Positions 1 through 64,000 of a stretch of DNA of 64,000 nt are shown here, in pieces (the stretch's first letter is position 1; the number at the start of each line of letters is the position of its first letter). The position numbers and the translations under genes were made by a program. The notes below the pieces were generated by a model that made no database searches, was not told the origin of the DNA, and saw only the letters and a program-made list of their open reading frames with translations. Origin of the DNA: Calothrix sp. NIES-4101 (GTDB lineage: Bacteria > Cyanobacteriota > Cyanobacteriia > Cyanobacteriales > Nostocaceae). The stretch is from assembly GCA_004296455.1 (NCBI GenBank), contig AP018280.1:5940794-6004793 (forward strand), in the 5' to 3' direction.

Positions 1-190
1 GCTGTGGATTCGCAAAAACTTCCATAACATCGCCTTCACCTTCACTCTGGACATTGCCATCGAAGGTATAAATGTAGCGAACACGACCTAAATCCGTTAG
101 CAACCGCCGCATATCCAATTTACTTACTATTACACCTGTGTTAATAATGCAGGGAGCTGGTATTTTTGTTTCAGGTAGATGGTGGCTCAT
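1..190 (-). CDS. Conserved hypothetical protein, N-terminal part only
   Basis: This is the first 63 codons of a minus-strand gene that runs off the left edge. It opens with ATG at 188-190 (MSHHLPETKIPAPC...) and stays open to base 1. The visible part contains a stretch reading LDMRRLLTDLGRVRYIYTFD. There is no signal peptide or membrane segment in the visible part. It resembles short conserved proteins found in many cyanobacteria, but I cannot assign a function. Confidence 0.6.
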   Translation of the reverse strand, partial: MSHHLPETKIPAPCIINTGVIVSKLDMRRLLTDLGRVRYIYTFDGNVQSEGEGDVMEVFANPQ

Positions 191-745
191 AGTTAAATAA
201 TAAATGCGCGAAGATAATTTGCAATACCGCTAAATATGAATGTTACAGCTTTGTTGACATTTAAATTTTAATTATTATCAATATGATTTTTAGTAACATA
301 GAGTTTTTACCTAACATCTTGTATCTAAATTATTAATCTAAAATCAAAAATGTAAATATTAAATTAAGTTAATCAAGCTATGGGCGTGCTCATTGATACA
401 ATAGCTGATTTTTTAGTGATGGCATAAGCATAACAAAATTTTCTACATGAGTTCCCTAGACAAGTGAATCTTTTTAAAAGCTTTAAAAAGATTGCCCTTA
501 CGAATCCGTAAATCACGATGTCAAAGTCTTGATTGGGATACTGCGGATAAGTCAAAGCCTGTTTCAATATAGAATCTATCTGGAGATACTTACGTAATCT
601 ATTTGTATAGGATAATGGCTTCTTAAAGAGTATATTTCTCTTTTGAGGAGAGAAGCTAAATATGTTCGGTTTTTGGTGATGACGAAGGACTGTTTTTAGG
701 CAGTTTTTGTCTCAATAATTATTGTTTAAATACCATGTTCCCAAA
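191..745. other. AT-rich intergenic region before cobS
   Basis: About 550 bases between two divergent genes, probably holding both promoters. Around 640-656 it has CTCTTTTGAGGAGAGAAG, which resembles the leader of the two DUF4360 genes, followed by a six-codon ATG...TGA frame at 661. I see no RNA gene and no cobalamin-riboswitch core. A 64-codon minus-strand frame at 373-567 looks fortuitous. Confidence 0.5.
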
Positions 746-1534
746 ATGACAAGTATTCGCCAGTGGTGCAAAGAGTTGCTATTAAGTTTTGTAGCCAGTA
801 TTTTATTTTATACTGCTATACCTTTGCCCTATTTAGAGAAATTGAATCAGGAATTAGATTTCCAAAAAGTAGCACAGTTTGCTCCAGGGATAGGATTAAT
901 AATTGGGGGAATATTAGCGCTATTTGATTTGCTACTGGCTTGGTTAGGTATACCGATTTTGACACGTAGTGTTTCTCTGGTATGTATTTGGCTGGCTTTA
1001 ACTGGAGGATTACATTTAGATGGGGCAATGGATACGGCTGATGGTTTAGCAGTTACCAATCCGGAGCGGAGATTGGCAGTCATGGCGGATAGTGCCACCG
1101 GTGCTTTTGGAGCAATGGTTGCAGTGGCAATTTCCCTGCTCAAAGTCGCAGGATTAACTGACATCGAAAATTACCGTTGGTTTGTGTTACTCGCTGCTGC
1201 TGGTTGGGGGCGTTGGGGACAAGTTTTAGCCATCGCCAAATATCCATACCTGAAACCAACAGGTAAGGGTGCATTCCACAAACAGGCAATACGCTCCGAT
1301 AAAGATGTATTCCCAGGATTACTATTGATGATTAGCTGGAGTATCTTACCAGTCATAATTAACCGCAATACCTTAGCCTTGAGTATAGTGACATTAATTG
1401 CGGGAATAGCGATCGCATTTATGACAGGTTTTTGGTTCAACCGCAAACTGGGAGGACATACAGGGGATACCTATGGTGCGGTTGTCGAATGGACAGAAGC
1501 TTTACTATTATGCGTAATCACTGTTGTTTTGTGA
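746..1534 (+). CDS. cobS: Adenosylcobinamide-GDP ribazoletransferase (cobalamin synthase)
   Basis: CobS joins adenosylcobinamide-GDP to alpha-ribazole (or its phosphate) near the end of cobalamin assembly and is an integral inner-membrane protein. The product is 262 residues from the ATG at 746, typical for the family. It shows the N-terminal FxTAIPLP motif, the [15 protein letters not shown] segment with the conserved acidic residues, and several hydrophobic helices, with [10 protein letters not shown] near the C-terminus. An in-frame TTG at 722 would add eight residues, but family members begin close to the ATG at 746. It stands alone here with no other cob gene next to it. The call is secure; the exact start is less so because no clear Shine-Dalgarno is present. 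Confidence 0.93.
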
Positions 1535-1584
1535 TGCGGGGATGGGAAAAAATTATCCTAGCTTGCTGCGTCTGCCGAAATTTT

Positions 1585-2064
1585 CTACTTCATCGGTTGC
1601 AGTCGTGTCACCTTGAGTTTGAATGCACCAACTCCGGTTTCACCAAAAGAACGCACGCGCACCACATAACTGCCTGTCTCATTAATGCGTGTAAATAGTA
1701 AAGAATTGCTACTACCATCAGGGCCATCATCATTTTCTGCGATCGTTGAGCCATTTGGTGCCAGTAAGGTAATAATACTATCAAAACTGTCTGAGGAAAG
1801 GTCAATAGCTAAGTTTTCACCTTTATTCAACTTCACCATATAATCGCGAGCAAAGCCACCTTGTCCTGTGGGAATGTCTGTGTCTGTGAGGGAGTCACTC
1901 ACTTCATAGGTTGAAGGCAAAGGCAATGGATTATACATCTTAGCCGCTTGAGCAAAACTTGCATTTGTATTTGCACCAATCGCTAACAAAGTTACAGGAA
2001 TAAAAGTGATTTTTGTTAATAATTCTTTTACACAAAATGCAAAAATTCTGCTACTCATCCCCAA
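1585..2064 (-). CDS. Secreted PPC-domain (pre-peptidase C-terminal) protein
   Basis: The 159-residue product starts with a signal peptide: a hydrophobic segment ending ...NTNASFAQA near residue 40. The remainder is a single beta-sandwich PPC-type domain, with the usual pattern DSLTDTDIPTG, a LNKGENLAIDL strand, ITLLAPNGSTIAENDDG, and a final GSYVVRVRSFG...GAFKLKV segment. Such domains occur as accessory modules of secreted proteases and in small stand-alone cyanobacterial exported proteins, where they probably bind other proteins or glycans. No catalytic domain is present. It is convergent with cobS, 50 bases away. An alternative start is Met3. Confidence 0.75.
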   Translation of the reverse strand: MGMSSRIFAFCVKELLTKITFIPVTLLAIGANTNASFAQAAKMYNPLPLPSTYEVSDSLTDTDIPTGQGGFARDYMVKLNKGENLAIDLSSDSFDSIITLLAPNGSTIAENDDGPDGSSNSLLFTRINETGSYVVRVRSFGETGVGAFKLKVTRLQPMK

Positions 2065-2172
2065 GATTCTTCCCCAGTTTCAAGCGTAATCGTAATATTG
2101 GTTAATTATAGTTTTTCTCTACGTGGCTTGCCCAGGAATTTATCAAAACAAAATACAGTCCCAATTTCGCTT

Positions 2173-2895
2173 TTATGATTGTAATTTCATTCCTGCGGCA
2201 CATACAGCTAGTCCGATCGCGGATATACTTGCTGTACTAAGTGTTGTGATGGCTTCTCTGGCAGTCGCACCAGTAGTATAAATATCATCTATTAGCAGTA
2301 CGTAATCATGACGATGGCGAAGTAAATCTTCTCCAATTGCAAAAGCTGCGGCTAGATTTTTTTGACGCTGTGTGTTTGTGAGAGAATGTTGTGCTTCGGT
2401 GACGCGTACCCTTTGTAATCCATTTACTCTCAATTGTAGTCCAGTCATTTCGCAGAAACTCTCGGCAATCAGTGCAGCTTGGTTAAAACCCCTGGATTTC
2501 AGCTTGCTTGGATGAAGCGGAATCGGCACAACAGCAATTTTTTTCTCAGTCGAGGGTAAATTTTGCAACCAAGCCTCACCTAAATAATGACCCAGAGGAC
2601 GGGCAATATCTGGACAATCATTATATTTCATAACTGCGATCGCTCTTTTCAATATGCCACCATAAGCGCCCCAAGCAAAAACAGGTGTTTCTTGTTGCCA
2701 CAAGCGACAAGGTTCATTTAATTGACATTTTTGTAGCTGTTTGCTACAGCTAGGGCAAAATTCCTGTGGAGTTGGACGTTGACAGAGAGGACAATTTGAT
2801 TGCGTAAAAAGATTAAAAAAATGTTTTAGAGGTTTTTTAAAAATCAGCATGGGCACAGGAAAATAGGGAGCGGCAATCAGCAAAAAAATTAACAA
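2173..2895 (-). CDS. comF: ComF-family phosphoribosyltransferase-like protein
   Basis: The 240-residue protein has an N-terminal zinc-binding module (C35, C38, C47, C50) followed by a type I phosphoribosyltransferase domain with the PRPP loop LLIDDIYTTGAT at 200-211. This is the ComF/GntX architecture, linked in other bacteria to natural DNA uptake. The frame overlaps the upstream acetyltransferase gene by seven bases. An internal Met16 (MLIFKKPLKHFF) lies outside the overlap and would remove an odd hydrophobic leader, so it may be the true start. Family assignment is firm; a role in competence here is inference. Confidence 0.88.
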   Translation of the reverse strand: MLIFLLIAAPYFPVPMLIFKKPLKHFFNLFTQSNCPLCQRPTPQEFCPSCSKQLQKCQLNEPCRLWQQETPVFAWGAYGGILKRAIAVMKYNDCPDIARPLGHYLGEAWLQNLPSTEKKIAVVPIPLHPSKLKSRGFNQAALIAESFCEMTGLQLRVNGLQRVRVTEAQHSLTNTQRQKNLAAAFAIGEDLLRHRHDYVLLIDDIYTTGATAREAITTLSTASISAIGLAVCAAGMKLQS

Positions 2896-3374
2896 TTTAT
2901 TTGTTTACAATAAACGCGATCGCATCTTAGAGTTTCTATCCCTGTGGCTGGTACATAACCATTTTTTTCGTACATTTGTACAGCTTCTTGGAGAATACTA
3001 GCGGTTTCAATCCAAATTTGTTCAAAACCACGAGATGCGATCGTTTCTTCTAGAAGTTGTAACAAATATTTCCCTAAACCCAAACCGCGAATTTGCGGTA
3101 AAAAGTACATTTTCCTAATTTCGACTGCCTTTTGCCCCCGTTCTATCGGGTAATATGCTCCAGTTCCGACTATTTGATTTTGGTATTCAATTACCCAAAA
3201 TTCTCCGCCAGTTTCTAAGTAGGATTTCTCAACTTGCAGCACATCCCTGTCAGCACCATCAGCTTCCCAACCCAATCCATATTCTGCCAGAACCGAACGA
3301 ATGACTTCCGCAGCATTTTGTCTATCTTTTGGTTCCCAAGAACGAATTAGAAAGTCTTGATAAAATTGATTCAT
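2889..3374 (-). CDS. GNAT-family N-acetyltransferase
   Basis: The 161-residue protein is a single GNAT domain. It shows the acetyl-CoA-binding motif A (RKMYFLPQIRGLGLGKYLL, with the R/Q-x-x-G-x-G/A pattern), a preceding beta strand (IVGTGAYYPIE), and the C-terminal YEKNGYVP signature. GNAT enzymes transfer an acetyl group from acetyl-CoA to an amine; the substrate cannot be told from sequence. It lies head-to-tail with comF (seven-base overlap) and 26 bases after the ROK gene, so the three may be co-transcribed. Confidence 0.85.
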   Translation of the reverse strand: MNQFYQDFLIRSWEPKDRQNAAEVIRSVLAEYGLGWEADGADRDVLQVEKSYLETGGEFWVIEYQNQIVGTGAYYPIERGQKAVEIRKMYFLPQIRGLGLGKYLLQLLEETIASRGFEQIWIETASILQEAVQMYEKNGYVPATGIETLRCDRVYCKQINC

Positions 3375-3400
3375 AAAACCTGAAAATCTAACTTGAATCT

Positions 3401-4288
3401 CTAAATTTTCACTTTTGTAAAAGCTAGTTTTGCCGCCCCCAACATTCCCGCCGCATTACCTAACTCTGCTGGTAAAATCTGTAAACCAACACGCGATGTG
3501 ATAAAAACTCTGCGTTCAATCTCTGCTTTCGCAGTTGGTAAGAAAAACTTGGCACTTGCACTAATCCCACCACCCAACAAAATCGCCTCCGGTGTGAGTA
3601 CGTAAATTAAACTCGATAAACCAATACCTAAATTCCGTCCATATTCTTGCCAAAACTCTAACGCTGTAACATCACCTTTCTCTGCCAAAACTGCTAATTC
3701 CGCCGGTTCTTTGCCCGTAAGCCGGCGAATCGCCCGAATAGACGTAGATTGCTCCAAAGAACCATTGTTACCACTATTACACTCATGCCCATCTGGGTAC
3801 AAATTAATTAATCCCAATTCCCCAGCTGCACCGTAATGTCCAATAAATAATTTACCGTCAATAAAAATAGCTCCTCCAACACCAGTTCCCAAAGTGAGGA
3901 GAATAAAATTTTTAAACCGATTGCCAGCACCCAACCAAGCTTCACCCAAACCCGCACAATTGGCATCGTTAGCGAGAATAGTTGGTTTACCAGTTTTTGC
4001 TTCCAACCATGCCGCCAAAGGCACATCACGCCATCCAGGCAGGTTAATCGAAACTAGAGCAATACGTCCTTCTGGATCACTTGGTCCTGGCATTCCCACA
4101 CCGATCGCGATACTTTTATTATCAGGGTCAAGTTGAGCGATCGCAGCAACTAACACGTCCAAAACAGGCTCCGGCATTGCTGGCTGGGGAGTCTCCACTG
4201 TCAAAGACTTTATACAAGTTCCATCAACAGTAAACCTCCCCAATTTGATTGCTGTTCCCCCTAAATCAATTCCTATTACTTCTGTCAT
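3401..4288 (-). CDS. ROK-family sugar kinase, probable glucokinase
   Basis: The 295-residue product begins with the phosphate-binding DLGGT at 8-12 and carries LTLGTGVGGAI, ILANDANCAGLGE and the GHYGAAGELG motif of ROK proteins. It is kinase-length and has no N-terminal DNA-binding domain, so it is an enzyme rather than a repressor, most likely phosphorylating glucose or a related sugar with ATP. The usual zinc site CxCGxxGCxE reads CNSGNNGSLE here, so two of three cysteines are serines; my recollection is that this form is common in cyanobacterial members. It lies upstream of the GNAT and comF genes on the same strand. Confidence 0.85.
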   Translation of the reverse strand: MTEVIGIDLGGTAIKLGRFTVDGTCIKSLTVETPQPAMPEPVLDVLVAAIAQLDPDNKSIAIGVGMPGPSDPEGRIALVSINLPGWRDVPLAAWLEAKTGKPTILANDANCAGLGEAWLGAGNRFKNFILLTLGTGVGGAIFIDGKLFIGHYGAAGELGLINLYPDGHECNSGNNGSLEQSTSIRAIRRLTGKEPAELAVLAEKGDVTALEFWQEYGRNLGIGLSSLIYVLTPEAILLGGGISASAKFFLPTAKAEIERRVFITSRVGLQILPAELGNAAGMLGAAKLAFTKVKI

Positions 4289-4320
4289 GGATTAATTGTT
4301 CATAACTACAAGTCACATAG

Positions 4321-4494
4321 TTAATAGTTAATAGGTGATTTGGGCACGGCAGCAACATAATTCACAGACAGAGGACGCACAGTTGTTTGTGCGTGCAAAG
4401 AGGTTACAGGTGTACCTCTGAGAATACTAGTCAGTGCCACGGAAAGCATAAATCCACCAGCCGCAGCCGCAATTAACGAAAACTTATCTTTCAC
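4321..4494 (-). CDS. Small hypothetical protein with N-terminal hydrophobic segment
   Basis: A 57-residue frame starts with GTG at 4492-4494 and has an AGAGAG ribosome-binding-like sequence about six bases upstream. The product begins with a short basic stretch (KDK), then an Ala/Leu-rich hydrophobic segment (LIAAAAGGFMLSVALTSIL), then a polar tail ending PINY. This looks like a signal anchor or exported small protein. It is 32 bases upstream of the ROK gene and on the same strand. No known family is recognised and it could be a chance frame. Confidence 0.4.
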   Translation of the reverse strand: MKDKFSLIAAAAGGFMLSVALTSILRGTPVTSLHAQTTVRPLSVNYVAAVPKSPINY

Positions 4495-4547
4495 ACAAAA
4501 CTCTCTGTTAAAAATACAACAAATAATGCTAACTCATAAAAAGTAGA

Positions 4548-4690
4548 GAATGGGGAGAAGGAAAGATGGGGAGAGTGGGAGAGTGGGAGACGCGGAGATG
4601 GAGATTAATAAAATAAATCTCTTTCTTCCTTGTCACCGCATCCCCGCGTCACCGCGTCACGATATCCCCGTGTCCCTGCATCCTGCATTT
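4548..4690. repeat. G-arm/C-arm dispersed repeat, copy 1 (STRR-like)
   Basis: The left arm is a purine run built from GGGGAGA / GTGGGAGA units, the middle is AT-rich, and the right arm is built from CACCGC / ATCCCCGCGTC units. The arms are roughly complementary, so a transcript could fold into a long imperfect hairpin. It ends about ten bases from the stop codon of the minus-strand permease gene. Related copies are at 21065, 23554 and 61524. Confidence 0.7.
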
Positions 4691-4699
4691 ACCCAGAAA

Positions 4700-5593
4700 C
4701 TAACGGATACTATTTTGTTTCCGCAAGCGAGGATTGACAAACTCATTTAAACCCTCACCAAACAGGGATAACCCGACAACCATTAAAGTCATTGCCAAAC
4801 CAGGAAATAAAGCCGTCCACCAAATACCCGTTGGTAAAGCTTCCAAAGCCTGCCTTAAATCATGCCCCCATTCCGGTACTGATTCGGGAAGTCCCAAACC
4901 CAGAAAACCCAAACCACCTAATACCAAAATCGCATCAGCCGCATTCAGGGTAAAGAGTACGGGTACACTTTGAATCACGTTAAAAAATAAATATTTAGAT
5001 AATACCTGCCAAGTATTTGCCCCCATTGCCTGCGCGGCTTCGATAAATACTTCCGTTTTGACGCTGACTGTGTGATTACGGACAACACGGTAATACTGGG
5101 GAATATAAGCAATACTAATTGCGATCGCAGCATTTAAAATCCCTCTGCCGACCACAAATGCTAGTGTCACCGATAGCAACATCCCAGGCAAAGTATAAAT
5201 ACTATCCATAATAAATAGCAGGATTTTATCTAGTCTGCCGCCAATATAACCACTCAGCATTCCCAACGGCACACCCACAACCATACTTAAGGCAGTTGCT
5301 AAGAATACCACCTGTAAGGCTGCCTGTGCGCCAAATAAAGTCCGCGAAAATACGTCATAACCCAGACGACTTGTACCAAACCAATGTTTCCCAGAAGGTG
5401 GGAGGTGAATATCATTTGCCAAAGCGTCTGATGGGTTTTGGATTAATCCCAATACTTGAAGCACTGGTGTGAAAAAAGCTAAAAATATAAAAAATAAAGT
5501 TAATCCCAATCCAATCAGCATCAGCTTTTGAGAAAGGCTAGAAGTTTTTGGCAGCCGCAAAAACTTTGGTGATGGACTTTTTGTAACAGCCAT
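4700..5593 (-). CDS. Peptide/nickel-type ABC transporter permease (OppC/DppC-like)
   Basis: The 297-residue inner-membrane protein has an N-terminal OppC-type leader helix, the periplasmic segment GKHWFGTSRLGYDVFSR typical of OppC/DppC permeases, then about five further helices. The permease EAA loop reads EAAQAMGANTWQV. It would pair with an OppB-like permease, an ATPase and a binding protein to import oligopeptides, but none of these is adjacent, so this is an isolated subunit, as is common in cyanobacteria. Substrate is uncertain. Confidence 0.88.
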   Translation of the reverse strand: MAVTKSPSPKFLRLPKTSSLSQKLMLIGLGLTLFFIFLAFFTPVLQVLGLIQNPSDALANDIHLPPSGKHWFGTSRLGYDVFSRTLFGAQAALQVVFLATALSMVVGVPLGMLSGYIGGRLDKILLFIMDSIYTLPGMLLSVTLAFVVGRGILNAAIAISIAYIPQYYRVVRNHTVSVKTEVFIEAAQAMGANTWQVLSKYLFFNVIQSVPVLFTLNAADAILVLGGLGFLGLGLPESVPEWGHDLRQALEALPTGIWWTALFPGLAMTLMVVGLSLFGEGLNEFVNPRLRKQNSIR

Positions 5594-5724
5594 GTAAATT
5601 AGAAATTATTAGTTAGGAGTTATGAGTTTAGAGTATTAGAATATTTCGAGTGTTTTGTCAATGAATGTATATATAAATTATGTATTGAATTATATACAAG
5701 TATGTAGTCAGTATCGACTACAAC

Positions 5725-5754
5725 AAAAATCGCCCATGTTTTCAAGCATAGGCG
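5725..5754 (-). terminator. Likely intrinsic terminator for the NTRC gene
   Basis: Read on the minus strand, an eight-pair stem (CGCCTATG / CATGGGCG, one wobble) with an eight-base loop is followed by ATTTTTG. It lies about 90 bases past the stop codon of the thioredoxin reductase gene, after the longer hairpin at 5770-5819. Confidence 0.55.
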
Positions 5755-5769
5755 GTAAATCTGTCAATA

Positions 5770-5819
5770 ATTTAGGGTGAATAATTTAGTACATATTGAC
5801 CTAAATTATTCACCTAAAT
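5770..5819. repeat. Long AT-rich inverted repeat 3' of NTRC
   Basis: ATTTAGGGTGAATAATTTAG at 5770-5789 pairs with CTAAATTATTCACCTAAAT at 5801-5819, with one bulged base and an 11-base loop. It starts 25 bases past the NTRC stop codon. It could stabilise the mRNA end or be a remnant of a small mobile repeat. Confidence 0.6.
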
Positions 5820-5843
5820 ATTGCATATTTGTTTAATATTCAA

Positions 5844-7223
5844 TTAAATATGACTCTCAATCAACAAGCGATATTCACTCTTTTGCTTCACGCCTTTAAC
5901 TTCCTTCAACAATTCCTTATCCTTAAAGAACTGCACCGTTGGCGTACCAGTAACCCCTGCATTCTCCGCAATGTCCCTATCCGCGTCAATATCAATTTCG
6001 ACAAAGTGAATCCTGCCATCAAACTCATCCACCACCTTATTTAATATGGGTTTGAGGGTATGACAAGGCCCGCAACCAGGAGATACATATTTAACAACAA
6101 GTAGGCGATCGCTTTCATGGAATAATTTTCTCAATGCCAAACCACCTTGATGTCGGGTGATATTCACGTCAAATTCCACGGAAACGCTTTGCTGCACCTG
6201 TTGCTGATGCTCCATCTCGTTATCAGAAGTGTGGGGAATTTGTTTAAATTCTTGAATCAACCCACTTGCTGATAACCAACGTTCCGCGAGCATCGCCGCC
6301 GCACAACCAGAACCTGCGGCTGTAATCGCTTGACGGTATTCGTGATCTTGGACATCACCGGCGGCAAAAACTCCGGCAACACTGGTTTCTGGGGAACCGG
6401 GTTTGGTGACGATGTACCCGACTTCATCGAGTTCTATTTGTCCCTGAAATAAAGATGTGTTGGGTTTATGCCCGATCGCATAAAATAATCCTTTCGCCTT
6501 GACAATGCTTTCCTCACCCGTCTGACTGTTGCGAATTTTCACCCCTTCCATATATCCGTTTCCAAAAATATCTACCGCTTCCGTGTTCCAATGTACTTGG
6601 ATTTTGGGGTTACTTAAAACACGGTCTTGCATTGCCTTCGATGCTCGCATTTGTTGCGATCGCACCAATAAATTTACCTTGGAACCATATTTGGTTAGGT
6701 AAATTGCCTCTTCTGCCGCCGAGTCACCTGCCCCAATCACAGCTAATTCCGCACCGTGAAAAATCGGGGTGGCTCCGTCACAAATCGCACAGGCAGAAAT
6801 TCCCCGACTCCAAAATTCATGTTCACTGGGTAAACCCAACCGCTTCGCTGTCGCCCCAGTAGCAATAACAATGCTATGTGTCTTAAATTCTCTCTCTTCG
6901 GAACGTACAGTAAATGGACGCTGACTAAGATCGACGGAAATCACATCCTCTGTATATAACTCCGCTCCCCAACGCTCCGCCTGCGCCTTCATATTATCCA
7001 TTAATTCTGGCCCCGTTATCCCTGCCGGAAATCCAGGAAAATTCTCAACTTCCGTTGTCGTCATCAATTGTCCACCAGGCAAACCCCCAGCCTGAAAACC
7101 TTCAAAGACAACAGGCTTAAGGTTAGCCCGCCCTGCATAGATAGCAGCAGTATAGCCTGCGGGACCTGAACCAATTATTACTAAGTTTTCTATTTTCGGA
7201 CTTTCTACTGCGAGACTTGTCAT
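5844..7223 (-). CDS. ntrC: NADPH-thioredoxin reductase with fused thioredoxin domain (NTRC type)
   Basis: The 459-residue protein is an NADPH-dependent thioredoxin reductase fused to its own thioredoxin. The reductase part (about 12-325) has the FAD motif [10 protein letters not shown], the NADPH motif GAGDSAAEE, the redox pair C145-x-x-C148 (CAICDG) and the second FAD motif GVFAAGDV. A linker leads to a thioredoxin domain (about 345-459) with C384-G-P-C387. This is the NTRC architecture of chloroplasts and many cyanobacteria, which reduces 2-Cys peroxiredoxin and tunes redox metabolism using NADPH. Length and both active sites are intact. The symbol is also used for an unrelated nitrogen regulator. 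A terminator-like hairpin follows the gene. Confidence 0.95.
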
Positions 7224-7541
7224 AACTAATTATATAAACTCATACCGACTTCACTTAACCTAGTTTAACACAATTTTCAGGTTGTCAAGTAGATAGGGAA
7301 TAGGAAGGTAAGATTAGGGCTTAACTATCGTGCGATCACTTTTCGCATATCATGTCATGTAAAGTTTATCAATCAGCAATAAGACTTTGATGAGGAGATG
7401 AGGCAAAATAATAGTAGGTTCAAGAATTAAAGATGAAGAAATCTGTGCTCAGATCAGGTAATTTCAAGTGGAAATTGTGAATAACACCAAAAATATCTCG
7501 ATATAGATTTTTTAAATATTTTTCTCAAAAACAGAAAACTC
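7224..7541. other. Intergenic region before the first DUF4360 gene
   Basis: About 320 bases between divergent genes. It probably holds the NTRC promoter and the promoter of the gene at 7565. I see no RNA gene or clear repeat in it. Confidence 0.4.
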
Positions 7542-7559
7542 TCTTTTGAGGAAGGAAGG
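7542..7559 (+). promoter_or_regulatory. Conserved leader/ribosome-binding segment, copy 1
   Basis: TCTTTTGAGGAAGGAAGG ends five bases before the ATG at 7565 and is identical to the segment before the paralogue at 8833. It contains a strong GGAAGG Shine-Dalgarno. Conservation upstream of the ribosome-binding part hints at a shared post-transcriptional control or simply a recent duplication. Confidence 0.6.
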
Positions 7560-7564
7560 GGAGT

Positions 7565-8149
7565 ATGAATAATAAATATTTCCAGAAAACACCGATCACA
7601 TTGCTACAAGGTTTGCTAGCAACATTTGTATTCATGACAACTTCTCTAGGTTTAGCTTTTGCAGCACCAAAAGTTGAAGTATTTGGTGCTAAATATGGTG
7701 GTAGTGGTTGCCCTGGAGGAACTGCTAGTATTAGTTTTAGCCCTAATGGTCAAAAGCTAACTATTCGATTTAATCAGTTTATAGCCCGTGGAAACAAACC
7801 CAACGAAAGTCGTAAAAACTGTAATCTGACCATCCCAGTTAGAGTACCTAAAGGCTATCAAGTTTCCCTCAACAATGCCAGTTATCGGGGCAATGTCGCT
7901 CCTAGAACCACTGGTAAGTTAAGAGCAGAATACTTTTTTGCTGGTCAACCTGGGTCTATTTTTTCTCGGGCATTTACAGGAAAACGTGAATATAACGTTC
8001 GAGATAGTTTAAGAAATAAAACTAATGTCTGGTCGCGTTGTGGTGATAGCGTCAACATGCGGGTGAATAGTTCTATGATTGCCCAGGGGCAAGGAACAGC
8101 AACTGTTGAACGAATGCTGGCTGATATCGGCATGAGAGCCTGCAAATGA
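7565..8149 (+). CDS. Secreted DUF4360 protein, copy 1
   Basis: The 194-residue product has a signal peptide (hydrophobic run ending SLGLAFA-APK near residue 34). The mature part shows DUF4360 traits: YGGSGCPGGTASISFSPNGQ near the start, a NCNLTIPVRVPKGYQ segment, RAEYFF, and a late WSRCGDSVNMRVN motif, with four to five cysteines that could form disulfides. DUF4360 proteins are exported, of unknown function, and occur in fungi, actinomycetes and cyanobacteria. It is duplicated at 8833, with about the same length and a closely similar sequence. Start is set by the strong ribosome-binding site five bases upstream. Confidence 0.85.
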   Translation: MNNKYFQKTPITLLQGLLATFVFMTTSLGLAFAAPKVEVFGAKYGGSGCPGGTASISFSPNGQKLTIRFNQFIARGNKPNESRKNCNLTIPVRVPKGYQVSLNNASYRGNVAPRTTGKLRAEYFFAGQPGSIFSRAFTGKREYNVRDSLRNKTNVWSRCGDSVNMRVNSSMIAQGQGTATVERMLADIGMRACK

Positions 8150-8809
8150 AATATTCATCCTTGTGTTTAGATTTGTAATAAGGTATTGCAAGTAATAATA
8201 ATTCTCCAAAAAAGCAACGGGTGAGGACACGGGGGAATACAGAGTTTTATAGGTTACTGGATTTTAGAGAAACGGTACAAGATTATAAATGAAAAAGAAT
8301 CTGTTCTCCTTCATAAATTGCAAAGTTAACAACAGTGAACTCTTAATCTTGAGTTAATTTTTTCTGAGAATGCTAAGTTTATTTACTACTTCATATTTAC
8401 TCTGAAGGTAAGTATTAGAATAGGAATGTAAAAGGTAATTTATTAGATAGTATGGAAATTTGAATTACCTCCTGAATTATTTTATCAAGTATTCAAGTCT
8501 TGGTGCTGTGAATTGCTTACTTAAGGTGAATATAAAGCTAGACAGTTACTAGTACACAAGAGGGTAGATTGGGAAAAATATCTTAATCTCTTGAATGGTT
8601 TAATGATAATTTATGAATTATTAAATGAATTATTAAATAAATTATTTGAGGTTTATGTGTTTGGTTTCAATATTATTGAGCCAGTATACTATTAATCTCC
8701 AATCATTATCCTCAAACAATTAAAAATTGAATTATCTTCTGCAATAGAGGCAGGAATTCAATTGAAAACGCAGAATTTTCCAAGTTTTTTGTTCAAACAC
8801 TGAGTACTT
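8150..8809. other. AT-rich intergenic region between the DUF4360 paralogues
   Basis: About 660 bases with no convincing gene. At 8613-8647 there are three tandem copies of a 12-base unit (ATGAATTATTAA, the third imperfect). The spacer probably holds the promoter of the second paralogue. Confidence 0.45.
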
Positions 8810-8827
8810 TCTTTTGAGGAAGGAAGG
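8810..8827 (+). promoter_or_regulatory. Conserved leader/ribosome-binding segment, copy 2
   Basis: An 18-base copy identical to that at 7542-7559, placed at the same distance (five bases) from the start codon of the second DUF4360 gene. Confidence 0.6.
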
Positions 8828-8832
8828 TTAGT

Positions 8833-9423
8833 ATGAATAATAAAAATTTCCGACAAATATCTATCACATTCGCAAAAGGCTTTCTCGCTACGGCTGTGTT
8901 AATGACTACTTGTATCAGTTCCGCGTTCGCTGCACCAAAAGTTGAAATTTTAGGCGCAAGTTACGGCGGTAGTGGTTGCCCTGGAGGAAGTGCTAGTGTT
9001 ACGGTTAGCCCTGATGGTCAAGAGCTAAGTATTCTATTTGATCAGTATAGTGCTCAAAACAATCGCAAAAGCTGTAATTTGACCATTCCCATTAAAGTAC
9101 CTTCAGGCTATCAAATTTCACTTTTCAGTTCTGATTTTCGGGGCTATGTCGCTCCCAGAACCACTGGAACACTGAGAGCAGAGTACTTTTTCGCAGGTCA
9201 ACGGGGACCACTTTTTTCTAAAACAATATCAACTGGAGAATATAACGTTCAGCATGAATTACTGGCGGAAACCTGGTCACGCTGTGGTGATAGCGTGAAC
9301 ATGCGGGCAAATACTTCCATGATTGCGAAGGGACAAGGGGCAGCAACTGTTGACTCCCTAGATTTTGCCCGTCGTGCTGGTATTATTTATCACGTCAAAT
9401 ATCGTGGCTGTCCTAACAATTAA
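8833..9423 (+). CDS. Secreted DUF4360 protein, copy 2
   Basis: The 196-residue paralogue of the gene at 7565 has the same signal peptide layout (ending SSAFA-APK) and the same landmarks: YGGSGCPGGSASVTVSPDGQ, CNLTIPIKVPSGYQ, VAPRTTGTLRAEYFFAGQ and WSRCGDSVNMRAN. It differs mainly in the middle, where a four-residue stretch is missing, and at the C-terminus, which is longer and ends in RGCPNN. The pair arose by tandem duplication that included the leader. Function is unknown; export and likely disulfides suggest an extracellular or periplasmic role. Confidence 0.85.
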   Translation: MNNKNFRQISITFAKGFLATAVLMTTCISSAFAAPKVEILGASYGGSGCPGGSASVTVSPDGQELSILFDQYSAQNNRKSCNLTIPIKVPSGYQISLFSSDFRGYVAPRTTGTLRAEYFFAGQRGPLFSKTISTGEYNVQHELLAETWSRCGDSVNMRANTSMIAKGQGAATVDSLDFARRAGIIYHVKYRGCPNN

Positions 9424-9507
9424 GAATGTTCAGATAATGAGGAGGAATAGTTTTTAGAGTAGGAATATGGATTCCAAGCTGTTTAAATAATCCTGTTAGT
9501 CTTTCTT

Positions 9508-9540
9508 GACAATCTCCTGGCTATATGTCAGGAGATTGTC
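9508..9540 (+). terminator. Strong hairpin terminator after the DUF4360 pair
   Basis: GACAATCTCCTG at 9508-9519 pairs perfectly with CAGGAGATTGTC at 9529-9540 around a nine-base loop, followed by TATTTTAT. It lies 85 bases past the stop of the second DUF4360 gene. Confidence 0.75.
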
Positions 9541-9775
9541 TATTTTATCTAGAGGCACAAGAAATAAAAGATATTTTAGGCGATCGCATTTTCCAGAAAG
9601 ATAAGCGGATGGCACATAAGCACTTACAGCGATGGCAGCAACGGGAAAAATTGTTATTGATGAGAGAATGCGATCGCATTTGGGAATACTGAATATCGAG
9701 TGGTTTTCCTCATTTATCTTTGAGCATCTAGCCATAGACTTTGTGAGAAAAAATTATTTTTTAGGAGAAAATTTT

Positions 9776-11098
9776 ATGGCAGTACCAGCATCTGAGTTAT
9801 TAGAAAAAATTCGCCAGCAATTTGACAGCGCTCCTTATCCAAGAGTATCCCTAGATTCAAATCCTCAAGACTTTCCCAATTTACTGTATATTCATAACTT
9901 GGTAACAGCTTACTATTTACGCAATCAAAAAGTTATAGACACAAAAGGTAAAGTAATCTTAGATGCTGGATGTGGAAGTGGTTGGAAATCCCTACTTTTG
10001 GCAGAAGCAAACCCAGGGGCTAAAATAATCGGAATTGATTTATCTGAAGAGTCTGTAAAGCTAGCACGGCAGCGCTTAGAATTTCACGGCTTTGACAACG
10101 CAGAATTTCATATTTTAGGGATAGATGATTTACTTAAGTATGATTGGGAATTTGATTATATCAATTGTGATGAACTACTCTATCTTTTTAATGATATAGG
10201 GAAAGCTTTACAAGTAATGAAGATGGTTTTAAAGCCAGAAGGCATTATTCGTAGTAATCTACACAGTTCAATCCAACGCTTCAACTACTTCCGCGCCCAA
10301 AAAGTATTTAAAATGATGGGTTTAATGGATGGAAATCCAGAAGATTTAGAAATGGGAATTGTGGTAGAAATAATGAATGCTTTAAAAGACAAAGTTAATC
10401 TTAAAGCTTTAACTTGGAACTCTAACTACGAAGGAGAGGATGGTAAACAAAGAATTTTAATGAATTATCTATTCCAAGGAGATAAAGGTTACACCATTAC
10501 CGATATGTTCAATGGTTTTAGAACGGCAAACTTGGAATTCATCAGCATGGTCAACTGGAAAGAGTGGAACCTAACCAATTTGTTCAAAGAACCAGATAAT
10601 TTACCTGCTTTTATTGGAATAAGTTTACCCGAATCTTCGATAGAGGAACAACTACAGCTATTTGAACTGATGCATCCTGTACATAGACTGCTTGATTTTT
10701 GGTGCGGACATCCAAACCAGGGGCAGTCCTTTGTTCCGGTACAAGAATGGTCTGATGCTGATTGGGAAAAGGTGAAGGTGCATCTACATCCCCAGTTAAA
10801 AACTTCTGATGTGCGAGAAGAACTAATAGCCTGTATTAGAGAAATCAGACCTTTTGTTATTAGCGAACACTTACCAATCATTGAAGAGTCAGTTAGCATA
10901 GATAGCTCTATGGCTTTTTGTCTTGTTTCGCTCTTAGACGAAGCCCAATCTATGCTGTCCTTGGTTGAGCGCTGGAAGCAAATTAGGCCTTTAGACCCAG
11001 TCACTTTAGAAGCTACCGATGAAGAACAAGCCTTTTATCTACTACAACAGATGTTTTTAAGGCTCGAAAGTCTTGGTTATGTGATGTTAGAGGCTTAA
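9776..11098 (+). CDS. SAM-dependent class I methyltransferase with long C-terminal extension
   Basis: The start is the ATG at 9776, which has TTAGGAG eight bases upstream; the frame is open further 5' but that part looks non-coding. The 440-residue product has motif I ILDAGCGSG at 61-69, then a downstream acidic residue in GIDLSEES, and a later LKPEGIIRSNLHSS strand, typical of a Rossmann methyltransferase (about 40-250). The remaining 190 residues have no family I recognise. Substrate unknown. It precedes a pilin-like gene and a protein O-GlcNAc-transferase-like gene, so a role in surface polymer or protein modification is an inference from context. Confidence 0.8.
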   Translation: MAVPASELLEKIRQQFDSAPYPRVSLDSNPQDFPNLLYIHNLVTAYYLRNQKVIDTKGKVILDAGCGSGWKSLLLAEANPGAKIIGIDLSEESVKLARQRLEFHGFDNAEFHILGIDDLLKYDWEFDYINCDELLYLFNDIGKALQVMKMVLKPEGIIRSNLHSSIQRFNYFRAQKVFKMMGLMDGNPEDLEMGIVVEIMNALKDKVNLKALTWNSNYEGEDGKQRILMNYLFQGDKGYTITDMFNGFRTANLEFISMVNWKEWNLTNLFKEPDNLPAFIGISLPESSIEEQLQLFELMHPVHRLLDFWCGHPNQGQSFVPVQEWSDADWEKVKVHLHPQLKTSDVREELIACIREIRPFVISEHLPIIEESVSIDSSMAFCLVSLLDEAQSMLSLVERWKQIRPLDPVTLEATDEEQAFYLLQQMFLRLESLGYVMLEA

Positions 11099-11304
11099 TA
11101 TATTTTTGAACACTCACCAAGTACGAATCGGGGGAGACGAGAAATAGATATTTTCTTTGCATATGCGACGAAATCTCTTGTCATTCCCGGTTTTGCAACC
11201 TTCCTAAAAAAAATTCCGAAAGATGATATGAATCGAGAAAGAAGTGGGTAAGTTTATTTCAGAAAGCGAGAAATCACTCCATCGACTACAAAGAGAACAA
11301 AAAT

Positions 11305-11859
11305 ATGAAATCCGAATTAAAAGCAAAATTTCTTCAACACATTCTCAACAAAAAGAAAAATGAAGAAGGTTTTACCTTGATTGAATTGTTGGTTGTAATC
11401 ATCATTATTGGTATTTTGTCAGCTATTGCTTTGCCTTCTTTTCTGAACCAAGCAACAAAAGCTAGACAAAGTGAAGCTAAGAATTATGTTGGTTCAATGA
11501 ACAGAGCACAGCAAGCATTCTATTTAGAGAATAATAACTCATTTACAACTTCTGTTGTCGTGTTAGCTTTAGGTATTAAGACACAGACTGATAATTTTTT
11601 GTATGAGATTACTGACGCAAAAAATACTGGTTCGTTTGTTACAAATAAAGCCAGGGCAACAAAGAAAGCGTTGAAGTCTTATGCTGGGGTTACTTATACT
11701 ACTACCCAAACTGTAAACGGTGTTGCTGACGCAATCACTCTTGCAAACTTGTGTGAGAGTATTCTTCCAGCAGATAAAGATGATGTGAAAGGTATTGCGG
11801 TTGCTGATGGTACAGCGTCGGGTGCATGTGATGCTAAAACCTTTAAAATTATCAAGTAA
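11305..11859 (+). CDS. Type IV pilin-like protein (prepilin)
   Basis: The 184-residue product has a prepilin signal: a basic leader ending KKKNEEG22, then F23-TLIELLVVIIIIGILSAIALP, with Glu5 of the mature form conserved. A prepilin peptidase should cut between G22 and F23. The rest follows the cyanobacterial PilA / GspH-like layout (QSEAKNYVGSMNRAQQAFYLEN) and has two late cysteines (CES, ACDA) that could form the C-terminal disulfide loop. It is probably a major or minor pilin for twitching motility or DNA uptake. The neighbours are a methyltransferase and an O-GlcNAc-transferase-like gene. No pilus assembly genes lie in the window. Confidence 0.88.
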   Translation: MKSELKAKFLQHILNKKKNEEGFTLIELLVVIIIIGILSAIALPSFLNQATKARQSEAKNYVGSMNRAQQAFYLENNNSFTTSVVVLALGIKTQTDNFLYEITDAKNTGSFVTNKARATKKALKSYAGVTYTTTQTVNGVADAITLANLCESILPADKDDVKGIAVADGTASGACDAKTFKIIK

Positions 11860-11966
11860 TTAACTGCGAGAGTAATTCGACTAACAATAAGTTACAGTCA
11901 ATTCGTATTGATTATTTACAACGGAGTGGGTAGTACAAGCTACTCACTCTCTTTAATTGAAAACTA

Positions 11967-14219
11967 ATGCGTGCAATGATTTCTGATTCAACTTTAATTA
12001 ATTCCACCAACAATTGGCAACAGCAAGCATCTCAATGTGTAATTCAAGGTGATTATTATAAAGCCGCTAATTTTTATGAACAAGCAATTGAACTAGAACC
12101 TGATATTAAATACCACTACTGGTATTTAGGGTTAATATTGCTGCTACAGGGAAAAGAAGTAGAAGCACAGACAACTTGGGCTTTGGTAATGATGGAAGGT
12201 GAACCAGAGGAAATTGAACTTTGGTGTCATGAATTGATCGAAGTACTAGAAGCTGAAGCACAAAGACGTTCAGTACAGCTAGATAATTCCACCGCTTATT
12301 TACTGAGACAGCATATACGGGAAATTCAGCCAGCAAACATCGATAATTTATTACATCTCATTGAGAGTGCGATCAAGCTAGAAACATTTACTGGAGAAGA
12401 TTTAGCTGATTGGGGAATAATTGAACTTTTAAATTCGCAAGAATTAGCAGCAGAAGCAATAGATATTAATCTATTAATGCAAACACTACAGGAAATTCTC
12501 GACTACGATTCCCTACATGAGTCATCACTAGAATTTGCTAAAGTTTGCCTACCTTATCTAGAACATTCATATAAATATTTTGCGGTTATCTTAGTCGCAG
12601 CAATCAATTTAGCTTATTCCCAAGGAAGGTCAAAACAAGCGATAAAATTCGCACAAATATGCTATCAAATAAATGAGGAAGATGCAGAATTATTACGGCA
12701 TTTAACCTCTTTTTATGAAAAGTCTGGTGATTATATCAAAGCAATCGAGACTGCAAAAAAATGCTACTCGTTGTTAGAAAGTGATGTATTAGCAGGTAAA
12801 GTATATGCCAATCACTTACTTTTAAAAACCCTCATAAATGCTGGTGGATATTGGCAAGAAGCCAAGGAAATTTTACAAAGACAAGAAAGTCTTCTGTCTT
12901 CATTGATAGAACAGCAGCCAATCTTAAATGATGGTGCGGAAATTTCGCGGGTACTACTATCAACCTTTTTCTTCCCCTACTTTCAAGATTGTCCCCAGAC
13001 ATACCGCAAAATCCAAAATCAATTGGCTGCTTTATGTCAAAATAATCTCCAAAATTATGCGGAAGAATCAGAGTGGTATAAACAGAGACAACAACTACCA
13101 CCAAAAACAGAAAATTCTAGTAGACGCTTAAAGATTGGCTATATTTCCCACTGTTTTAGACAACATTCGGTTGGTTGGCTGGCACGATGGTTGTTTGAAC
13201 ACCATGATCGCGATCACTTTGAATTATATGGTTATCTAATAAGTGCGAAACAACAAGAAGACCCTTTACAAGAATGGTACACAAACCAGTTTGAAACTGT
13301 CCACAGAATGGGTACAGAAACCCAAGAAATTGCTGAAACAATATATCAAGATGAAATTGATATTTTAATTGATTTAGATAGCCTGACTTTGGATATTAGC
13401 TGTGAAGTCATGGCACTAAAACCAGCGAAGATTCAAGCGACTTGGCTAGGTTGGGATGCATCGGGAATTCCAGCAATAGATTATTTCATTGCCGATCCTT
13501 ATGTATTACCAAATGATGCAGATAATTATTACTCAGAGACAATTTGGCGTTTACCACAGACTTATATAGCTGTAGATGGTTTTGAAGTTGGGATACCAAC
13601 TTTACGTAGGGAAGAACTGAATATTCCGAATAATGCCATAGTCTATCTTAGCGCCCAAAGCGGTTGCAAGCGACATCCCGATACAGTCAGGCTACAAATG
13701 AGAATCTTGAAAAATGTTCCGAATAGCTATCTGTTAATTAAAGGACTAGCTGATGAAGAAGCCATTCAAAGCTTTTTTAACGAAATTGCAGCCCAAGAGG
13801 GAGTAGATAGCGATCGCTTGCGATTCTTACCTATGGTTTCTTTAGAAGCAATACATCGAGCCAATTTAGGAATAGCAGATGTTGTATTAGATACATTCCC
13901 TTACAATGGTGCAACAACAACTTTAGAAACTCTCTGGATGGGTATACCTTTAGTGACAAAAGTTGGTCAGCAATTTGCCGCTCGTAATAGCTATACGATG
14001 ATGATGAATGTGGGCATTAGTGACGGTATTGCCTGGACAGATGAGGAGTATATTGAATGGGGTATCCGTTTGGGGCAAGATACTACTTTAAGACAAGAAA
14101 TTGCTTGGAAGTTGCGACAGTCTCGACATACAGCACCTTTGTGGAATGCAGCAAAGTTTACTCGTGAAATGGAACTTGCTTATCAACAAATGTGGCAGAG
14201 GTATTTAGAAGCAATGTAA
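11967..14219 (+). CDS. TPR-containing O-GlcNAc transferase-like protein (GT41, SPINDLY type)
   Basis: The 750-residue protein has N-terminal TPR-like helices (the first near 15-60, e.g. GDYYKAANFYEQAIELEPD), then more helical repeats to about 320. From about 385 to 745 it carries a GT41 catalytic part with RLKIGYISHCFRQHSVGW, WLGWDASGIPAIDYFIADP and VVLDTFPYNGATTTLETLW. Enzymes of this type transfer GlcNAc or another sugar from a nucleotide sugar to Ser/Thr of proteins. It follows the pilin gene by about 110 bases on the same strand, so the pilin is one plausible substrate (inference). Met4 (MISDS) is an alternative start. Confidence 0.88.
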   Translation: MRAMISDSTLINSTNNWQQQASQCVIQGDYYKAANFYEQAIELEPDIKYHYWYLGLILLLQGKEVEAQTTWALVMMEGEPEEIELWCHELIEVLEAEAQRRSVQLDNSTAYLLRQHIREIQPANIDNLLHLIESAIKLETFTGEDLADWGIIELLNSQELAAEAIDINLLMQTLQEILDYDSLHESSLEFAKVCLPYLEHSYKYFAVILVAAINLAYSQGRSKQAIKFAQICYQINEEDAELLRHLTSFYEKSGDYIKAIETAKKCYSLLESDVLAGKVYANHLLLKTLINAGGYWQEAKEILQRQESLLSSLIEQQPILNDGAEISRVLLSTFFFPYFQDCPQTYRKIQNQLAALCQNNLQNYAEESEWYKQRQQLPPKTENSSRRLKIGYISHCFRQHSVGWLARWLFEHHDRDHFELYGYLISAKQQEDPLQEWYTNQFETVHRMGTETQEIAETIYQDEIDILIDLDSLTLDISCEVMALKPAKIQATWLGWDASGIPAIDYFIADPYVLPNDADNYYSETIWRLPQTYIAVDGFEVGIPTLRREELNIPNNAIVYLSAQSGCKRHPDTVRLQMRILKNVPNSYLLIKGLADEEAIQSFFNEIAAQEGVDSDRLRFLPMVSLEAIHRANLGIADVVLDTFPYNGATTTLETLWMGIPLVTKVGQQFAARNSYTMMMNVGISDGIAWTDEEYIEWGIRLGQDTTLRQEIAWKLRQSRHTAPLWNAAKFTREMELAYQQMWQRYLEAM

Positions 14220-14246
14220 TTTCATCTTTCAGTTAATTCTATCTAC

Positions 14247-14274
14247 AAAAAAGCCTGCGGTCGCAGGCTTTTTT
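14247..14274. terminator. Bidirectional terminator between convergent genes
   Basis: AAAAAAGCCTGCG and CGCAGGCTTTTTT are perfectly complementary (the G+C stem is seven pairs), with A- and T-tracts on the two flanks, so it can end transcription from both sides. It separates the O-GlcNAc-transferase-like gene from the convergent fusion gene. Confidence 0.9.
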
Positions 14275-14290
14275 CATCAATCGGCAAAAA

Positions 14291-17200
14291 CTACAATTTA
14301 CCAATATCGACCAAATTATCGATACTTAAAATCTGGAGCATTTCTGCATTTGCTTGTATTAAGGAATCTTTATTTTCTATTGCTAAAGGTATTCTTGCAT
14401 GAATACAAGGAAGTAGAGCCTGCCATTGTAAATCACTCAACTGATTCACACAGGAGATTTCCAATCCCTCGCTTATATCTATATCTGCTTGCATCAATAA
14501 ATTCATACTGACAGCAGATAGTAGAAATTCAGCATAATTATCGGCACTATTACTCGTATCAATAATCAGTGTAGTACTTGCGTTGTTTGGTAAAACCGCT
14601 AACTTACCTACAATTTCTTCTAATTCAGAAATTAAAACTTCTTCTGATTGCAACCAATCAGGGAAAACTATCAAGTTAATTTCTCTCAAATTGAGGTCTG
14701 TGAGTGTAGTTTTAAGCAAGACAGAACCCACAGTGTCTGCCATTTTTGACCAAGAGAATTTTTGTACTTGTTTCAATCCAGATGTAATCAAAGAATTACG
14801 AATACTAGGTTTTTGTACATCACATAGCGCATTAGCTAAGCCTTCAACATCATCATCTTTGATATATATAGCAGCATCGCCAGCAACCTCTGGAATTGAG
14901 CCATTCGGACAAGTAATTACAGGACAACCACAAGCCATTGCTTCAACAATGGGTAAACCAAATCCTTCATATTTAGAAGGATACACAAGTGCCACTGCAC
15001 TAGAATATGCGATCGCTAATTCTTCATCACTAATTTGTAGCATATGCACTACACTACCAAATGTGTGGGTTCTAAATTCACTATCTAACCCATTCTCATT
15101 TCCTGTACAAACAATATCAAATCCATAACTACTTGCTAATTGAGAAAATGCTTTAAAAAACAAAATACTATTTTTGTAACCACTACTAGCACCAACTAAT
15201 AAAAAGTAAGGTTTGGTAATTCCATATTTATTTCTAAACCGATTAATATCTGTAATGTCTGCTGGTGAAAAAATCTCACTAACTCCACAATTGGCTACAG
15301 ATACAGACTGTAAATCAATATCGGCAAACACTTTTACTAAATCACGAGCAGTATTTTCAGAAACCGTGATATAAGCAGAAGCATGTTTAATCCCATAATG
15401 TTTTTCTTGCCACATAGGATGTTTTAAATCCCAGCCAAACAGTTCGGGAATCATATCATGTGCCATAAATACAGAAGGTGTTGTTAGAGGAGTTGTGTAG
15501 TAACTAGAAATAAACACATCCGCATTTTCTTCATCACAAACCTGCTGTAACATTTCTCTATCATCGTCAGTATTACTGTAGTCATATGCTGGTACCAAAC
15601 GGTATTTTATACCGGGTATTTGCGGAGCAGTCCCAGCACGATTTAATACAACAATATATTTTCTAAAATCATTATTTGACCATTGTTCTAATAATGACTT
15701 CCAGACACGAGCAATACCTGTTTGATAGAGTTGAAAGAAAACTCCATCAATGATAATTACGGGTTTTACGTTGGAAATTCTTAGAATTTGTTTTTCAATT
15801 TCATCGATTTGTAAAAACTTCCAATTATTACTATTGAATTCTTTTTGAAGTATGGGAATAACACCACAAGACTCTGCGGTGTCCACTTGAGTACTATCTC
15901 CTACCCAAGAAAAATAATCTCGGAGAAATATAGGAAATTTTGTTTGCTGTTGTAATGCTTCCCATTCTGAAACAGCATTACTATATCCATAATATTGTTC
16001 TTTAAATTTTAATTGTTCTAGAGTGACATAAGCGAAGTGTTGAAAAACTAAACCAACTGCTTCTGTTTCATTGTGTAAAAAAGGATTCTCAGCAGCTATA
16101 TTTTTTAAATTTCCATCCGTTAAAGATTCAACTAATACAGGTGGTTCATGTGCAGCCCAAAATGAACCCGGCTTAAATCTCCAAGTTCTCAACCACTCCT
16201 GTTGAGGATTTTGTGTGTAACAATTACGAGTACTGATAACTAAGTTATCCCCCACGAAATACGAACACCAATAAAAAGCCGCTGTTTTATCAGGGTTATT
16301 AATAAATATTTGTCTTGCAGTACAAATTTGCTCAACTGTCCAGAATTCATCTACATCAATTTGCCACAACAAACATTCCTCCTGAATATTCGCCAGTGGT
16401 GCGTTAACCATTTCTCGTTTGCCATCCCAGAAAATGCCTTCTGGTTGGCGATAAATAGTAATATTTTTAGGATATTCCTGGGCTAGTTCATCCAAATATT
16501 CTGATGTACCATCAAAACTTCTACCTTTGTGATGAATGTCATCACTCACACAACCACCTAATTTTGCACTCCATGCGGTGTCATGTTTTAATTCTGCAAC
16601 TCCTTCAACAATATGCCAATGCCATTTAAAGGGTAACTGTTTGAATATATCAATGTGATAATTAATAAATGGTTTTCCGTTCAAGACAATAGTGAAGAAG
16701 TTTATGGATAAGACCGGAAAAGCAATATAATTTTCATAAAATGAATCGGAATCGGTGACTTCTTCTCCAATTTCACCATTCACACTAATCTTATGACATT
16801 CATATCCATTTTGTATTAAAATATCAAAAGTAGATTTTGCGCTTCTATTCAAACCTTCCAGCATATTTTGTGATATTTCAAATTGGATGAAATTGATTGC
16901 CTTACGACTGAGTAAATCGCTAGCACCTTGTAAAACATCACTCTCTGCACCTTCGACATCTACTTTCAGATAATCAATATTTACAATTTGATATTCTTTG
17001 CAAAACGAGTCTAAAGAAACAGCCTCAACTATAGTAGTATTGAGTATTGGTACATATTCACCGCAACCATTAGGATTAAGCATTTGTGGTTTGCCAATAC
17101 TATTCCAAGCGGCGAACTCATCTGAAAATTCGTTAAATTCTATCTGGGTATTTTCGGAGTAAACAGCTTTTTGAAATCGATAAGTATTAGTATATTTTTC

Positions 17201-18103
17201 ATCTTCAAGACGCTGATCTAATTGATTAAATGTATTTGATGTAGCTTCAAAACAATAGACTTTACCAGATTTACCAACTAATTTACTAAATAGGATAGAG
17301 TAATCACCTATATTTGCTCCCACATCGAAAACTACCATTCCAGGTTTGATTAGATTACTGACTAACCGTTGTTCCGAATGCTCCGTATCAAAATAGTAAT
17401 CATCTGAACTATCATTTTTTTTAAAGATTGAGTATCCATTTCTTAAAGAATAATTTTCGACAATCAAACTATAATTGCGATCGCCCAATAATTTATGATG
17501 ATTGCTATAGTTCTTAAATGCATTAATATCATCTAATAATATATATTTTGCCCCGTATACTTCTTCTAACTCTGCATTGCCAGTAAATTCGGAACCATCA
17601 ATTAAAACTACATCAAATTCTTGAATATTATTTTCCTGCTTGATTTTCTGAATCCCATTTACCTCAACATTTTCAATTTGTAGATATTCTCTGTCTTGTT
17701 GTAACCAGCTTAGTATCAATTCAAGTGGATAGTAGTTTAGATTACTACGAGTGTTGTGGTAAAAATCTATGACTTCTTTTTCGTCAGGAAACTTATCTAA
17801 AGAAACCGACGATACATTGTAACATTTAACAAATGAATCTTCTTGATATGTTTTTTCTAGCTCTGCAAAACGAGTTTTTGAAACTTCCATACAAAATAAA
17901 GTTGCTCTATTCTGCGAGTCTCGAAGACCAGTTACAAATGCTTCTGTGCTACCCTGACCAGATGATGAACCAATTTCCAGAACAGTTTTAATATCTTCAC
18001 TTCTCACTAAATTTTGAATCGCCTGGTAAAATTCATCATTTTTAATTTCAGCTGCAATTAAGCAATTCAATTCAGAATTTGTCACTTTATTATTCATCTC
18101 CAA
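14291..18103 (-). CDS. Four-domain methyltransferase/glycosyltransferase fusion
   Basis: The 1270-residue protein reads in order: a class I SAM methyltransferase-like domain (about 15-230, motif VLEIGSSSGQGSTEAF at 41-56); an FkbM-family methyltransferase domain (about 240-465, VVFDVGANIGDYS at 257-269, DYLKVDVEGAE); a GT2-like region (about 470-780) that keeps a DVDEFW acidic motif; and a GT4 glycosyltransferase (about 790-1170, FLLVGASSGYKN, YPSKYEGFGLPIVEAMACG). A final 90 residues have no clear family. It probably builds or caps a surface glycan. Length and domain stacking are unusual. The convergent O-GlcNAc-type gene suggests one glycan island. Confidence 0.8.
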   Translation of the reverse strand: MEMNNKVTNSELNCLIAAEIKNDEFYQAIQNLVRSEDIKTVLEIGSSSGQGSTEAFVTGLRDSQNRATLFCMEVSKTRFAELEKTYQEDSFVKCYNVSSVSLDKFPDEKEVIDFYHNTRSNLNYYPLELILSWLQQDREYLQIENVEVNGIQKIKQENNIQEFDVVLIDGSEFTGNAELEEVYGAKYILLDDINAFKNYSNHHKLLGDRNYSLIVENYSLRNGYSIFKKNDSSDDYYFDTEHSEQRLVSNLIKPGMVVFDVGANIGDYSILFSKLVGKSGKVYCFEATSNTFNQLDQRLEDEKYTNTYRFQKAVYSENTQIEFNEFSDEFAAWNSIGKPQMLNPNGCGEYVPILNTTIVEAVSLDSFCKEYQIVNIDYLKVDVEGAESDVLQGASDLLSRKAINFIQFEISQNMLEGLNRSAKSTFDILIQNGYECHKISVNGEIGEEVTDSDSFYENYIAFPVLSINFFTIVLNGKPFINYHIDIFKQLPFKWHWHIVEGVAELKHDTAWSAKLGGCVSDDIHHKGRSFDGTSEYLDELAQEYPKNITIYRQPEGIFWDGKREMVNAPLANIQEECLLWQIDVDEFWTVEQICTARQIFINNPDKTAAFYWCSYFVGDNLVISTRNCYTQNPQQEWLRTWRFKPGSFWAAHEPPVLVESLTDGNLKNIAAENPFLHNETEAVGLVFQHFAYVTLEQLKFKEQYYGYSNAVSEWEALQQQTKFPIFLRDYFSWVGDSTQVDTAESCGVIPILQKEFNSNNWKFLQIDEIEKQILRISNVKPVIIIDGVFFQLYQTGIARVWKSLLEQWSNNDFRKYIVVLNRAGTAPQIPGIKYRLVPAYDYSNTDDDREMLQQVCDEENADVFISSYYTTPLTTPSVFMAHDMIPELFGWDLKHPMWQEKHYGIKHASAYITVSENTARDLVKVFADIDLQSVSVANCGVSEIFSPADITDINRFRNKYGITKPYFLLVGASSGYKNSILFFKAFSQLASSYGFDIVCTGNENGLDSEFRTHTFGSVVHMLQISDEELAIAYSSAVALVYPSKYEGFGLPIVEAMACGCPVITCPNGSIPEVAGDAAIYIKDDDVEGLANALCDVQKPSIRNSLITSGLKQVQKFSWSKMADTVGSVLLKTTLTDLNLREINLIVFPDWLQSEEVLISELEEIVGKLAVLPNNASTTLIIDTSNSADNYAEFLLSAVSMNLLMQADIDISEGLEISCVNQLSDLQWQALLPCIHARIPLAIENKDSLIQANAEMLQILSIDNLVDIGKL

Positions 18104-18153
18104 TACTTTTATATTTTTTAATGAGTTGATTTGAGTACTCTGTGTACAAACTT

Positions 18154-18537
18154 TTATTTACTTGAATGCTTCTTCAATTGCTCTATCTGAAGCTTATAAG
18201 CCTGCTCCTGGGGATATAGCTTAGTCAACTTCTCTAAAGATTCAATAGCACCGTTAGTATCATTCATTTGCAATCTTGTATTTACCAAACCTTCCAGTGC
18301 CAATCTATTTCCAGGCTCACGTTGCAAAACTAACTCATAACTTTGTACTTGATTTTGCAAGGCTAAATTGGCATTGTCTACCTGAGCAATATTTTGATGT
18401 GCTTGTTGCAATGCACCAATCACTGCAAAACTGCTAGAACCAAAAAATGACAGTATAGATACGGCGGTTACTATATTTCGTAACCGTTTCGTTTTTTTAT
18501 TACGAATCTCAAAGTACTCCTTCTCCGAACTGCTCAT
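18154..18537 (-). CDS. Small TPR protein with one membrane segment
   Basis: From the ATG at 18537 the product is 127 residues. An upstream in-frame start at 18648 would add 37 residues with poor coding character, so the shorter form is preferred. It begins MSSSEKEYFEIRNKKTKRLRN, then has one hydrophobic segment (IVTAVSILSFFGSSSFAVIGAL), then a coiled stretch (NLALQNQVQSYELVLQ) and TPR-like helices (EPGNRLALEGLVNTRLQMNDTNGAIESLEKLTKLYPQ). It probably lies at the membrane with the TPR in the cytoplasm or periplasm as a scaffold. It lies just upstream of the fusion glycosyltransferase gene. Confidence 0.7.
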   Translation of the reverse strand: MSSSEKEYFEIRNKKTKRLRNIVTAVSILSFFGSSSFAVIGALQQAHQNIAQVDNANLALQNQVQSYELVLQREPGNRLALEGLVNTRLQMNDTNGAIESLEKLTKLYPQEQAYKLQIEQLKKHSSK

Positions 18538-18648
18538 ATATAATTTCTTAAGTGTAAAGATTGTTTTTTGTATAACTCCCGTCATGAGGATACCCACTGA
18601 GTAATTGATAATTATCAAGTTTTCATAATCATTGCCATTACATATCAA

Positions 18649-19393
18649 ATATGTTTTTTTAATAACTTTGGCTTATGATTGATTATGAAAAAATATAAAT
18701 AACGTATCTGTTCTGTTTTCGCAAGATTTGCGCTCTTTGGGAAACTATCGTTTAGATAAGCCTATTTTTGTAGAGAATTACTGCACACAACTTCTCTTTG
18801 CCAGTAAATTGTTTCCCATCCCTGTCTCCAAGTTAATTTTGTCGTAAGTCTTTAGGCGAACAGGATACAATCCTCAGCAGACCTAGCTCTGTCTTCAGAA
18901 GACAAAAATCTTAAATTTTTATAAAGATTCCAACGAATTGTTTCCATTCCCAGATGTTTGCGATAAGCTGAAGAACAACAAACTGTAAGCAAACCCACAC
19001 TCAACTAAAAGTTTATAGTTACTGCGAGACAATGTAATTTAATGCCTTCTTCATGGGTTAATCTACAATCAAGCGCATCAATTCCAGCAAAATTTGCTAG
19101 TTTTTTTTTGCCAGCATTCTGGAATAATGCAATATCTGCAAATTGTCGATAACTATATCTCTTACCAACTTCTAAATGAATGATTACTTGAACAAGATTC
19201 GCAACTTTGGTGGTAATTACCGTACAAAACCGAATTTTAGTGCTAACAGCATTTCGTTAGATATGGTATATTAGGGAAGGATAGACTGGATTTGCCAAAG
19301 GTACAATGCTCTACGTATAGGCAATACTTCCGTTAAGGAAAGCAGTTTTGATTTAAGTATTTACTCAAACAAAATCGGAATTAAATCGAGGTT
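18649..19393. other. Intergenic region, 745 bases, with one decayed frame
   Basis: No intact gene is seen. The middle holds the open frame described at 19005-19256. The rest is AT-rich and without clear hairpins; the right end presumably carries the promoter of the DUF4327 gene. Confidence 0.4.
19005..19256 (-). pseudogene. Possible gene remnant without a start codon
   Basis: An 83-codon open frame ends with TAG at 19005-19007 and is bounded upstream by an in-frame TAA at 19257-19259. It has no ATG, GTG or TTG start. The translated tail reads smoothly (VGKRYSYRQFADIALFQNAG ... HEEGIKLHCLAVTINF) and its composition is protein-like. It could be the C-terminal remnant of a transposase or of a lost gene; I cannot name the family. 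Confidence 0.3.
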
Positions 19394-19615
19394 ATGACTC
19401 AGCAAGTACTTCACCCAATGGTGAAATTGCAACGCAATGTGCAATCACTTGTAGACTCTCAGATTATTAAGCCAACAGATAGCATTTGGAAAATCGCCTT
19501 GCTTTTTGGAAATGACTGGCAGCACTGGAAACAGGAACTGCTGGATTTCGGATTTACAATGCAAGACCCGATTAACGAACTTCTGTCTGTTGAAGCTTGG
19601 GATGAAGAGGACTAA
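19394..19615 (+). CDS. DUF4327 family protein
   Basis: The 73-residue protein has the spacing of the cyanobacterial DUF4327 family: an early LV (VQSLVDS), a central WKIALLFGNDW segment, ELLDFGF, then DPINELLSVEAWDEED at the end. DUF4327 proteins are small, cytoplasmic, found almost only in cyanobacteria, and have no known function. It stands alone between an empty 745-base stretch and a convergent kinase gene. Confidence 0.7.
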   Translation: MTQQVLHPMVKLQRNVQSLVDSQIIKPTDSIWKIALLFGNDWQHWKQELLDFGFTMQDPINELLSVEAWDEED

Positions 19616-19851
19616 GAAAGTGATGGGTTAAGAGTAATCAGTTAGAAGTTATGAGTTAGGTATAGTGAAGTTGTTTGCATAGCAAGCATCTAATTTTCCA
19701 TAGTCCTAGCTTTTGTTTACTGGCTTCTAACTATTAATTCTTAATTTCCCTACTGTGCATGGTTACAAATTAGGCTTTTTCAATGGCTGTTAGCGGTTAG
19801 CTTTTGGACTCAATTGCTAATTGCTAACTGTCTGCGAATATAACTCCTAGA

Positions 19852-21066
19852 TTATTTGCAATTTACCAAAGCCGCGATGACTTCTTGAGCGGTTTGATAT
19901 CTATTGCGTGGCAATGGTTCAGTTAAACAATCAATGACTTCGCGTAACTGCGGAGTAATCGTGGGTATGTTTGCAATTTCAAATCGAAAGCTGCGTCCAC
20001 GCTGGCGATAATATTTGAATGGGCTTTCACCCGTCAGTAAGAAAATTAGTGTTGGACCGATCGCATATAAATCTGATTGAGTTAATGGTTGTCCCCGTTC
20101 TTGTTCGGGAGCGCAGTAACCTTCTGCCCCAATTCGGGTTCCTGGTAGGCTAGAACTTTCTTTAACTGCCCCAAAATCAAGGACGACAATGCGATTTCCC
20201 GAACTCCGCACCATCAAGTTTGCAGGTTTAATATCGCGATGGATGAGCGGTGGTTCTTGGCTATGAATGTAGTCGAGGACATCGCAAGTTTGAATCATCC
20301 AACCAATTGCTTGATTAGGGGTGACAGGTCCCTTAACACAGATAAATTTTTCTAAATCTTCTCCGTGGACTAGCTCCATTGCTAAATATTTTTTTCCATC
20401 TTCGACAAAAAAATCATAGTACTTGGGAATACCGGGATGGGAGAGAGATTTTAAGGTATTTGCTTCGCGCTCAAATAGTTCTTGTGCTTTGGCAATTCGT
20501 GCCATATCGGCATTCATTTGTTTCAATACCAGCAGTTGCGGGTGTCCGGAAATTTTGCCGGCATCCCATGCTAAGTATGTGGTGCCCATACCACCTTGTC
20601 CGAGAGTCCGCAATACTTGGTAATGGCGTATTGTTTGTTGAACATTGAGCGGTTGGCCACAATGAACGCAAAATAGATTATTGGGGTTATTACCTTCGTG
20701 GTTACAGAGGTTGCGACTATGGACAGGATTATGCGGGATGGGAGCTTGTTCAAGTTGAAACTTGAGTAATGGCCCACTCTTTGCCAGTTGTAATAGGCAA
20801 TTATCGGGAAGTTGGGCTTGATTGACTAAGACTCCATTCAGGAAAGTCCCATTAATGCCTGTACTCACCATTTGCCAACCTGAATAAGAACTACCAGCGT
20901 CAATTCGCCGCAGTTCCAGATGATAGCGAGAAACTAAATCATCGGCGATCGCGATATGATTATCATTTGCCCGACCAATGCGAATCAGGGATTCGTCGGC
21001 AAAATGCCACTCCTGGAGTGGTGTTTTTTGTTGCGGTTCTAACAGGGTGAGCGTAACCACATTCAA
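19852..21066 (-). CDS. FHA domain Ser/Thr protein kinase
   Basis: The 404-residue protein begins with an FHA domain (about 22-104; GR at 31-32, SRYH at 46-49), which binds phosphothreonine. A short zinc-ribbon follows (C121, C133, C136). The kinase domain (about 149-402) has the glycine loop GQGGMG at 156-161, Lys182, HRDIKPAN at 276-283 and DFGA at 297-300, all intact. No membrane segment is present, so it is cytoplasmic. The PP2C phosphatase gene lies just upstream on the same strand, suggesting a paired kinase/phosphatase. The 136-base gap between them is a G-rich repeat. Confidence 0.93.
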   Translation of the reverse strand: MNVVTLTLLEPQQKTPLQEWHFADESLIRIGRANDNHIAIADDLVSRYHLELRRIDAGSSYSGWQMVSTGINGTFLNGVLVNQAQLPDNCLLQLAKSGPLLKFQLEQAPIPHNPVHSRNLCNHEGNNPNNLFCVHCGQPLNVQQTIRHYQVLRTLGQGGMGTTYLAWDAGKISGHPQLLVLKQMNADMARIAKAQELFEREANTLKSLSHPGIPKYYDFFVEDGKKYLAMELVHGEDLEKFICVKGPVTPNQAIGWMIQTCDVLDYIHSQEPPLIHRDIKPANLMVRSSGNRIVVLDFGAVKESSSLPGTRIGAEGYCAPEQERGQPLTQSDLYAIGPTLIFLLTGESPFKYYRQRGRSFRFEIANIPTITPQLREVIDCLTEPLPRNRYQTAQEVIAALVNCK

Positions 21067-21198
21067 GGGGAAGGGTAGAGGGGGAGGGGGAAGGGTAGAG
21101 AGTGGGGGAGAAATGGAGAGAGGGAGATACGGGGGAAGGGGGAATTTATTTTGATGTTTCTGCTTCTTTACATCCCCACATCCTGTTGTCTTCCTCTA
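21065..21198. repeat. G-arm/C-arm dispersed repeat, copy 2 (STRR-like)
   Basis: A G-rich purine run (GGGGGAGGGGGAAGGG units) is followed by an AT-rich middle and a C-rich end (ACATCCCCACATCCTG). It fills the gap between the PP2C stop codon and the kinase start. It is more degenerate than the copy at 61524. Confidence 0.6.
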
Positions 21199-21202
21199 TT
21201 GT

Positions 21203-23362
21203 TTACTCCCTCGGATCAAGATTAGGACGTACTTTTGCTCTCACAAGCACTGCGGTGATGTTGTCATGACCGTTGTATTTATTCGCCAAGTCAATTAAAT
21301 CACCTACTCCTTGATCTAAGTTAGCATTGGAACTCAGTAAGGGTTGTAAGTGACTTTCCCAATGGGTTTCGAGTAAATTATTATCTGATAACCCATCTGA
21401 AGCAAGGATAAATAAAGTATCTTCACTTACTTGAAAAAACTGAATATCTGGGTCGATTAAATTTTCGTCACGAGGACCTAATGCTTGTGTGAGTTGATAA
21501 GCGTCGGGACGAGCATAGGCAATACTTGGTTCGACTCCACGTAAAATCTCGCGCTGTCCCACTTCATGATCGATGGTGATTTGTTCTATACCTTTGCGGG
21601 TAACGCGGTACAAGCGACTATCACCAACGTGAGCAACAGCGACATAGGTATCTTGAACTAACATCATTACTAAAGTTGTCCCCATACGCCCGACACCTGA
21701 ACGGGAATCTTTTTGGTTGAGGTCGTAAATTGCATTGTTTGCCTGATGAATCCCTTGGCGAATAATGTTCTCGCTGGGTAATTGGTTCGTATTCCAGTAG
21801 GTTTGGAAGTATTTTTGCAGGGTGCGAACAGCTAATTCGCTAGCAACTTCTCCTCCTGCATGTCCTCCCATGCCATCACAAAGAATATATAAACCACGTG
21901 CGGCGATCGCTCGTGTTTTAGGTAATTCTATTTTGTTAATTTTTATGTCAATCCCAAAATAATCTTCGTTGTGGTCACGCTGACGACCGACATCTGTTAA
22001 TCCGACATTATCTAGGGTATTTAATTGCATTGGGAGAACGATTGTAGGCATGTCATCGCTTTTAGTTTCATTCTCCTCTGGTTCCTCAAATTGCAGAACA
22101 GTAGGTGCCACAATCTTTGGAGCCGATGCGAGCGTAACTGTCACATCGTTATTGTCGTCGTCTTCGATGTCGCTGTTGGGAGTTGGTTGCAATTCTGAGG
22201 CGATCGCTCGTAAGCGTAGTTGTAGCTGTTCGATTGTTTCCACACTACCTGCTTCCAAATCTTCCAGCAGTTGAATCAATGCTCCAAATTGTGTTCGTTG
22301 CGATTCTTTAAATAAGGAGTGCCAAACATTACTTAAGTACTTAATGGGTAAAACTGGTCGCAAACTTTCATCCGTCAAGTTTTGTACTGGATCAAGCTCT
22401 TGGTTTACGGAGGTACTAATATCAGGATTTTGATACAAGCGTTGCAATACTAATACTTGGTCTTCGTCCAAACGTAAATTTGCTAATTCCAATAGACTTT
22501 GTTGGCAATTCAAGGGTTCTAACATCTGCCAAAGTTGTGTCATCTGGTAAAAATACAGCACAATTTGTAGTGATGTTGTTTTATCTTCGCGCCAAAGTTC
22601 TAATAAATACTCGTAATTGGAACGGTTTTCGAGCAGAATAACTTGTAGGTTTCCCTCTTGCCAAGCGTCGTGAATTGCTGGGATACCTTGATGGTGTTGG
22701 GAATGTAGCAATAAATATGATTGGGCAAAATCAGGAATAGTCGAAAGTTCGACTTGTTGTTTAACACCCGATTTTGTCTGAGGTGGCTGAGAAGCTGCCA
22801 AAACAGCCGTTACTGGCGTAATTTGATATGGATTGCAGTCTACGACTCTCACACAAAACTCTCTCATGTTAGCCATCTCAGCTTTGCTAGGCAAAGCATC
22901 GAGTAACTTATAACGATGGTGGGTATCTAAGTACAAACTTGTTGGCGTTTCTGTTGACGTTTCTAAGTTTGTTTCTGGGGAAGCTGTGGAAACTGTGAGA
23001 ATAGGATTTAACTCAGGAAGATTTACATAGTTGTCTTCTGTGTTTGCAGTTTCTGTATTTGCAGTTGCAGATGCAAGCGGTTGAACTAAAGCAGGAATTT
23101 GAATGAAAGTATTATTTTCATCCTGTTTAACAACCTCTTCTCCAGACGTGATTGTTTCGGTGGTGGAATTATTCGCATCCTTGGTAACAATTGCCCACCA
23201 AACTGTTCCGCAAAATTCACCGCACTGGTGGCATGATTCTGCATTTAGAGGTACATAAGTACCACATGCAGGACAAACTTTTTCTGTGAGTGAAGTGCCA
23301 CAGTTTTGACAAAACTTATTGGTATGAGGATTCTCGAATGTACAATCAGGGCAAATCAGCAT
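21203..23362 (-). CDS. PP2C-type Ser/Thr protein phosphatase with double zinc-ribbon N-terminus
   Basis: The 719-residue protein starts with two zinc-ribbons (C4, C7, C18, C21 and C30, C33, C44, C47). The next 400 residues look like a degenerate kinase-like or linker region without catalytic motifs I can confirm. The PP2C catalytic domain is at the C-terminus (about 455-710), with VGRQRDHNEDYFG, LYILCDGMGGHAGGEVAS, AHVGDSRLYR and GHDNITAVLV, containing the metal-binding aspartates. It would remove phosphate from Ser/Thr residues, probably opposing the FHA kinase encoded downstream. Confidence 0.9.
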   Translation of the reverse strand: MLICPDCTFENPHTNKFCQNCGTSLTEKVCPACGTYVPLNAESCHQCGEFCGTVWWAIVTKDANNSTTETITSGEEVVKQDENNTFIQIPALVQPLASATANTETANTEDNYVNLPELNPILTVSTASPETNLETSTETPTSLYLDTHHRYKLLDALPSKAEMANMREFCVRVVDCNPYQITPVTAVLAASQPPQTKSGVKQQVELSTIPDFAQSYLLLHSQHHQGIPAIHDAWQEGNLQVILLENRSNYEYLLELWREDKTTSLQIVLYFYQMTQLWQMLEPLNCQQSLLELANLRLDEDQVLVLQRLYQNPDISTSVNQELDPVQNLTDESLRPVLPIKYLSNVWHSLFKESQRTQFGALIQLLEDLEAGSVETIEQLQLRLRAIASELQPTPNSDIEDDDNNDVTVTLASAPKIVAPTVLQFEEPEENETKSDDMPTIVLPMQLNTLDNVGLTDVGRQRDHNEDYFGIDIKINKIELPKTRAIAARGLYILCDGMGGHAGGEVASELAVRTLQKYFQTYWNTNQLPSENIIRQGIHQANNAIYDLNQKDSRSGVGRMGTTLVMMLVQDTYVAVAHVGDSRLYRVTRKGIEQITIDHEVGQREILRGVEPSIAYARPDAYQLTQALGPRDENLIDPDIQFFQVSEDTLFILASDGLSDNNLLETHWESHLQPLLSSNANLDQGVGDLIDLANKYNGHDNITAVLVRAKVRPNLDPRE

Positions 23363-23553
23363 TGTGGAAATTCCTTAATTCCGGTTCCAAGGTGCTCTTA
23401 GTCCACCAATATCAAAAATGCCACAATTGGCAGCTCTACTCAAGAGTACACCAATCGTAGTATTTTGTGGTTTCACAAATAAATTGTCGTGACAGTCTTA
23501 ATTGTTACGCATGGTAGCTAAAGATATTAATTATCCGCAACCTTTGTAATGGA

Positions 23554-23642
23554 CGAGGGAGTGATATGGGGACGCGGTGACGATAAAAATATAGAAAGTC
23601 TAGCGCTGCATTTTCTTTCACCCTCTCCGCATCTTCCTATTC
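23554..23642. repeat. G-arm/C-arm dispersed repeat, copy 3 (STRR-like)
   Basis: A left part with GATATGGGGACGCGGTGACG, an AT-rich centre, and a right part CACCCTCTCCGCATCTTCC. It runs right up to the stop codon of the histidine kinase gene. It is the shortest and most diverged of the four copies. Confidence 0.5.
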
Positions 23643-25319
23643 TCCTCTCAAGGGTAGCAAAACTGTAAAGCTGGTTTGGTTGGAACTGCTTTCGACTGCG
23701 ATTGTTCCTCCTAAATATCGGCTCAGCTTTTGAACTAATGCTAATCCTAAACCTGTACCGCCTTGTTTCCAAGGATCGTTACTGGGAATGCGATAGAATT
23801 TATCGAAGATGCGATCGCGTTCTGATGCGGGAATTTCAACACCGGTATTGATAACTTTAAATTCAATATTGGCGGATTTTACTTGTGCTGTGATGATAAT
23901 TTTTTCATCTAATGGACTAAATTTACAAGCATTGGTTAATAATTCGATCATGATGCGCTCCAAGCTGAATGGATCACATACAAGCAGGGGCAGGTTGGGG
24001 TTAAGATCAACTTGCAGGTTTTGCTGACAGTTACGATGACGTGCTTTGAATAACTCTACAACCCGGACTAGCCATTCCTGAATAATTACAGTTTCTAATA
24101 CTAAAGGTTTGGAATTTATATCGAGTTTTTGTAAATCTAAAAAATTGTTAATCAGATTAATTTCGCGATCGCATTCGTTATTTAATATTTGGAAGTACCG
24201 AGATAACTTGGAATTGTGGGTTTGTGAAGGTGGATTTTCGAGTAACAGGTTGGGTTCAAAACCTAAGGCAATCCCTAACATCTGAATTGCCATTTTCATG
24301 TTTGTTAATGGTGTTCGTAACTCGTGGGAGACAGTGCTGAGAAATTCATCTTTGAGACGATCTAATCTTTCCATCTCTTCGATTTGAGCCTGTGCTGATT
24401 CTTGGCTTTGTAAGAGCGCAACTTCAACCATTTTGCGTTCGCTCACATCAATGCAGCAACCAATGTAACCAGTAAATTCTCCACTTGGCGTAAATGTTGG
24501 GGTGCGGGTATCCAAAATCCAACGATATTCCCCATCTGCATGACGTAAGCGATATTCCATCTGCAATTGGCTACGCTTCTTTAATGCGGAATAATAGCTT
24601 TGCAAGCACTTTAATTGTTCATCAGGATGGACGTTATCAATCCAACCAATACCCTGTTCTTGCTCAAAACTACGCCCAGTAAATTGCAACCAAAATTCAT
24701 TCACAAAATTGCATAAACCGTCACATCCTGACTTCCACAGCATCATTGGTGCTGTATTTGCCATTATTTGGAAGCGTTGTTCACTTTCTTGATAAGCATC
24801 CTGCCAACGCTTACTCTCTGTAATATCCTCACAAACCAAAAGAATGAGGGGATTTTGCCCATCTCCGGGTAAAGTTTTGGCGACGACTTTAACCCAGGCA
24901 ATGTGACTATGACGACAATCTAGACGAAACTCCCCATGATTAACCTTGCTGGTTGTCGATGTTGTCAACAAACTAATTAAAGCATCTGCCACCGCCATGC
25001 GATCGCAAGATGTAAATAAGTTTAAAACGGTCTTACCAATCAGTTCTTCTGGGCTGAAACCCAGTGAATCCGCACCAAATTGATTTACGGATAGAATAAT
25101 GCCATTGTGATCTAAAACCAAGTAAATCGCAGGTAATTGATCGTAGAGTTGGCGATAAGACAAACTTTCATCTTGAGTTTGCTGCAAAACCTCATGGGGA
25201 CGAAGTTCGCTATCTAAGACTCGTTCAGGTACAAGTTCCAAGCGTGCAGGCGTTAAAGACACGATATTATCTTGTTTTTGGCAGATTTGATGCCAGCTAG
25301 ACGGCTGTTTACGACTCAT
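23637..25319 (-). CDS. PAS-domain sensor histidine kinase
   Basis: The 560-residue protein has two PAS domains (about 55-170 and 175-300; the second ends with the PAC-like YIGCCIDVSERK), a short coiled linker, then a HisKA domain with the phospho-acceptor H332 in FLSTVSHELRTPL. The HATPase domain follows with an N box (ELLTNACKFSP), and GTGLGLALVQKL as the G2 box. No transmembrane segment is visible, so it is likely a soluble sensor. No response regulator is adjacent, so the partner is unknown. Confidence 0.93.
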   Translation of the reverse strand: MSRKQPSSWHQICQKQDNIVSLTPARLELVPERVLDSELRPHEVLQQTQDESLSYRQLYDQLPAIYLVLDHNGIILSVNQFGADSLGFSPEELIGKTVLNLFTSCDRMAVADALISLLTTSTTSKVNHGEFRLDCRHSHIAWVKVVAKTLPGDGQNPLILLVCEDITESKRWQDAYQESEQRFQIMANTAPMMLWKSGCDGLCNFVNEFWLQFTGRSFEQEQGIGWIDNVHPDEQLKCLQSYYSALKKRSQLQMEYRLRHADGEYRWILDTRTPTFTPSGEFTGYIGCCIDVSERKMVEVALLQSQESAQAQIEEMERLDRLKDEFLSTVSHELRTPLTNMKMAIQMLGIALGFEPNLLLENPPSQTHNSKLSRYFQILNNECDREINLINNFLDLQKLDINSKPLVLETVIIQEWLVRVVELFKARHRNCQQNLQVDLNPNLPLLVCDPFSLERIMIELLTNACKFSPLDEKIIITAQVKSANIEFKVINTGVEIPASERDRIFDKFYRIPSNDPWKQGGTGLGLALVQKLSRYLGGTIAVESSSNQTSFTVLLPLRGE

Positions 25320-25625
25320 AAAATTTTAAACTTGCACCCACAGTAGCTAAATATATTAAAAAAACTGATGAAAATGAGGGTAATTATACAGCTTTTCAGC
25401 TTCGCTTTTGTTAAAGCTGGTGATTATGAACACAACACTGAGACTCTGCAAAGGATTGCGATCGCATAACTAGTATTCCAATGAGTTTTTATATACATCT
25501 TAAATATCCTTAAATCTATGTAAATTAATGTTTTCTAGTTTACATACTGAAAAAAATCAGCAAACCTTAAGAAATAGTTAAGCTTACAGGTATAAACAAA
25601 TTTAAACTAAACAACTTTGAATCGC
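25320..25625. other. AT-rich intergenic region
   Basis: About 305 bases between two minus-strand genes. It contains one HIP1 site near 25459 and no gene, hairpin or RNA that I can support. It probably holds the promoter of the histidine kinase gene at its left end. Confidence 0.4.
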
Positions 25626-26231
25626 CTAGTAATTTATACGCCTTGTAGAAGCAATATTATGCAGTAATTTAGTTTCTATGGATGAGAGGTCGCGCCATTC
25701 ACCAGGTTGTAAACCATCTAGTTTTAGGTGTGCAATGCTAACTCTGACTAATCGCAGTGTCGGGAAACCAACAGCAGCAGTCATTCTCCGGACTTGGCGA
25801 TTTTTTCCTTCCGTCAAAATAATTTCTAGCCATGCTGTCGGCACATTTTTTCTAAACCTAATCGGGGGATTTCGTTCTGGTAAAATTGGTTCTTCAGTTA
25901 ATAATCTTGCCAAGGCTGGCTTAGTTCGATAATCTTGAATTTCGAGACCATTTCGTAACTTATTTAAAGCCGTATCATCGGGAATTCTTTCCACTTGTAC
26001 CCAATAAGTGCGATCGTGGCCAAATTTGGGATTTGACAAGTGATGTTGCAGTTGTCCATTATTTGTCAGCAAAAGTAAGCCTTCGCTGTCCCAATCTAAT
26101 CTCCCGACAGGATAAACATCGGGAACATGAATATAATCCTTGAGAGTTTGCCGTTCTGGAGTATCTTGCGAAAACTGGCACAAGACCCCATATGGTTTGT
26201 AGAAAATTATGTATCGCATTTGATTTGACAA
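25626..26231 (-). CDS. rluE: 23S rRNA pseudouridine synthase, RluE-like (RsuA family)
   Basis: The 201-residue protein is a compact RsuA/RluB/E/F pseudouridine synthase without the N-terminal S4 domain. It has [12 protein letters not shown], the catalytic motif [15 protein letters not shown] with Asp46, and the late [10 protein letters not shown] motif. The lack of the S4 domain and the length fit RluE, which modifies U2457 of 23S rRNA in E. coli. The exact target in this organism is inferred. Confidence 0.87.
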
Positions 26232-26336
26232 ATTAGAAATTGGGAATGCAACTAAGAGAATAAGCGAAAAATTCCCTGCCCATCATGACAGCAAATATGA
26301 TTATGCAACTTAAAGGCATATCATCTGACTATGTTG

Positions 26337-26876
26337 CTATTTTGTTGGTGATTTTCTCCAAATCGAAGCACGTTTTTGTATTTCTTGAATAAATCCATCC
26401 TTCCCATCCATGTAACTCTCAATATCGTTCGCAAATTTCTGCGCCAAATTTCGCTTTAATTCACTATATGCTCGTGCATCTTCTGGATGAGAAATCATGT
26501 AGTCACGGAAATTTAAATGGCGTGCCACATCATCGGAATTGTTTGGAAATACATGAACATGATGTGTGCGATTTTGATAAATTTCTTTACGAAAATAACG
26601 TCTTCCTGGCAAACCAAATTCCCCCATCGCCTCATAACCAAGGGCTATCATGTGGGAATTAAATTCATCAACTTGGTGAATATTTGTGACTTCTACCAAG
26701 ATATCGATAATTGGTTTTGCATAAATACCAGGAATAGAAGTGCTACCAATATGATGAACCTGAATTACATTATTTCCGAGTGCGTCTGCAACTAATTGAG
26801 ATTCGCGATCAAATTCCTGTTTCCAACTAGGATTGTGGGGTACGACTTCAACTCTTCTCATTCCCAGTGACCTCAA
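26337..26876 (-). CDS. GrpB family protein (UPF0157)
   Basis: The 179-residue protein shows the GrpB landmarks: VVPHNPSWKQEFDRE at the start, then VIQVHHIGSTSIPGIYAKPIIDILVEV, with the nucleotidyltransferase-fold GSTS...DILV pattern, and RTHHVHVFPNNS, HLNFRDYM later on. The family is thought to have a nucleotidyltransferase fold; some members are fused to CoaE. Its reaction is not established. It is divergent from thiC, 295 bases away. Confidence 0.85.
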   Translation of the reverse strand: MRSLGMRRVEVVPHNPSWKQEFDRESQLVADALGNNVIQVHHIGSTSIPGIYAKPIIDILVEVTNIHQVDEFNSHMIALGYEAMGEFGLPGRRYFRKEIYQNRTHHVHVFPNNSDDVARHLNFRDYMISHPEDARAYSELKRNLAQKFANDIESYMDGKDGFIQEIQKRASIWRKSPTK

Positions 26877-27072
26877 ACCAACTATTAAACTTAATTTTTC
26901 TTTGCGTCGGTATTATCGTAATTATTTCAGACGAACCTGAGATGACTGGGATAAATAAGTTTTTCTGATTGATGAGTATTAACAGTCAGTGGCAAATCCC
27001 TAATTAATATCAAGATTCATATCACCACCCATAACCAATTGATAACTTTTCCAAAAACCTGCAAAAATAAGA

Positions 27073-28554
<1,482 letters not shown>

Positions 28555-28789
28555 TTGTTGCAGTGATGATAGTTGGGGATTAATGGCACAAAGTTTATTG
28601 TTGGTGAAAAACTGAGTAATTTGATGTGCCTCACCCAAACCGGTATTTTAATACACTTGTACTTAGCTATCTGCTCCTTCTATCCTCACATGCTCACATC
28701 TTTGCCTCTCCTGGGGTTACCCTTTCCTAAAACAATTCAAAGTATCATAATGATTAGAGTCGTTTTGCAATCACTTTAAAAGTACCGCT

Positions 28790-28879
28790 ATGGCTATCTT
28801 GACATTAGGTTGGGTTTCACTGTTAGTTGTTTTCACTTGGTCTATTGCAATGGTAGTCTGGGGTCGCAACGGACTGTAG
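28790..28879 (+). CDS. petN: Cytochrome b6f complex subunit PetN
   Basis: This 29-residue gene encodes a single transmembrane helix: [18 protein letters not shown] then [11 protein letters not shown]. It matches PetN, the smallest subunit of the photosynthetic cytochrome b6f complex, which is needed for complex stability; family members typically begin MDILTLGW, so residue 2 is Ala here instead of Asp. The ATG is at 28790 and the TAG at 28877-28879. It is followed, eight bases later, by a second small membrane-protein gene on the same strand, probably co-transcribed. Confidence 0.95.
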
Positions 28880-28886
28880 GAGGCTT

Positions 28887-29048
28887 GTGGAAAGTCAACT
28901 TCTCAATGTTTTGACAATAGTAGCTCTAGTACTGTTAGTCACAGTTACTGGTGGTGTCGCCTATTTGACACTTTCTGACTGGCGCGATCGCCGCCGTCAA
29001 GAACAGGAAAACCGCGAATTGCGACGTTATTCTCCCAAACGAAAGTAA
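28887..29048 (+). CDS. Small single-pass membrane protein downstream of petN
   Basis: A 53-residue frame starts with GTG at 28887, three bases after an AGGAGG-like ribosome-binding site (overlapping the petN stop region). It reads VESQLLNVLTIVALVLLVTV then TGGVAYLTLSDWRDRRRQEQ, so one N-terminal hydrophobic helix and a highly charged Arg/Glu-rich tail ending SPKRK. It ends with TAA at 29046-29048, just before a hairpin terminator. I do not recognise a named family. Tight linkage to petN suggests a role near thylakoid membrane complexes, but that is only context. Confidence 0.75.
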   Translation: MESQLLNVLTIVALVLLVTVTGGVAYLTLSDWRDRRRQEQENRELRRYSPKRK

Positions 29049-29079
29049 CCTGCAATCCTCCCACAAAATCAACATTGAT

Positions 29080-29103
29080 AGGGGTACGAAATTTCGTACC
29101 CCT
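29080..29103 (+). terminator. Perfect palindrome, likely terminator of petN operon
   Basis: AGGGGTACGAAA followed directly by TTTCGTACCCCT is a perfect 24-base palindrome, and a CAGTTTT stretch follows. It lies 31 bases past the small membrane-protein gene. Confidence 0.7.
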
Positions 29104-29127
29104 CAGTTTTAGGCTGAGACTATAGCT

Positions 29128-29305
29128 TACCCCTGTTAAGGTGAACATTTGTACTGACGATTTATAGGGGTTTCAGCACCGCATCCATTAAAAATTGAAG
29201 GCAAAAAATAATGCTTGCGTTAAAAATTTAGGTTCTGCGATTAGAGGTAGAACGTAAGAATGGGACTTCTGGCTAGTACATTATTGGTACACCTTAACAG
29301 GGGTA
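29128..29305. mobile_element. MITE-like element, 178 bp, with 16-bp TIRs and 10-bp target duplication
   Basis: The left end TACCCCTGTTAAGGTG (29128-29143) is exactly inverted at the right end, CACCTTAACAGGGGTA (29290-29305). The flanks carry the same ten bases, GACTATAGCT, at 29118-29127 and 29306-29315, as expected for a target-site duplication. Further inside, the ends remain partly inverted (GTAC near both). It encodes no protein and is non-autonomous, so it must have been moved in trans by a related insertion sequence; the family is not known to me. It sits between the petN operon and the GAF kinase gene. Confidence 0.82.
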
Positions 29306-29378
29306 GACTATAGCTGAAAAGTCGGGTCGGTAATTATTTCAGATAAATAGTTTTACCATTACCTGTTCATTCACTGAC

Positions 29379-32300
29379 ATGAAAGGGAATCCTGAGATAG
29401 AGGTATGTTCATCGTCAGTCCGAACTGCAATGGAAAATAAAGAAGTCGCCGAAGCATTAGAATCGAAGCAAACAGCAGAATTTAATAATGATATTCAAAC
29501 GACTCAACAGTGCTGTGGGGACAAACTCAAAGCGCTGGCGCGGGTAATTAGTCGAATTCGTGAATCGCTGGATTTAGACACAATTTTCAAAACAACTGTA
29601 ACAGAATTAAGAGAACTACTCTATGTAGATAGAGTTGCTGTTTTTTGTTTTTTCCCGGACTTGGGTTGGGAAGGGGAGTTTGTTTCTGAGGATATTAATG
29701 GGGTTTGGGATTCAATAATTCATAGTCAGGTTCGCGACTGTTGTTTTGGTGAAAAATTTGTATCGCTTTACCAAAAAGGGAAAATCAGTGTCATCTCAGA
29801 TATTTATCAAGATTGTTCTCAGGACTGTTATGTAGAATTACTAGAAAAATTCCAAATTCGTGCTTGTATTACTGCTCCTTTGCTCCAGGGCGAACAGCTT
29901 TGGGGTTTGTTATGTGTTCACCAATGTAGTGGTAAACGGGAATGGCTGAATTCAGAAGTGGAATTTGTTCGGCAAATAGCCGAGCATTTAGGAGTAGCGC
30001 TACAACACGCGGAATTATTAACACAGGCTAGGTATCAAATAGAGCAACAAAAAGCGCTGGCTTCAGTTATTGCTCGGATTCGCGACTCTTTAGATTTACC
30101 AACAATTTTTAAAAATACAGCTATTGAAGTTCGGAATTTACTCAAAGCCGACCGTGTGGGAGTATTTTATTTTGATCCCGAATCGGATTGGGAAGGAGAA
30201 TTTGTTTCCGAAGATGTCTCCCCAGAATATGATTCAGCAATGGCAACAAGGATTTATGATCATTGCTTCGGAGAATATTTTGCTCCTCAGTACAGCAATG
30301 GTCGTATCAACGTTATCTCTGATATCTATAGTCACGAATATAGTGATTGCTACATTAAGATTCTGGAAAAATTTCAAGTTCGTGCCAATGTTGTCGCTCC
30401 TCTACTCAAAGGCAAAGAATTATGGGGATTGTTATGTATCCATCAATGTGCCGCACCTCGACATTGGGATACATCAGAAATTGAGTTTGTGCAACAAATT
30501 GCTGGACAACTGAGTGTTGCTATTAAACAAGCCCAATATTTAGAGCAAACCCAGTTACAAACTGCACAACTAGTAGAAGCCGCCGAACGCGATCGCGCTG
30601 CCGAACGTCAGAAAGTAGTGAGTGACACGATCGAAAAAATTAGGCGATCGTTCGATTTAGAAGAGATTTTTCAAGCTACCTGCCAGGAGGTGAGAAAACT
30701 ACTGGAAGTGGATAGAGCAGTTGTTTATCGTTTTAATCCAGATTGGAGTGGCGAGTTTGTTGCGGAGTCTGTGACAGAAGGTTGGACTTTATTAGTTCAA
30801 CAACAATGGGAGCAGCCAGAATTACGAGCAAATGTTAGCGGATGCAGCCTCAAATCTCTGGCAACATTAACAACAGATACGCACCTCCAAGACACCCAGG
30901 GAGGAAGTTTTGTACGCGGAGAACTATTCAAAACTTGCCATGATATACATAATTCCGGGTTTAGCGACTGTTATGTTCGGATATTGGAAAGTTACCAAGC
31001 ACGAGCTTATATAATTATTGCTATTTATCATGGTCAAAAACTTTGGGGTTTACTAGCTGTTTATCAAAATTCAGCGCCCCGTCACTGGCAAGATTACGAA
31101 ATCCATTTGCTGATGCAGATTAGTACCCAAGTAGGGGTAGCATTACAGCAAAGTGAGTATTTTCAGCAAGTAAAAGCACAATCTGCACAATTAGAAAAAG
31201 CAGCAAATCGCCAGCGTGCCTTAGCCACTACAGTTGATAAAATTCGCCAATCGCTGGATATTGAAACCATCTTTCAAACAACTACACAGGAAGTTCGACG
31301 TTTATTGAATGTTGATCGGGTGGCAATTTATCGATTTTACCCAGGTTGGAGTGGAGAATTTGTCGCCGACTCCATAGTTGATGGTTGGATGCAGTTGGGG
31401 AAAACTCAACCCACTATGGAAAAACCCTTATTAGAAGTAGGGAAAACGGGGAAATACCCTCGTAACGAGACATTTGTACCAATTTTACAAGGGGAAAAAA
31501 TCTGGGGATTATTGGTGGCTTATCAAAATTCGCAGCCACGTTACTGGGAAGAAGAGGAAGTTAATTTACTCGCACAGGTAGGGGTGCAATTGGGTGTCGC
31601 ACTTCAGCAAGCGGAAACTTTAAAGCAAGTCCAAGCACAAGCTGCCCAATTAGCAAGAGCGACAGAACGCGAAAAAGCATTGGCGATGACAGTAGAGAAA
31701 ATTCGCCAATCTCTTGATTTAGATGTGATTTTTACGACTACAACTCAAGAAGTACGGAGTTTGCTCCAAGTAGAGAGGGTAGCAATTTATTGTTTCTATG
31801 CAGATAGTAGTGGTGAATTTTTGGCAGAGTCGGTTGCAGAAGAATGGATGCCGTTAGTAGGTAACCCATTATTAATGAAAAATACAACCATTCGTGAATT
31901 CCAAAGTGATTTGTATGGGCAGTATCAAACGGTGGCTGTAAATGATATTTATGCTCAAGCTTATTCGGATCGGCAATTAGCTTTTTTAGAGCAAATTCAA
32001 GCTCACGCATATGTAATTGTCCCCATTTTTCAAGGGGAACAATTGTGGGGATTACTAGCTGCTTATCAGAATGGCAAGCCCCGTCAATGGTTGGAAGACG
32101 AAATTAGTTTGTTGGCGCAGATTGGCTTGCAGTTGGGTGTAGCATTACAACAAGCCGAATTATTGGAACAAACAACACTACAAAAAGAGAAACTTAATCA
32201 AACACTCAAAAAATTGCAAGAGACACAAACCCAGCTAATTCAGGGGGAAAAAATGGCTGGATTAGGTCAGTTAGTAGCAGGGATAGCCCATGAGATTAAC

Positions 32301-33050
32301 AATCCCATTAATTTTATTTACGGCAATTTAAGTCATGTTGGAGAATATTCTGAGCATTTAATTAGATTGTTAAATCTATATCAAAAAGAGTTTCCGGGAA
32401 CCGGACAAGAAATTAAAGCGCTCGCCAGAAAAATGGATTTGGATTATATTCTCGAAGACTTACCTAAGACATTGGGTTCAATGCAGTTTGGAGCCGAAAG
32501 AATTTTGCAATTAGTTGAATCTTTGCAAACATTTTCACAACTAGACCGCGCCGAAATGAAGCCTGTTGATATTCATAAAGGAATTGATAGTACATTGTTG
32601 ATTTTACAACATCGACTGCGAGCTACTTCAACATCAACAACAATTGAAGTTGTCAAAGAATATGGCAAATTACCTCATGTTGAATGTTATGCCGCGCAAT
32701 TGAATCAGGTATTTATGAATATTTTGGGTAATGCTATCGATGCAATAGAAACACAGTATAAAGATAAACATTTAGACAATCCCCAAATTATCATTCATAC
32801 AGATGTATTGGATACAAAAATCATTAGGATATGTATATCTGATAATGGTTGTGGTATTCCTGAAGAATTGCGATCGCGCATTTTTGACCCATTTTTTACT
32901 ACTAAAGAACCTGGTAAAGGTACAGGGCTGGGTTTGTCAATTAGTTATCAAATTATCGTTGATAAACACGGAGGGAAAATTGAATATTTGTCAGAACCAG
33001 GTAAGGGAACAAAATTTTTGATTGAAATACCTGTTAAGCATGGTTGTTAA
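29379..33050 (+). CDS. Five-GAF cyanobacteriochrome-like sensor histidine kinase
   Basis: The 1223-residue protein has five tandem GAF domains (about 50-215, 225-390, 410-595, 612-750, 765-930), joined by short helical linkers, then HisKA (H971 in [12 protein letters not shown]) and HATPase (ending [18 protein letters not shown]). GAF1 and GAF2 carry DXCF motifs (DCCF at 120-123; DHCF at 294-297) plus the canonical bilin-type cysteine followed by Tyr (C150, C324) and LWGLL...HQC, as in DXCF cyanobacteriochromes. GAF3 keeps only the canonical cysteine (C531) and resembles red/green types. GAF4 lacks the segment carrying it, and GAF5 has Arg865 in its place. It is probably a multi-photosensor or a mixed light/redox sensor. 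No response regulator is adjacent. Met17 is an alternative start. Confidence 0.88.
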
Positions 33051-33147
33051 TTTGTGATTTAGCAGTAACTTGGTAAACTGCGAACTTTTAATTTTTGCAT
33101 AATCACTATGATGAATGTAAATGCTTTTATCAGCTACTTGGGGTACT

Positions 33148-33645
33148 ATGCAACCAAACCTCAAAGAACAATTTCTAAGTTGGTGTCAAGGCGATACTCC
33201 TCCAGAATCGCTCAGGGAAAGACTTGTTCGCTACTTAGAATTATTTCAAGATATTATTGTTATCTCTCTGTGTGCTGGCTTATTTTGTGTGATGGTGCTG
33301 CGACTCATGGATATGTTTTCCAGCTTGCTACACCCTCTAGAAGTTAGGCAAATTACGTCTGATATTTTGTTTATTTTGATTCTAGTAGAATTATTTCGTT
33401 TATTACTTGATTATCTGGAAGAGCAACGTATTTCTGTGGGTGCAGCAGTGGAAATTACAATTGTTTCATCATTGCGAGAAATTATTTTAAGTGGAGTTTT
33501 AGAGATTCCCACAACTCAGATTTTTGGAATTTCCATTTTTCTAGTTGTGTTAGGCGCAATTCTTGTGATTATGCCTTGGATGACACGTTTATTGGAATCT
33601 AATCATGTCAACTCTCACTCAATAGATACTCCAAAAAGGATGTAA
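33148..33645 (+). CDS. PsiE-like membrane protein
   Basis: From the ATG at 33148 the product is 165 residues; an in-frame ATG at 33121 would add nine. It has four hydrophobic helices and the PsiE (phosphate-starvation-inducible) family pattern: LFQDIIVISLCAGLFCVMVLRL, ILVELFRLLLDYLEEQRISV, then VSSLREIILSG and a last helix near LVVLGAILVIM. The family has no established molecular function. It is about 100 bases downstream of the GAF kinase gene, so the two may be linked in transcription. Confidence 0.75.
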   Translation: MQPNLKEQFLSWCQGDTPPESLRERLVRYLELFQDIIVISLCAGLFCVMVLRLMDMFSSLLHPLEVRQITSDILFILILVELFRLLLDYLEEQRISVGAAVEITIVSSLREIILSGVLEIPTTQIFGISIFLVVLGAILVIMPWMTRLLESNHVNSHSIDTPKRM

Positions 33646-33747
33646 TCTCAGGCTTGGGGGATTCTCTCCCAAGCTCCTCCAGAAAATAGATCGGTTATCA
33701 TATTTTGTATTAATTGATTCTTGAGGTTTTGTTGGCGATGAAGTTGT

Positions 33748-36114
33748 TTAAACTGTAGCTTGTTTCGAGGGATTAATAGCGTATTGGTGATTATTACTTA
33801 GTATTATTAAAACAACAGCACCATTAGTTAATAATAAAGCGATCGCAGGTGCAACTAAGGGTATCCACCCAGCATAATTAATAAATATAAAACATGCACT
33901 AGCAAGTATTATTACTGAGCAGAGGAGAACTATACCCATAATTACTAAGCGACGAAATCGCCAGGCAATAAATCCTCCAAGCAAAGCCCAGCAAGCAATC
34001 CAGCCCAATTCTCCCCAAATCGACCAAACCCATAATAATGGTCTGTCATCTAAGACATAGCTGAGAATTTGACTAAGCATATGTGCATGAATTAACACAC
34101 CAGGAATTTTGTGGGCAGAACCTGCACCGTAGGGAGTTGACCAATAATCACCAGCACTGAGGTCAGCCATCCCAATTAATACAAGCCGGTTTTGGATGGC
34201 TTTAGGATTGACTTTATTGCTAAATATATCTTTGAGGGTGACTGTTTGGGCGATCGCTAGCGGGTCGCTCATGGCTCGGTAGTTTAATAATACTTGACTA
34301 CCGGATGCATCAATACTTTGATAGCCACCTGTGCGGTTTTCGATGGATGAAAATACTTTTTTACCTAGTTGAATATTGCCTTCTGGTGTAAATTTTGGCT
34401 TGATACTCTGTCTGTATAAATATCGAAATGCAAGCTGGGTACTGAATGCATAGCCAGTTGTACAGCGAGAAGTTGTATGCGGTGTCATAAATAACAAATG
34501 ACGACGAATAGCACCATCATAATCTTGGACAAAATCGCTAAACCCCAGCCGTGATTGTTTAATTTCTGGTGGTGGTAAAGTACCTGTAGGATCATCTTTG
34601 GCATCTGGACGCTTACAAACGCCAATTAAACGTTGACTTTGTAGTTGCTGGGCAAGTTCGGGTTTACGACTAGGATAATCGCGGTAAATATCCAAACCAA
34701 TGGCGACAGGTTGATGTTGTTCTAATTTTTGTAATAATTTGCTGATGGTAGTATCAGAAAGCGAGCCAAAGCGGGGTTCTGCATCCTGGGCTTGAATATC
34801 TTCGGGAGTTACGGTTACAATTAGCAGGCGATCGTCTGGTTTTTCTGGGATTCTGACACGCATTAACATGTCGAATGTAAACAATTCGACGGGAGATAGT
34901 AATCCTAAAAATCTAATTCCGGCTATAAATAAGGTGCTTACCAAACTGCATAGAAGAATTAAACGCAGTTCTCGACGATTTGGTAATAATTGAACTGGTT
35001 TCTTTTTGCCGCACCATTCCCACCAACTCGATGGACTTTCAGCAGGATTTTGACAAATTACGGGTAGCCAAGTTGCACAGGGAAATTCTGCTTCTAATCC
35101 TTGTAATTTTTCCCTGGCTTCACGCACAGAAAGATAAAGTGATTTACCTCCCGAAAAAGCAGCCAGAAAATGTTTGAGAAATTCCTGGGCAACTTTATCG
35201 GGAACAGGTTCCCGCATGACAATTACTTGGGGTAAATGTAAATCTGCTAAATCCTGTGCTAAGCCTAAACCATCACAAGAGTTAAAAATGGCTAATTTTA
35301 AACCATGCGAAATAGCTGTTCTCAAACCATATTTTAATTGTTCAATCGTTAATGTATCTGTGGCATTAATTTGCATACAACCTTTGCCCTGACTAGAACT
35401 ATGTCCGGCAAAAAATAAAATATCCCATTCTGCTTGCCAAAGTTTTTCATTTAGCTGTTGTAATGTTGGCTCGATTAAAAAAGTGATTTCTGCATCTGGG
35501 AGTTGTTGTAATATTTTTTGGTCTTGGATAGTATCAATTCCATGACTATTACCTAAAATACTTAATATTTTGACTTTCTTTTTGGCTTGATTTACTGCTT
35601 TTAGAGAACGTGCATATTCCGGGGGACTCAGAGCAATTTCTGCTTGTTGGTAATCCGATAAAAAATCCCACAAACACCAAGGCAATTTTAAAACGTTGCC
35701 ATCTTGCGCCACAATGAGTAAGCGAATTTCATCTTTTGGTGTTAAATGGGTACGTAATTTGCGATCTATTGTTAAAAAAGAATCTGTACTTAGCCAGCGA
35801 TTTAATTGAATTTGTAAATTTTGGGAAATTTCTGCAAATTCGGCATGGGAAATATGAGAAACTTCACTGTCATCCTCATCAATCTCAAATTCTGGATGTA
35901 TATTCCGAGTTCTTCGCAAAGCTAAATTAGCATACAAAGACTCATATAATAACAACCATTGTTGATAAAGAAAATCAAGATTTTGATTCGCAGGTAAACT
36001 ACCCACAAATTGCATTGGAGTTAATTCTTCAGATTCCCAAAACTGTGCAGTTACAGTTAGAAATCCACTCTGCAAATCTCCTTTTCCTAAATTTAAAATG
36101 ATGAGGCGATGCAT
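33748..36114 (-). CDS. CHAT-CHASE2 membrane protein (caspase-like domain plus sensor domain)
   Basis: The product is 788 residues from the ATG at 36114 (MHRLIILNLGKGDL). An in-frame TTG at 36156 would overlap the upstream stop by four bases and add 14 residues. The N-terminal half is a CHAT caspase-like domain with FFAGHSS (His252 counted from the TTG) and the AIFNSCDGLG cysteine (Cys294), so the His-Cys dyad is present. A helix near residue 400 leads to a CHASE2 extracytoplasmic sensor domain (about 420-690) and three more C-terminal helices. It sits downstream of the DUF1822 gene. Likely a membrane sensor that controls a cytoplasmic protease. Confidence 0.9.
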   Translation of the reverse strand: MHRLIILNLGKGDLQSGFLTVTAQFWESEELTPMQFVGSLPANQNLDFLYQQWLLLYESLYANLALRRTRNIHPEFEIDEDDSEVSHISHAEFAEISQNLQIQLNRWLSTDSFLTIDRKLRTHLTPKDEIRLLIVAQDGNVLKLPWCLWDFLSDYQQAEIALSPPEYARSLKAVNQAKKKVKILSILGNSHGIDTIQDQKILQQLPDAEITFLIEPTLQQLNEKLWQAEWDILFFAGHSSSQGKGCMQINATDTLTIEQLKYGLRTAISHGLKLAIFNSCDGLGLAQDLADLHLPQVIVMREPVPDKVAQEFLKHFLAAFSGGKSLYLSVREAREKLQGLEAEFPCATWLPVICQNPAESPSSWWEWCGKKKPVQLLPNRRELRLILLCSLVSTLFIAGIRFLGLLSPVELFTFDMLMRVRIPEKPDDRLLIVTVTPEDIQAQDAEPRFGSLSDTTISKLLQKLEQHQPVAIGLDIYRDYPSRKPELAQQLQSQRLIGVCKRPDAKDDPTGTLPPPEIKQSRLGFSDFVQDYDGAIRRHLLFMTPHTTSRCTTGYAFSTQLAFRYLYRQSIKPKFTPEGNIQLGKKVFSSIENRTGGYQSIDASGSQVLLNYRAMSDPLAIAQTVTLKDIFSNKVNPKAIQNRLVLIGMADLSAGDYWSTPYGAGSAHKIPGVLIHAHMLSQILSYVLDDRPLLWVWSIWGELGWIACWALLGGFIAWRFRRLVIMGIVLLCSVIILASACFIFINYAGWIPLVAPAIALLLTNGAVVLIILSNNHQYAINPSKQATV

Positions 36115-36152
36115 ATTTTTAAAGATAATTTTTAAACTCAATACACTTAAAC

Positions 36153-37337
36153 TCAAATTGTAAAATTCTCTGTCACTACAAAATTATCAACCTCAACCTG
36201 AACACTAAATTGAGTACCAACAGGACTTTTAAAGCGTTTTAATTGAATAATATTATCTTGCGATCGCGATTGAATTGATTGGATGATATTTCCTGATGCT
36301 GACAGTAATTTTAAGTTGATTGCTGCTGGTAAATATTCTTCTTGGCTACGACTGCGTAATTGAATCCGAATACCAATTCTGTCATCTGTTTCTGTATCTA
36401 ATCCCATGATTAATATGACTTCAGCATTGGGTAGATTTAGAGATTTTGCTCTTTTGATAGTAGCATCACTTTCTTCTGCTGCTTTCCGAAAGCTAAAGCC
36501 TAAACTTGCATTTGTGCCCAATAAATTATCCAAAGATTGCCAGCTTTCTTCAAAAGTATTTTGCAACCACTGACTAATATTTGCGGCGACTTGACGAGGA
36601 CTCAGATTAGTTGACACTTCTCCTTGACGTAATTGATATAATTTTTGTCGCCAATCATCATTACTTACTAAATCACCCCATAAAGCAAAGGGTAATTCTA
36701 ATCTGGGTTGAATAATATTTGGATTGGTTAATCTGGATAATAAATTTTCTGCTTGGATGGCTGGTACGGGAGATAAACTAGCCACAGGAGCACAGGTTTT
36801 TTCTTCAGGATTGAGTTGGCTCACTACCCACAAAACATTTAAATCCGTAATTATTTCCTCTGTATCCAAACTATATGTTCTATCAGTAGAGTTATATCTT
36901 CCTGAAACTTTGATTTGCTCATGGGTGGTATATCCCCATACTCGCATTGATAATTCATCGGGATTGATTTGAACTGCTAGATAATAATCTCCGACTAATT
37001 TGGGCACATCTATCCATTCTTGGGGGATGGAATATTCACTATTGTCTAGAGATTTTTCTGGGATAATAATTAGACGTTTATGTCCCCAGTTTATAGCAGT
37101 ACCATTGACGACATCCCAAAAACTAGAAAGTAATTTTTCATTGAATACAAGACTTGTTTGTTGTTCGTATTCTGTTTGTAACCAAGGCAGAAGAATTTGC
37201 AGAGAAATTTGATTTAAGTATGCATTCCACTGCCCTTTTGCAGTTGATTGTAACTGACTTTTTAACCAAGATTGTTGTGCTAAATCTGGAGATATTTGAA
37301 ATTCTAATTGGGTAAGGTTTTCAGTTAGGAAAGTCAT
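36153..37337 (-). CDS. DUF1822 family protein
   Basis: The 394-residue protein matches the cyanobacterial DUF1822 family: LEFQISPDLAQQSWLKSQ near the N-terminus, NQISLQILLPWLQTEYEQ, a central DYYLAVQINPDELSMRVWGYTTH segment, and a late domain with VILIMGLDTETDDRIGIRIQLRS. No catalytic motif or membrane segment is visible; the last 100 residues look like a beta-sandwich. Members usually lie beside CHAT-CHASE2 and sigma-like genes. Here it is between such genes: the sigma-type gene is 50 bases upstream and the CHAT-CHASE2 gene starts at its stop codon. Confidence 0.85.
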   Translation of the reverse strand: MTFLTENLTQLEFQISPDLAQQSWLKSQLQSTAKGQWNAYLNQISLQILLPWLQTEYEQQTSLVFNEKLLSSFWDVVNGTAINWGHKRLIIIPEKSLDNSEYSIPQEWIDVPKLVGDYYLAVQINPDELSMRVWGYTTHEQIKVSGRYNSTDRTYSLDTEEIITDLNVLWVVSQLNPEEKTCAPVASLSPVPAIQAENLLSRLTNPNIIQPRLELPFALWGDLVSNDDWRQKLYQLRQGEVSTNLSPRQVAANISQWLQNTFEESWQSLDNLLGTNASLGFSFRKAAEESDATIKRAKSLNLPNAEVILIMGLDTETDDRIGIRIQLRSRSQEEYLPAAINLKLLSASGNIIQSIQSRSQDNIIQLKRFKSPVGTQFSVQVEVDNFVVTENFTI

Positions 37338-37388
37338 TTTCGTTGATATTTGGGATTTAATATTATGGATTCTCTCAGCACTTATTCA

Positions 37389-38585
37389 TTACTCTCTGTG
37401 ATAATGGGCTTGCAACCATTCCTCCAAGACTGTGCTGATATACTTAACCACGTCAGAAGTTACGGAAATATGCAGCGTTTGCTGACTCCAACGAGTAAGT
37501 GTCAGTAATAATGATTCCCGTGTTTTTGATAATCTGCGGGATACGGTGTATTGTTGAATGGCTAATTCTTGGGCTATTTGCTGCTGTGTTAAGGTTTTTT
37601 GGTAATACAACTGTAGCAGTTGTTGAGAAGTGGCATCTAGTTTTGCGATCGCCTCTGTTAAAATATTGTTGATTTGTTTTTTTTGTTCGAGACGTGCAGC
37701 TTTTTCTTCTTCTTGAATCCATTCCGTTAACAAGGATTCCTGAAAATTATCAACTAATTCATCCTGTAATTCCCCCTCTTCATACCCAGGTTTCGGCGCA
37801 TTCAGAGATTTCACCGGCGGATACAAATATTTACGCACTTGGTTACCGCATTCAATTAACCAACGTTCCATATTTTCTTTGCTACATTCTCCGCCTGGAG
37901 AGGCAAGTTGATGACGCATGTGGTTGTAGGCTGCTGCAATTGCTTGCCAAGTTTCGCTGTCTGGGGCTGCTGTTTGCCTTAATCGGGTATCTTTGCGGGG
38001 TAGATAAATACTTTCAAAACAAGTCCAAGCCAGTAAATAACGCTCGCGAGTTGCGGCATCAAATCCAGCATTTTGTAGAGATTCTGTCAAGAGTTTGCGA
38101 CTGGTTTTGAGTAATAAAGCCCAATTGTTACAAAAATTAGCTTCCTTAGTTTGTTTGAGGTAATCGCGAATAATATTGCCAAAAGCAATACTCGCATAAG
38201 CCTTAACGCTACCACTCACATCAGGGTTGCAAGATTTGAGAATTTTGGGAACAGATGCGATCGCAACTTGAAATAAGTCTGGCATCTTATCATATGATTG
38301 TTGCGATCGTAGCATCATTTTCTGTACAGTCCAGTAACAAGGCTCCTGTAGATAAGCTGACATATGTCCTAAAGCCACTTCTGGTTTCTCCGATTTTTGC
38401 GTTTGTTTATGCCAATAAACAGCCCAAAAATCCTCATTCACCTTAGCTTCAGAAAAATTATTTAAACAAGCTTTGATACTGCGATATAGTTTCGCATCAG
38501 TTACCCAACCACTAAAGCGATTGGACTCAAATTGCAAAAAAGTGGAAAAAAGCTCAACCAAATTTTGACGCGCACGCATAAGCAA
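37389..38585 (-). CDS. Sigma-70 family RNA polymerase sigma factor (divergent)
   Basis: The 398-residue protein ends in a sigma region 4-like helix-turn-helix: IAKLDATSQQLLQLYYQ, then KTLTQQQIAQELAIQQYTVS and RRLSKTRESLL. The upstream 280 residues are long and poorly conserved compared with ordinary sigma factors; I cannot mark a canonical region 2. This kind of divergent sigma factor is typical in cyanobacterial clusters with DUF1822 and CHAT proteins. It is the first gene of the DUF1822 / CHAT-CHASE2 run on the minus strand (50-base gap), so it likely directs or responds to that module. Met3 is an alternative start. Confidence 0.8.
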   Translation of the reverse strand: MLMRARQNLVELFSTFLQFESNRFSGWVTDAKLYRSIKACLNNFSEAKVNEDFWAVYWHKQTQKSEKPEVALGHMSAYLQEPCYWTVQKMMLRSQQSYDKMPDLFQVAIASVPKILKSCNPDVSGSVKAYASIAFGNIIRDYLKQTKEANFCNNWALLLKTSRKLLTESLQNAGFDAATRERYLLAWTCFESIYLPRKDTRLRQTAAPDSETWQAIAAAYNHMRHQLASPGGECSKENMERWLIECGNQVRKYLYPPVKSLNAPKPGYEEGELQDELVDNFQESLLTEWIQEEEKAARLEQKKQINNILTEAIAKLDATSQQLLQLYYQKTLTQQQIAQELAIQQYTVSRRLSKTRESLLLTLTRWSQQTLHISVTSDVVKYISTVLEEWLQAHYHRE

Positions 38586-38706
38586 TACTTGTCGGTTAAA
38601 GGAAAAGTGAAAAGGGAGATGCGGGATTCACAGAGAAAGACGGATAACAAATAGAGGCATTTCTTTGCATCTCTGACTCCGAACCTAGCAGCACCTATAA
38701 CTCAAA

Positions 38707-40104
38707 CTACCAAGGATTCCCAATTAATGTAAATCCAGCCCAATAATAAGGATGGGATAACTCTCGATTATCGAGATTAGCAACAACTTCGGCGGGTAAC
38801 GAATTGTTACCGCGCAGAGCCGGATTATTTTTTAAACTCACCTGCTGTTTGAGCATCGCAATTTGGGTTTGTCGCAGTGCTTCTGCTTTCATCGGATTAG
38901 CTTTGAGTTGCTGGTAAAACTGAGTCATCAAAGCCAGTGTTCCCCCATCATCAACGCTCCAAAGACTCGCAATCACGGCTTGTGCCCTCGACATCACAGC
39001 AAAACCTGCAAAGCCTAACTCAGCTTTGGCATCACCCAATGCAGTCCGACAAGCGCTTAATACTAATAACTTTACTAGGGGTTCATCCAAGCCTAAACTT
39101 TTGATTTCATCTAAGCGAACTTGTGCATCCCAAAACTGAATATAAGATTGTTGTACAGAACCGGGAGAAAATTCTGCATGGGTAGCTAAATGAACAATTC
39201 CAAATGGATAAAGAGCGCGTTGTTTTTTCAGATTTTGGAGGGTAAATTCTTTATTTAAGAGTGATTTACCTTGCCATTTATTACTAGTAATACTAGACAA
39301 TTCTAAAGGAACAGCAGGCAAGGGTTCTTTATTTTTAAACTCTGATGCGCCCATTGCCAAAACTTGGGTTTGCGTAATATTGGCTGGTTGTAAATCTAAT
39401 AAATTAAAAGCTGGAATAATCCCCAAACTATATTTCTCAACTAAAAATTGTTTTCCATCAGAAATTGCCGCCAAAGGAACAGTTCGCAAGCCACCACCTA
39501 AACAAAATATGAGATTATTAATTCCCTGTGCTTGTAGTTCACTTTCTAAAGGAGAAATCAGCAAGTCGTATACCTGTTTGCCCGAACTAAGATAATCACT
39601 ACGCTGAGAATTTGGATTAACAATATCTTTGCGAAATTTACTGACTAGACTGACAACAATATCTCTTTTTGCCTTGGTAATCCGCTTATGAATTGGGGAT
39701 TTACCTGGTGTCACCAAGATTAATTCCAGATGTTTGGGAGTTGGGACAGCGTATATTAAAGCACTTTTGGTTCCGTTTTGTTGATGGATTTGCTCCAGAA
39801 TCCGACTAATTTCCCTAACTTCAATCATTCGATTAGAAGGCAGTTTTCCCTGGGCGTATTCATCATACTGCTGCTTCCATCCCTGTTCCACATGTATAAT
39901 CGCTGAGTTAATATCCTTATTATCAAGTAACTTTGTCAGAACTTCTGGTTGGAGACGCGATGCGGGAAGAGTAATAGATTTTGTTGCTGGAGACACAGCA
40001 TTGAAAGAATTAAGTGATTCCCTGGAAATTTTTAGCCCATACAACCCAATAATAGATAAACTGAGTGCCGAAAAGGCTAGTAGAGTTAATTTGGTTTTGT
40101 TCAT
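38707..40104 (-). CDS. CHAT domain protein (caspase-like peptidase)
   Basis: The 465-residue protein has one N-terminal hydrophobic segment (LTLLAFSALSLSIIGLYGL), a helical region, then a CHAT domain (about 170-465) with the dyad His309 (FGIVHLATHAEF) and Cys352 (LVLSACRTALG). The domain is intact, including GFAGFAVMSRAQAVIASLWSVDD. There are no visible TPR repeats, unlike many cyanobacterial CHAT proteins. It is directly upstream of the sigma/DUF1822/CHAT-CHASE2 run on the same strand, 121 bases away. Probably a secreted or membrane-anchored peptidase. Confidence 0.88.
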   Translation of the reverse strand: MNKTKLTLLAFSALSLSIIGLYGLKISRESLNSFNAVSPATKSITLPASRLQPEVLTKLLDNKDINSAIIHVEQGWKQQYDEYAQGKLPSNRMIEVREISRILEQIHQQNGTKSALIYAVPTPKHLELILVTPGKSPIHKRITKAKRDIVVSLVSKFRKDIVNPNSQRSDYLSSGKQVYDLLISPLESELQAQGINNLIFCLGGGLRTVPLAAISDGKQFLVEKYSLGIIPAFNLLDLQPANITQTQVLAMGASEFKNKEPLPAVPLELSSITSNKWQGKSLLNKEFTLQNLKKQRALYPFGIVHLATHAEFSPGSVQQSYIQFWDAQVRLDEIKSLGLDEPLVKLLVLSACRTALGDAKAELGFAGFAVMSRAQAVIASLWSVDDGGTLALMTQFYQQLKANPMKAEALRQTQIAMLKQQVSLKNNPALRGNNSLPAEVVANLDNRELSHPYYWAGFTLIGNPW

Positions 40105-40651
40105 ACTCTTTGATACACCAAGTTTAATAGTTATTTCAGCAATCGTAAGACCTTATTTATGTAACTACATTTAAAATTTTAGAGTTCCTTGTGGGATTTG
40201 AAATTTTAATATTTAAGATTTTGGATTACTATTACGTCTTGGCATTACTGAGTATCAGGAGTATCTGAGTCTTCACAGAAATATTAACTAGTTATTTTCA
40301 TATTTACACCTCTTTTTAGCTGGTAATGTTGGTACATTTTTGGTTATAAAACGAACAATAAGCATAGATATTATGGTTAATTTTCGCGGCAGATCTAATA
40401 TTCTTAATCCCCACAAATAATATACGTGAATACAAGTATTGCTAAGTATAGTATTTGGTGTAAATTAGCACTATATATACTGCTGTAAATTACAGGACTT
40501 ATTTTGACTGAAAACTAAATATTTGCCATCTATCTTGCTATATAAATGCATTAATAGCTTAGGAATTGCAACATAGAGTCATAATGCTAATGAATATCAA
40601 AACTAAGGTTGCCTTTGCATATATGTACATGAATTATTCGTGATCATTTAT
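40105..40651. other. AT-rich intergenic region, about 545 bases
   Basis: No gene, RNA or strong hairpin is seen. It separates the CHAT cluster from the nucleoside-type importer; the left part likely has the promoter of the CHAT gene, since that gene starts at 40104. Confidence 0.4.
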
Positions 40652-41587
40652 TTAGCGAAGATTCTGTTTACGTGAACCATAGGAAATCCCTAAGGCTGCG
40701 GGTGGTGTAGATTTTCCTGCTAATCCAATCAGAGCTAGAAGTGCAGTTATATAGGGTAACATCATCAAAAATTGATAGGGAATATTAATACCTAATGCTT
40801 GAATGCGTAATTGCAAAGCTTCTGTCGCAGCAAACAACAAACAAGCTAAAGAACTATATATAGGATGCCATTTACCAAAAATGAGAGATGCGATGGCAAT
40901 AAATCCTTTTCCAGCACTCATTTCTTCGGTAAAATACCGCACTTGTACCAAAGTTAAATAAGCACCACCCAAACTAGCAAGACATCCACCAAATATTACT
41001 GCCATGTAACGTATTTTTACTACGGAAACACCTGCTGTATCTGCGGCTTGGGGATATTCTCCGACAGCACGCAAATTTAAACCGGGGTTAGTATAAAACA
41101 AAAAATATGTGGTCAAAGCAATGATGATGAAGAGTAAATATACGAGAATATCTTGCTGAAATAATAAGTTACCAATGATGGGGATATTAGCAAAAATGGG
41201 AATTTTGATGGCGCTCAGATTTGGTAAACGTTGGGTGCTATTATTTGCGAATACTAATCTTCCTAAAAATGCAGTGACACCAGCAGCAACAAGATTAATT
41301 GCTAAACCCGAAACTAATTGATTTACTCGTAATGTGACACATAAAAAGGCGTGGAGTAGTCCAATTAAAGCCCCCGCTATCAAAGTAGCGATTAAACCTA
41401 TCCAAATATTGCCAGTGTAAAAAGTCGCAGCAGCACTAGTAAAAGCACCTGTAATTAACATCCCCTCAAGGGCAATATTTAGTATTCCCGAACGTTCCGA
41501 ATAAAGCCCTCCCAGGGCGGCGTATGCGAGGGGAATAGTCAGATGAATAGTAGAAGCGAAGTAATCAGACAAAAAAGCAATATTCAT
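40652..41587 (-). CDS. ABC importer permease, BMP/nucleoside type (NupQ-like)
   Basis: The 311-residue membrane protein has eight to ten hydrophobic helices and the family motif GVNQ-like segments (AALGGLYSERSGILNIALEGMLITGAF at the start, GEYPQAADTAGVSV later). It belongs to the branched-chain amino acid/sugar permease family as found in purine nucleoside importers. It is the second permease of an operon with the permease at 41657, the ATPase at 42714 and the lipoprotein at 44515. Confidence 0.87.
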   Translation of the reverse strand: MNIAFLSDYFASTIHLTIPLAYAALGGLYSERSGILNIALEGMLITGAFTSAAATFYTGNIWIGLIATLIAGALIGLLHAFLCVTLRVNQLVSGLAINLVAAGVTAFLGRLVFANNSTQRLPNLSAIKIPIFANIPIIGNLLFQQDILVYLLFIIIALTTYFLFYTNPGLNLRAVGEYPQAADTAGVSVVKIRYMAVIFGGCLASLGGAYLTLVQVRYFTEEMSAGKGFIAIASLIFGKWHPIYSSLACLLFAATEALQLRIQALGINIPYQFLMMLPYITALLALIGLAGKSTPPAALGISYGSRKQNLR

Positions 41588-41656
41588 GAATTTGAACAGT
41601 CAATATATCTGGCTAAAGCTAATACCATTAATAATCAGTAGAGCCGGAATCAGCGT

Positions 41657-42730
41657 CTAAATTGGCGATTCTTTTTTGACTTGATATTCTAAAGCCAGAC
41701 TAATGGCAATAAACAGTACAGTCAAACCCTGAATAGCGTATACCACCGTCACAGGTACACCTGCACTGCGTTGCATCACATTTGCACCACTTCGCAAAGC
41801 TCCGAAAAATAAGGAAGCTAGCACTACACCGATAACATTACCACGACTGAGAAAAGCGATCGCGATCGCATCAAATCCATATCCGGGTGAAACTACGTCA
41901 AAAAGTCGGTATTTCAACCCCATAACTTCGCAACTACCTGCTAAACCTGCTAAACCCCCTGCGAATGTCATCACCTGGATAATTATCATCTGTACAGAAA
42001 TACCTGCATAACGGGAAGCATTGGGGTTAAATCCCACCGCTTTAATTTGATAGCCGAGGGTGGAATGATTGATGATTATCCATAAAATTACTGCTGCAAT
42101 CGTGCTGATTAAAATTCCGGCATGGACAAGGCTTCCCGATAAAATAATTGGCAGTTGTGCAGATTTAGCGATTAATGGTGAATAGGGACTTGGTGCATTT
42201 AATTCTTTTAAGGGGTTTTGTACTAGATAACTAATTAAATGAATCGCTATGTAGTTTAAAAGCAAAGTAGTGATAACTTCATTTACTCCCCGAATTGCTT
42301 TGAGATAACCTGGTATCAAACCCCAAATTCCACCAAATATAAATCCAGCGCATAATGCCAGGGGTATGTGAATAAATGGGGGTAGATTCTTGAGATATAA
42401 ACCAATTAAAGTACTACCCAAAGCACCTAAATAAATTTGTCCTTCTCCACCGATATTATATTGTCCAGCTTTTAAGGCAATTAATACACCTAAGCTGGTG
42501 AATAATAGTGGTGTCATTTTGGTAAGGGTATTACCAAATCCGAAGTAACTTAAGAGGGATTCTTGAAATAATGCAGTATATGCAATGATGGGATTTGCAC
42601 CTGCAATCATCATCAAGATAGCGCCAACTAAAAGCGCTGAGAAAATGGCGATTAGTGGTGAAATAATAGGAATTACGAGTTTACGTATGGTAGTCGTCAT
42701 TATCAAGCCAAACCTAAGATATTTTTGCAC
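41657..42730 (-). CDS. ABC importer permease, BMP/nucleoside type (NupP-like)
   Basis: The 357-residue membrane protein starts with a helix (LVIPIISPLIAIFSALLVGAILMMIAG) and carries LIALKAGQYNIGGEGQIYLGALG and GFNPNASRYAGISV, typical for the first permease of BMP-type importers. The frame overlaps the ATPase gene by 17 bases; Met11 (MTTTIRKLV, ATG at 42700) avoids the overlap and fits the family better. With its neighbour permease it would form the transmembrane channel. Confidence 0.88.
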   Translation of the reverse strand: MQKYLRFGLIMTTTIRKLVIPIISPLIAIFSALLVGAILMMIAGANPIIAYTALFQESLLSYFGFGNTLTKMTPLLFTSLGVLIALKAGQYNIGGEGQIYLGALGSTLIGLYLKNLPPFIHIPLALCAGFIFGGIWGLIPGYLKAIRGVNEVITTLLLNYIAIHLISYLVQNPLKELNAPSPYSPLIAKSAQLPIILSGSLVHAGILISTIAAVILWIIINHSTLGYQIKAVGFNPNASRYAGISVQMIIIQVMTFAGGLAGLAGSCEVMGLKYRLFDVVSPGYGFDAIAIAFLSRGNVIGVVLASLFFGALRSGANVMQRSAGVPVTVVYAIQGLTVLFIAISLALEYQVKKESPI

Positions 42731-44210
42731 CTGACATTAATAAACCAATTTCCTCACTCGTTGCCATCGACGCATCAAAGATACCGACAAACTCACCTTG
42801 ATAGATTACAGCAATGCGATCGCACATTGTCATAATTTCTTCTAACTCGGTGGAAATATACACAATTGCAGTTCCTCTTTGTTTTTCTGTTAATAAGCGT
42901 TGCTGTACTGCTTCTGTGGCACCGACATCTAAACCTCTGGTTGGTTGCATTGCCACAATTAATTCCGGTTCTCCTGCTAATTCTCGCGCTAAAATTATTT
43001 TTTGTTGGTTTCCTCCTGAAAGTTGTTTAGTGAGGATATTGACTCCATTAGCACGAATATCAAATTCTGTAATTGTAGAAATAGCATGATGATTAATTGC
43101 TTTGCGGCGTAATAAGCCATAGCGAGAAAAAGGCAAGTTTTTAAACAGCTTTAATATCAAGTTTTGGGATATATCAAACTCCATTACCAAGCCATTTTTT
43201 TGCCTATCTTCTGGGATGTATCCCACTCGTAAACTCTTTGTTTTCACAAATAGTGGTGAGGGGTTGGGGGAAGGGTAAATTTTGCCTTGTTTCACCTTCC
43301 TTAGCCCACAAATTGCATCTGCTAATTCCCGTTGTCCATTCCCATCAACCCCAGCTACACCTAAAATTTCCCCCTGGTGCAGTTCAAAAGATATATTTTT
43401 AACAGCTATTACACCTCTATCATCAGCAACTTGAAGATTTTGGACTGAAAGTACAACTGCTCCTGGTGAAGTGGATTTTTTATTCACTTGTAAATTCACT
43501 GTTCTACTTATCATTAAATCAGCTAATTGTTGCGGTGTTGCTGATTCTTTTGTCGTATTAGCTACAACTTTTCCCCGCCGTAAAACTGTAATGCGATCGC
43601 ACAAATTCATTACTTCTGCTAATTTGTGACTGATAAAAATAATTGTATGTCCTTTTGCTGCTAATTGACGGAGAATATTAATGAGCGATCGTACTTCTGG
43701 AGGTGTGAGAACTGCGGTTGGTTCGTCGAGAATTAATAATTTTGCTTGACGATAGAGAACTTTGAGAATTTCAACGCGCTGTTGCATTCCCACAGGTAAA
43801 TTTTTAACTTTGGCACTGGGGTCAATTTCTAAATTATATGATTGGGATAATTGAGCTATTTCGGCTTGTTTATTATCTAAATTTAAGTGTAGATTATTTC
43901 CAGTTCCCAGGATGATATTTTCGGTTACTGTTAATTCTGGTACAAGCATAAAATGCTGATGAATCATACCAATACCAAGTTGAATTCCTATGGCTGGTGA
44001 TGTAATTTTGACAGGAATATCATCTATAAATATTTGTCCACTGTCTGGTTGATATAACCCGCTAATAATATTCATCAATGTACTTTTACCAGCACCATTT
44101 TCACCAAGTATGGCGTGAGTTGTACCTGTTTCGATATTTAAGTTAATGTTATCGTTAGCAATAAAATCACCAAACTTTTTGGTAATATTTTCTAGGCGTA
44201 AGTATGACAT
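42714..44210 (-). CDS. ABC importer ATPase, two nucleotide-binding domains (BMP/nucleoside type)
   Basis: The 498-residue protein has two ABC domains. The first has a full Walker A (GENGAGKST at 36-44), LPVGMQQRVEILK and LLILDEPTAVLTP. The second has a modified Walker A (GVDGNGQRE) with signature KQLSGGNQQKIILAREL, and a Walker B LIVAMQPTRGLDVGATE lacking the usual acidic pair. This is the normal layout for sugar- and nucleoside-type ATPases. It energises the two permeases encoded just downstream. Confidence 0.92.
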   Translation of the reverse strand: MSYLRLENITKKFGDFIANDNINLNIETGTTHAILGENGAGKSTLMNIISGLYQPDSGQIFIDDIPVKITSPAIGIQLGIGMIHQHFMLVPELTVTENIILGTGNNLHLNLDNKQAEIAQLSQSYNLEIDPSAKVKNLPVGMQQRVEILKVLYRQAKLLILDEPTAVLTPPEVRSLINILRQLAAKGHTIIFISHKLAEVMNLCDRITVLRRGKVVANTTKESATPQQLADLMISRTVNLQVNKKSTSPGAVVLSVQNLQVADDRGVIAVKNISFELHQGEILGVAGVDGNGQRELADAICGLRKVKQGKIYPSPNPSPLFVKTKSLRVGYIPEDRQKNGLVMEFDISQNLILKLFKNLPFSRYGLLRRKAINHHAISTITEFDIRANGVNILTKQLSGGNQQKIILARELAGEPELIVAMQPTRGLDVGATEAVQQRLLTEKQRGTAIVYISTELEEIMTMCDRIAVIYQGEFVGIFDASMATSEEIGLLMSGAKIS

Positions 44211-44514
44211 TTCTATCTTTTGTTGATTTTTAATTTAAGATAAGGATTTAGGAATTAAGTAATCATTAATAAAGATTCAGGAATATTTTTTTGTATTGTT
44301 GATGATTAATATATGAATAGGATTGTATGACTATTAATATCTTTCTTCACTGAAAATTAAGTATTTTTAGGGTGCGCTACACTAAGTCTAAAGCCACATT
44401 GATTACTAATTAAGGCTTTATTTATCTTAACGCTGGTAGACACCCATACATATCTTAAAAAGAGAAAATCACATAATTATTGATATCACAAAAACACATA
44501 ATTATTTCTCATTT
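44211..44514. other. AT-rich intergenic region
   Basis: About 300 bases between the importer ATPase and the lipoprotein gene, both on the minus strand. No gene or clear hairpin; it may hold a promoter for the ATPase and permease genes. Confidence 0.35.
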
Positions 44515-45567
44515 CTAAACAGTATTTTTCTTGATGCAAAATGTATCTTTACCTGCATCTTTACAATCTTCAAAAATAACTTTTTTAGCAATAATTTCTT
44601 CCTTACTAGTCAATACTTGTTTTTGAATTGCTGCTGGTATCAATTGATTAAACTTCCCTAAAGCCAAAATATCCGCGCGTTCTAAACCTAATTTATAAAT
44701 CTTCCCTTGGATTTGCTTTTGCTTTGCTAAATCAGTCAAATATAAAATTGCCGCATCGAGATGCTTCACTGCACTTGTTAACACAGACTTTGGTGCAATT
44801 TCTAATTGGTCTATTGTATTACCAAATGCATAAATATTTTTATCACCAGCCGTCTGTAAAACCGTTGCCGAAGCACTATCCAACCACTGATAAATAACAT
44901 CAACACCAGTAGAAATTAAAGCCAATGTTGCTTCCTTGGCTTTCGCAACATCATTCCAATCACCTGTAAAAGTAGAATTTACTTGAATGTCCTTTTTAAT
45001 TGACTTTGCCCCCAATTCAAACCCACGTAACTCTTCTTGTGTAGCTTGAAATTCTTGACCTGCAATATAAGCCAACTTATTCGATTTTGTCATCCCCGCA
45101 GCAATAATCCCGCACAAATAACTCGCTTGTAAATGCTCCAACCTTAAAGAAGCAATATTTGCACCGCTCACATTGCCGTTAACACCAACAAAAAATGTAT
45201 TGGGAAACTGCGATGCTATTTGTTGAATCGCTGCGTCAAATTGCCCACCATGGGCAAACACTAAATTATAACCACGACGGGCAAAGTCAGATAATACTTC
45301 AGCTTGATCGGGTTGTGCGACTTTTTCCACATGGGCAATTTCCACTCCCAGCTTTTGCTTGGCTAATTGGATGCCTTCATAACCAGACTGATTCCAAGCT
45401 TTATCTGAGATTACACCCGGAAGTGCGATCGCAATTTTAAAATTATTATTACTACTTGTATTTGCTGGTGTTGTCTGGTTATTCGTGCAACCCTTCAGCA
45501 GCAAGCTACCGCCAACCGCAGATGAAGCATACACAATAAATTTACGTCTACCAAAGTTTCCAGCCAT
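44515..45567 (-). CDS. BMP-family substrate-binding lipoprotein, Tat-type signal
   Basis: The 350-residue protein begins MAGNFGRRKFIVYASSAVGG, a twin-arginine signal, followed by a lipobox ending LLKG-C27. The mature part is a Bmp/Med-type periplasmic-binding domain with IALPGVISDKAWNQSGYEG, FVGVNGNVSGANIASLRLEHLQASYLCG and NTFFVG patterns. BMP proteins bind purine nucleosides or related compounds; some carry other ligands. The neighbours are the importer ATPase and permeases downstream and a HyuA-type gene upstream, so a hydantoin- or purine-like ligand is possible. Confidence 0.88.
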   Translation of the reverse strand: MAGNFGRRKFIVYASSAVGGSLLLKGCTNNQTTPANTSSNNNFKIAIALPGVISDKAWNQSGYEGIQLAKQKLGVEIAHVEKVAQPDQAEVLSDFARRGYNLVFAHGGQFDAAIQQIASQFPNTFFVGVNGNVSGANIASLRLEHLQASYLCGIIAAGMTKSNKLAYIAGQEFQATQEELRGFELGAKSIKKDIQVNSTFTGDWNDVAKAKEATLALISTGVDVIYQWLDSASATVLQTAGDKNIYAFGNTIDQLEIAPKSVLTSAVKHLDAAILYLTDLAKQKQIQGKIYKLGLERADILALGKFNQLIPAAIQKQVLTSKEEIIAKKVIFEDCKDAGKDTFCIKKNTV

Positions 45568-45723
45568 ATTAATACCTAGGAGAGATTTATTCTATTCTCC
45601 ATTAATGTATCGGTATATCTTGAATTTTGAAACTAATAAGTACAAATTTTCTAGTCTCCTATTTAGAAAAGGAGTTAGGGTGAGGTTTCATCTAACTTAC
45701 TTCTAGTTAGATATTTTTATGTA

Positions 45724-47823
45724 TTAATCTATTCGTTCTAAAATTAAATGGTTGTGGTGAGTTAATCTCGCTTCCCAGTTAGGCTCAACAACAATCGTGC
45801 TAATTTTTTCGACAATGATTGCGCTGCCTTTAATCTTATCTCCTGGTTGTAAATCCTCTCTCTGATAAACTGGTGCTTCATGCCATTTATTTGCTGTAAA
45901 TATTTTGACTATTTCTACAGGTATTGGCATTTCATCAACAGGACGCATACGAGATAATAATGGCTCTTCAGGAGTATCCATTTTCTGAATAAACTCCACT
46001 GAAATTGACTCGACAATTAGGCTCTTTTCTGATTGGATAAAACCATAACGATTTTTATGCAACTCTGTAAATTCTTGTTGCATTGTCAGAATATCTACAG
46101 AAAAATCAACAGTTAATGTAGAATTACTCCCTTCATATTTCAGATTAACTTTTTTGACCAATTCTTCTCTAGTCTTCCTTATCTCTTCTGGTAAATCTAT
46201 ATCTATATCTTCCCCATTTCTTACCTGAATTTCTAAACCTTGAATTAATTGCTGTAATTGCGGGATTAATTCTTTTGTTAATTCCTTTTCTACCCCTAAT
46301 TCCCTCATTGTCCTCACATCAGCTAATCCCATCCCATAAGCTGAGAGAACACCAGCGTAAGGATGTAGAAATATATTTCTCATCCCTAATGTATCGGCTA
46401 TTAAACAAGCTACCTGTGCACCTGCACCACCAAAACAACACAACACATATTCTGTGACATCATAACCCCGTTGTAAGCTGATTTTTTTGATAGCATTTGC
46501 CATATTTTCAACTGCGATCGCAATAAATCCGGCTGCAACTTCTTCGGGTGTCCGACTATTTCCTGTTGCTAATTGCTGAAATTGTTCGTTAACAACTTCC
46601 TTATCTAAAGGCAAATTTCCATCAATTCCAAATACAGAAGGGAAATATTGTGGATGAATTTTACCTAACATAATATTGGCATCTGTAACAGCCAATTTTC
46701 CACCCCTTCTATAACTTGCGGGGCCAGGATTTGAACCCGCAGATTCAGGACCAACTCGATAACTCGAACCATCAAAAAATAAAATCGAACCACCACCAGC
46801 AGCAATTGTATGGATATCCAAAACTGGAACCCGCATCCTCGCGCCAGCAATTTCGGAATCTAATTGACGTTCATATTCCCCTTTAAAATGGGCGACATCT
46901 GTACTTGTTCCCCCCATATCAAAGGTAATTACTAACTCAAAACCCGCTCTTTTGCTCGTTTGAACTGCACCGACAATGCCACCAGCAGGGCCACTCAAAA
47001 TACTATCTTTACCCTGAAATTGGGCGGCGGCGACTAAGCCACCGTCGGATTTCATAAACATTAATTTGACATCTGGTAATTGATTAGCAACTTGATTAAT
47101 ATAACGTTGCAAAATCGGTGTTAAATAAGCATCAACAACCGTTGTATCTCCCCGACTCACTAGCTTCATTAAAGGGCTAACTTGATGCGATATTGAGATT
47201 TGGCTGAATCCAACTTGTTGAGCTATTTCTGCTACTATTTCTTCATGCTGAGGATAATTATAACTGTGCATAAATATAATTGCACAACTACGAATCCCTA
47301 GATTATAAGCTGCTTCTAAATCTTTCTTAACCTGCTCTATATTGACTGGGATTAATTCATTGCCCTGTGCATCATAGCGTTCATCGACTTCCACCACCTG
47401 CTCATACAACATTGTCGGTAAAATTATCTGTCGCGCAAATATATTCGGTCGATTTTGGTAGCCAATTCGCAATGCATCTTTAAATCCTTTGGTAATTACG
47501 AGAACAACACGATCACCCTTTCTTTCTAAGAGGGCATTTGTCGCTACTGTTGTACCCATTTTCACAACTTCTATTTCTGTTGTCGGAATAGGTTGATTGC
47601 TTGTAAGTCCTAAAATATCCCTAATCCCTTGAATCGCAGCATCTTGATATTGTTCAGGATTTTCGGAGAGTAATTTATAAACGATTACCCATTGCCGATC
47701 GCCCAGAGAAACTATTAAAAAACGTTGTGGATGTTTTAATAATCGGTCTATAATTAATTGACTATCTGTAACAGCAACAATATCTGTAAATGTTCCGCCC
47801 CTGTCTGCAAAAACTTTTAACAT
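45724..47823 (-). CDS. Hydantoinase/oxoprolinase family protein, HyuA subunit
   Basis: The product is 699 residues from the ATG at 47823 (MLKVFADRGGTFTD), where family members begin; an in-frame ATG at 47865 would add 14. It has the DRGGTFTD start, GTTVATNALLERKG, the DMGGTSTDVAHF motif, GGGSILFFDG, GPESAGSNPGPASY and VLCCFGGAGAQVA. This is the A half of ATP-dependent 5-oxoprolinase or hydantoinase. The partner B subunit, normally next to it or fused to its C-terminus, is not in the window. It is beside the BMP-type importer, suggesting uptake followed by ring opening of an imported compound. Confidence 0.88.
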   Translation of the reverse strand: MLKVFADRGGTFTDIVAVTDSQLIIDRLLKHPQRFLIVSLGDRQWVIVYKLLSENPEQYQDAAIQGIRDILGLTSNQPIPTTEIEVVKMGTTVATNALLERKGDRVVLVITKGFKDALRIGYQNRPNIFARQIILPTMLYEQVVEVDERYDAQGNELIPVNIEQVKKDLEAAYNLGIRSCAIIFMHSYNYPQHEEIVAEIAQQVGFSQISISHQVSPLMKLVSRGDTTVVDAYLTPILQRYINQVANQLPDVKLMFMKSDGGLVAAAQFQGKDSILSGPAGGIVGAVQTSKRAGFELVITFDMGGTSTDVAHFKGEYERQLDSEIAGARMRVPVLDIHTIAAGGGSILFFDGSSYRVGPESAGSNPGPASYRRGGKLAVTDANIMLGKIHPQYFPSVFGIDGNLPLDKEVVNEQFQQLATGNSRTPEEVAAGFIAIAVENMANAIKKISLQRGYDVTEYVLCCFGGAGAQVACLIADTLGMRNIFLHPYAGVLSAYGMGLADVRTMRELGVEKELTKELIPQLQQLIQGLEIQVRNGEDIDIDLPEEIRKTREELVKKVNLKYEGSNSTLTVDFSVDILTMQQEFTELHKNRYGFIQSEKSLIVESISVEFIQKMDTPEEPLLSRMRPVDEMPIPVEIVKIFTANKWHEAPVYQREDLQPGDKIKGSAIIVEKISTIVVEPNWEARLTHHNHLILERID

Positions 47824-48102
47824 AGTTAAATTCTGGAAATTCTGTAAGTTCTCCAAAGTCAGCAATTCTTAAAATTAATGCGATCGCAATTTATCGCCAA
47901 TATGTAGACTACAACTAAATGACCGCTAAATAGGAATTATTATATCTCAATCTGTATATGAACTTTAATAGGGATATCTGGAGTGATTAGGCTTTTAGAA
48001 TTATACTCACTCAGGCTCACAAAAATAGATATCGAATAACTCGCGATCGCATTTCTAGCGTAGAATTAACCAAGAGACTCAATAATTTATTATTTATTCA
48101 CA

Positions 48103-48354
48103 ATGAAACCCCGGGACAACACAATTAAATTAAATCAATTCTTAAAGTTAATGGGTATAGTTCCCACTGGTGGACAAGCCAAGCTGATGATTCAAGGTGG
48201 TGAAGTTCTAGTTAATGGTGTCCTAGAAACCCGACGAGGCAGAAAACTAGTACCTGGCGATAAAGTGACATTAGAAGGACAAACATTTGAGGTAAATTTG
48301 AATAATAATCAAGACTCAAATACATTTTTAAATTCTTCACAAGAAAACGAATAG
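48103..48354 (+). CDS. Small S4-domain RNA-binding protein
   Basis: The 83-residue protein is almost only an S4 domain: IKLNQFLKLMGIVPTGGQAK, then the KLMIQGGEVLVNG core, and RRGRKLVPGDKV. It is similar to YbcJ/YaaA-like proteins, which bind RNA. The C-terminal 15 residues are Asn/Ser-rich and likely disordered. It stands alone. Confidence 0.85.
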   Translation: MKPRDNTIKLNQFLKLMGIVPTGGQAKLMIQGGEVLVNGVLETRRGRKLVPGDKVTLEGQTFEVNLNNNQDSNTFLNSSQENE

Positions 48355-49391
48355 TCTTTATCGAAGTGATAATTTCCAAGACAAGCACAAAGTTACAAGT
48401 GCAAAGTACAAAGTACAAATTACAAAATCACTTCTAGATTCTGAATCTTATCGGGTAATACAGTTCAGTTAAGAATATAAATCCAATTCAAAAGTTAATA
48501 AAAAAAAGAGAGTGGGAGGAAGCATATCAATCGCTTTCAAACTCCCACTCAGGTATTTATCGCTGAAGCGGTTAGAAACAATGTATAAATGTTGTTATTT
48601 AGGGGGCTAACATGTGGATCAATGACAACAGATATACATACATTTCTGATGCGACAAATACCAAGCCTAATGACTGAATATTTATATAATTCAATGGTAT
48701 TTGTTATCAGGTAACAGATACATTTTAAGACTTGAATATAATACCTTTCTAGAGAAAATCTAGTAGTATTATTTGCTAGTTAATGAGGTAGTTAATACAC
48801 CCTGACAACAACACCCTTGAAGTCGTTTATCTTTGTTTAATTTAACTGAGTAAATCGAGAACGAGTTGCCAATATGGCAGGTTTATTGATTAGTTTTTTT
48901 TGGGGTTTTAAATTTGGAATTAAATCTAAAAATGGTATATTTGATTTCTCTTTTTATCTCAATCAAGTGTCAAAATATCTGACTCAGAATATATAAATAA
49001 GCATATAGTGCTTCCAAGTTGTAGGCAGTAAACAGAAGATATATAGCCGAATCATCCTTCTGTGACTCAGCAAGCTAGATAATTGCAAAAGACTTAAATC
49101 TTGGTTTTGAAGTGACTTTGAAGTCGATGTACGCCACTTCCTGGACTTGAAAATTTCTCTACAAATTGTAGACACAGACAGATGAAAGAGGAATTTGGCT
49201 CAAAAATCTGTCCACCAGCACAGGTATTGTGTACAGTTTCAATCGCCAATTTACAGCAAAAAAAATATGCCAATTGCGATCGCAACTTGCACATAATCAT
49301 AATCTCCAAATCATCTACCACGTCTTCCCCTTAGGGGGATTAAATCATATATAATATTTTTGCCTATTTTTCACCTTCGCAATAATTAGCC
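48355..49391. other. Long intergenic region before cas6
   Basis: Just over 1 kb with no convincing gene; two short minus-strand frames (48984-49321) look accidental. It starts with low-complexity AAAGTACAAA repeats near 48402-48420. It has a minus-strand terminator at 48499-48550 with no clear gene behind it. HIP1 sites are few. It likely includes the cas6 promoter at its right end. Confidence 0.4.
48499..48550 (-). terminator. Terminator-like hairpin read on the minus strand
   Basis: GAGTGGGAG (48510-48518) pairs with CTCCCACTC (48542-48550) around a 23-base loop. On the minus strand it is followed by TCTTTTTTT. It implies a minus-strand transcript coming from the gene-less region to its right. 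Confidence 0.5.
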
Positions 49392-50528
49392 ATGCCTCGC
49401 AGCCCCACACCCAAGAAAAAACCCACCACTACCCGCACCCGAAGTAAATCCTCTCTAAGTTGGGCAGATGACAGCGAAATCATCGGTTTGGAATTTGAAC
49501 TTTTCACCCCCGTAAATGCTTCAATTTATCCCCAATATTCCATTGGTTTACATGCTTGGTTTCTTAATTGCGTGCGTGCCGTCGATCCCGATTTATCAGC
49601 ATATCTCCACGATGGGGAATCAGAAAAGCCCTTCACCATATCCCTACTAGATGGGGAAATCGTCAGTAGCGGCATGAATATCCAACTATCAAGCGATCGC
49701 ATTTATCGCTGGTATGTAACTGGATTGTCGTCACGGGTAACAAGATGGATGCAAAATTGGGTAGATAATTTACCCACCCATATAGAACTAAGCAACATTC
49801 CTCTGAAAATTCAATCCTGTCGTATTGCCTATCCAGCAACCACCTATTCCCAATTACTGAACAAAGAAAATATTGGTGGCAGCGTGTGCTTAAATTTTCT
49901 CAGTCCCACCAGTTTCCGCCGTAAAAAACACCATTTCCCCTTACCCGTACCCTTCAATCTTTTTCAAAGCTATCTGCGGCGTTGGCATGATTTTTCCAAT
50001 TTCCCTGTGGAAACCAATGATTTTCTAGCTTGGATTGACGAACAAGTCATCATCAATTCCCACCAAATCGCATCTCAGAAAGTGCTAGCAGGGAAAAAAG
50101 GCGCTGTCACCGGATTTACAGGTTCCATAGAATTGAGTTTAGCTCGAACCGCGATTCAAAACCCTGAATATTACCGTTTATTTTATGCCCTAACGAATTT
50201 TGCACCCTATTGTGGAACCGGACACAAAACCACCTTTGGATTGGGACAAACCCGCTTAGGATGGTCATCTAAACAGGTGCAACATGTACCAGATGTAGCA
50301 TCTGTAATCGCTACACGCATTGAAGACTTAACCGAAATTTTCACAAATCAACGCAAACGACAGGGAGGAGAAAGAGCCAGCGAAATTGCCACAAAATGGG
50401 CGACAATTTTAGCAAGACGAGAAATGGGTGATTCTTTAATTGCAATTTCCCAAGATATGGGAATACCCTATGAAACAGCAAAAACCTACGTCAAATTAGC
50501 GCGAAAAGCTTTGAAAGAGGAAAGTTAG
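49392..50528 (+). CDS. cas6: CRISPR pre-crRNA endoribonuclease Cas6 with C-terminal helix-turn-helix extension
   Basis: The 378-residue protein is a RAMP-fold Cas6. It has an N-terminal domain (His54 in IGLHAWFL is a candidate catalytic residue), a central SPTSFRR segment, and the glycine-rich loop GTGHKTTFGLGQTRLGW at 275-291. After residue 295 it carries about 80 extra residues; the last 50 (TKWATILARREMGDSLIAIS... PYETAKTYVKLARKAL) look like a helix-turn-helix. Cas6 cuts the repeat hairpin to release crRNAs. It is 278 bases upstream of the array; no other cas gene is in the window. Confidence 0.9.
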   Translation: MPRSPTPKKKPTTTRTRSKSSLSWADDSEIIGLEFELFTPVNASIYPQYSIGLHAWFLNCVRAVDPDLSAYLHDGESEKPFTISLLDGEIVSSGMNIQLSSDRIYRWYVTGLSSRVTRWMQNWVDNLPTHIELSNIPLKIQSCRIAYPATTYSQLLNKENIGGSVCLNFLSPTSFRRKKHHFPLPVPFNLFQSYLRRWHDFSNFPVETNDFLAWIDEQVIINSHQIASQKVLAGKKGAVTGFTGSIELSLARTAIQNPEYYRLFYALTNFAPYCGTGHKTTFGLGQTRLGWSSKQVQHVPDVASVIATRIEDLTEIFTNQRKRQGGERASEIATKWATILARREMGDSLIAISQDMGIPYETAKTYVKLARKALKEES

Positions 50529-50806
50529 ATAAAGTTAAAATTAAAATATTTGAACGAATCTAGCGCGTGATTAATATTTGGGTTTATGATGTTACTAGAT
50601 TGATGTTTGGCAAACCTAAGCGAGGGCTAAAACCTGGGGGGTTCTGCCAAAATCGCCGGAACCTAGACAATTAAATAATTACAGAGTTTCTATATTCAAG
50701 ATAAATGAGATTTTGTTTCAATAAGTGAGGCTGAAATGAGCCTGTTTTTGAGGTCTGCCAAAATCGCTTGCAGGGTGCTTGCTCTGTAAAGGTTTCAGAG
50801 GGCGGA
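50529..50806 (+). promoter_or_regulatory. Probable CRISPR leader
   Basis: About 280 bases between cas6 and the first repeat. The segment TCTGCCAAAATCGC occurs twice (50643-50656 and 50754-50767). The array's degenerate end is on the far side, so this side is the leader, containing the array promoter and the adaptation site. Confidence 0.6.
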
Positions 50807-51177
50807 CTTGAAATTACCTTTTACCCCGCAAGGGGATTGAAACGAATGACACGGTTTTTTGAAATGTATATACAATAACTTGAAATTACCTTTTACCCCG
50901 CAAGGGGATTGAAACGTCAGATATGATTATATCCCCAACGTTCCAATCTGCTTGAAATTACCTTTTACCCCGCAAGGGGATTGAAACTCAAATTGGAAAT
51001 GCGGCAAAAAAGTACCATCTTCACTTGAAATTACCTTTTACCCCGCAAGGGGATTGAAACGAAATAGCATAAAAAGAACTGAATTTAAAACTTAGCTTGA
51101 AATTACCTTTTACCCCGCAAGGGGATTAAAACGGGTCAGCTTCCTTGGAATATTGAAACCCCGCAAGAGGACTGCAT
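50807..51177 (+). CRISPR. CRISPR array: five 37-bp repeats, four spacers, plus a degenerate sixth
   Basis: Repeats are at 50807-50843, 50879-50915, 50951-50987, 51024-51060 and 51096-51132. Each begins CTTGAAATTACC and ends AAGGGGATTGAAAC, with an internal CCCCGCAAGGGG hairpin. The fifth has GATTAAAAC in place of GATTGAAAC, a terminal change. Spacers are 35, 35, 36 and 35 bases. A decayed repeat (AACCCCGCAAGAGGACTG core) lies near 51142-51177. The end GATTGAAAC and the hairpin fit cyanobacterial type III or I-D repeats. Direction is plus, with the leader at 50529. Confidence 0.97.
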
Positions 51178-51262
51178 CTACACATAATCGGAATTCTTTG
51201 AATTTCTTCGCTACCCATACGAGATACTAAGAAGTACAGCAAATCATCGCTTAGGAGACAGA

Positions 51263-51943
51263 ATGTACGTTCTTATCGGTGGAGTTGGCAGGATGGGGTC
51301 AGATTTAGCCAAAACCCTAATACACATGGGTCATACGATCGCAGCAGTAGATACTGATGCTGTAGCTTGCCAATATGCTCGCGAGAAAATTGGCGTAATG
51401 GCTTTTGAAGGCAGCGCTGTCAACACAACTGTGCTGCTAGAAGCAGGGATTCGCAAAGCTAATGCTGTCATCGCCACCCTACAAGAAGACGCACTGAATT
51501 TAGCATTAGTCACCTTATGTAAACACTACGGCGTACCCCAAATTATCGTGCGTATGAGCGATCGCGACTTTGCAGAACCCTATCAACTAGCAGGGGCGAC
51601 TCATATCATTAGCACAACAGAATTAGCGATTAACCGAGTCATTAATGCCATTGAATATCCCCAAGTAGATGCCATGATGCACTTTGAACAGGGACAAATT
51701 GAAGTTTTGAAACTGTCCATTCCTCAAAAATGCTCCATTGTTGGGCGGAGTGTGGCTGAAATTGCCCAAGATTATCGATTTCCTGCTGGTACCCTCATTA
51801 TTGGTTATCAAGCTCATCCCCAAGAAAATCTCAACATTCCCAATGGCAGCACTATTTTAGAGAGTGGCTCAACTATCTTAGCCGTGACTAAACCCGAACT
51901 TGTGCGACAACTAATTGATTTTATGGGGCTATGTTCTCCTTAG
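51263..51943 (+). CDS. TrkA-type potassium channel regulatory protein
   Basis: The 226-residue protein has an N-terminal TrkA-N/RCK Rossmann domain (MYVLIGGVGRMGSDLAKTL, then AAVDTDAVACQYA) and a TrkA-C domain in the last 80 residues (KCSIVGRSVAEIAQDYRFPAG). It binds nucleotides and controls a Trk/Ktr potassium transporter, which is not in the window. The ribosome-binding site TAGGAGA is seven bases before the ATG. A CPA1 antiporter gene is convergent with it, so ion balance is a common theme. Confidence 0.9.
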   Translation: MYVLIGGVGRMGSDLAKTLIHMGHTIAAVDTDAVACQYAREKIGVMAFEGSAVNTTVLLEAGIRKANAVIATLQEDALNLALVTLCKHYGVPQIIVRMSDRDFAEPYQLAGATHIISTTELAINRVINAIEYPQVDAMMHFEQGQIEVLKLSIPQKCSIVGRSVAEIAQDYRFPAGTLIIGYQAHPQENLNIPNGSTILESGSTILAVTKPELVRQLIDFMGLCSP

Positions 51944-51972
51944 GAATATGAATTAATAAAGTGCAAAAGTAG

Positions 51973-51999
51973 GGTGCTGTTAGCGCAGCGTAACGCACC
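51973..51999. repeat. Imperfect palindrome between convergent genes
   Basis: GGTGCTGTTAGCG at the left is the near-complement of the CGTAACGCACC end at the right. This kind of GTGCGTTAGCGCAGCGTAACGCAC-like element is frequent in cyanobacterial genomes. It may act as a terminator for the convergent genes. Confidence 0.5.
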
Positions 52000-52144
52000 A
52001 TTTCACATTCATTCAGAATTGTACAGCACTTTTGAGGTACGTGAGGTACACAAATTTCACGTTAGCGTTTAAGCCTTTGAATTTTGATTGAGTGCTGTAC
52101 CTCATAAACATCGAATCTGCTGTAAGTTATTAAATTCCTATTTC

Positions 52145-53767
52145 TTAGTCATCTTTAAGAGATAGCAACTTTTCGTTGAGTTCTTCCACATAAGACTTAG
52201 CAATCTCATCCGGCAGTAATCCCTTCAAGACGGCATCATTAATTGCTCCCTTTTCTGCTGTATAAAGGCGACGGTATAAACCATCCAAGTAGCCTCGTTC
52301 TTCAAGTTCGTTTAATTCGTAGTCGATCCGATGGTTGTAGAGATTACGTAATTTCTCTTCCGAGGAAGCAATTCGGGCTTGATAAGAGGCAAATAACTCT
52401 TCGTACAAAAACTTCGGTAAACTACCAGACTGTAGGAGGTTTTTTAACTCTTCCTGCGCCGCCTTTGCTGCAATCAAATTTAGTTGCAAGGGTTCAATTT
52501 CTTGACGCACTGAAGAAGGCTTTGATAGCTGTAACCGCTTAACCAACCACGGTAAACTCAGACCTTGCCCAACAAGAGATACCAACACAGTGCTAAATAC
52601 CAAAGTAATAACTTGCATCCGTCCAGGTAAACTGAAAGGCAAACTCAGGGCAAGAGCCATCGACAGCGAACCTTTAACATTTCCAAAAATTAAGACATGC
52701 TGCCACCGTATCGGCAAAGGACGATCAACAAAACCTAATAGAAAAAGCAAGGGATAAATCGAAAAAATACGCCCAATCTGATAAGCCAATATTGCAACAA
52801 GGGCAGAGGGGATAGTAGCCCAGAGAATGTTCGGTTCAACTTCAATCCCCACGAACAAAAAAATAAACGTATTCACCCCGAACCCAGCATATTCCCAAAA
52901 ACTAAGTAATGTAACCTTAATGGAAGCAGAGCTTTGACGAAATGCCAGATTCCCAATCACAAGACCAGCAACGAGAACTGCGATCGCACTGGAAACCCCT
53001 AAAGCTTGACCAATTTGGAATGTTCCCAAGGATACAGCTACCGTGAGCAAAATGCTGCTGAGGGCATCATCCAACTGCTGAAATAGCCCTACACATAAAT
53101 AGCCCAAGCCTAAGCCAAGAACGCCACCCCCCACAAATGCAATAAAGACTTGCTTAATCCCTTCACCAAGGGTAAATGAACCCTGGAGATGCACCGCAGT
53201 AATAATACTCAGCAATACCATCGCCACCCCATCGTTGAAAAGACTCTCCCCTTCAACAATTGTGGCTAATCGCCCAGGCACTGGTACAGTCCTGAAGGCA
53301 GCAATCACCGAAACGGTGTCAGTAATAGTTAAAATAACACTGACTGCACAGGCAGTAATCCAAACTAAACCTAACCCTAACTTGAGTAAAATCGCTGTAA
53401 TAGCTGCCGATAGAATCACCCCTGGACCAGCTAATAAGGCAATAGGTTTAATGGTGCTACGTAAGCGGCTAATATCGGTATTAATAGCTGCTTCAAAAAT
53501 TAAAATAGGCAAAAATAAATTTAAAATTACATCCGGGTTTAGACCAACTGATTCAGACAAAGCTTGTTTGGTAATCGCTAAACCCGCTAATACTAGTCCG
53601 ATAACATAAGGAATACGCAGCCATCGGGTCACTAAAGCAACAGCCGTGGCGACTAGGAGCAATACAATTAAAGTATTAACTAACCCTTGAAATTCTCCAG
53701 AGGGTAATGCTACAGATTGCCATAATAGTAGATTACTGACCTCACTTGTAGGTAAATAGTTCATCAC
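52145..53767 (-). CDS. CPA1-type Na+/H+ (cation/proton) antiporter
   Basis: The 540-residue protein has about 12 membrane helices in the first 420 residues, including a CPA1 core with TITDTVSVIAAF and ESLFNDGVAMVLL (conserved ND). The C-terminal 120 residues are hydrophilic and charged, likely a regulatory cytoplasmic tail, with coiled-coil character (RIASSEEKLRNLYNHRIDYELNELEE). It exchanges Na+ or K+ for H+ across the plasma or thylakoid membrane and helps with salt or pH tolerance. Family members are called NhaP or NhaS in cyanobacteria. Confidence 0.92.
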   Translation of the reverse strand: MMNYLPTSEVSNLLLWQSVALPSGEFQGLVNTLIVLLLVATAVALVTRWLRIPYVIGLVLAGLAITKQALSESVGLNPDVILNLFLPILIFEAAINTDISRLRSTIKPIALLAGPGVILSAAITAILLKLGLGLVWITACAVSVILTITDTVSVIAAFRTVPVPGRLATIVEGESLFNDGVAMVLLSIITAVHLQGSFTLGEGIKQVFIAFVGGGVLGLGLGYLCVGLFQQLDDALSSILLTVAVSLGTFQIGQALGVSSAIAVLVAGLVIGNLAFRQSSASIKVTLLSFWEYAGFGVNTFIFLFVGIEVEPNILWATIPSALVAILAYQIGRIFSIYPLLFLLGFVDRPLPIRWQHVLIFGNVKGSLSMALALSLPFSLPGRMQVITLVFSTVLVSLVGQGLSLPWLVKRLQLSKPSSVRQEIEPLQLNLIAAKAAQEELKNLLQSGSLPKFLYEELFASYQARIASSEEKLRNLYNHRIDYELNELEERGYLDGLYRRLYTAEKGAINDAVLKGLLPDEIAKSYVEELNEKLLSLKDD

Positions 53768-53941
53768 AATGTTCCCCTTCAGTGATCAAATGTCTTAGTA
53801 CATCGTAAAGGGGAATTTGCTGAGAAATCACTGCTCACCCAGCAGATTTTCATTTTTTCAGAGCAATTTAATTTGACTGGGAATTTAGAGATCGTATAAA
53901 TTTGTAGTGAGTAAATGCGATCGCCTCAAATATCAATGACA

Positions 53942-54385
53942 TTAATAGATTGATATTCCGACTAATAGTATCCCCAAAAAAGATGAAATGGCTCTGACTA
54001 TATTACCTTTATTTAGTAGACCACGAATCCTAATGATTCCTGCTTGATCGTTTATATCCATATTTAGTAACTGAGTATATGCAGGTTCATTTATTAGTAT
54101 TGAGGAGACAAAAGAACCGAATATATATAACAATGAGCCAATGATAAATAGCAAGTTTCTAAAACCACAAATAAGATATACTGCAAATATCAAAATTGGC
54201 ACTAGCACAATTATGTTAATAATAATCGACTTTCTTCCCCTGATGATAATTTCCGAATAAACGGAATAATACCTTTCTTCTGTTAAGGCATTAAATGTTT
54301 CTCGAAGAACTGTAGACAGAAATAGGACAATTCCAGCAAAAAGAGCAGAAAGAATTAAAAACGAAATCTTAAATAGTAATTCCAT
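53942..54385 (-). CDS. Four-helix membrane protein of unknown function
   Basis: The 147-residue product has four predicted membrane helices, around 5-25, 55-75, 80-100 and 128-147, with a polar segment (RETFNALTEERYYSVYSEIIIRG) between the first two and EPAYTQLLNMD between the third and fourth. The layout is distantly like DUF1772 proteins but I cannot confirm it. Base composition is AT-rich. Confidence 0.5.
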   Translation of the reverse strand: MELLFKISFLILSALFAGIVLFLSTVLRETFNALTEERYYSVYSEIIIRGRKSIIINIIVLVPILIFAVYLICGFRNLLFIIGSLLYIFGSFVSSILINEPAYTQLLNMDINDQAGIIRIRGLLNKGNIVRAISSFLGILLVGISIY

Positions 54386-54692
54386 TTTTGACTCCTGAAA
54401 GTGTTGCTTGCCAGAAGCATCAATCTAATGATGAAGCCGAGCATCCGTGTCGCGATCGCATTAATCGAAGTTTAAATTTGTTTCTATTTTATGCGTATTA
54501 GTGATAACTATAAAGTAATCAGATGTGGTTTTGACAATAATTGCGATCGCTGGAAACAAAAATAATCCTTGCTTCACAAGAGTTTCAGTATCAAGCACTA
54601 ATTATGTTTTTATGCCGTGTTACTTACCAGTTAACCTTGCAAAATCATGGCAGCTAAATTAGACTAAGTCCATAGACTAAGTTTTTTATATT
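54386..54692. other. Intergenic region before the toxin-antitoxin pair
   Basis: About 307 bases between divergent genes, with two HIP1 sites (near 54451 and 54542). The right end contains the two direct repeats described at 54660-54682. No other gene is visible. Confidence 0.45.
54660..54682 (+). promoter_or_regulatory. Direct repeats before the antitoxin gene, candidate operator
   Basis: TAGACTAAGT occurs at 54660-54669 and again at 54673-54682, separated by three bases, and ten bases before the antitoxin ATG. Antitoxins of the Phd/YefM type usually bind such repeats to repress their own operon, so this is a likely operator. Confidence 0.6.
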
Positions 54693-54938
54693 ATGGAAAC
54701 TGTAAATATACATCAGGCTAAGACAAATCTCTCTCGACTACTGTCCCGTGTGGAACTTGGAGAAGAAATTGTGATTTCAAACCGAGGTGTTCCCATTGCC
54801 AAGCTTGTTCCATTTCGGACATCGTTAGATCGACGTTCTAGTTTGGGGCAAGATCGGGGGATGTTTACCGTACCAGATGACTTTAATGCCCCTTTACCAG
54901 AAGATATTCTGGTGGCATTTGAAGGTGGTGCAGAGTGA
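54693..54938 (+). CDS. Phd/YefM-type antitoxin
   Basis: The 81-residue protein begins METVNIHQAKTNLSRLLSRVELGEEIVI, the N-terminal DNA-binding pattern of prevent-host-death antitoxins, then RGVPIAKLVPFR. The C-terminal part is acidic and flexible and should neutralise the toxin. The gene overlaps the PIN-domain gene by four bases, so both are co-translated. Confidence 0.93.
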   Translation: METVNIHQAKTNLSRLLSRVELGEEIVISNRGVPIAKLVPFRTSLDRRSSLGQDRGMFTVPDDFNAPLPEDILVAFEGGAE

Positions 54939-55333
54939 GACTTTTACTAGATACACAATGCTGGTTATGGTGGTTTGCTCAACCAGAAAAGTTAAGTGAG
55001 AACGTGATTGAACAAATTGCAGATGAAACCAATGAAGTCTGGTTATCAGTTGCCAGTGTTTGGGAGATGGGAATTAAGGTTTCAATCGGTAAGTTGCCTC
55101 TGCGAGAGCCAATAAATGATTATGTTTCTACTCGCATGAACCAATTAGGAGCTAGATCACTAGAAATTACAGCTTCACATGCTCTGCGGGTAGCTGTATT
55201 ACCTTTACATCATCGTGATCCTTTTGACAGAATGCTGATTGCACAAGCTCAGGTTGAAGACATGACGCTTGTAAGTGCAGATTTGATATTTAAGCAATAT
55301 GAAGTCTCTTTACTCTGGGCAGCTAGTTCTTAG
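54935..55333 (+). CDS. PIN-domain toxin (VapC-like ribonuclease)
   Basis: The 132-residue PIN-domain protein begins with GTG at 54935, inside the antitoxin stop (GTGA overlap). The expected acidic residues are present: Asp6 (LLLDTQCW), Glu43 (SVWEMGIK), Asp near 96 (HHRDPFDRML) and Asp near 116 (VSADLIF). Such toxins cut RNA when the antitoxin is lost. The LLLDTxxWLWW start is typical for the PIN subgroup paired with Phd antitoxins. Confidence 0.92.
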   Translation: MRLLLDTQCWLWWFAQPEKLSENVIEQIADETNEVWLSVASVWEMGIKVSIGKLPLREPINDYVSTRMNQLGARSLEITASHALRVAVLPLHHRDPFDRMLIAQAQVEDMTLVSADLIFKQYEVSLLWAASS

Positions 55334-55689
55334 TAATGAGGAGATTTTATCGGTTCCAAAATGATTAGGATAAAGCGTCGCTGTTAACCTATCCCACTCA
55401 AACTCCATGCCCAAATCATAGTAGATTGTACTCGTCAAATAAGTGCGATCGCTCAAAACAAAAACCCAAATTTCTTTTTAGTTAATGTTTTCTGATGATA
55501 AATTAAGTGCGATCTCACTTGAGTAATAGTTTCAAAGTCGCGATCGTTGTGAAATCAAAAGTCAATCGTTTTCCAGGGCAGCTTGGGCAATACAGCAATC
55601 AATTGGGCTGCGAACCATAAACGCACAAGTCATAGTATGTACGGGCAGTTGCTTACCAAGAATGAATCGTGGCTCTGCATTAGCAAGTA
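55334..55689. other. Intergenic region between the TA pair and ASCH gene
   Basis: About 355 bases, containing the left 70-base direct repeat and HIP1 sites. No gene is seen on the plus strand; a 160-codon frame antisense to ASCH looks fortuitous. Confidence 0.4.
55445..55514. repeat. 70-bp direct repeat, copy A, left of ASCH gene
   Basis: Begins GCGATCGCTCAAAACA and ends GATAAATTAAGTGCGATC. It matches the segment at 56315-56384 at 63 of 70 positions with no gap. The two copies flank the ASCH gene, 870 bases apart. Confidence 0.8.
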
Positions 55690-56154
55690 TTATTTATACA
55701 CAACCCTAAATCGCTCACAAACTAAAAGCATTTCACGGCTGGGCTGCTTCCCAATTTTAGGTAAAACTCGCGAGAAGTATTCCCAATGTTCCCTTCGCCA
55801 AGATTCTAGAGATCGGTCATCCTCGCCTTCTTCAAAGGCAAACTGTGTATCCACCTCACTAAATGCTCGAATCTCTACTTCTATAGTTTCAATAATACAA
55901 AGTGGGTTGTTATCGCCGTCCAGCACAATTGTTTTTGATCCCACCTTAGGGATTTCGCTACCCTCTGCTTCCCATTCCCATAAAGCGGAACAAGTTGCGG
56001 TTTTAACCCCTCTCAGAATTAGGTTTCCGAGTTCATTTGCCAGAACAGAGTTATCTCCAAATTGATCAGCCTCATAGTCTTCGGAACTGAATGAAGCATT
56101 TGGAATAGATGCTAAGTATGCTTGCCAATACTGCTCTAATTGCTCCTGACTCAT
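55690..56154 (-). CDS. ASCH domain protein
   Basis: The 154-residue protein has the ASCH fold: LRGVKTATCSALWEWEAEG with the conserved basic KT, GSKTIVLDGDNNPLCIIETIEVEI, and EGEDDRSLESWRREHWEYF near the end. ASCH domains bind RNA or act as amidohydrolase-like enzymes (some hydrolyse N4-acetylcytidine). The catalytic function here is not certain. It stands alone between two direct repeats, suggesting it arrived as a unit. Confidence 0.87.
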   Translation of the reverse strand: MSQEQLEQYWQAYLASIPNASFSSEDYEADQFGDNSVLANELGNLILRGVKTATCSALWEWEAEGSEIPKVGSKTIVLDGDNNPLCIIETIEVEIRAFSEVDTQFAFEEGEDDRSLESWRREHWEYFSRVLPKIGKQPSREMLLVCERFRVVYK

Positions 56155-56580
56155 AAGATTTCAGTTTTAAGCGATCATGGAACGTGTTTTGTTGAAGGTA
56201 TTCTAATATGGAGATAAGTAACGGGTGTCTGTCAACCTTCTACAAAGAAAAAGAAAAGCCCTAACGTGCCGTAGCTGTTGTAAAGTTTTGACAGGTATAC
56301 TTCTTTGATCAGCCGCGATCGCTCGAAACAGAAACCCAAATATATTTTTAGTTGATGTTTTCTGATGATAAATTAGGTGTGATCGCAGTTTTTTCCGTTG
56401 ATAGGTAATTACCCAGGAAACAGTAAGTGGGTTTAGCGTACACGCAGCGTTACCGTAAGCTAGCTATCCGCAGCAATCGTAATTTATCAAAATTTGAATA
56501 GCTTTATTTTGATGGGTGTAGATGGGAACTAAAAGCGATCGCATGTGGTTTTAAATTGTTAACGTTATACTGCGTCAATA
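56155..56580. other. Intergenic region between ASCH and OLD-like genes
   Basis: About 425 bases with the right 70-base direct repeat, a partial relative of the GCGTACACGCAGCGTTACCG-type palindrome near 56435-56465, and a HIP1 site near 56535. No gene is seen. Confidence 0.4.
56315..56384. repeat. 70-bp direct repeat, copy B, right of ASCH gene
   Basis: Begins GCGATCGCTCGAAACA and ends GATAAATTAGGTGTGATC. It differs from copy A at seven positions and is in the same orientation. Confidence 0.8.
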
Positions 56581-59244
56581 TTAGGAGCGCTGATTATGCT
56601 TCTTCCTCTTATCAGAAGCTGTAGGATTATTAGTAATTTTAGTAGTGTTTGCTTCTGAAGCATTATTCAGCGTCTTGGTGGATGTTATTATCTGTGCGTC
56701 AACAGACTTGTTTGCTTGAGCATCCTCATCAGCTACTGTTATTGCCTCTTCAACTTGAGCAATCTCCACAGTTTCTTCCTGACTAGCCAGTAGTCCTGCA
56801 TATTTAACTCTTTCTAGCCCCATCTGGAACCCTATATAATCATGAATCGCATTATTCATATCAACATCAAGTTGATAATCACGCTTCAAGTTTTGAATCG
56901 CACTTTTAATTGCTTCAATTTCTTTAACTGCTTCGTTTTCAATATTACTTTCCAAAATTCCTTCAATTTCATCAAGAAGAATTACAGCATCCTCACGCCT
57001 TGCTGAGACAGGATGAAGCGCAACAAAGTTCTTCTTTAAGCGCTCTATCTTTTGCGAAAGCTTCTCATGGGTAAGTTTTTGTTGAGCGCGTCGCTGCATA
57101 CCATTCAATTGTCTGAATAGGACTCTAAAGTTATCTTCAAAAGTCTGAAGCGCTTCTGATTCTGCTTTTTGCAATGACTTCCGCTGTTGCGACCACTGTT
57201 GTACAACACACAGGACATTTCGAGCGAATCCAACTTTGTTGACAACTAAATTCTTATCGGGAAATTTAGAGAGGCTAATCTGTATTGCATTAAGCATGGT
57301 TTGATCAGTAGCATTACTTAATACAAGATCTTCAGTCAGAAAAGAAAGCTCTGTTTCTTCAACCTGTAAAAATTCTTGCAAATATAGCTTTGTTGCCTGT
57401 ATGCAGATTGGGAGAGGAAGAATATCCTCCATTTCAAGTTTCGTAGTCATAGTTTCAATTAGACGAAATTGATCCTTAAGATCACCAACTTGAAGAATAA
57501 ATTGCTCTTTCAGTAACGGTCTTCTATGCTGTCCTCCTTTACCTAATAGCTGTTTTCTTGCATCATCTCCGCTATTATCGCTATCTAGTAAAACGATTAC
57601 TGCTGGCTGTTCGACATCTCGCCCCCGAGCTAGATAAACTAAATAAGGAATGTGTGATGCCGAACCCGACGGAACAATTGTAATCCGATTTAAATCCAAG
57701 GTTTCTAAATTAGCCGTGCCAATTGATCTCAAATACGATGTTGCTCCCGCAATTAGGATTTGATCGGTTAAGCCTTCAACCATTAAATTACAATTACCAA
57801 TAAAAGTTGTTTCACCAACATAGGCTCCTATTGAAGATCTTAGAGGCTCATAATGGTTTTTAGCAGCATCTTTGACAACCCGCGTTCCTTCGTCCTCATT
57901 TCCCTTTTGCAAAACCCGAATTCGTTCAGCATGATTCTTATCAATTAGAAATGGAGAGTGAGTTACGTAAACTACCTGAATTGAGCGAGTGAGATGCGAA
58001 CCTGGCTCTGGATAAGCAAATAAGTCGAAAATCTTCAACAGATCTTGTTGAGCTTGACTAGATAAATATGCGTCAGGTTCATCCATCAATAGAATTTCAG
58101 ATTTATGTGGATGCGGCTCATGTGAGCGATATTGAATATAGTAACTGAGAAAATATTTCAATCCAACACTTCGCTCGTCAAATGAATATTCTGTTCCTGT
58201 TCTGTCAGTGATAGTAAACACTAGATCGTAATCTCTTGCCATGACCTTCAAGCAAAAATTGCGATCTTGAACCCAATAATTAGGAAAATTTAGGTTAATA
58301 GATAGTTGACGATTAATTTTCTCAATAATGCCGTTAGCGTATCCTTGCATCCCATCTTTCACGGCATCGGCTAAATCAACAAGGGCATCAACATCAACTT
58401 GTGCAATATTACAAATTAATTTGTAAGCTAGTTCAAACTCCTTTTCACGCTTCTCTTTCTCTGCATTACTGAAGCTTGCTTCTTCAAGTGCTGAGATAAT
58501 AGATTTAATTGTATTAACTGCATCAGGTTCCATTTCACCCCACGGTTGACGAACTTTAGTAAATAGTTCGGGGTGATCACTGAAATCATCGAGTGCGTCT
58601 ATAATATTAACTCTCTGCTTTCTATCCAAAACTTCAAATTTTCTGCCATTCGGATCAATTCTTTTTCCAAGTTGAGCTAGTTTCTTAATTGGTACACTGG
58701 CTGGAAGAGCAATATTTGATTCAATCTTCAGAGGAACTGGAAGAAGATCCTGCAAGTCATCAGCCTTAGTTTGGTCAATCCTGTAAGGTCTGTAATCTCC
58801 CTTTTCCGGCAAGTAAACTGTCAATTCAGAGATGTTTTTCCTGAAAATCAAAAAACGATCAAATCTAACATTCTCCGGAATTCCAGCAATCATTCTAAGC
58901 TTGCCTTCCTCAGTTTTGGAAGGAGTAGACCATTCCGAGCCAAAATCAGGATACTTCAATTCATTCTGCCTAACTGTAAAGAAAGGAGAGTAACGACAAA
59001 AATCGCTTCGCTGAATCTCTTCGCCAGATATAGCTTTCTCGATCGCGCTCAGTAGGTGCGATTTACCAGACTCGTTTGCACCAACAACCGTTGTAATTTT
59101 AGGATCAATCGGCACTTCAATGTACGGGTAGAAGGTATTTCCCACCATTTCCCAAGGCTTGGGCTTAACTCTGTCGTCATTTTTCCTCAAAAAGTCATCG
59201 TTGAATGATTTGTAGAAACGGATGAAGACAGTCTTAAGATGCAT
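56581..59244 (-). CDS. OLD-like AAA ATPase with TOPRIM domain, candidate defence nuclease
   Basis: The 887-residue protein begins with an ABC/SMC-type ATPase (Walker A GANESGKS at 55-62, signature-like DERSVGLKYFLS near 356-367, Walker B LLMDEP at 385-390, His429 in VTHSPFLI). A TOPRIM domain follows, with Glu490 (LMVEGLTDQ) and the DxD pair Asp554/Asp556 (LLDSDNSGDD), so nuclease metal ligands are present. The last 250 residues are mainly coiled coil and low complexity with an acidic, Thr/Asn-rich tail ending KRKKHNQRS. OLD-family proteins are DNA nucleases, some anti-phage. It stands alone, divergent from the integrase remnant. Confidence 0.88.
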   Translation of the reverse strand: MHLKTVFIRFYKSFNDDFLRKNDDRVKPKPWEMVGNTFYPYIEVPIDPKITTVVGANESGKSHLLSAIEKAISGEEIQRSDFCRYSPFFTVRQNELKYPDFGSEWSTPSKTEEGKLRMIAGIPENVRFDRFLIFRKNISELTVYLPEKGDYRPYRIDQTKADDLQDLLPVPLKIESNIALPASVPIKKLAQLGKRIDPNGRKFEVLDRKQRVNIIDALDDFSDHPELFTKVRQPWGEMEPDAVNTIKSIISALEEASFSNAEKEKREKEFELAYKLICNIAQVDVDALVDLADAVKDGMQGYANGIIEKINRQLSINLNFPNYWVQDRNFCLKVMARDYDLVFTITDRTGTEYSFDERSVGLKYFLSYYIQYRSHEPHPHKSEILLMDEPDAYLSSQAQQDLLKIFDLFAYPEPGSHLTRSIQVVYVTHSPFLIDKNHAERIRVLQKGNEDEGTRVVKDAAKNHYEPLRSSIGAYVGETTFIGNCNLMVEGLTDQILIAGATSYLRSIGTANLETLDLNRITIVPSGSASHIPYLVYLARGRDVEQPAVIVLLDSDNSGDDARKQLLGKGGQHRRPLLKEQFILQVGDLKDQFRLIETMTTKLEMEDILPLPICIQATKLYLQEFLQVEETELSFLTEDLVLSNATDQTMLNAIQISLSKFPDKNLVVNKVGFARNVLCVVQQWSQQRKSLQKAESEALQTFEDNFRVLFRQLNGMQRRAQQKLTHEKLSQKIERLKKNFVALHPVSARREDAVILLDEIEGILESNIENEAVKEIEAIKSAIQNLKRDYQLDVDMNNAIHDYIGFQMGLERVKYAGLLASQEETVEIAQVEEAITVADEDAQANKSVDAQIITSTKTLNNASEANTTKITNNPTASDKRKKHNQRS

Positions 59245-59282
59245 AAAGTAAATATGATACTTTTGTACGATTACATGCTCCC

Positions 59283-60089
59283 TTTATTTATACCAGGGGA
59301 TTTCAAGATACGCCACTCTCAAGCAAGAATAAGCCGTTTGAAATACTGTCCTCACCAGAGGCTAAGCAGTATAACTATTTATTAAAACAAGATTTAGATT
59401 TAAAAGTAGATGCAGTTAGAGCAAAAAAATCTAAATATTTATCAACTGTCCTGGTAAAAGAAGAAGTCTTAGCAATTATCGATAATTTATCAGGAGTACG
59501 CAAACTTCTAATCAAATTACTATATGGCACTGGTTTAAGGTTAACAGAAAGGCTAAGTTTACGAGTTAAAGATATTGATTTTGAGCAAAATCAAATAACA
59601 GTACGCGATACGAAGGGAAACGAAAGCCGAGTAACTATGTTACCTGAAAGTATTGCAGAAGAGTTAAAAATGCATTTACAGGGTGTTAAGTTGCTGTACC
59701 AACAAGATTTAGAGAAAGGTTACGGTTCAGCTTATCTACCTTTTGCATTAGAGAGAAAATATCCCAGAGCAAAGTATGATTGGATTTGGCAATTTGTCTT
59801 TCCTTCCGGTAGTATATCCAAAGACCCCCGTAGTAGCGAAATTCGCCGCCATCATCTCCATGAAAGTAGTCTACAAAAAGTTTTAAAACAAGCCGTTCGA
59901 GCCACAAAAATTCCAAAAAAGGTCGGTTGTCATACGTTTCGCCACAGTTTTGCTACTCATCTATTACAAAATGGTTATGAGATCCGCACGGTGTAGGAAT
60001 TACTTGGACACAAAGATGTCAAAACCACTATGATTTATACCCATGTACTTAACCGTGGTGGCAAGGGTGTGCGGAGTCCCCTGGATTAA
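59283..60089 (+). pseudogene. Integron-type tyrosine recombinase (IntI-like), truncated and with in-frame stop
   Basis: An open frame that begins without a start codon reads through most of the recombinase: [37 protein letters not shown], the IntI-specific insert [16 protein letters not shown] and [17 protein letters not shown] at 59994-59996 replaces the expected Gln codon. After it, [20 protein letters not shown] follows in the same frame to TAA at 60087-60089, so the catalytic Tyr lies downstream of the stop. The N-terminal core-binding domain is missing. It has no cassette array that I can see, and is a dead or dying integrase. Confidence 0.85.
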
Positions 60090-60091
60090 TC

Positions 60092-60124
60092 AAAAAAAAT
60101 GGGCAGACAAGAAATGCCTACCCA
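60092..60124 (-). terminator. Intrinsic terminator of the secreted-protein gene
   Basis: On the minus strand a ten-pair stem (TGGGTAGGCA / TGTCTGCCCA, with two wobbles) and five-base loop are followed by eight T residues. It lies 21 bases past the stop codon of the gene at 60145. Confidence 0.8.
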
Positions 60125-60144
60125 AAAGTTAAATAAACAAAATA

Positions 60145-60507
60145 TTACTGACCAGATGACGGCTCTAGCTTAATCACTGGCGAACCTGATTGATTATTTG
60201 GTTGTACATTACCTTGTTGCATTCTCTGCCGTTGTCTGGTAAAAAATGATGCTGCTTCTTGGTCAAGTTCTTGACGTTTTTGATTAGCAAAATCTGGGTT
60301 GTAACTACCAATCCCTAATTGGGCATTGTGGAGTAATTGAAACATGCTGAATCCATTTTGTTCAACACCTGGGCTAAATGGATCGTTAGCATTGGGTTGA
60401 TCATAGTTTTGCGGATTGGTAAATTGTGCCATGCTTTTTTGTGGCACTGCAACAGCTGCTAAACCTAATCCAAAAGCGATCGCTAATCCTAAAGAACGAA
60501 TTTTCAT
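60145..60507 (-). CDS. Small secreted hypothetical protein
   Basis: The 120-residue protein has a clear signal peptide (IRSLGLAIAFGLGLAAVAVP with cleavage after SMA, near residue 27). The mature part is polar, rich in Asn, Gln and Pro, with a short charged helix (DFANQKRQELDQEAASFF). It has no recognised domain. A terminator lies just after it. It is the kind of short exported protein common in cyanobacteria. Confidence 0.75.
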   Translation of the reverse strand: MKIRSLGLAIAFGLGLAAVAVPQKSMAQFTNPQNYDQPNANDPFSPGVEQNGFSMFQLLHNAQLGIGSYNPDFANQKRQELDQEAASFFTRQRQRMQQGNVQPNNQSGSPVIKLEPSSGQ

Positions 60508-60576
60508 ACAGTTTGCCCCTCAAACACTCTAAATTGTTTACTTGGTTGACTCTAGGTAATAATGATTGTTTCTATT

Positions 60577-61488
60577 CTAAGAAAGTGTCTTGCGTAAGCG
60601 TGGTTGAATACTAATTAATGCTACAGCAGCAAAACCAACCAACACTAGCAATGCACCTCCAAAGCTAACATCACCCCAAAACGATCGCATGACAATACTG
60701 TTCAATCCCCAGTTGCTATGGGTATACAAATAGCGAATCGGTTCGATCGCATAGCTGAGGGGATTAATGGTGGCAATAACTTGTAACCAATTGGGCATAA
60801 ATGACAAAGGTGCCAATGCAGTGCTGGCAAAAAGCATTGGTAGGGTACTCACGAAAATCACGGCAATGAGTTCGATATGTCCCGGTAATGTAAAGGCTAA
60901 ACCCAAGCTCAAGGCTGTAACACCTAAAGCTAAGGCAAACACTATCAAGGCAATAGTTGCTAACCCGGCAACATCGGGTAAACCTGCACCGAGAAATGCC
61001 GCAGCACCAACGATAACAGCAGCTTGTAATAAACTTTGACTAATAATAAAGATTGCTGATGCAAATACAATCGAAAAGCGTGATGCTAAAGGTGCTACCA
61101 GTAAGCGATTAAGGAAACCAAACTCTCTGTCAAACATTATCGGCAATCCAGCATTTAATGCCCCAGCAAAGGCAGTAAATACTATTACACCAGCAGCTAA
61201 AAATTGTCCGTAATTTGTCGTACTCCCGAAAATGCCCTTGGGTGCATTTTGGAATAAAGCACCGAATAGCACCAACCACATTACAGGTTGAATAATTCCT
61301 GCAAATAGGGTTGAAGGACGACGCTGTAATTGGATGAATAGTCTTTTTGTCAGCGCTAGGGTTTCTTGGATGGTTTCACCCAAAAAATTAGCTGGTGCAG
61401 CATCTTGATAAAGTTGCGGAGATGCGATTTGCTGCCAGTTGATATCTGATTTTGGGTCTGATTTTGGGGGTGTTAAGGTGTTACTCAT
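60577..61488 (-). CDS. ABC-2 type transporter permease (DrrB-like)
   Basis: The 303-residue protein has six membrane helices and ABC-2 family features: LFIQLQRRPSTLFAGIIQPVMWLVLFG, DREFGFLNRLLVAPLASR, and LPMLFASTALAPLSFMPNWLQ followed by NPLSYAIEPIRYLY. It is paired with the ATPase gene at 61657 with a G-rich repeat in between. This DrrAB-type pair would export a lipid, antibiotic or glycan-like compound. The first 45 residues are hydrophilic and longer than usual. Confidence 0.9.
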   Translation of the reverse strand: MSNTLTPPKSDPKSDINWQQIASPQLYQDAAPANFLGETIQETLALTKRLFIQLQRRPSTLFAGIIQPVMWLVLFGALFQNAPKGIFGSTTNYGQFLAAGVIVFTAFAGALNAGLPIMFDREFGFLNRLLVAPLASRFSIVFASAIFIISQSLLQAAVIVGAAAFLGAGLPDVAGLATIALIVFALALGVTALSLGLAFTLPGHIELIAVIFVSTLPMLFASTALAPLSFMPNWLQVIATINPLSYAIEPIRYLYTHSNWGLNSIVMRSFWGDVSFGGALLVLVGFAAVALISIQPRLRKTLS

Positions 61489-61523
61489 AATAATTTTGAA
61501 TTGGGTGAATTGGCATTTTGTAA

Positions 61524-61652
61524 TGGAGATGGGGAGATGGGGAGATGGGGAGATGGGGAGATGGGGAGATGGGGAGACATGAAAAATAGTTTCTTCTTAT
61601 CCTCTTTCCTCCTTGTCACCGCGTCCCCACATCCCCGCGTCCCCTCATCCAG
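61524..61652. repeat. G-arm/C-arm dispersed repeat, copy 4 (octamer tandem)
   Basis: Five perfect GGGGAGAT octamers (61531-61570) are followed by GGGGAGAC and flanked by partial units, then an AT-rich middle, then a C-rich arm with CCGCGTCCCC and ATCCCCGCGTC. It ends just before the ATPase stop codon. This copy is the cleanest of the four. Confidence 0.85.
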
Positions 61653-61656
61653 TTCC

Positions 61657-62676
61657 CTATCTCATATTTTGCTTTTTCTCTGCTTTGGGATCGCGATTCG
61701 CCACTGCTGCCATTTCTGCATCCATAAGGGTGCGTCCTGTGGCTGCTAAATAGACATCGTCAAGGCTGGGGCGAGATTGGGCAATGCCAAACATCGGTAA
61801 ACCAGCGTTATTTAAGGCTTGTTGAATGGTGATTAAGGTGTCATTTTGTGGTGTGACAACTAAGTTCAGTGAGTTACCTTGAGCACTATTAATAATTACT
61901 TCTTGGACAAAAGACAAAGATTTCAACAAATCCTTTGCTTTTTCGGCTTCTTCTGGAGGGGAAAATTCGCGAATCCGCAGTGTGACGCGATCGCCTCCTA
62001 CTCTATCTTTTAATTCTGATGGTGTCCCTGCGGCAATAACTACACCACGATCAATTATCGCCACGCGATCGGCAAGTGCGTCAACTTCTTCTAAATAGTG
62101 GCTGGTGATTAATACTGTGGTTCCAGCTTCCCGCAATTTTCGCAAAAATTCCCAAACAATAAATCGACTTTCAATATCAAGTCCAACAGTGGGTTCGTCG
62201 AGAACTAAGACATCGGGTGCATGTAATAAACCCGCAGCTAAGTCTAAACGCTTGCGTATCCCACCCGAATAAGTACCTGTTTTTTTATCGGCATATTCCT
62301 GTAACCCCAGTAATTCGATTACTGTGTTAATGCGCTGCTTTGTCACTGCCGCAGGTAAATGGTATAGTGCGGCTTGTAGTTGCAGCATTTCTCGACCAGT
62401 AAGTATTTTATCGAGAGCGACTTCCTGTGCCACATAACCCAAGCGTTGTCTTGCTGCTTTCGGATTTTCGACTACAGAAATACCAGATACTTCGACTTTG
62501 CCTGCATCGGGTGTAGTTAGAGTACACAAAGCCCGCAAAGTAGTTGTTTTGCCTGCACCATTGGGACCGAGTAAACCAAAAATTTCTCCTGGTTCTATCT
62601 CAAAGGATACATCCTTGACAGCCTCAACCGTCCCATAGCGCTTTTTGAGATTTTGAATCGAAACTGCGGCAGCCAT
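61657..62676 (-). CDS. ABC-2 transporter ATPase (DrrA-like)
   Basis: The 339-residue protein is a single ABC domain with a C-terminal extension: Walker A GPNGAGKTT at 37-45, signature YSGGIRKRLDLA, Walker B VLVLDEPTVGLD and a switch His in TSHYLEEVDAL. The last 100 residues contain the DrrA-type regulatory part, ending DAEMAAVANRDPKAEKKQNMR. It energises the adjacent permease. Confidence 0.93.
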   Translation of the reverse strand: MAAAVSIQNLKKRYGTVEAVKDVSFEIEPGEIFGLLGPNGAGKTTTLRALCTLTTPDAGKVEVSGISVVENPKAARQRLGYVAQEVALDKILTGREMLQLQAALYHLPAAVTKQRINTVIELLGLQEYADKKTGTYSGGIRKRLDLAAGLLHAPDVLVLDEPTVGLDIESRFIVWEFLRKLREAGTTVLITSHYLEEVDALADRVAIIDRGVVIAAGTPSELKDRVGGDRVTLRIREFSPPEEAEKAKDLLKSLSFVQEVIINSAQGNSLNLVVTPQNDTLITIQQALNNAGLPMFGIAQSRPSLDDVYLAATGRTLMDAEMAAVANRDPKAEKKQNMR

Positions 62677-62781
62677 GACAGAGTAATCCTAACTATACAA
62701 ATCGCAATACAGATACCTTTATCTTAGCGGTGATGTTCACATTGGTGAAAATTGGCAAGTGTGAGAATGTGGTATGTGGCA

Positions 62782-62821
62782 GAAGCCCAGTTTCTCTACC
62801 ATCACAGAAACCGGGCTTCTA
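62782..62821. repeat. Inverted repeat, 15-bp arms
   Basis: AGAAGCCCAGTTTCT (62782-62796) pairs with AGAAACCGGGCTTCT (62807-62821), with one mismatch and a ten-base loop. This AGAAGCCCGGTTTCT type is frequent between genes in filamentous cyanobacteria. Confidence 0.75.
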
Positions 62822-62959
62822 AGTTCAAAATTAATTAATTAAACTGAGTTCGGGATAAGCAGAGATAGGTGTTGTGATGTTACTTTGTTCAAATTTCAGG
62901 GCAATTGTTTGAATGCAACTGATATTTTTTCTGTTATCACAGCTAAAACCAAGAATTGG

Positions 62960-63100
62960 GAGAAGTTGGGGGGGAGATTTTCTTCCCCCAAACTTCGGTG
63001 GGGATTCTCCCCCAAACCCCCGATTGGGTGAAGTTTGTAGGGAAGGTTTCCTTCCACAAAACTTCGGACGCAACCGTCCCCCAAGCCCCCTCCCAATAGG
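62960..63100. repeat. Two-unit tandem repeat of 69 bp, GC-rich
   Basis: AACTTCGG marks both units, at 62991 and 63060, 69 bases apart, each followed by a run with CCCCCAA and preceded by a CTTCC stretch. Because 69 is a multiple of three, one frame stays open across both units, making a false 100-codon frame on the minus strand. It looks like a dispersed cyanobacterial repeat. Confidence 0.65.
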
Positions 63101-63202
63101 AAATACAAAATTTTGGGGTTCGACGAATTTCAAGGCTTTTTAATTCAAATTGACACCAAACTCTTAACCCAAACTCAGGTTAATTACACAATTAATTACT
63201 AA

Positions 63203-64000
63203 CTAACTACTAACTAAATCTGGAAATACTTCTTGGACTGCGGGATGCACTAAGCGATGATTTTGTACATTCACACCTTTACCCAAGGAAGGATTAATTT
63301 CTAAAGCCTGCAAGCCAGAATTGGCAAGTTGCTGTACATAAGGCAAAGTACTGTTATTCAAGGCTTGAGTTGCCGTCCAAGGTACTGCACCAGGCATATT
63401 CGGTACGCCGTAATGAACCACACCTGATTCAATGTAAACTGGGTTTGTGTGAGATGTGGCATGTAAAGTTTCTACACATCCACCTTGGTCAACAGCAACG
63501 TCAACAATCACTGAACCAGGATGCATTTTTGCAACTAATTCGCGAGGTACTAGTATTGGTGCCCTTCTACCCAAAACTAATACCGCACCAATGAGTAAAT
63601 CTGCTTCTTTGACAGCAGCTTCAATGTGAGCCGAATTGCTGTAAAGCAACTCCACCCGTGAACCAAATAAGGTTTCCAAATAGCTGAGGCGATCAACATT
63701 CACATCCAATATCTGTACGTGAGCACCCATACCCACGGCAATTCTAGCGGCTTCTGTCCCCACGACTCCACCACCCAAAATTACAACTTTCCCTGCTTTT
63801 ACCCCAGGTACACCACCTAACAATACACCTCTACCACCCTGCTGACGCTCTAAATATCTGGCTCCAAACTGTACCGATAAGCGCCCCGCAATAATACTCA
63901 TTGGTGTTAGCAATGGTAAGCGATTTGCTCCAGCTTGTTCTACGGTTTCATAAGCGATCGCAGTTACACCGCAGTCAATTAAATGTTCAGTTAATTTTCG
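63203..64000 (-). CDS. ald: Alanine dehydrogenase, C-terminal part
   Basis: This is the C-terminal 265 residues of an alanine dehydrogenase whose start lies beyond the right edge; the frame is open to base 64000. It has [21 protein letters not shown], the NAD-binding [22 protein letters not shown] and [14 protein letters not shown], and [21 protein letters not shown] near the active site. Ald converts alanine to pyruvate and ammonia with NAD+; in filamentous cyanobacteria it also supports heterocyst metabolism. It ends ...[13 protein letters not shown]. Confidence 0.95.

What the first reader, a model, noticed from the sequence alone, without database searches (positions are those of the whole stretch)
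33748..40104. Same-strand cluster of CHAT peptidase, divergent sigma factor, DUF1822 and CHAT-CHASE2: a candidate sensor-protease-transcription system
Four genes lie on one strand: CHAT (38707), sigma-70-like (37389), DUF1822 (36153) and CHAT-CHASE2 (33748). The last three are nearly contiguous (50-base gap, then overlap or a short gap). CHASE2 is an extracytoplasmic sensor domain; both CHAT domains keep the His-Cys dyad (H252/C294; H309/C352). A membrane sensor with a caspase-like protease, beside a sigma factor, suggests signal-triggered proteolysis that frees or changes the sigma factor or a DUF1822 partner, by analogy to gasdermin- or TPR-CHAT proteases and regulated anti-sigma cleavage. 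The functional model is inference; the linkage is seen.
Basis: partly seen in the sequence, partly recalled or inferred. Interest (0 to 1): 0.8.

Follow-up and report, generated by a model that had tools for sequence, protein, structure and literature searches.

The report
Sensor protease wired to a sigma factor
Cyanobacteria carry a gene cassette that appears to link an outside-facing sensor with a caspase-like protease, through a two-part connector protein, to a gene-switching sigma factor; the core was predicted before, but the connector's two-part design and the outer parts look new.

Summary
The linkage is not chance: DUF1822 lies directly downstream in 76 of 80 related sigma loci, and beside 34 of 36 sigma hits in 146 phylum genomes. 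Three points go beyond the section read. (1) DUF1822 is modelled not as TPR but as two modules: the N half sorts exactly by upstream sigma class (2 changes), the C half (6) and the CHAT protease (7) do not, and long-sigma loci mostly lacking a CHAT neighbour have another C half. (2) DUF928 follows 60 of 66 CHAT-CHASE2 genes and 0 of 17 relatives without CHASE2. (3) The CHAT at 38707 is probably exported, so unlikely to cut the sigma factor. Best reading: an outside-in relay, DUF928 > CHASE2 > CHAT > DUF1822 > sigma, working like, but not a member of, CRISPR Csx29-Csx30-sigma. Binding and cleavage are inferred.

The parts
38707..40104 (-). Exported-type CHAT protein (465 aa): N-terminal hydrophobic segment residues 6-24, CHAT 174-463, dyad H309 (39178-39180) and C352 (39049-39051)
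   Evidence: relatives with signal-peptide-like N-termini
37389..38585 (-). Long sigma-70-type factor (398 aa; likely start 38579): sigma region 2-like part about 78-148 (boundary by eye), helical middle, low-confidence linker 259-283, region 4 about 300-371, C-terminal helix
36153..37337 (-). DUF1822 protein (394 aa), proposed adaptor between sigma factor and CHAT protease
36618..37337 (-). DUF1822 N half (residues 1-240, alpha+beta), sorts by upstream sigma class
36156..36617 (-). DUF1822 C half (residues 241-394): low-confidence stretch with conserved W257 and W266, then beta sandwich; 'type A', the type found with the CHAT protease
33748..36156 (-). N-terminal domain (EACC2 by architecture) - CHAT - TM - CHASE2 - TMs (802 aa; likely start 36114); dyad H252 (35401-35403), C294 (35275-35277); CHASE2 at 33973-34935

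Best explanation
An outside-in signalling cassette. Shown by sequence: a membrane protein carries a CHAT protease domain before its first transmembrane segment and a CHASE2 sensor domain between its transmembrane segments; next to it lie DUF1822 and a sigma-70-type factor; in relatives a DUF928 protein with a signal-peptide-like start goes with CHASE2. Inferred: DUF1822 is a soluble two-sided adaptor. Its N half holds the sigma factor, probably inactive; its C half (low-confidence stretch with two conserved tryptophans plus a beta sandwich) docks on the N-terminal-domain-CHAT part of the membrane protein. When CHASE2 is engaged from outside (by DUF928, by a product of the exported CHAT protein, or by a small molecule), the CHAT domain cuts or releases DUF1822 and the sigma factor goes free to start its genes. 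It works like the CRISPR-linked Csx29 (CHAT) - Csx30 (sigma inhibitor) - CASP-sigma chain, with a membrane sensor in place of the RNA-guided one.
For: Linkage: DUF1822 directly downstream in 76 of 80 sigma loci; 34 of 36 sigma hits have DUF1822 within 500 bases on the same strand, and all 20 genomes with such a sigma have DUF1822. Of 59 distinct DUF1822 genes in a sample not chosen by sigma, 49 have an upstream gene of one of three sigma or sigma-like classes, 34 a CHAT protease next, 57 one or the other. Modules: mean identity of long-sigma type A against long-sigma type B is 43% (N half) and 17% (C half); against DUF1822 of the short sigma-like class 17% (N) and 29% (C). Changes of upstream class: N tree 2 (also in 20 of 20 cut-downs to the C length), C tree 6 (6-9 in 20 bootstraps), CHAT tree 7. 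A free-standing type A C half (190 aa) sits directly before the CHAT-CHASE2 gene in L033. All 90 complete CHAT proteins of 94 keep H and C. DUF928 follows 60 of 66 CHAT-CHASE2 genes with room and 0 of 17 without CHASE2. Other ends of the protease are ligand-binding: periplasmic-binding-protein-like in L136, L147-L151, L156, L157 and L169. CHAT proteolysis of a sigma inhibitor is shown for Csx29/Csx30 (PMC10028731, passages).
Against: No binding or cleavage data and no complex model. Presence of a CHAT gene downstream changes 15 times on the N tree and 16 on the C tree, so bare presence does not sort better on the C half. Type A/B changes only once on the sigma tree, so that link has no independent replicate among long sigmas. 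The type A reference set was the 31 non-long-sigma genes with a CHAT neighbour, so their own type A label is partly built in. The C tree is far from free of sigma-class signal: 6 changes against a mean of 24.8 with shuffled labels. Fourteen type B loci do have a CHAT gene (8 same strand at 222-625 bases, 6 divergent), with no hidden type A piece. Five type A long-sigma loci (L022 on a short contig, L138, L163, L167, L170) show no CHAT gene. Mirror-tree partial correlations: N half slightly closer to sigma (0.54 against 0.41), the protease prefers neither half (0.58 and 0.57). No PDB fold or sequence match ties DUF1822 to Csx30. The window locus lacks DUF928. No promoter motif for the type A operons.
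Confidence: 0.5

Rival explanations
1. Autopeptidase switch, as the 2021 eLife paper proposes: the CHAT domain cuts its own chain after sensing; DUF1822 is a scaffold that passes the signal to the sigma factor without being cut.
For: Published proposal for this architecture; variable ends on a constant protease module.
Against: Does not by itself explain why the DUF1822 C half differs between long-sigma loci that mostly have and mostly lack the CHAT gene or why a C half stands alone before the protease.
Confidence: 0.17
2. The sigma factor is the substrate: CHAT cuts its low-confidence linker (259-283) between the middle region and region 4, and DUF1822 presents it.
For: The linker is the lowest-confidence part of the sigma model.
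Against: Cutting there would separate regions 2 and 4 and so should spoil promoter recognition (inference); 60 long-sigma loci keep the sigma with a type B DUF1822, 46 of them with no CHAT gene in the locus.
Confidence: 0.1
3. Non-proteolytic partner switch: sensing changes the affinity of the CHAT domain for DUF1822, which lets go of the sigma factor; the dyad serves another purpose.
For: All module evidence fits binding alone.
Against: His-Cys dyad in 90 of 90 complete relatives suggests that catalysis is selected.
Confidence: 0.15
4. Neighbourhood only: operon mates without a shared pathway.
For: Many sigma-DUF1822 pairs have no CHAT neighbour.
Against: Recurrent order across genera and CHAT proteases paired with different upstream classes.
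Confidence: 0.05

Closest known systems
EACC2-caspase / DUF1822 / ECF-sigma neighbourhoods (eLife 2021, PMC8195603; authors Kaur et al. recalled)
   Same: Constant N-terminal domain + caspase-like domain, variable C-terminus including CHASE2, adjacent sigma and DUF1822 genes.
   Different: Here the sigma is a long (398 aa) class; DUF1822 is modelled as alpha+beta plus beta sandwich, not TPR; an exported-type CHAT gene and, in relatives, DUF928 belong to the cassette; the two-module behaviour of DUF1822 is not in the section read.
Type III-E CRISPR Csx29 (TPR-CHAT) - Csx30 - CASP-sigma (PMC10028731, passages seen)
   Same: CHAT protease, a larger partner protein and a sigma factor in one locus; by analogy protease-relieved sigma inhibition.
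   Different: Membrane CHASE2 sensor in place of Cas7-11; profiles for Csx29 and the III-E sigma match only far below cut-off; no Csx30-like fold match among the 50 rows shown for DUF1822.
RseA/RsiW-type regulated proteolysis of anti-sigma factors (recalled, and named in PMC10028731 passages)
   Same: Envelope-side signal to sigma factor by proteolysis (proposed).
   Different: DUF1822 has no transmembrane segment; sensor and protease are one membrane protein.
HetF (CHAT protein of heterocystous cyanobacteria; recalled)
   Same: CHAT domain in a cyanobacterial protein.
   Different: NCBIfam HetF model scores 19.3 bits against a cut-off of 1200.

Membership tests
[quoted passage not shown]
   CHAT found by Pfam after about 200 N-terminal residues shared by relatives; no EACC2 profile was available, so the name rests on architecture and gene context
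EACC2-caspase/DUF1822/sigma system (eLife 2021) | Variable C-terminus, CHASE2 among the types | tested here: met
   CHASE2 in the window; WD40/nSTAND ends in L015 and L035, periplasmic-binding-protein-like ends in L136, L147-L151, L156, L157, L169; pentapeptide repeats in L016, L019, L159
EACC2-caspase/DUF1822/sigma system (eLife 2021) | Adjacent sigma factor and DUF1822 genes | tested here: met
   the window's sigma is long, the paper says ECF
EACC2-caspase/DUF1822/sigma system (eLife 2021) | DUF1822 is a TPR protein | tested here: not met
   AlphaFold2 model is alpha+beta plus beta sandwich; Pfam finds DUF1822 only
Sigma-70 family | Regions 2 and 4 | tested here: met
   TIGR02937 103 bits over 78-360; region 4 Pfam over cut-off; best fold hits are sigma chains, at low TM-scores 0.22-0.25
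Type III-E CRISPR CASP (Csx29/Csx30/sigma) | Csx29-type TPR-CHAT | tested here: not met
   NF041237: upstream CHAT 16.8 bits against 300; no match for the CHASE2 protein
Type III-E CRISPR CASP (Csx29/Csx30/sigma) | III-E sigma subfamily | tested here: not met
   NF041236 19.5 bits against 100; at E<=1 the model also rings in 11 of 14 control genomes
Type III-E CRISPR CASP (Csx29/Csx30/sigma) | Csx30-like inhibitor | tested here: inconclusive
   No PDB fold match at E<=0.001, no Csx30 in the 50 rows shown; no sequence hit at E<=1
Type III-E CRISPR CASP (Csx29/Csx30/sigma) | Cas7-11 and crRNA | not tested
   The window was not scanned for Cas genes or repeats
HetF | HetF equivalog score | tested here: not met
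   19.3 bits against 1200
Membrane anti-sigma (RseA type) | Transmembrane anti-sigma factor | tested here: not met
   No hydrophobic segment in DUF1822
CHAT proteases | Proteolytic activity | not testable with these tools
   Only the dyads could be checked

The most novel reading that the evidence does not exclude
DUF1822 is a plug-and-socket adaptor family: its N half is specific for one of several sigma classes, its C half for the N-terminal-domain-CHAT protease, and CHASE2 for secreted DUF928, so that cyanobacteria build many parallel outside-in protease-to-sigma pathways (this genome has 13 DUF1822 genes, 14 matches) by recombining halves. The CRISPR type III-E CHAT-inhibitor-sigma chain could be a CRISPR-captured or convergent version of such a cassette.
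Probability: 0.35. Interest if true: 0.85.

Novelty: new variant of a known kind. Interest (0 to 1): 0.6.

Why it matters
If right, it turns a domain of unknown function into an adaptor with two named partners and gives a caspase-like protease family in cyanobacteria a concrete output, transcription. Several parallel pathways per genome would then be open to test by swapping halves. It would also offer a membrane-sensor counterpart to CRISPR-guided protease-to-sigma signalling.

Tried and rejected
Relation to Csx30: no fold or sequence match, so kept as analogy. Relation of the sigma to the III-E sigma: the model is generic at this level; it was the best NCBIfam hit of one short sigma-like protein, L147, at 19.9 bits against 100, left as a lead. 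PADLOC: the upstream CHAT matches model BovA (33.7 bits, E 4.9e-9), not followed up. Mirror-tree among 28 dereplicated operons: all pairs correlate at about 0.89-0.93, little to separate. Independent replication of the A/B switch on the sigma tree: only one change. Hidden type A pieces in the 14 exceptional type B loci: none found. Promoter motif: hits in the type A set came, in my reading, from the coding end of the upstream CHAT gene; in the type B set a block recurs upstream of six loci of one clade and is left as a lead. Upstream CHAT as a general partner: of 15 short-frame relatives that I picked from the list, only L173 lies beside a DUF1822 operon, so it looks like a lineage-specific addition. 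A first DUF928 count (60 of 64 and 0 of 19) was wrong, because my CHASE2 model missed the CHASE2 domains of L017 and L018 that Pfam finds; after rechecking it is 60 of 66 and 0 of 17. Paper searches: DUF1822 2 papers, CHASE2+CHAT+sigma factor+cyanobacteria 2, Csx29+Csx30+RpoE+CHAT 3, DUF928 1, listing only, 'CHAT domain'+CHASE2 0, HetF+PatU3+protease 3, listing only, EACC2 3, of which one relevant.
Full report
What is there. Domain calls are strong. The sigma factor matches the sigma-70 superfamily over residues 78-360 (103 bits, cut-off 42.9). Its AlphaFold2 model (mean pLDDT 83.4) has six PDB matches at E<=0.001: one sigma-32 chain, three F chains of Thermus transcription complexes (the sigma subunit, recalled) and two integrative models named by gene codes; TM-scores are low, 0.22-0.25 by query length, as expected if domains sit differently. 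Gaps: 51 bases between sigma and DUF1822; with the better conserved starts (M3 and M15) about 38 bases between DUF1822 and the CHAT-CHASE2 gene and 127 between the upstream CHAT and the sigma gene. Hydropathy gives P0001 clear segments near 399-417, 741-759 and 767-785 around CHASE2, P0004 one at 6-24, and none in P0002 or P0003.

Is the order conserved? A genome-contig scan with four paralogous sigma factors confirmed 374 places, of which the best 80 were kept and examined. DUF1822 lies directly downstream on the same strand in 76 of 80, or 73 of 76 with at least 1.5 kb of DNA downstream. Of the four without, L039 runs off its contig, L098 has a short DUF1822 remnant, and L054 and L081 have none. 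A CHAT protease of the P0001 kind is on the same strand within 6 kb in 38 of 80 and on either strand in 45 of 80. The short exported-type CHAT gene is directly upstream in 14 by script, and in L025 too, where the ORFs overlap by start choice; in L033 it stands between DUF1822 and the protease, and in L041 it goes with the protease, on the other strand from sigma-DUF1822. In a sample of 146 genomes of the phylum there are 36 sigma hits at E<=1e-20 in 20 genomes (at most 12 first-look candidates per genome were scored) and DUF1822 hits in 59 genomes (its match list is cut). 34 of 36 sigma hits have DUF1822 on the same strand 62-491 bases away, and all 20 sigma genomes are among the 59 (genomes are related, so the hypergeometric value there is only a guide). 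This genome has 14 DUF1822 matches, two of them pieces of one gene, and four long sigma factors, each followed by DUF1822.

What the rest of the family looks like. I fetched the first 60 non-own rows, by E-value, with 6 kb on each side where the contig allowed; later rows were not fetched. L126 drops out because its DUF1822 is in short pieces; L130 and L158 hold the same two genes. That leaves 59 distinct DUF1822 genes: upstream is the long sigma in 29, a short sigma-like class in 18, a 470-aa class in 2, none of these in 10; a CHAT protease is next downstream in 34; 57 of 59 have one or the other. The short class was seeded from ten ORFs found next to DUF1822, of which four have an NCBIfam sigma match at E<=0.01 and six have none; I use it as a class of upstream partner, and its sigma nature is likely, not shown for each member. 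The 470-aa class has at best a weak region 4 match. The protease ends vary: CHASE2, periplasmic-binding-protein-like, nSTAND-WD40, HEAT-like, TPR, and pentapeptide repeats in front.

DUF1822 is two modules. The AlphaFold2 model (mean pLDDT 85.8) shows an alpha+beta N half, low-confidence stretches between 242 and 291 that hold conserved W257 and W266, and a C-terminal beta sandwich. There is no TPR array, contrary to the wording of the 2021 paper. I aligned 150 DUF1822 ORFs of 290-560 aa from all loci (147 distinct) and cut at window residue 240. C halves were typed by identity to two reference sets, the non-long-sigma genes with a CHAT neighbour (31) and the three other long-sigma paralogues of this genome; margins are clear, +0.12 to +0.24 against -0.24 to -0.43 in the 108 long-sigma rows. 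Type A: 90, type B: 60. Of 108 records with a long sigma upstream, 48 are type A, of which 40 have the CHAT protease next on the same strand and 43 have one in the locus; 60 are type B, of which 8 have it next, at 222-625 bases, and 14 in the locus. All 42 records with another or no upstream class are type A, which is partly built in, since 31 of them are the reference. Mean identities: long-sigma A against long-sigma B, N half 43%, C half 17%; long-sigma A against the short sigma-like class, N half 17%, C half 29%; against the 470-aa class 19% and 23%. So the N half goes with the upstream partner and the C half crosses between partner classes. Trees agree: the upstream class changes 2 times on the N tree, the minimum for three classes, 6 on the C tree and 7 on the CHAT tree (136 of 150 DUF1822 rows and 66 of 90 CHAT rows had a class). 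Cutting the N half to the C half's 145 columns left 2 changes in 20 of 20 draws; bootstraps of the C half gave 6-9 in 20, or 5-8 with type A rows alone; shuffled labels give a mean of 24.8 on the type A C tree, so the C half too keeps much class signal. In L033 a C half of type A exists as its own 190-aa frame right before the CHAT-CHASE2 gene.

Results against. Bare presence of a CHAT gene downstream changes 15 times on the N tree and 16 on the C tree: it does not sort better on the C half. The A/B type changes only once on the sigma tree, so within long sigmas the link of C type to protease is one event. Fourteen type B loci have a CHAT gene nearby; those proteases, with L126, form one clade inside the set that goes with the short class or no sigma, and no type A piece hides in these loci. 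This genome's type B locus L011 also has a CHAT-CHASE2 gene and DUF928 about 5 kb away on the other strand, outside the fetched stretch. L138, L163, L167 and L170 are type A without a CHAT gene in the locus; L022 shows none on its 5.6-kb contig. Mirror-tree comparison does not separate the halves clearly. Trees used quick or FastTree methods, with long branches flagged. The motif search found nothing for type A operons.

The outer parts. DUF928 (Pfam over cut-off in L025, L048, L012 and L078) begins with signal-peptide-like sequences (by eye). With a model from those four, it is found within 2.5 kb downstream on the same strand in 60 of 66 CHAT-CHASE2 genes that have at least 1.2 kb of room and in 0 of 17 CHAT genes without CHASE2; four with CHASE2 and three without had less room (two and none with DUF928). 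The count joins (64 genes tagged by my CHASE2 model) with L017 and L018, whose CHASE2 only Pfam finds; the 17 were all scanned by Pfam. The six misses are the window, L072, L122, L146, L017 (whose next gene is a DUF928 match below cut-off) and L018 (next gene without a Pfam match). The four seeds are counted among the 60, and two genes are counted twice. The window's genome has seven DUF928 matches, none inside the window, five of them beside CHASE2-like matches by the coordinates. The upstream CHAT protein has an N-terminal hydrophobic segment; L033 and L041 show lipobox-like ends and about ten of 15 short-frame relatives signal-peptide-like ends (read by eye, motifs recalled). It is therefore probably exported. 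One of those 15 is beside such an operon. Dyads: H309/C352 in 18 of 18, H252/C294 in 24 of 24, and H and C in 90 of 94 of the wider protease set, the other four being truncated.

Mechanism. I think it most likely that DUF1822 holds the sigma factor with its N half and docks on the membrane protease with its C half, and that an outside signal through CHASE2 makes the CHAT domain cut or release it. The best precedent is Csx29-Csx30-CASP-sigma, where a CHAT protease cleaves a sigma inhibitor (PMC10028731; abstract start and passages seen). Shown here: gene order, topology by hydropathy, dyads, module inheritance. Inferred: every binding, cleavage and release step, and the direction of DUF1822's effect.

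What is known. The eLife 2021 paper (PMC8195603; section 9 read whole, other passages by search) describes a constant EACC2 + caspase protein with variable ends, CHASE2 included, and states that most of the neighbourhoods independent of TRADD-N add an ECF sigma factor and DUF1822; it proposes autopeptidase activation and a transcriptional output. The finding is therefore a member of that predicted system, with a longer sigma factor and added outer parts. The N-terminal domain is called EACC2 here by architecture and context, as no profile was at hand. DUF1822 was found in only two held papers and DUF928 in one (listing only); a two-module DUF1822 is in none of the passages that I read of the two. 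The held library lacks most subscription papers.

Noticed in passing
27068-27165 (+): TPP riboswitch, the only Rfam gathering-level hit in the window.
   Followed up: no
29379-33050 (+): 1223-aa histidine kinase with five GAF stretches next to the cassette on the other strand.
   Followed up: no
33121-33645 (+): PsiE-like membrane protein (42.6 bits) just past the end of the CHAT-CHASE2 gene, on the other strand, where relatives often have DUF928.
   Followed up: partly
L013 6147-8911 and L014 5777-8541: DUF1822 plus a 470-aa upstream gene in two copies with equal DUF1822 scores in this genome; each is followed on the other strand by a gene with the same N-terminus, 723 aa in L013 and 547 aa in L014.
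   Followed up: no
L020 2808-8773: One DUF1822 gene flanked by two CHAT proteases of this kind, each with one stop inside the matched frame.
   Followed up: no
L009 10526-12724; L053 12828-18086: Type B sigma-DUF1822 pairs beside a C14 caspase (L009, divergent) and beside an nSTAND-WD40 protein whose N-terminus resembles it by eye (L053).
   Followed up: partly
L011 6738-10517; L152 7073-11338; L139 10742-13221: Two-partner-secretion exoproteins next to or near DUF1822 operons, in L011 14 bases after DUF1822: possible sigma targets.
   Followed up: partly
L010, L070, L091, L099, L118 and, with a variant first block, L117; 86-119 bases upstream of sigma: Conserved GAAAC-N-TGTAGTAAAG block in one clade of type B loci, promoter-like.
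   Followed up: partly
L119 3429-6059; L134 7144-9912: TPR-CHAT proteins next to DUF1822 genes, downstream in L119 and upstream in L134.
   Followed up: no
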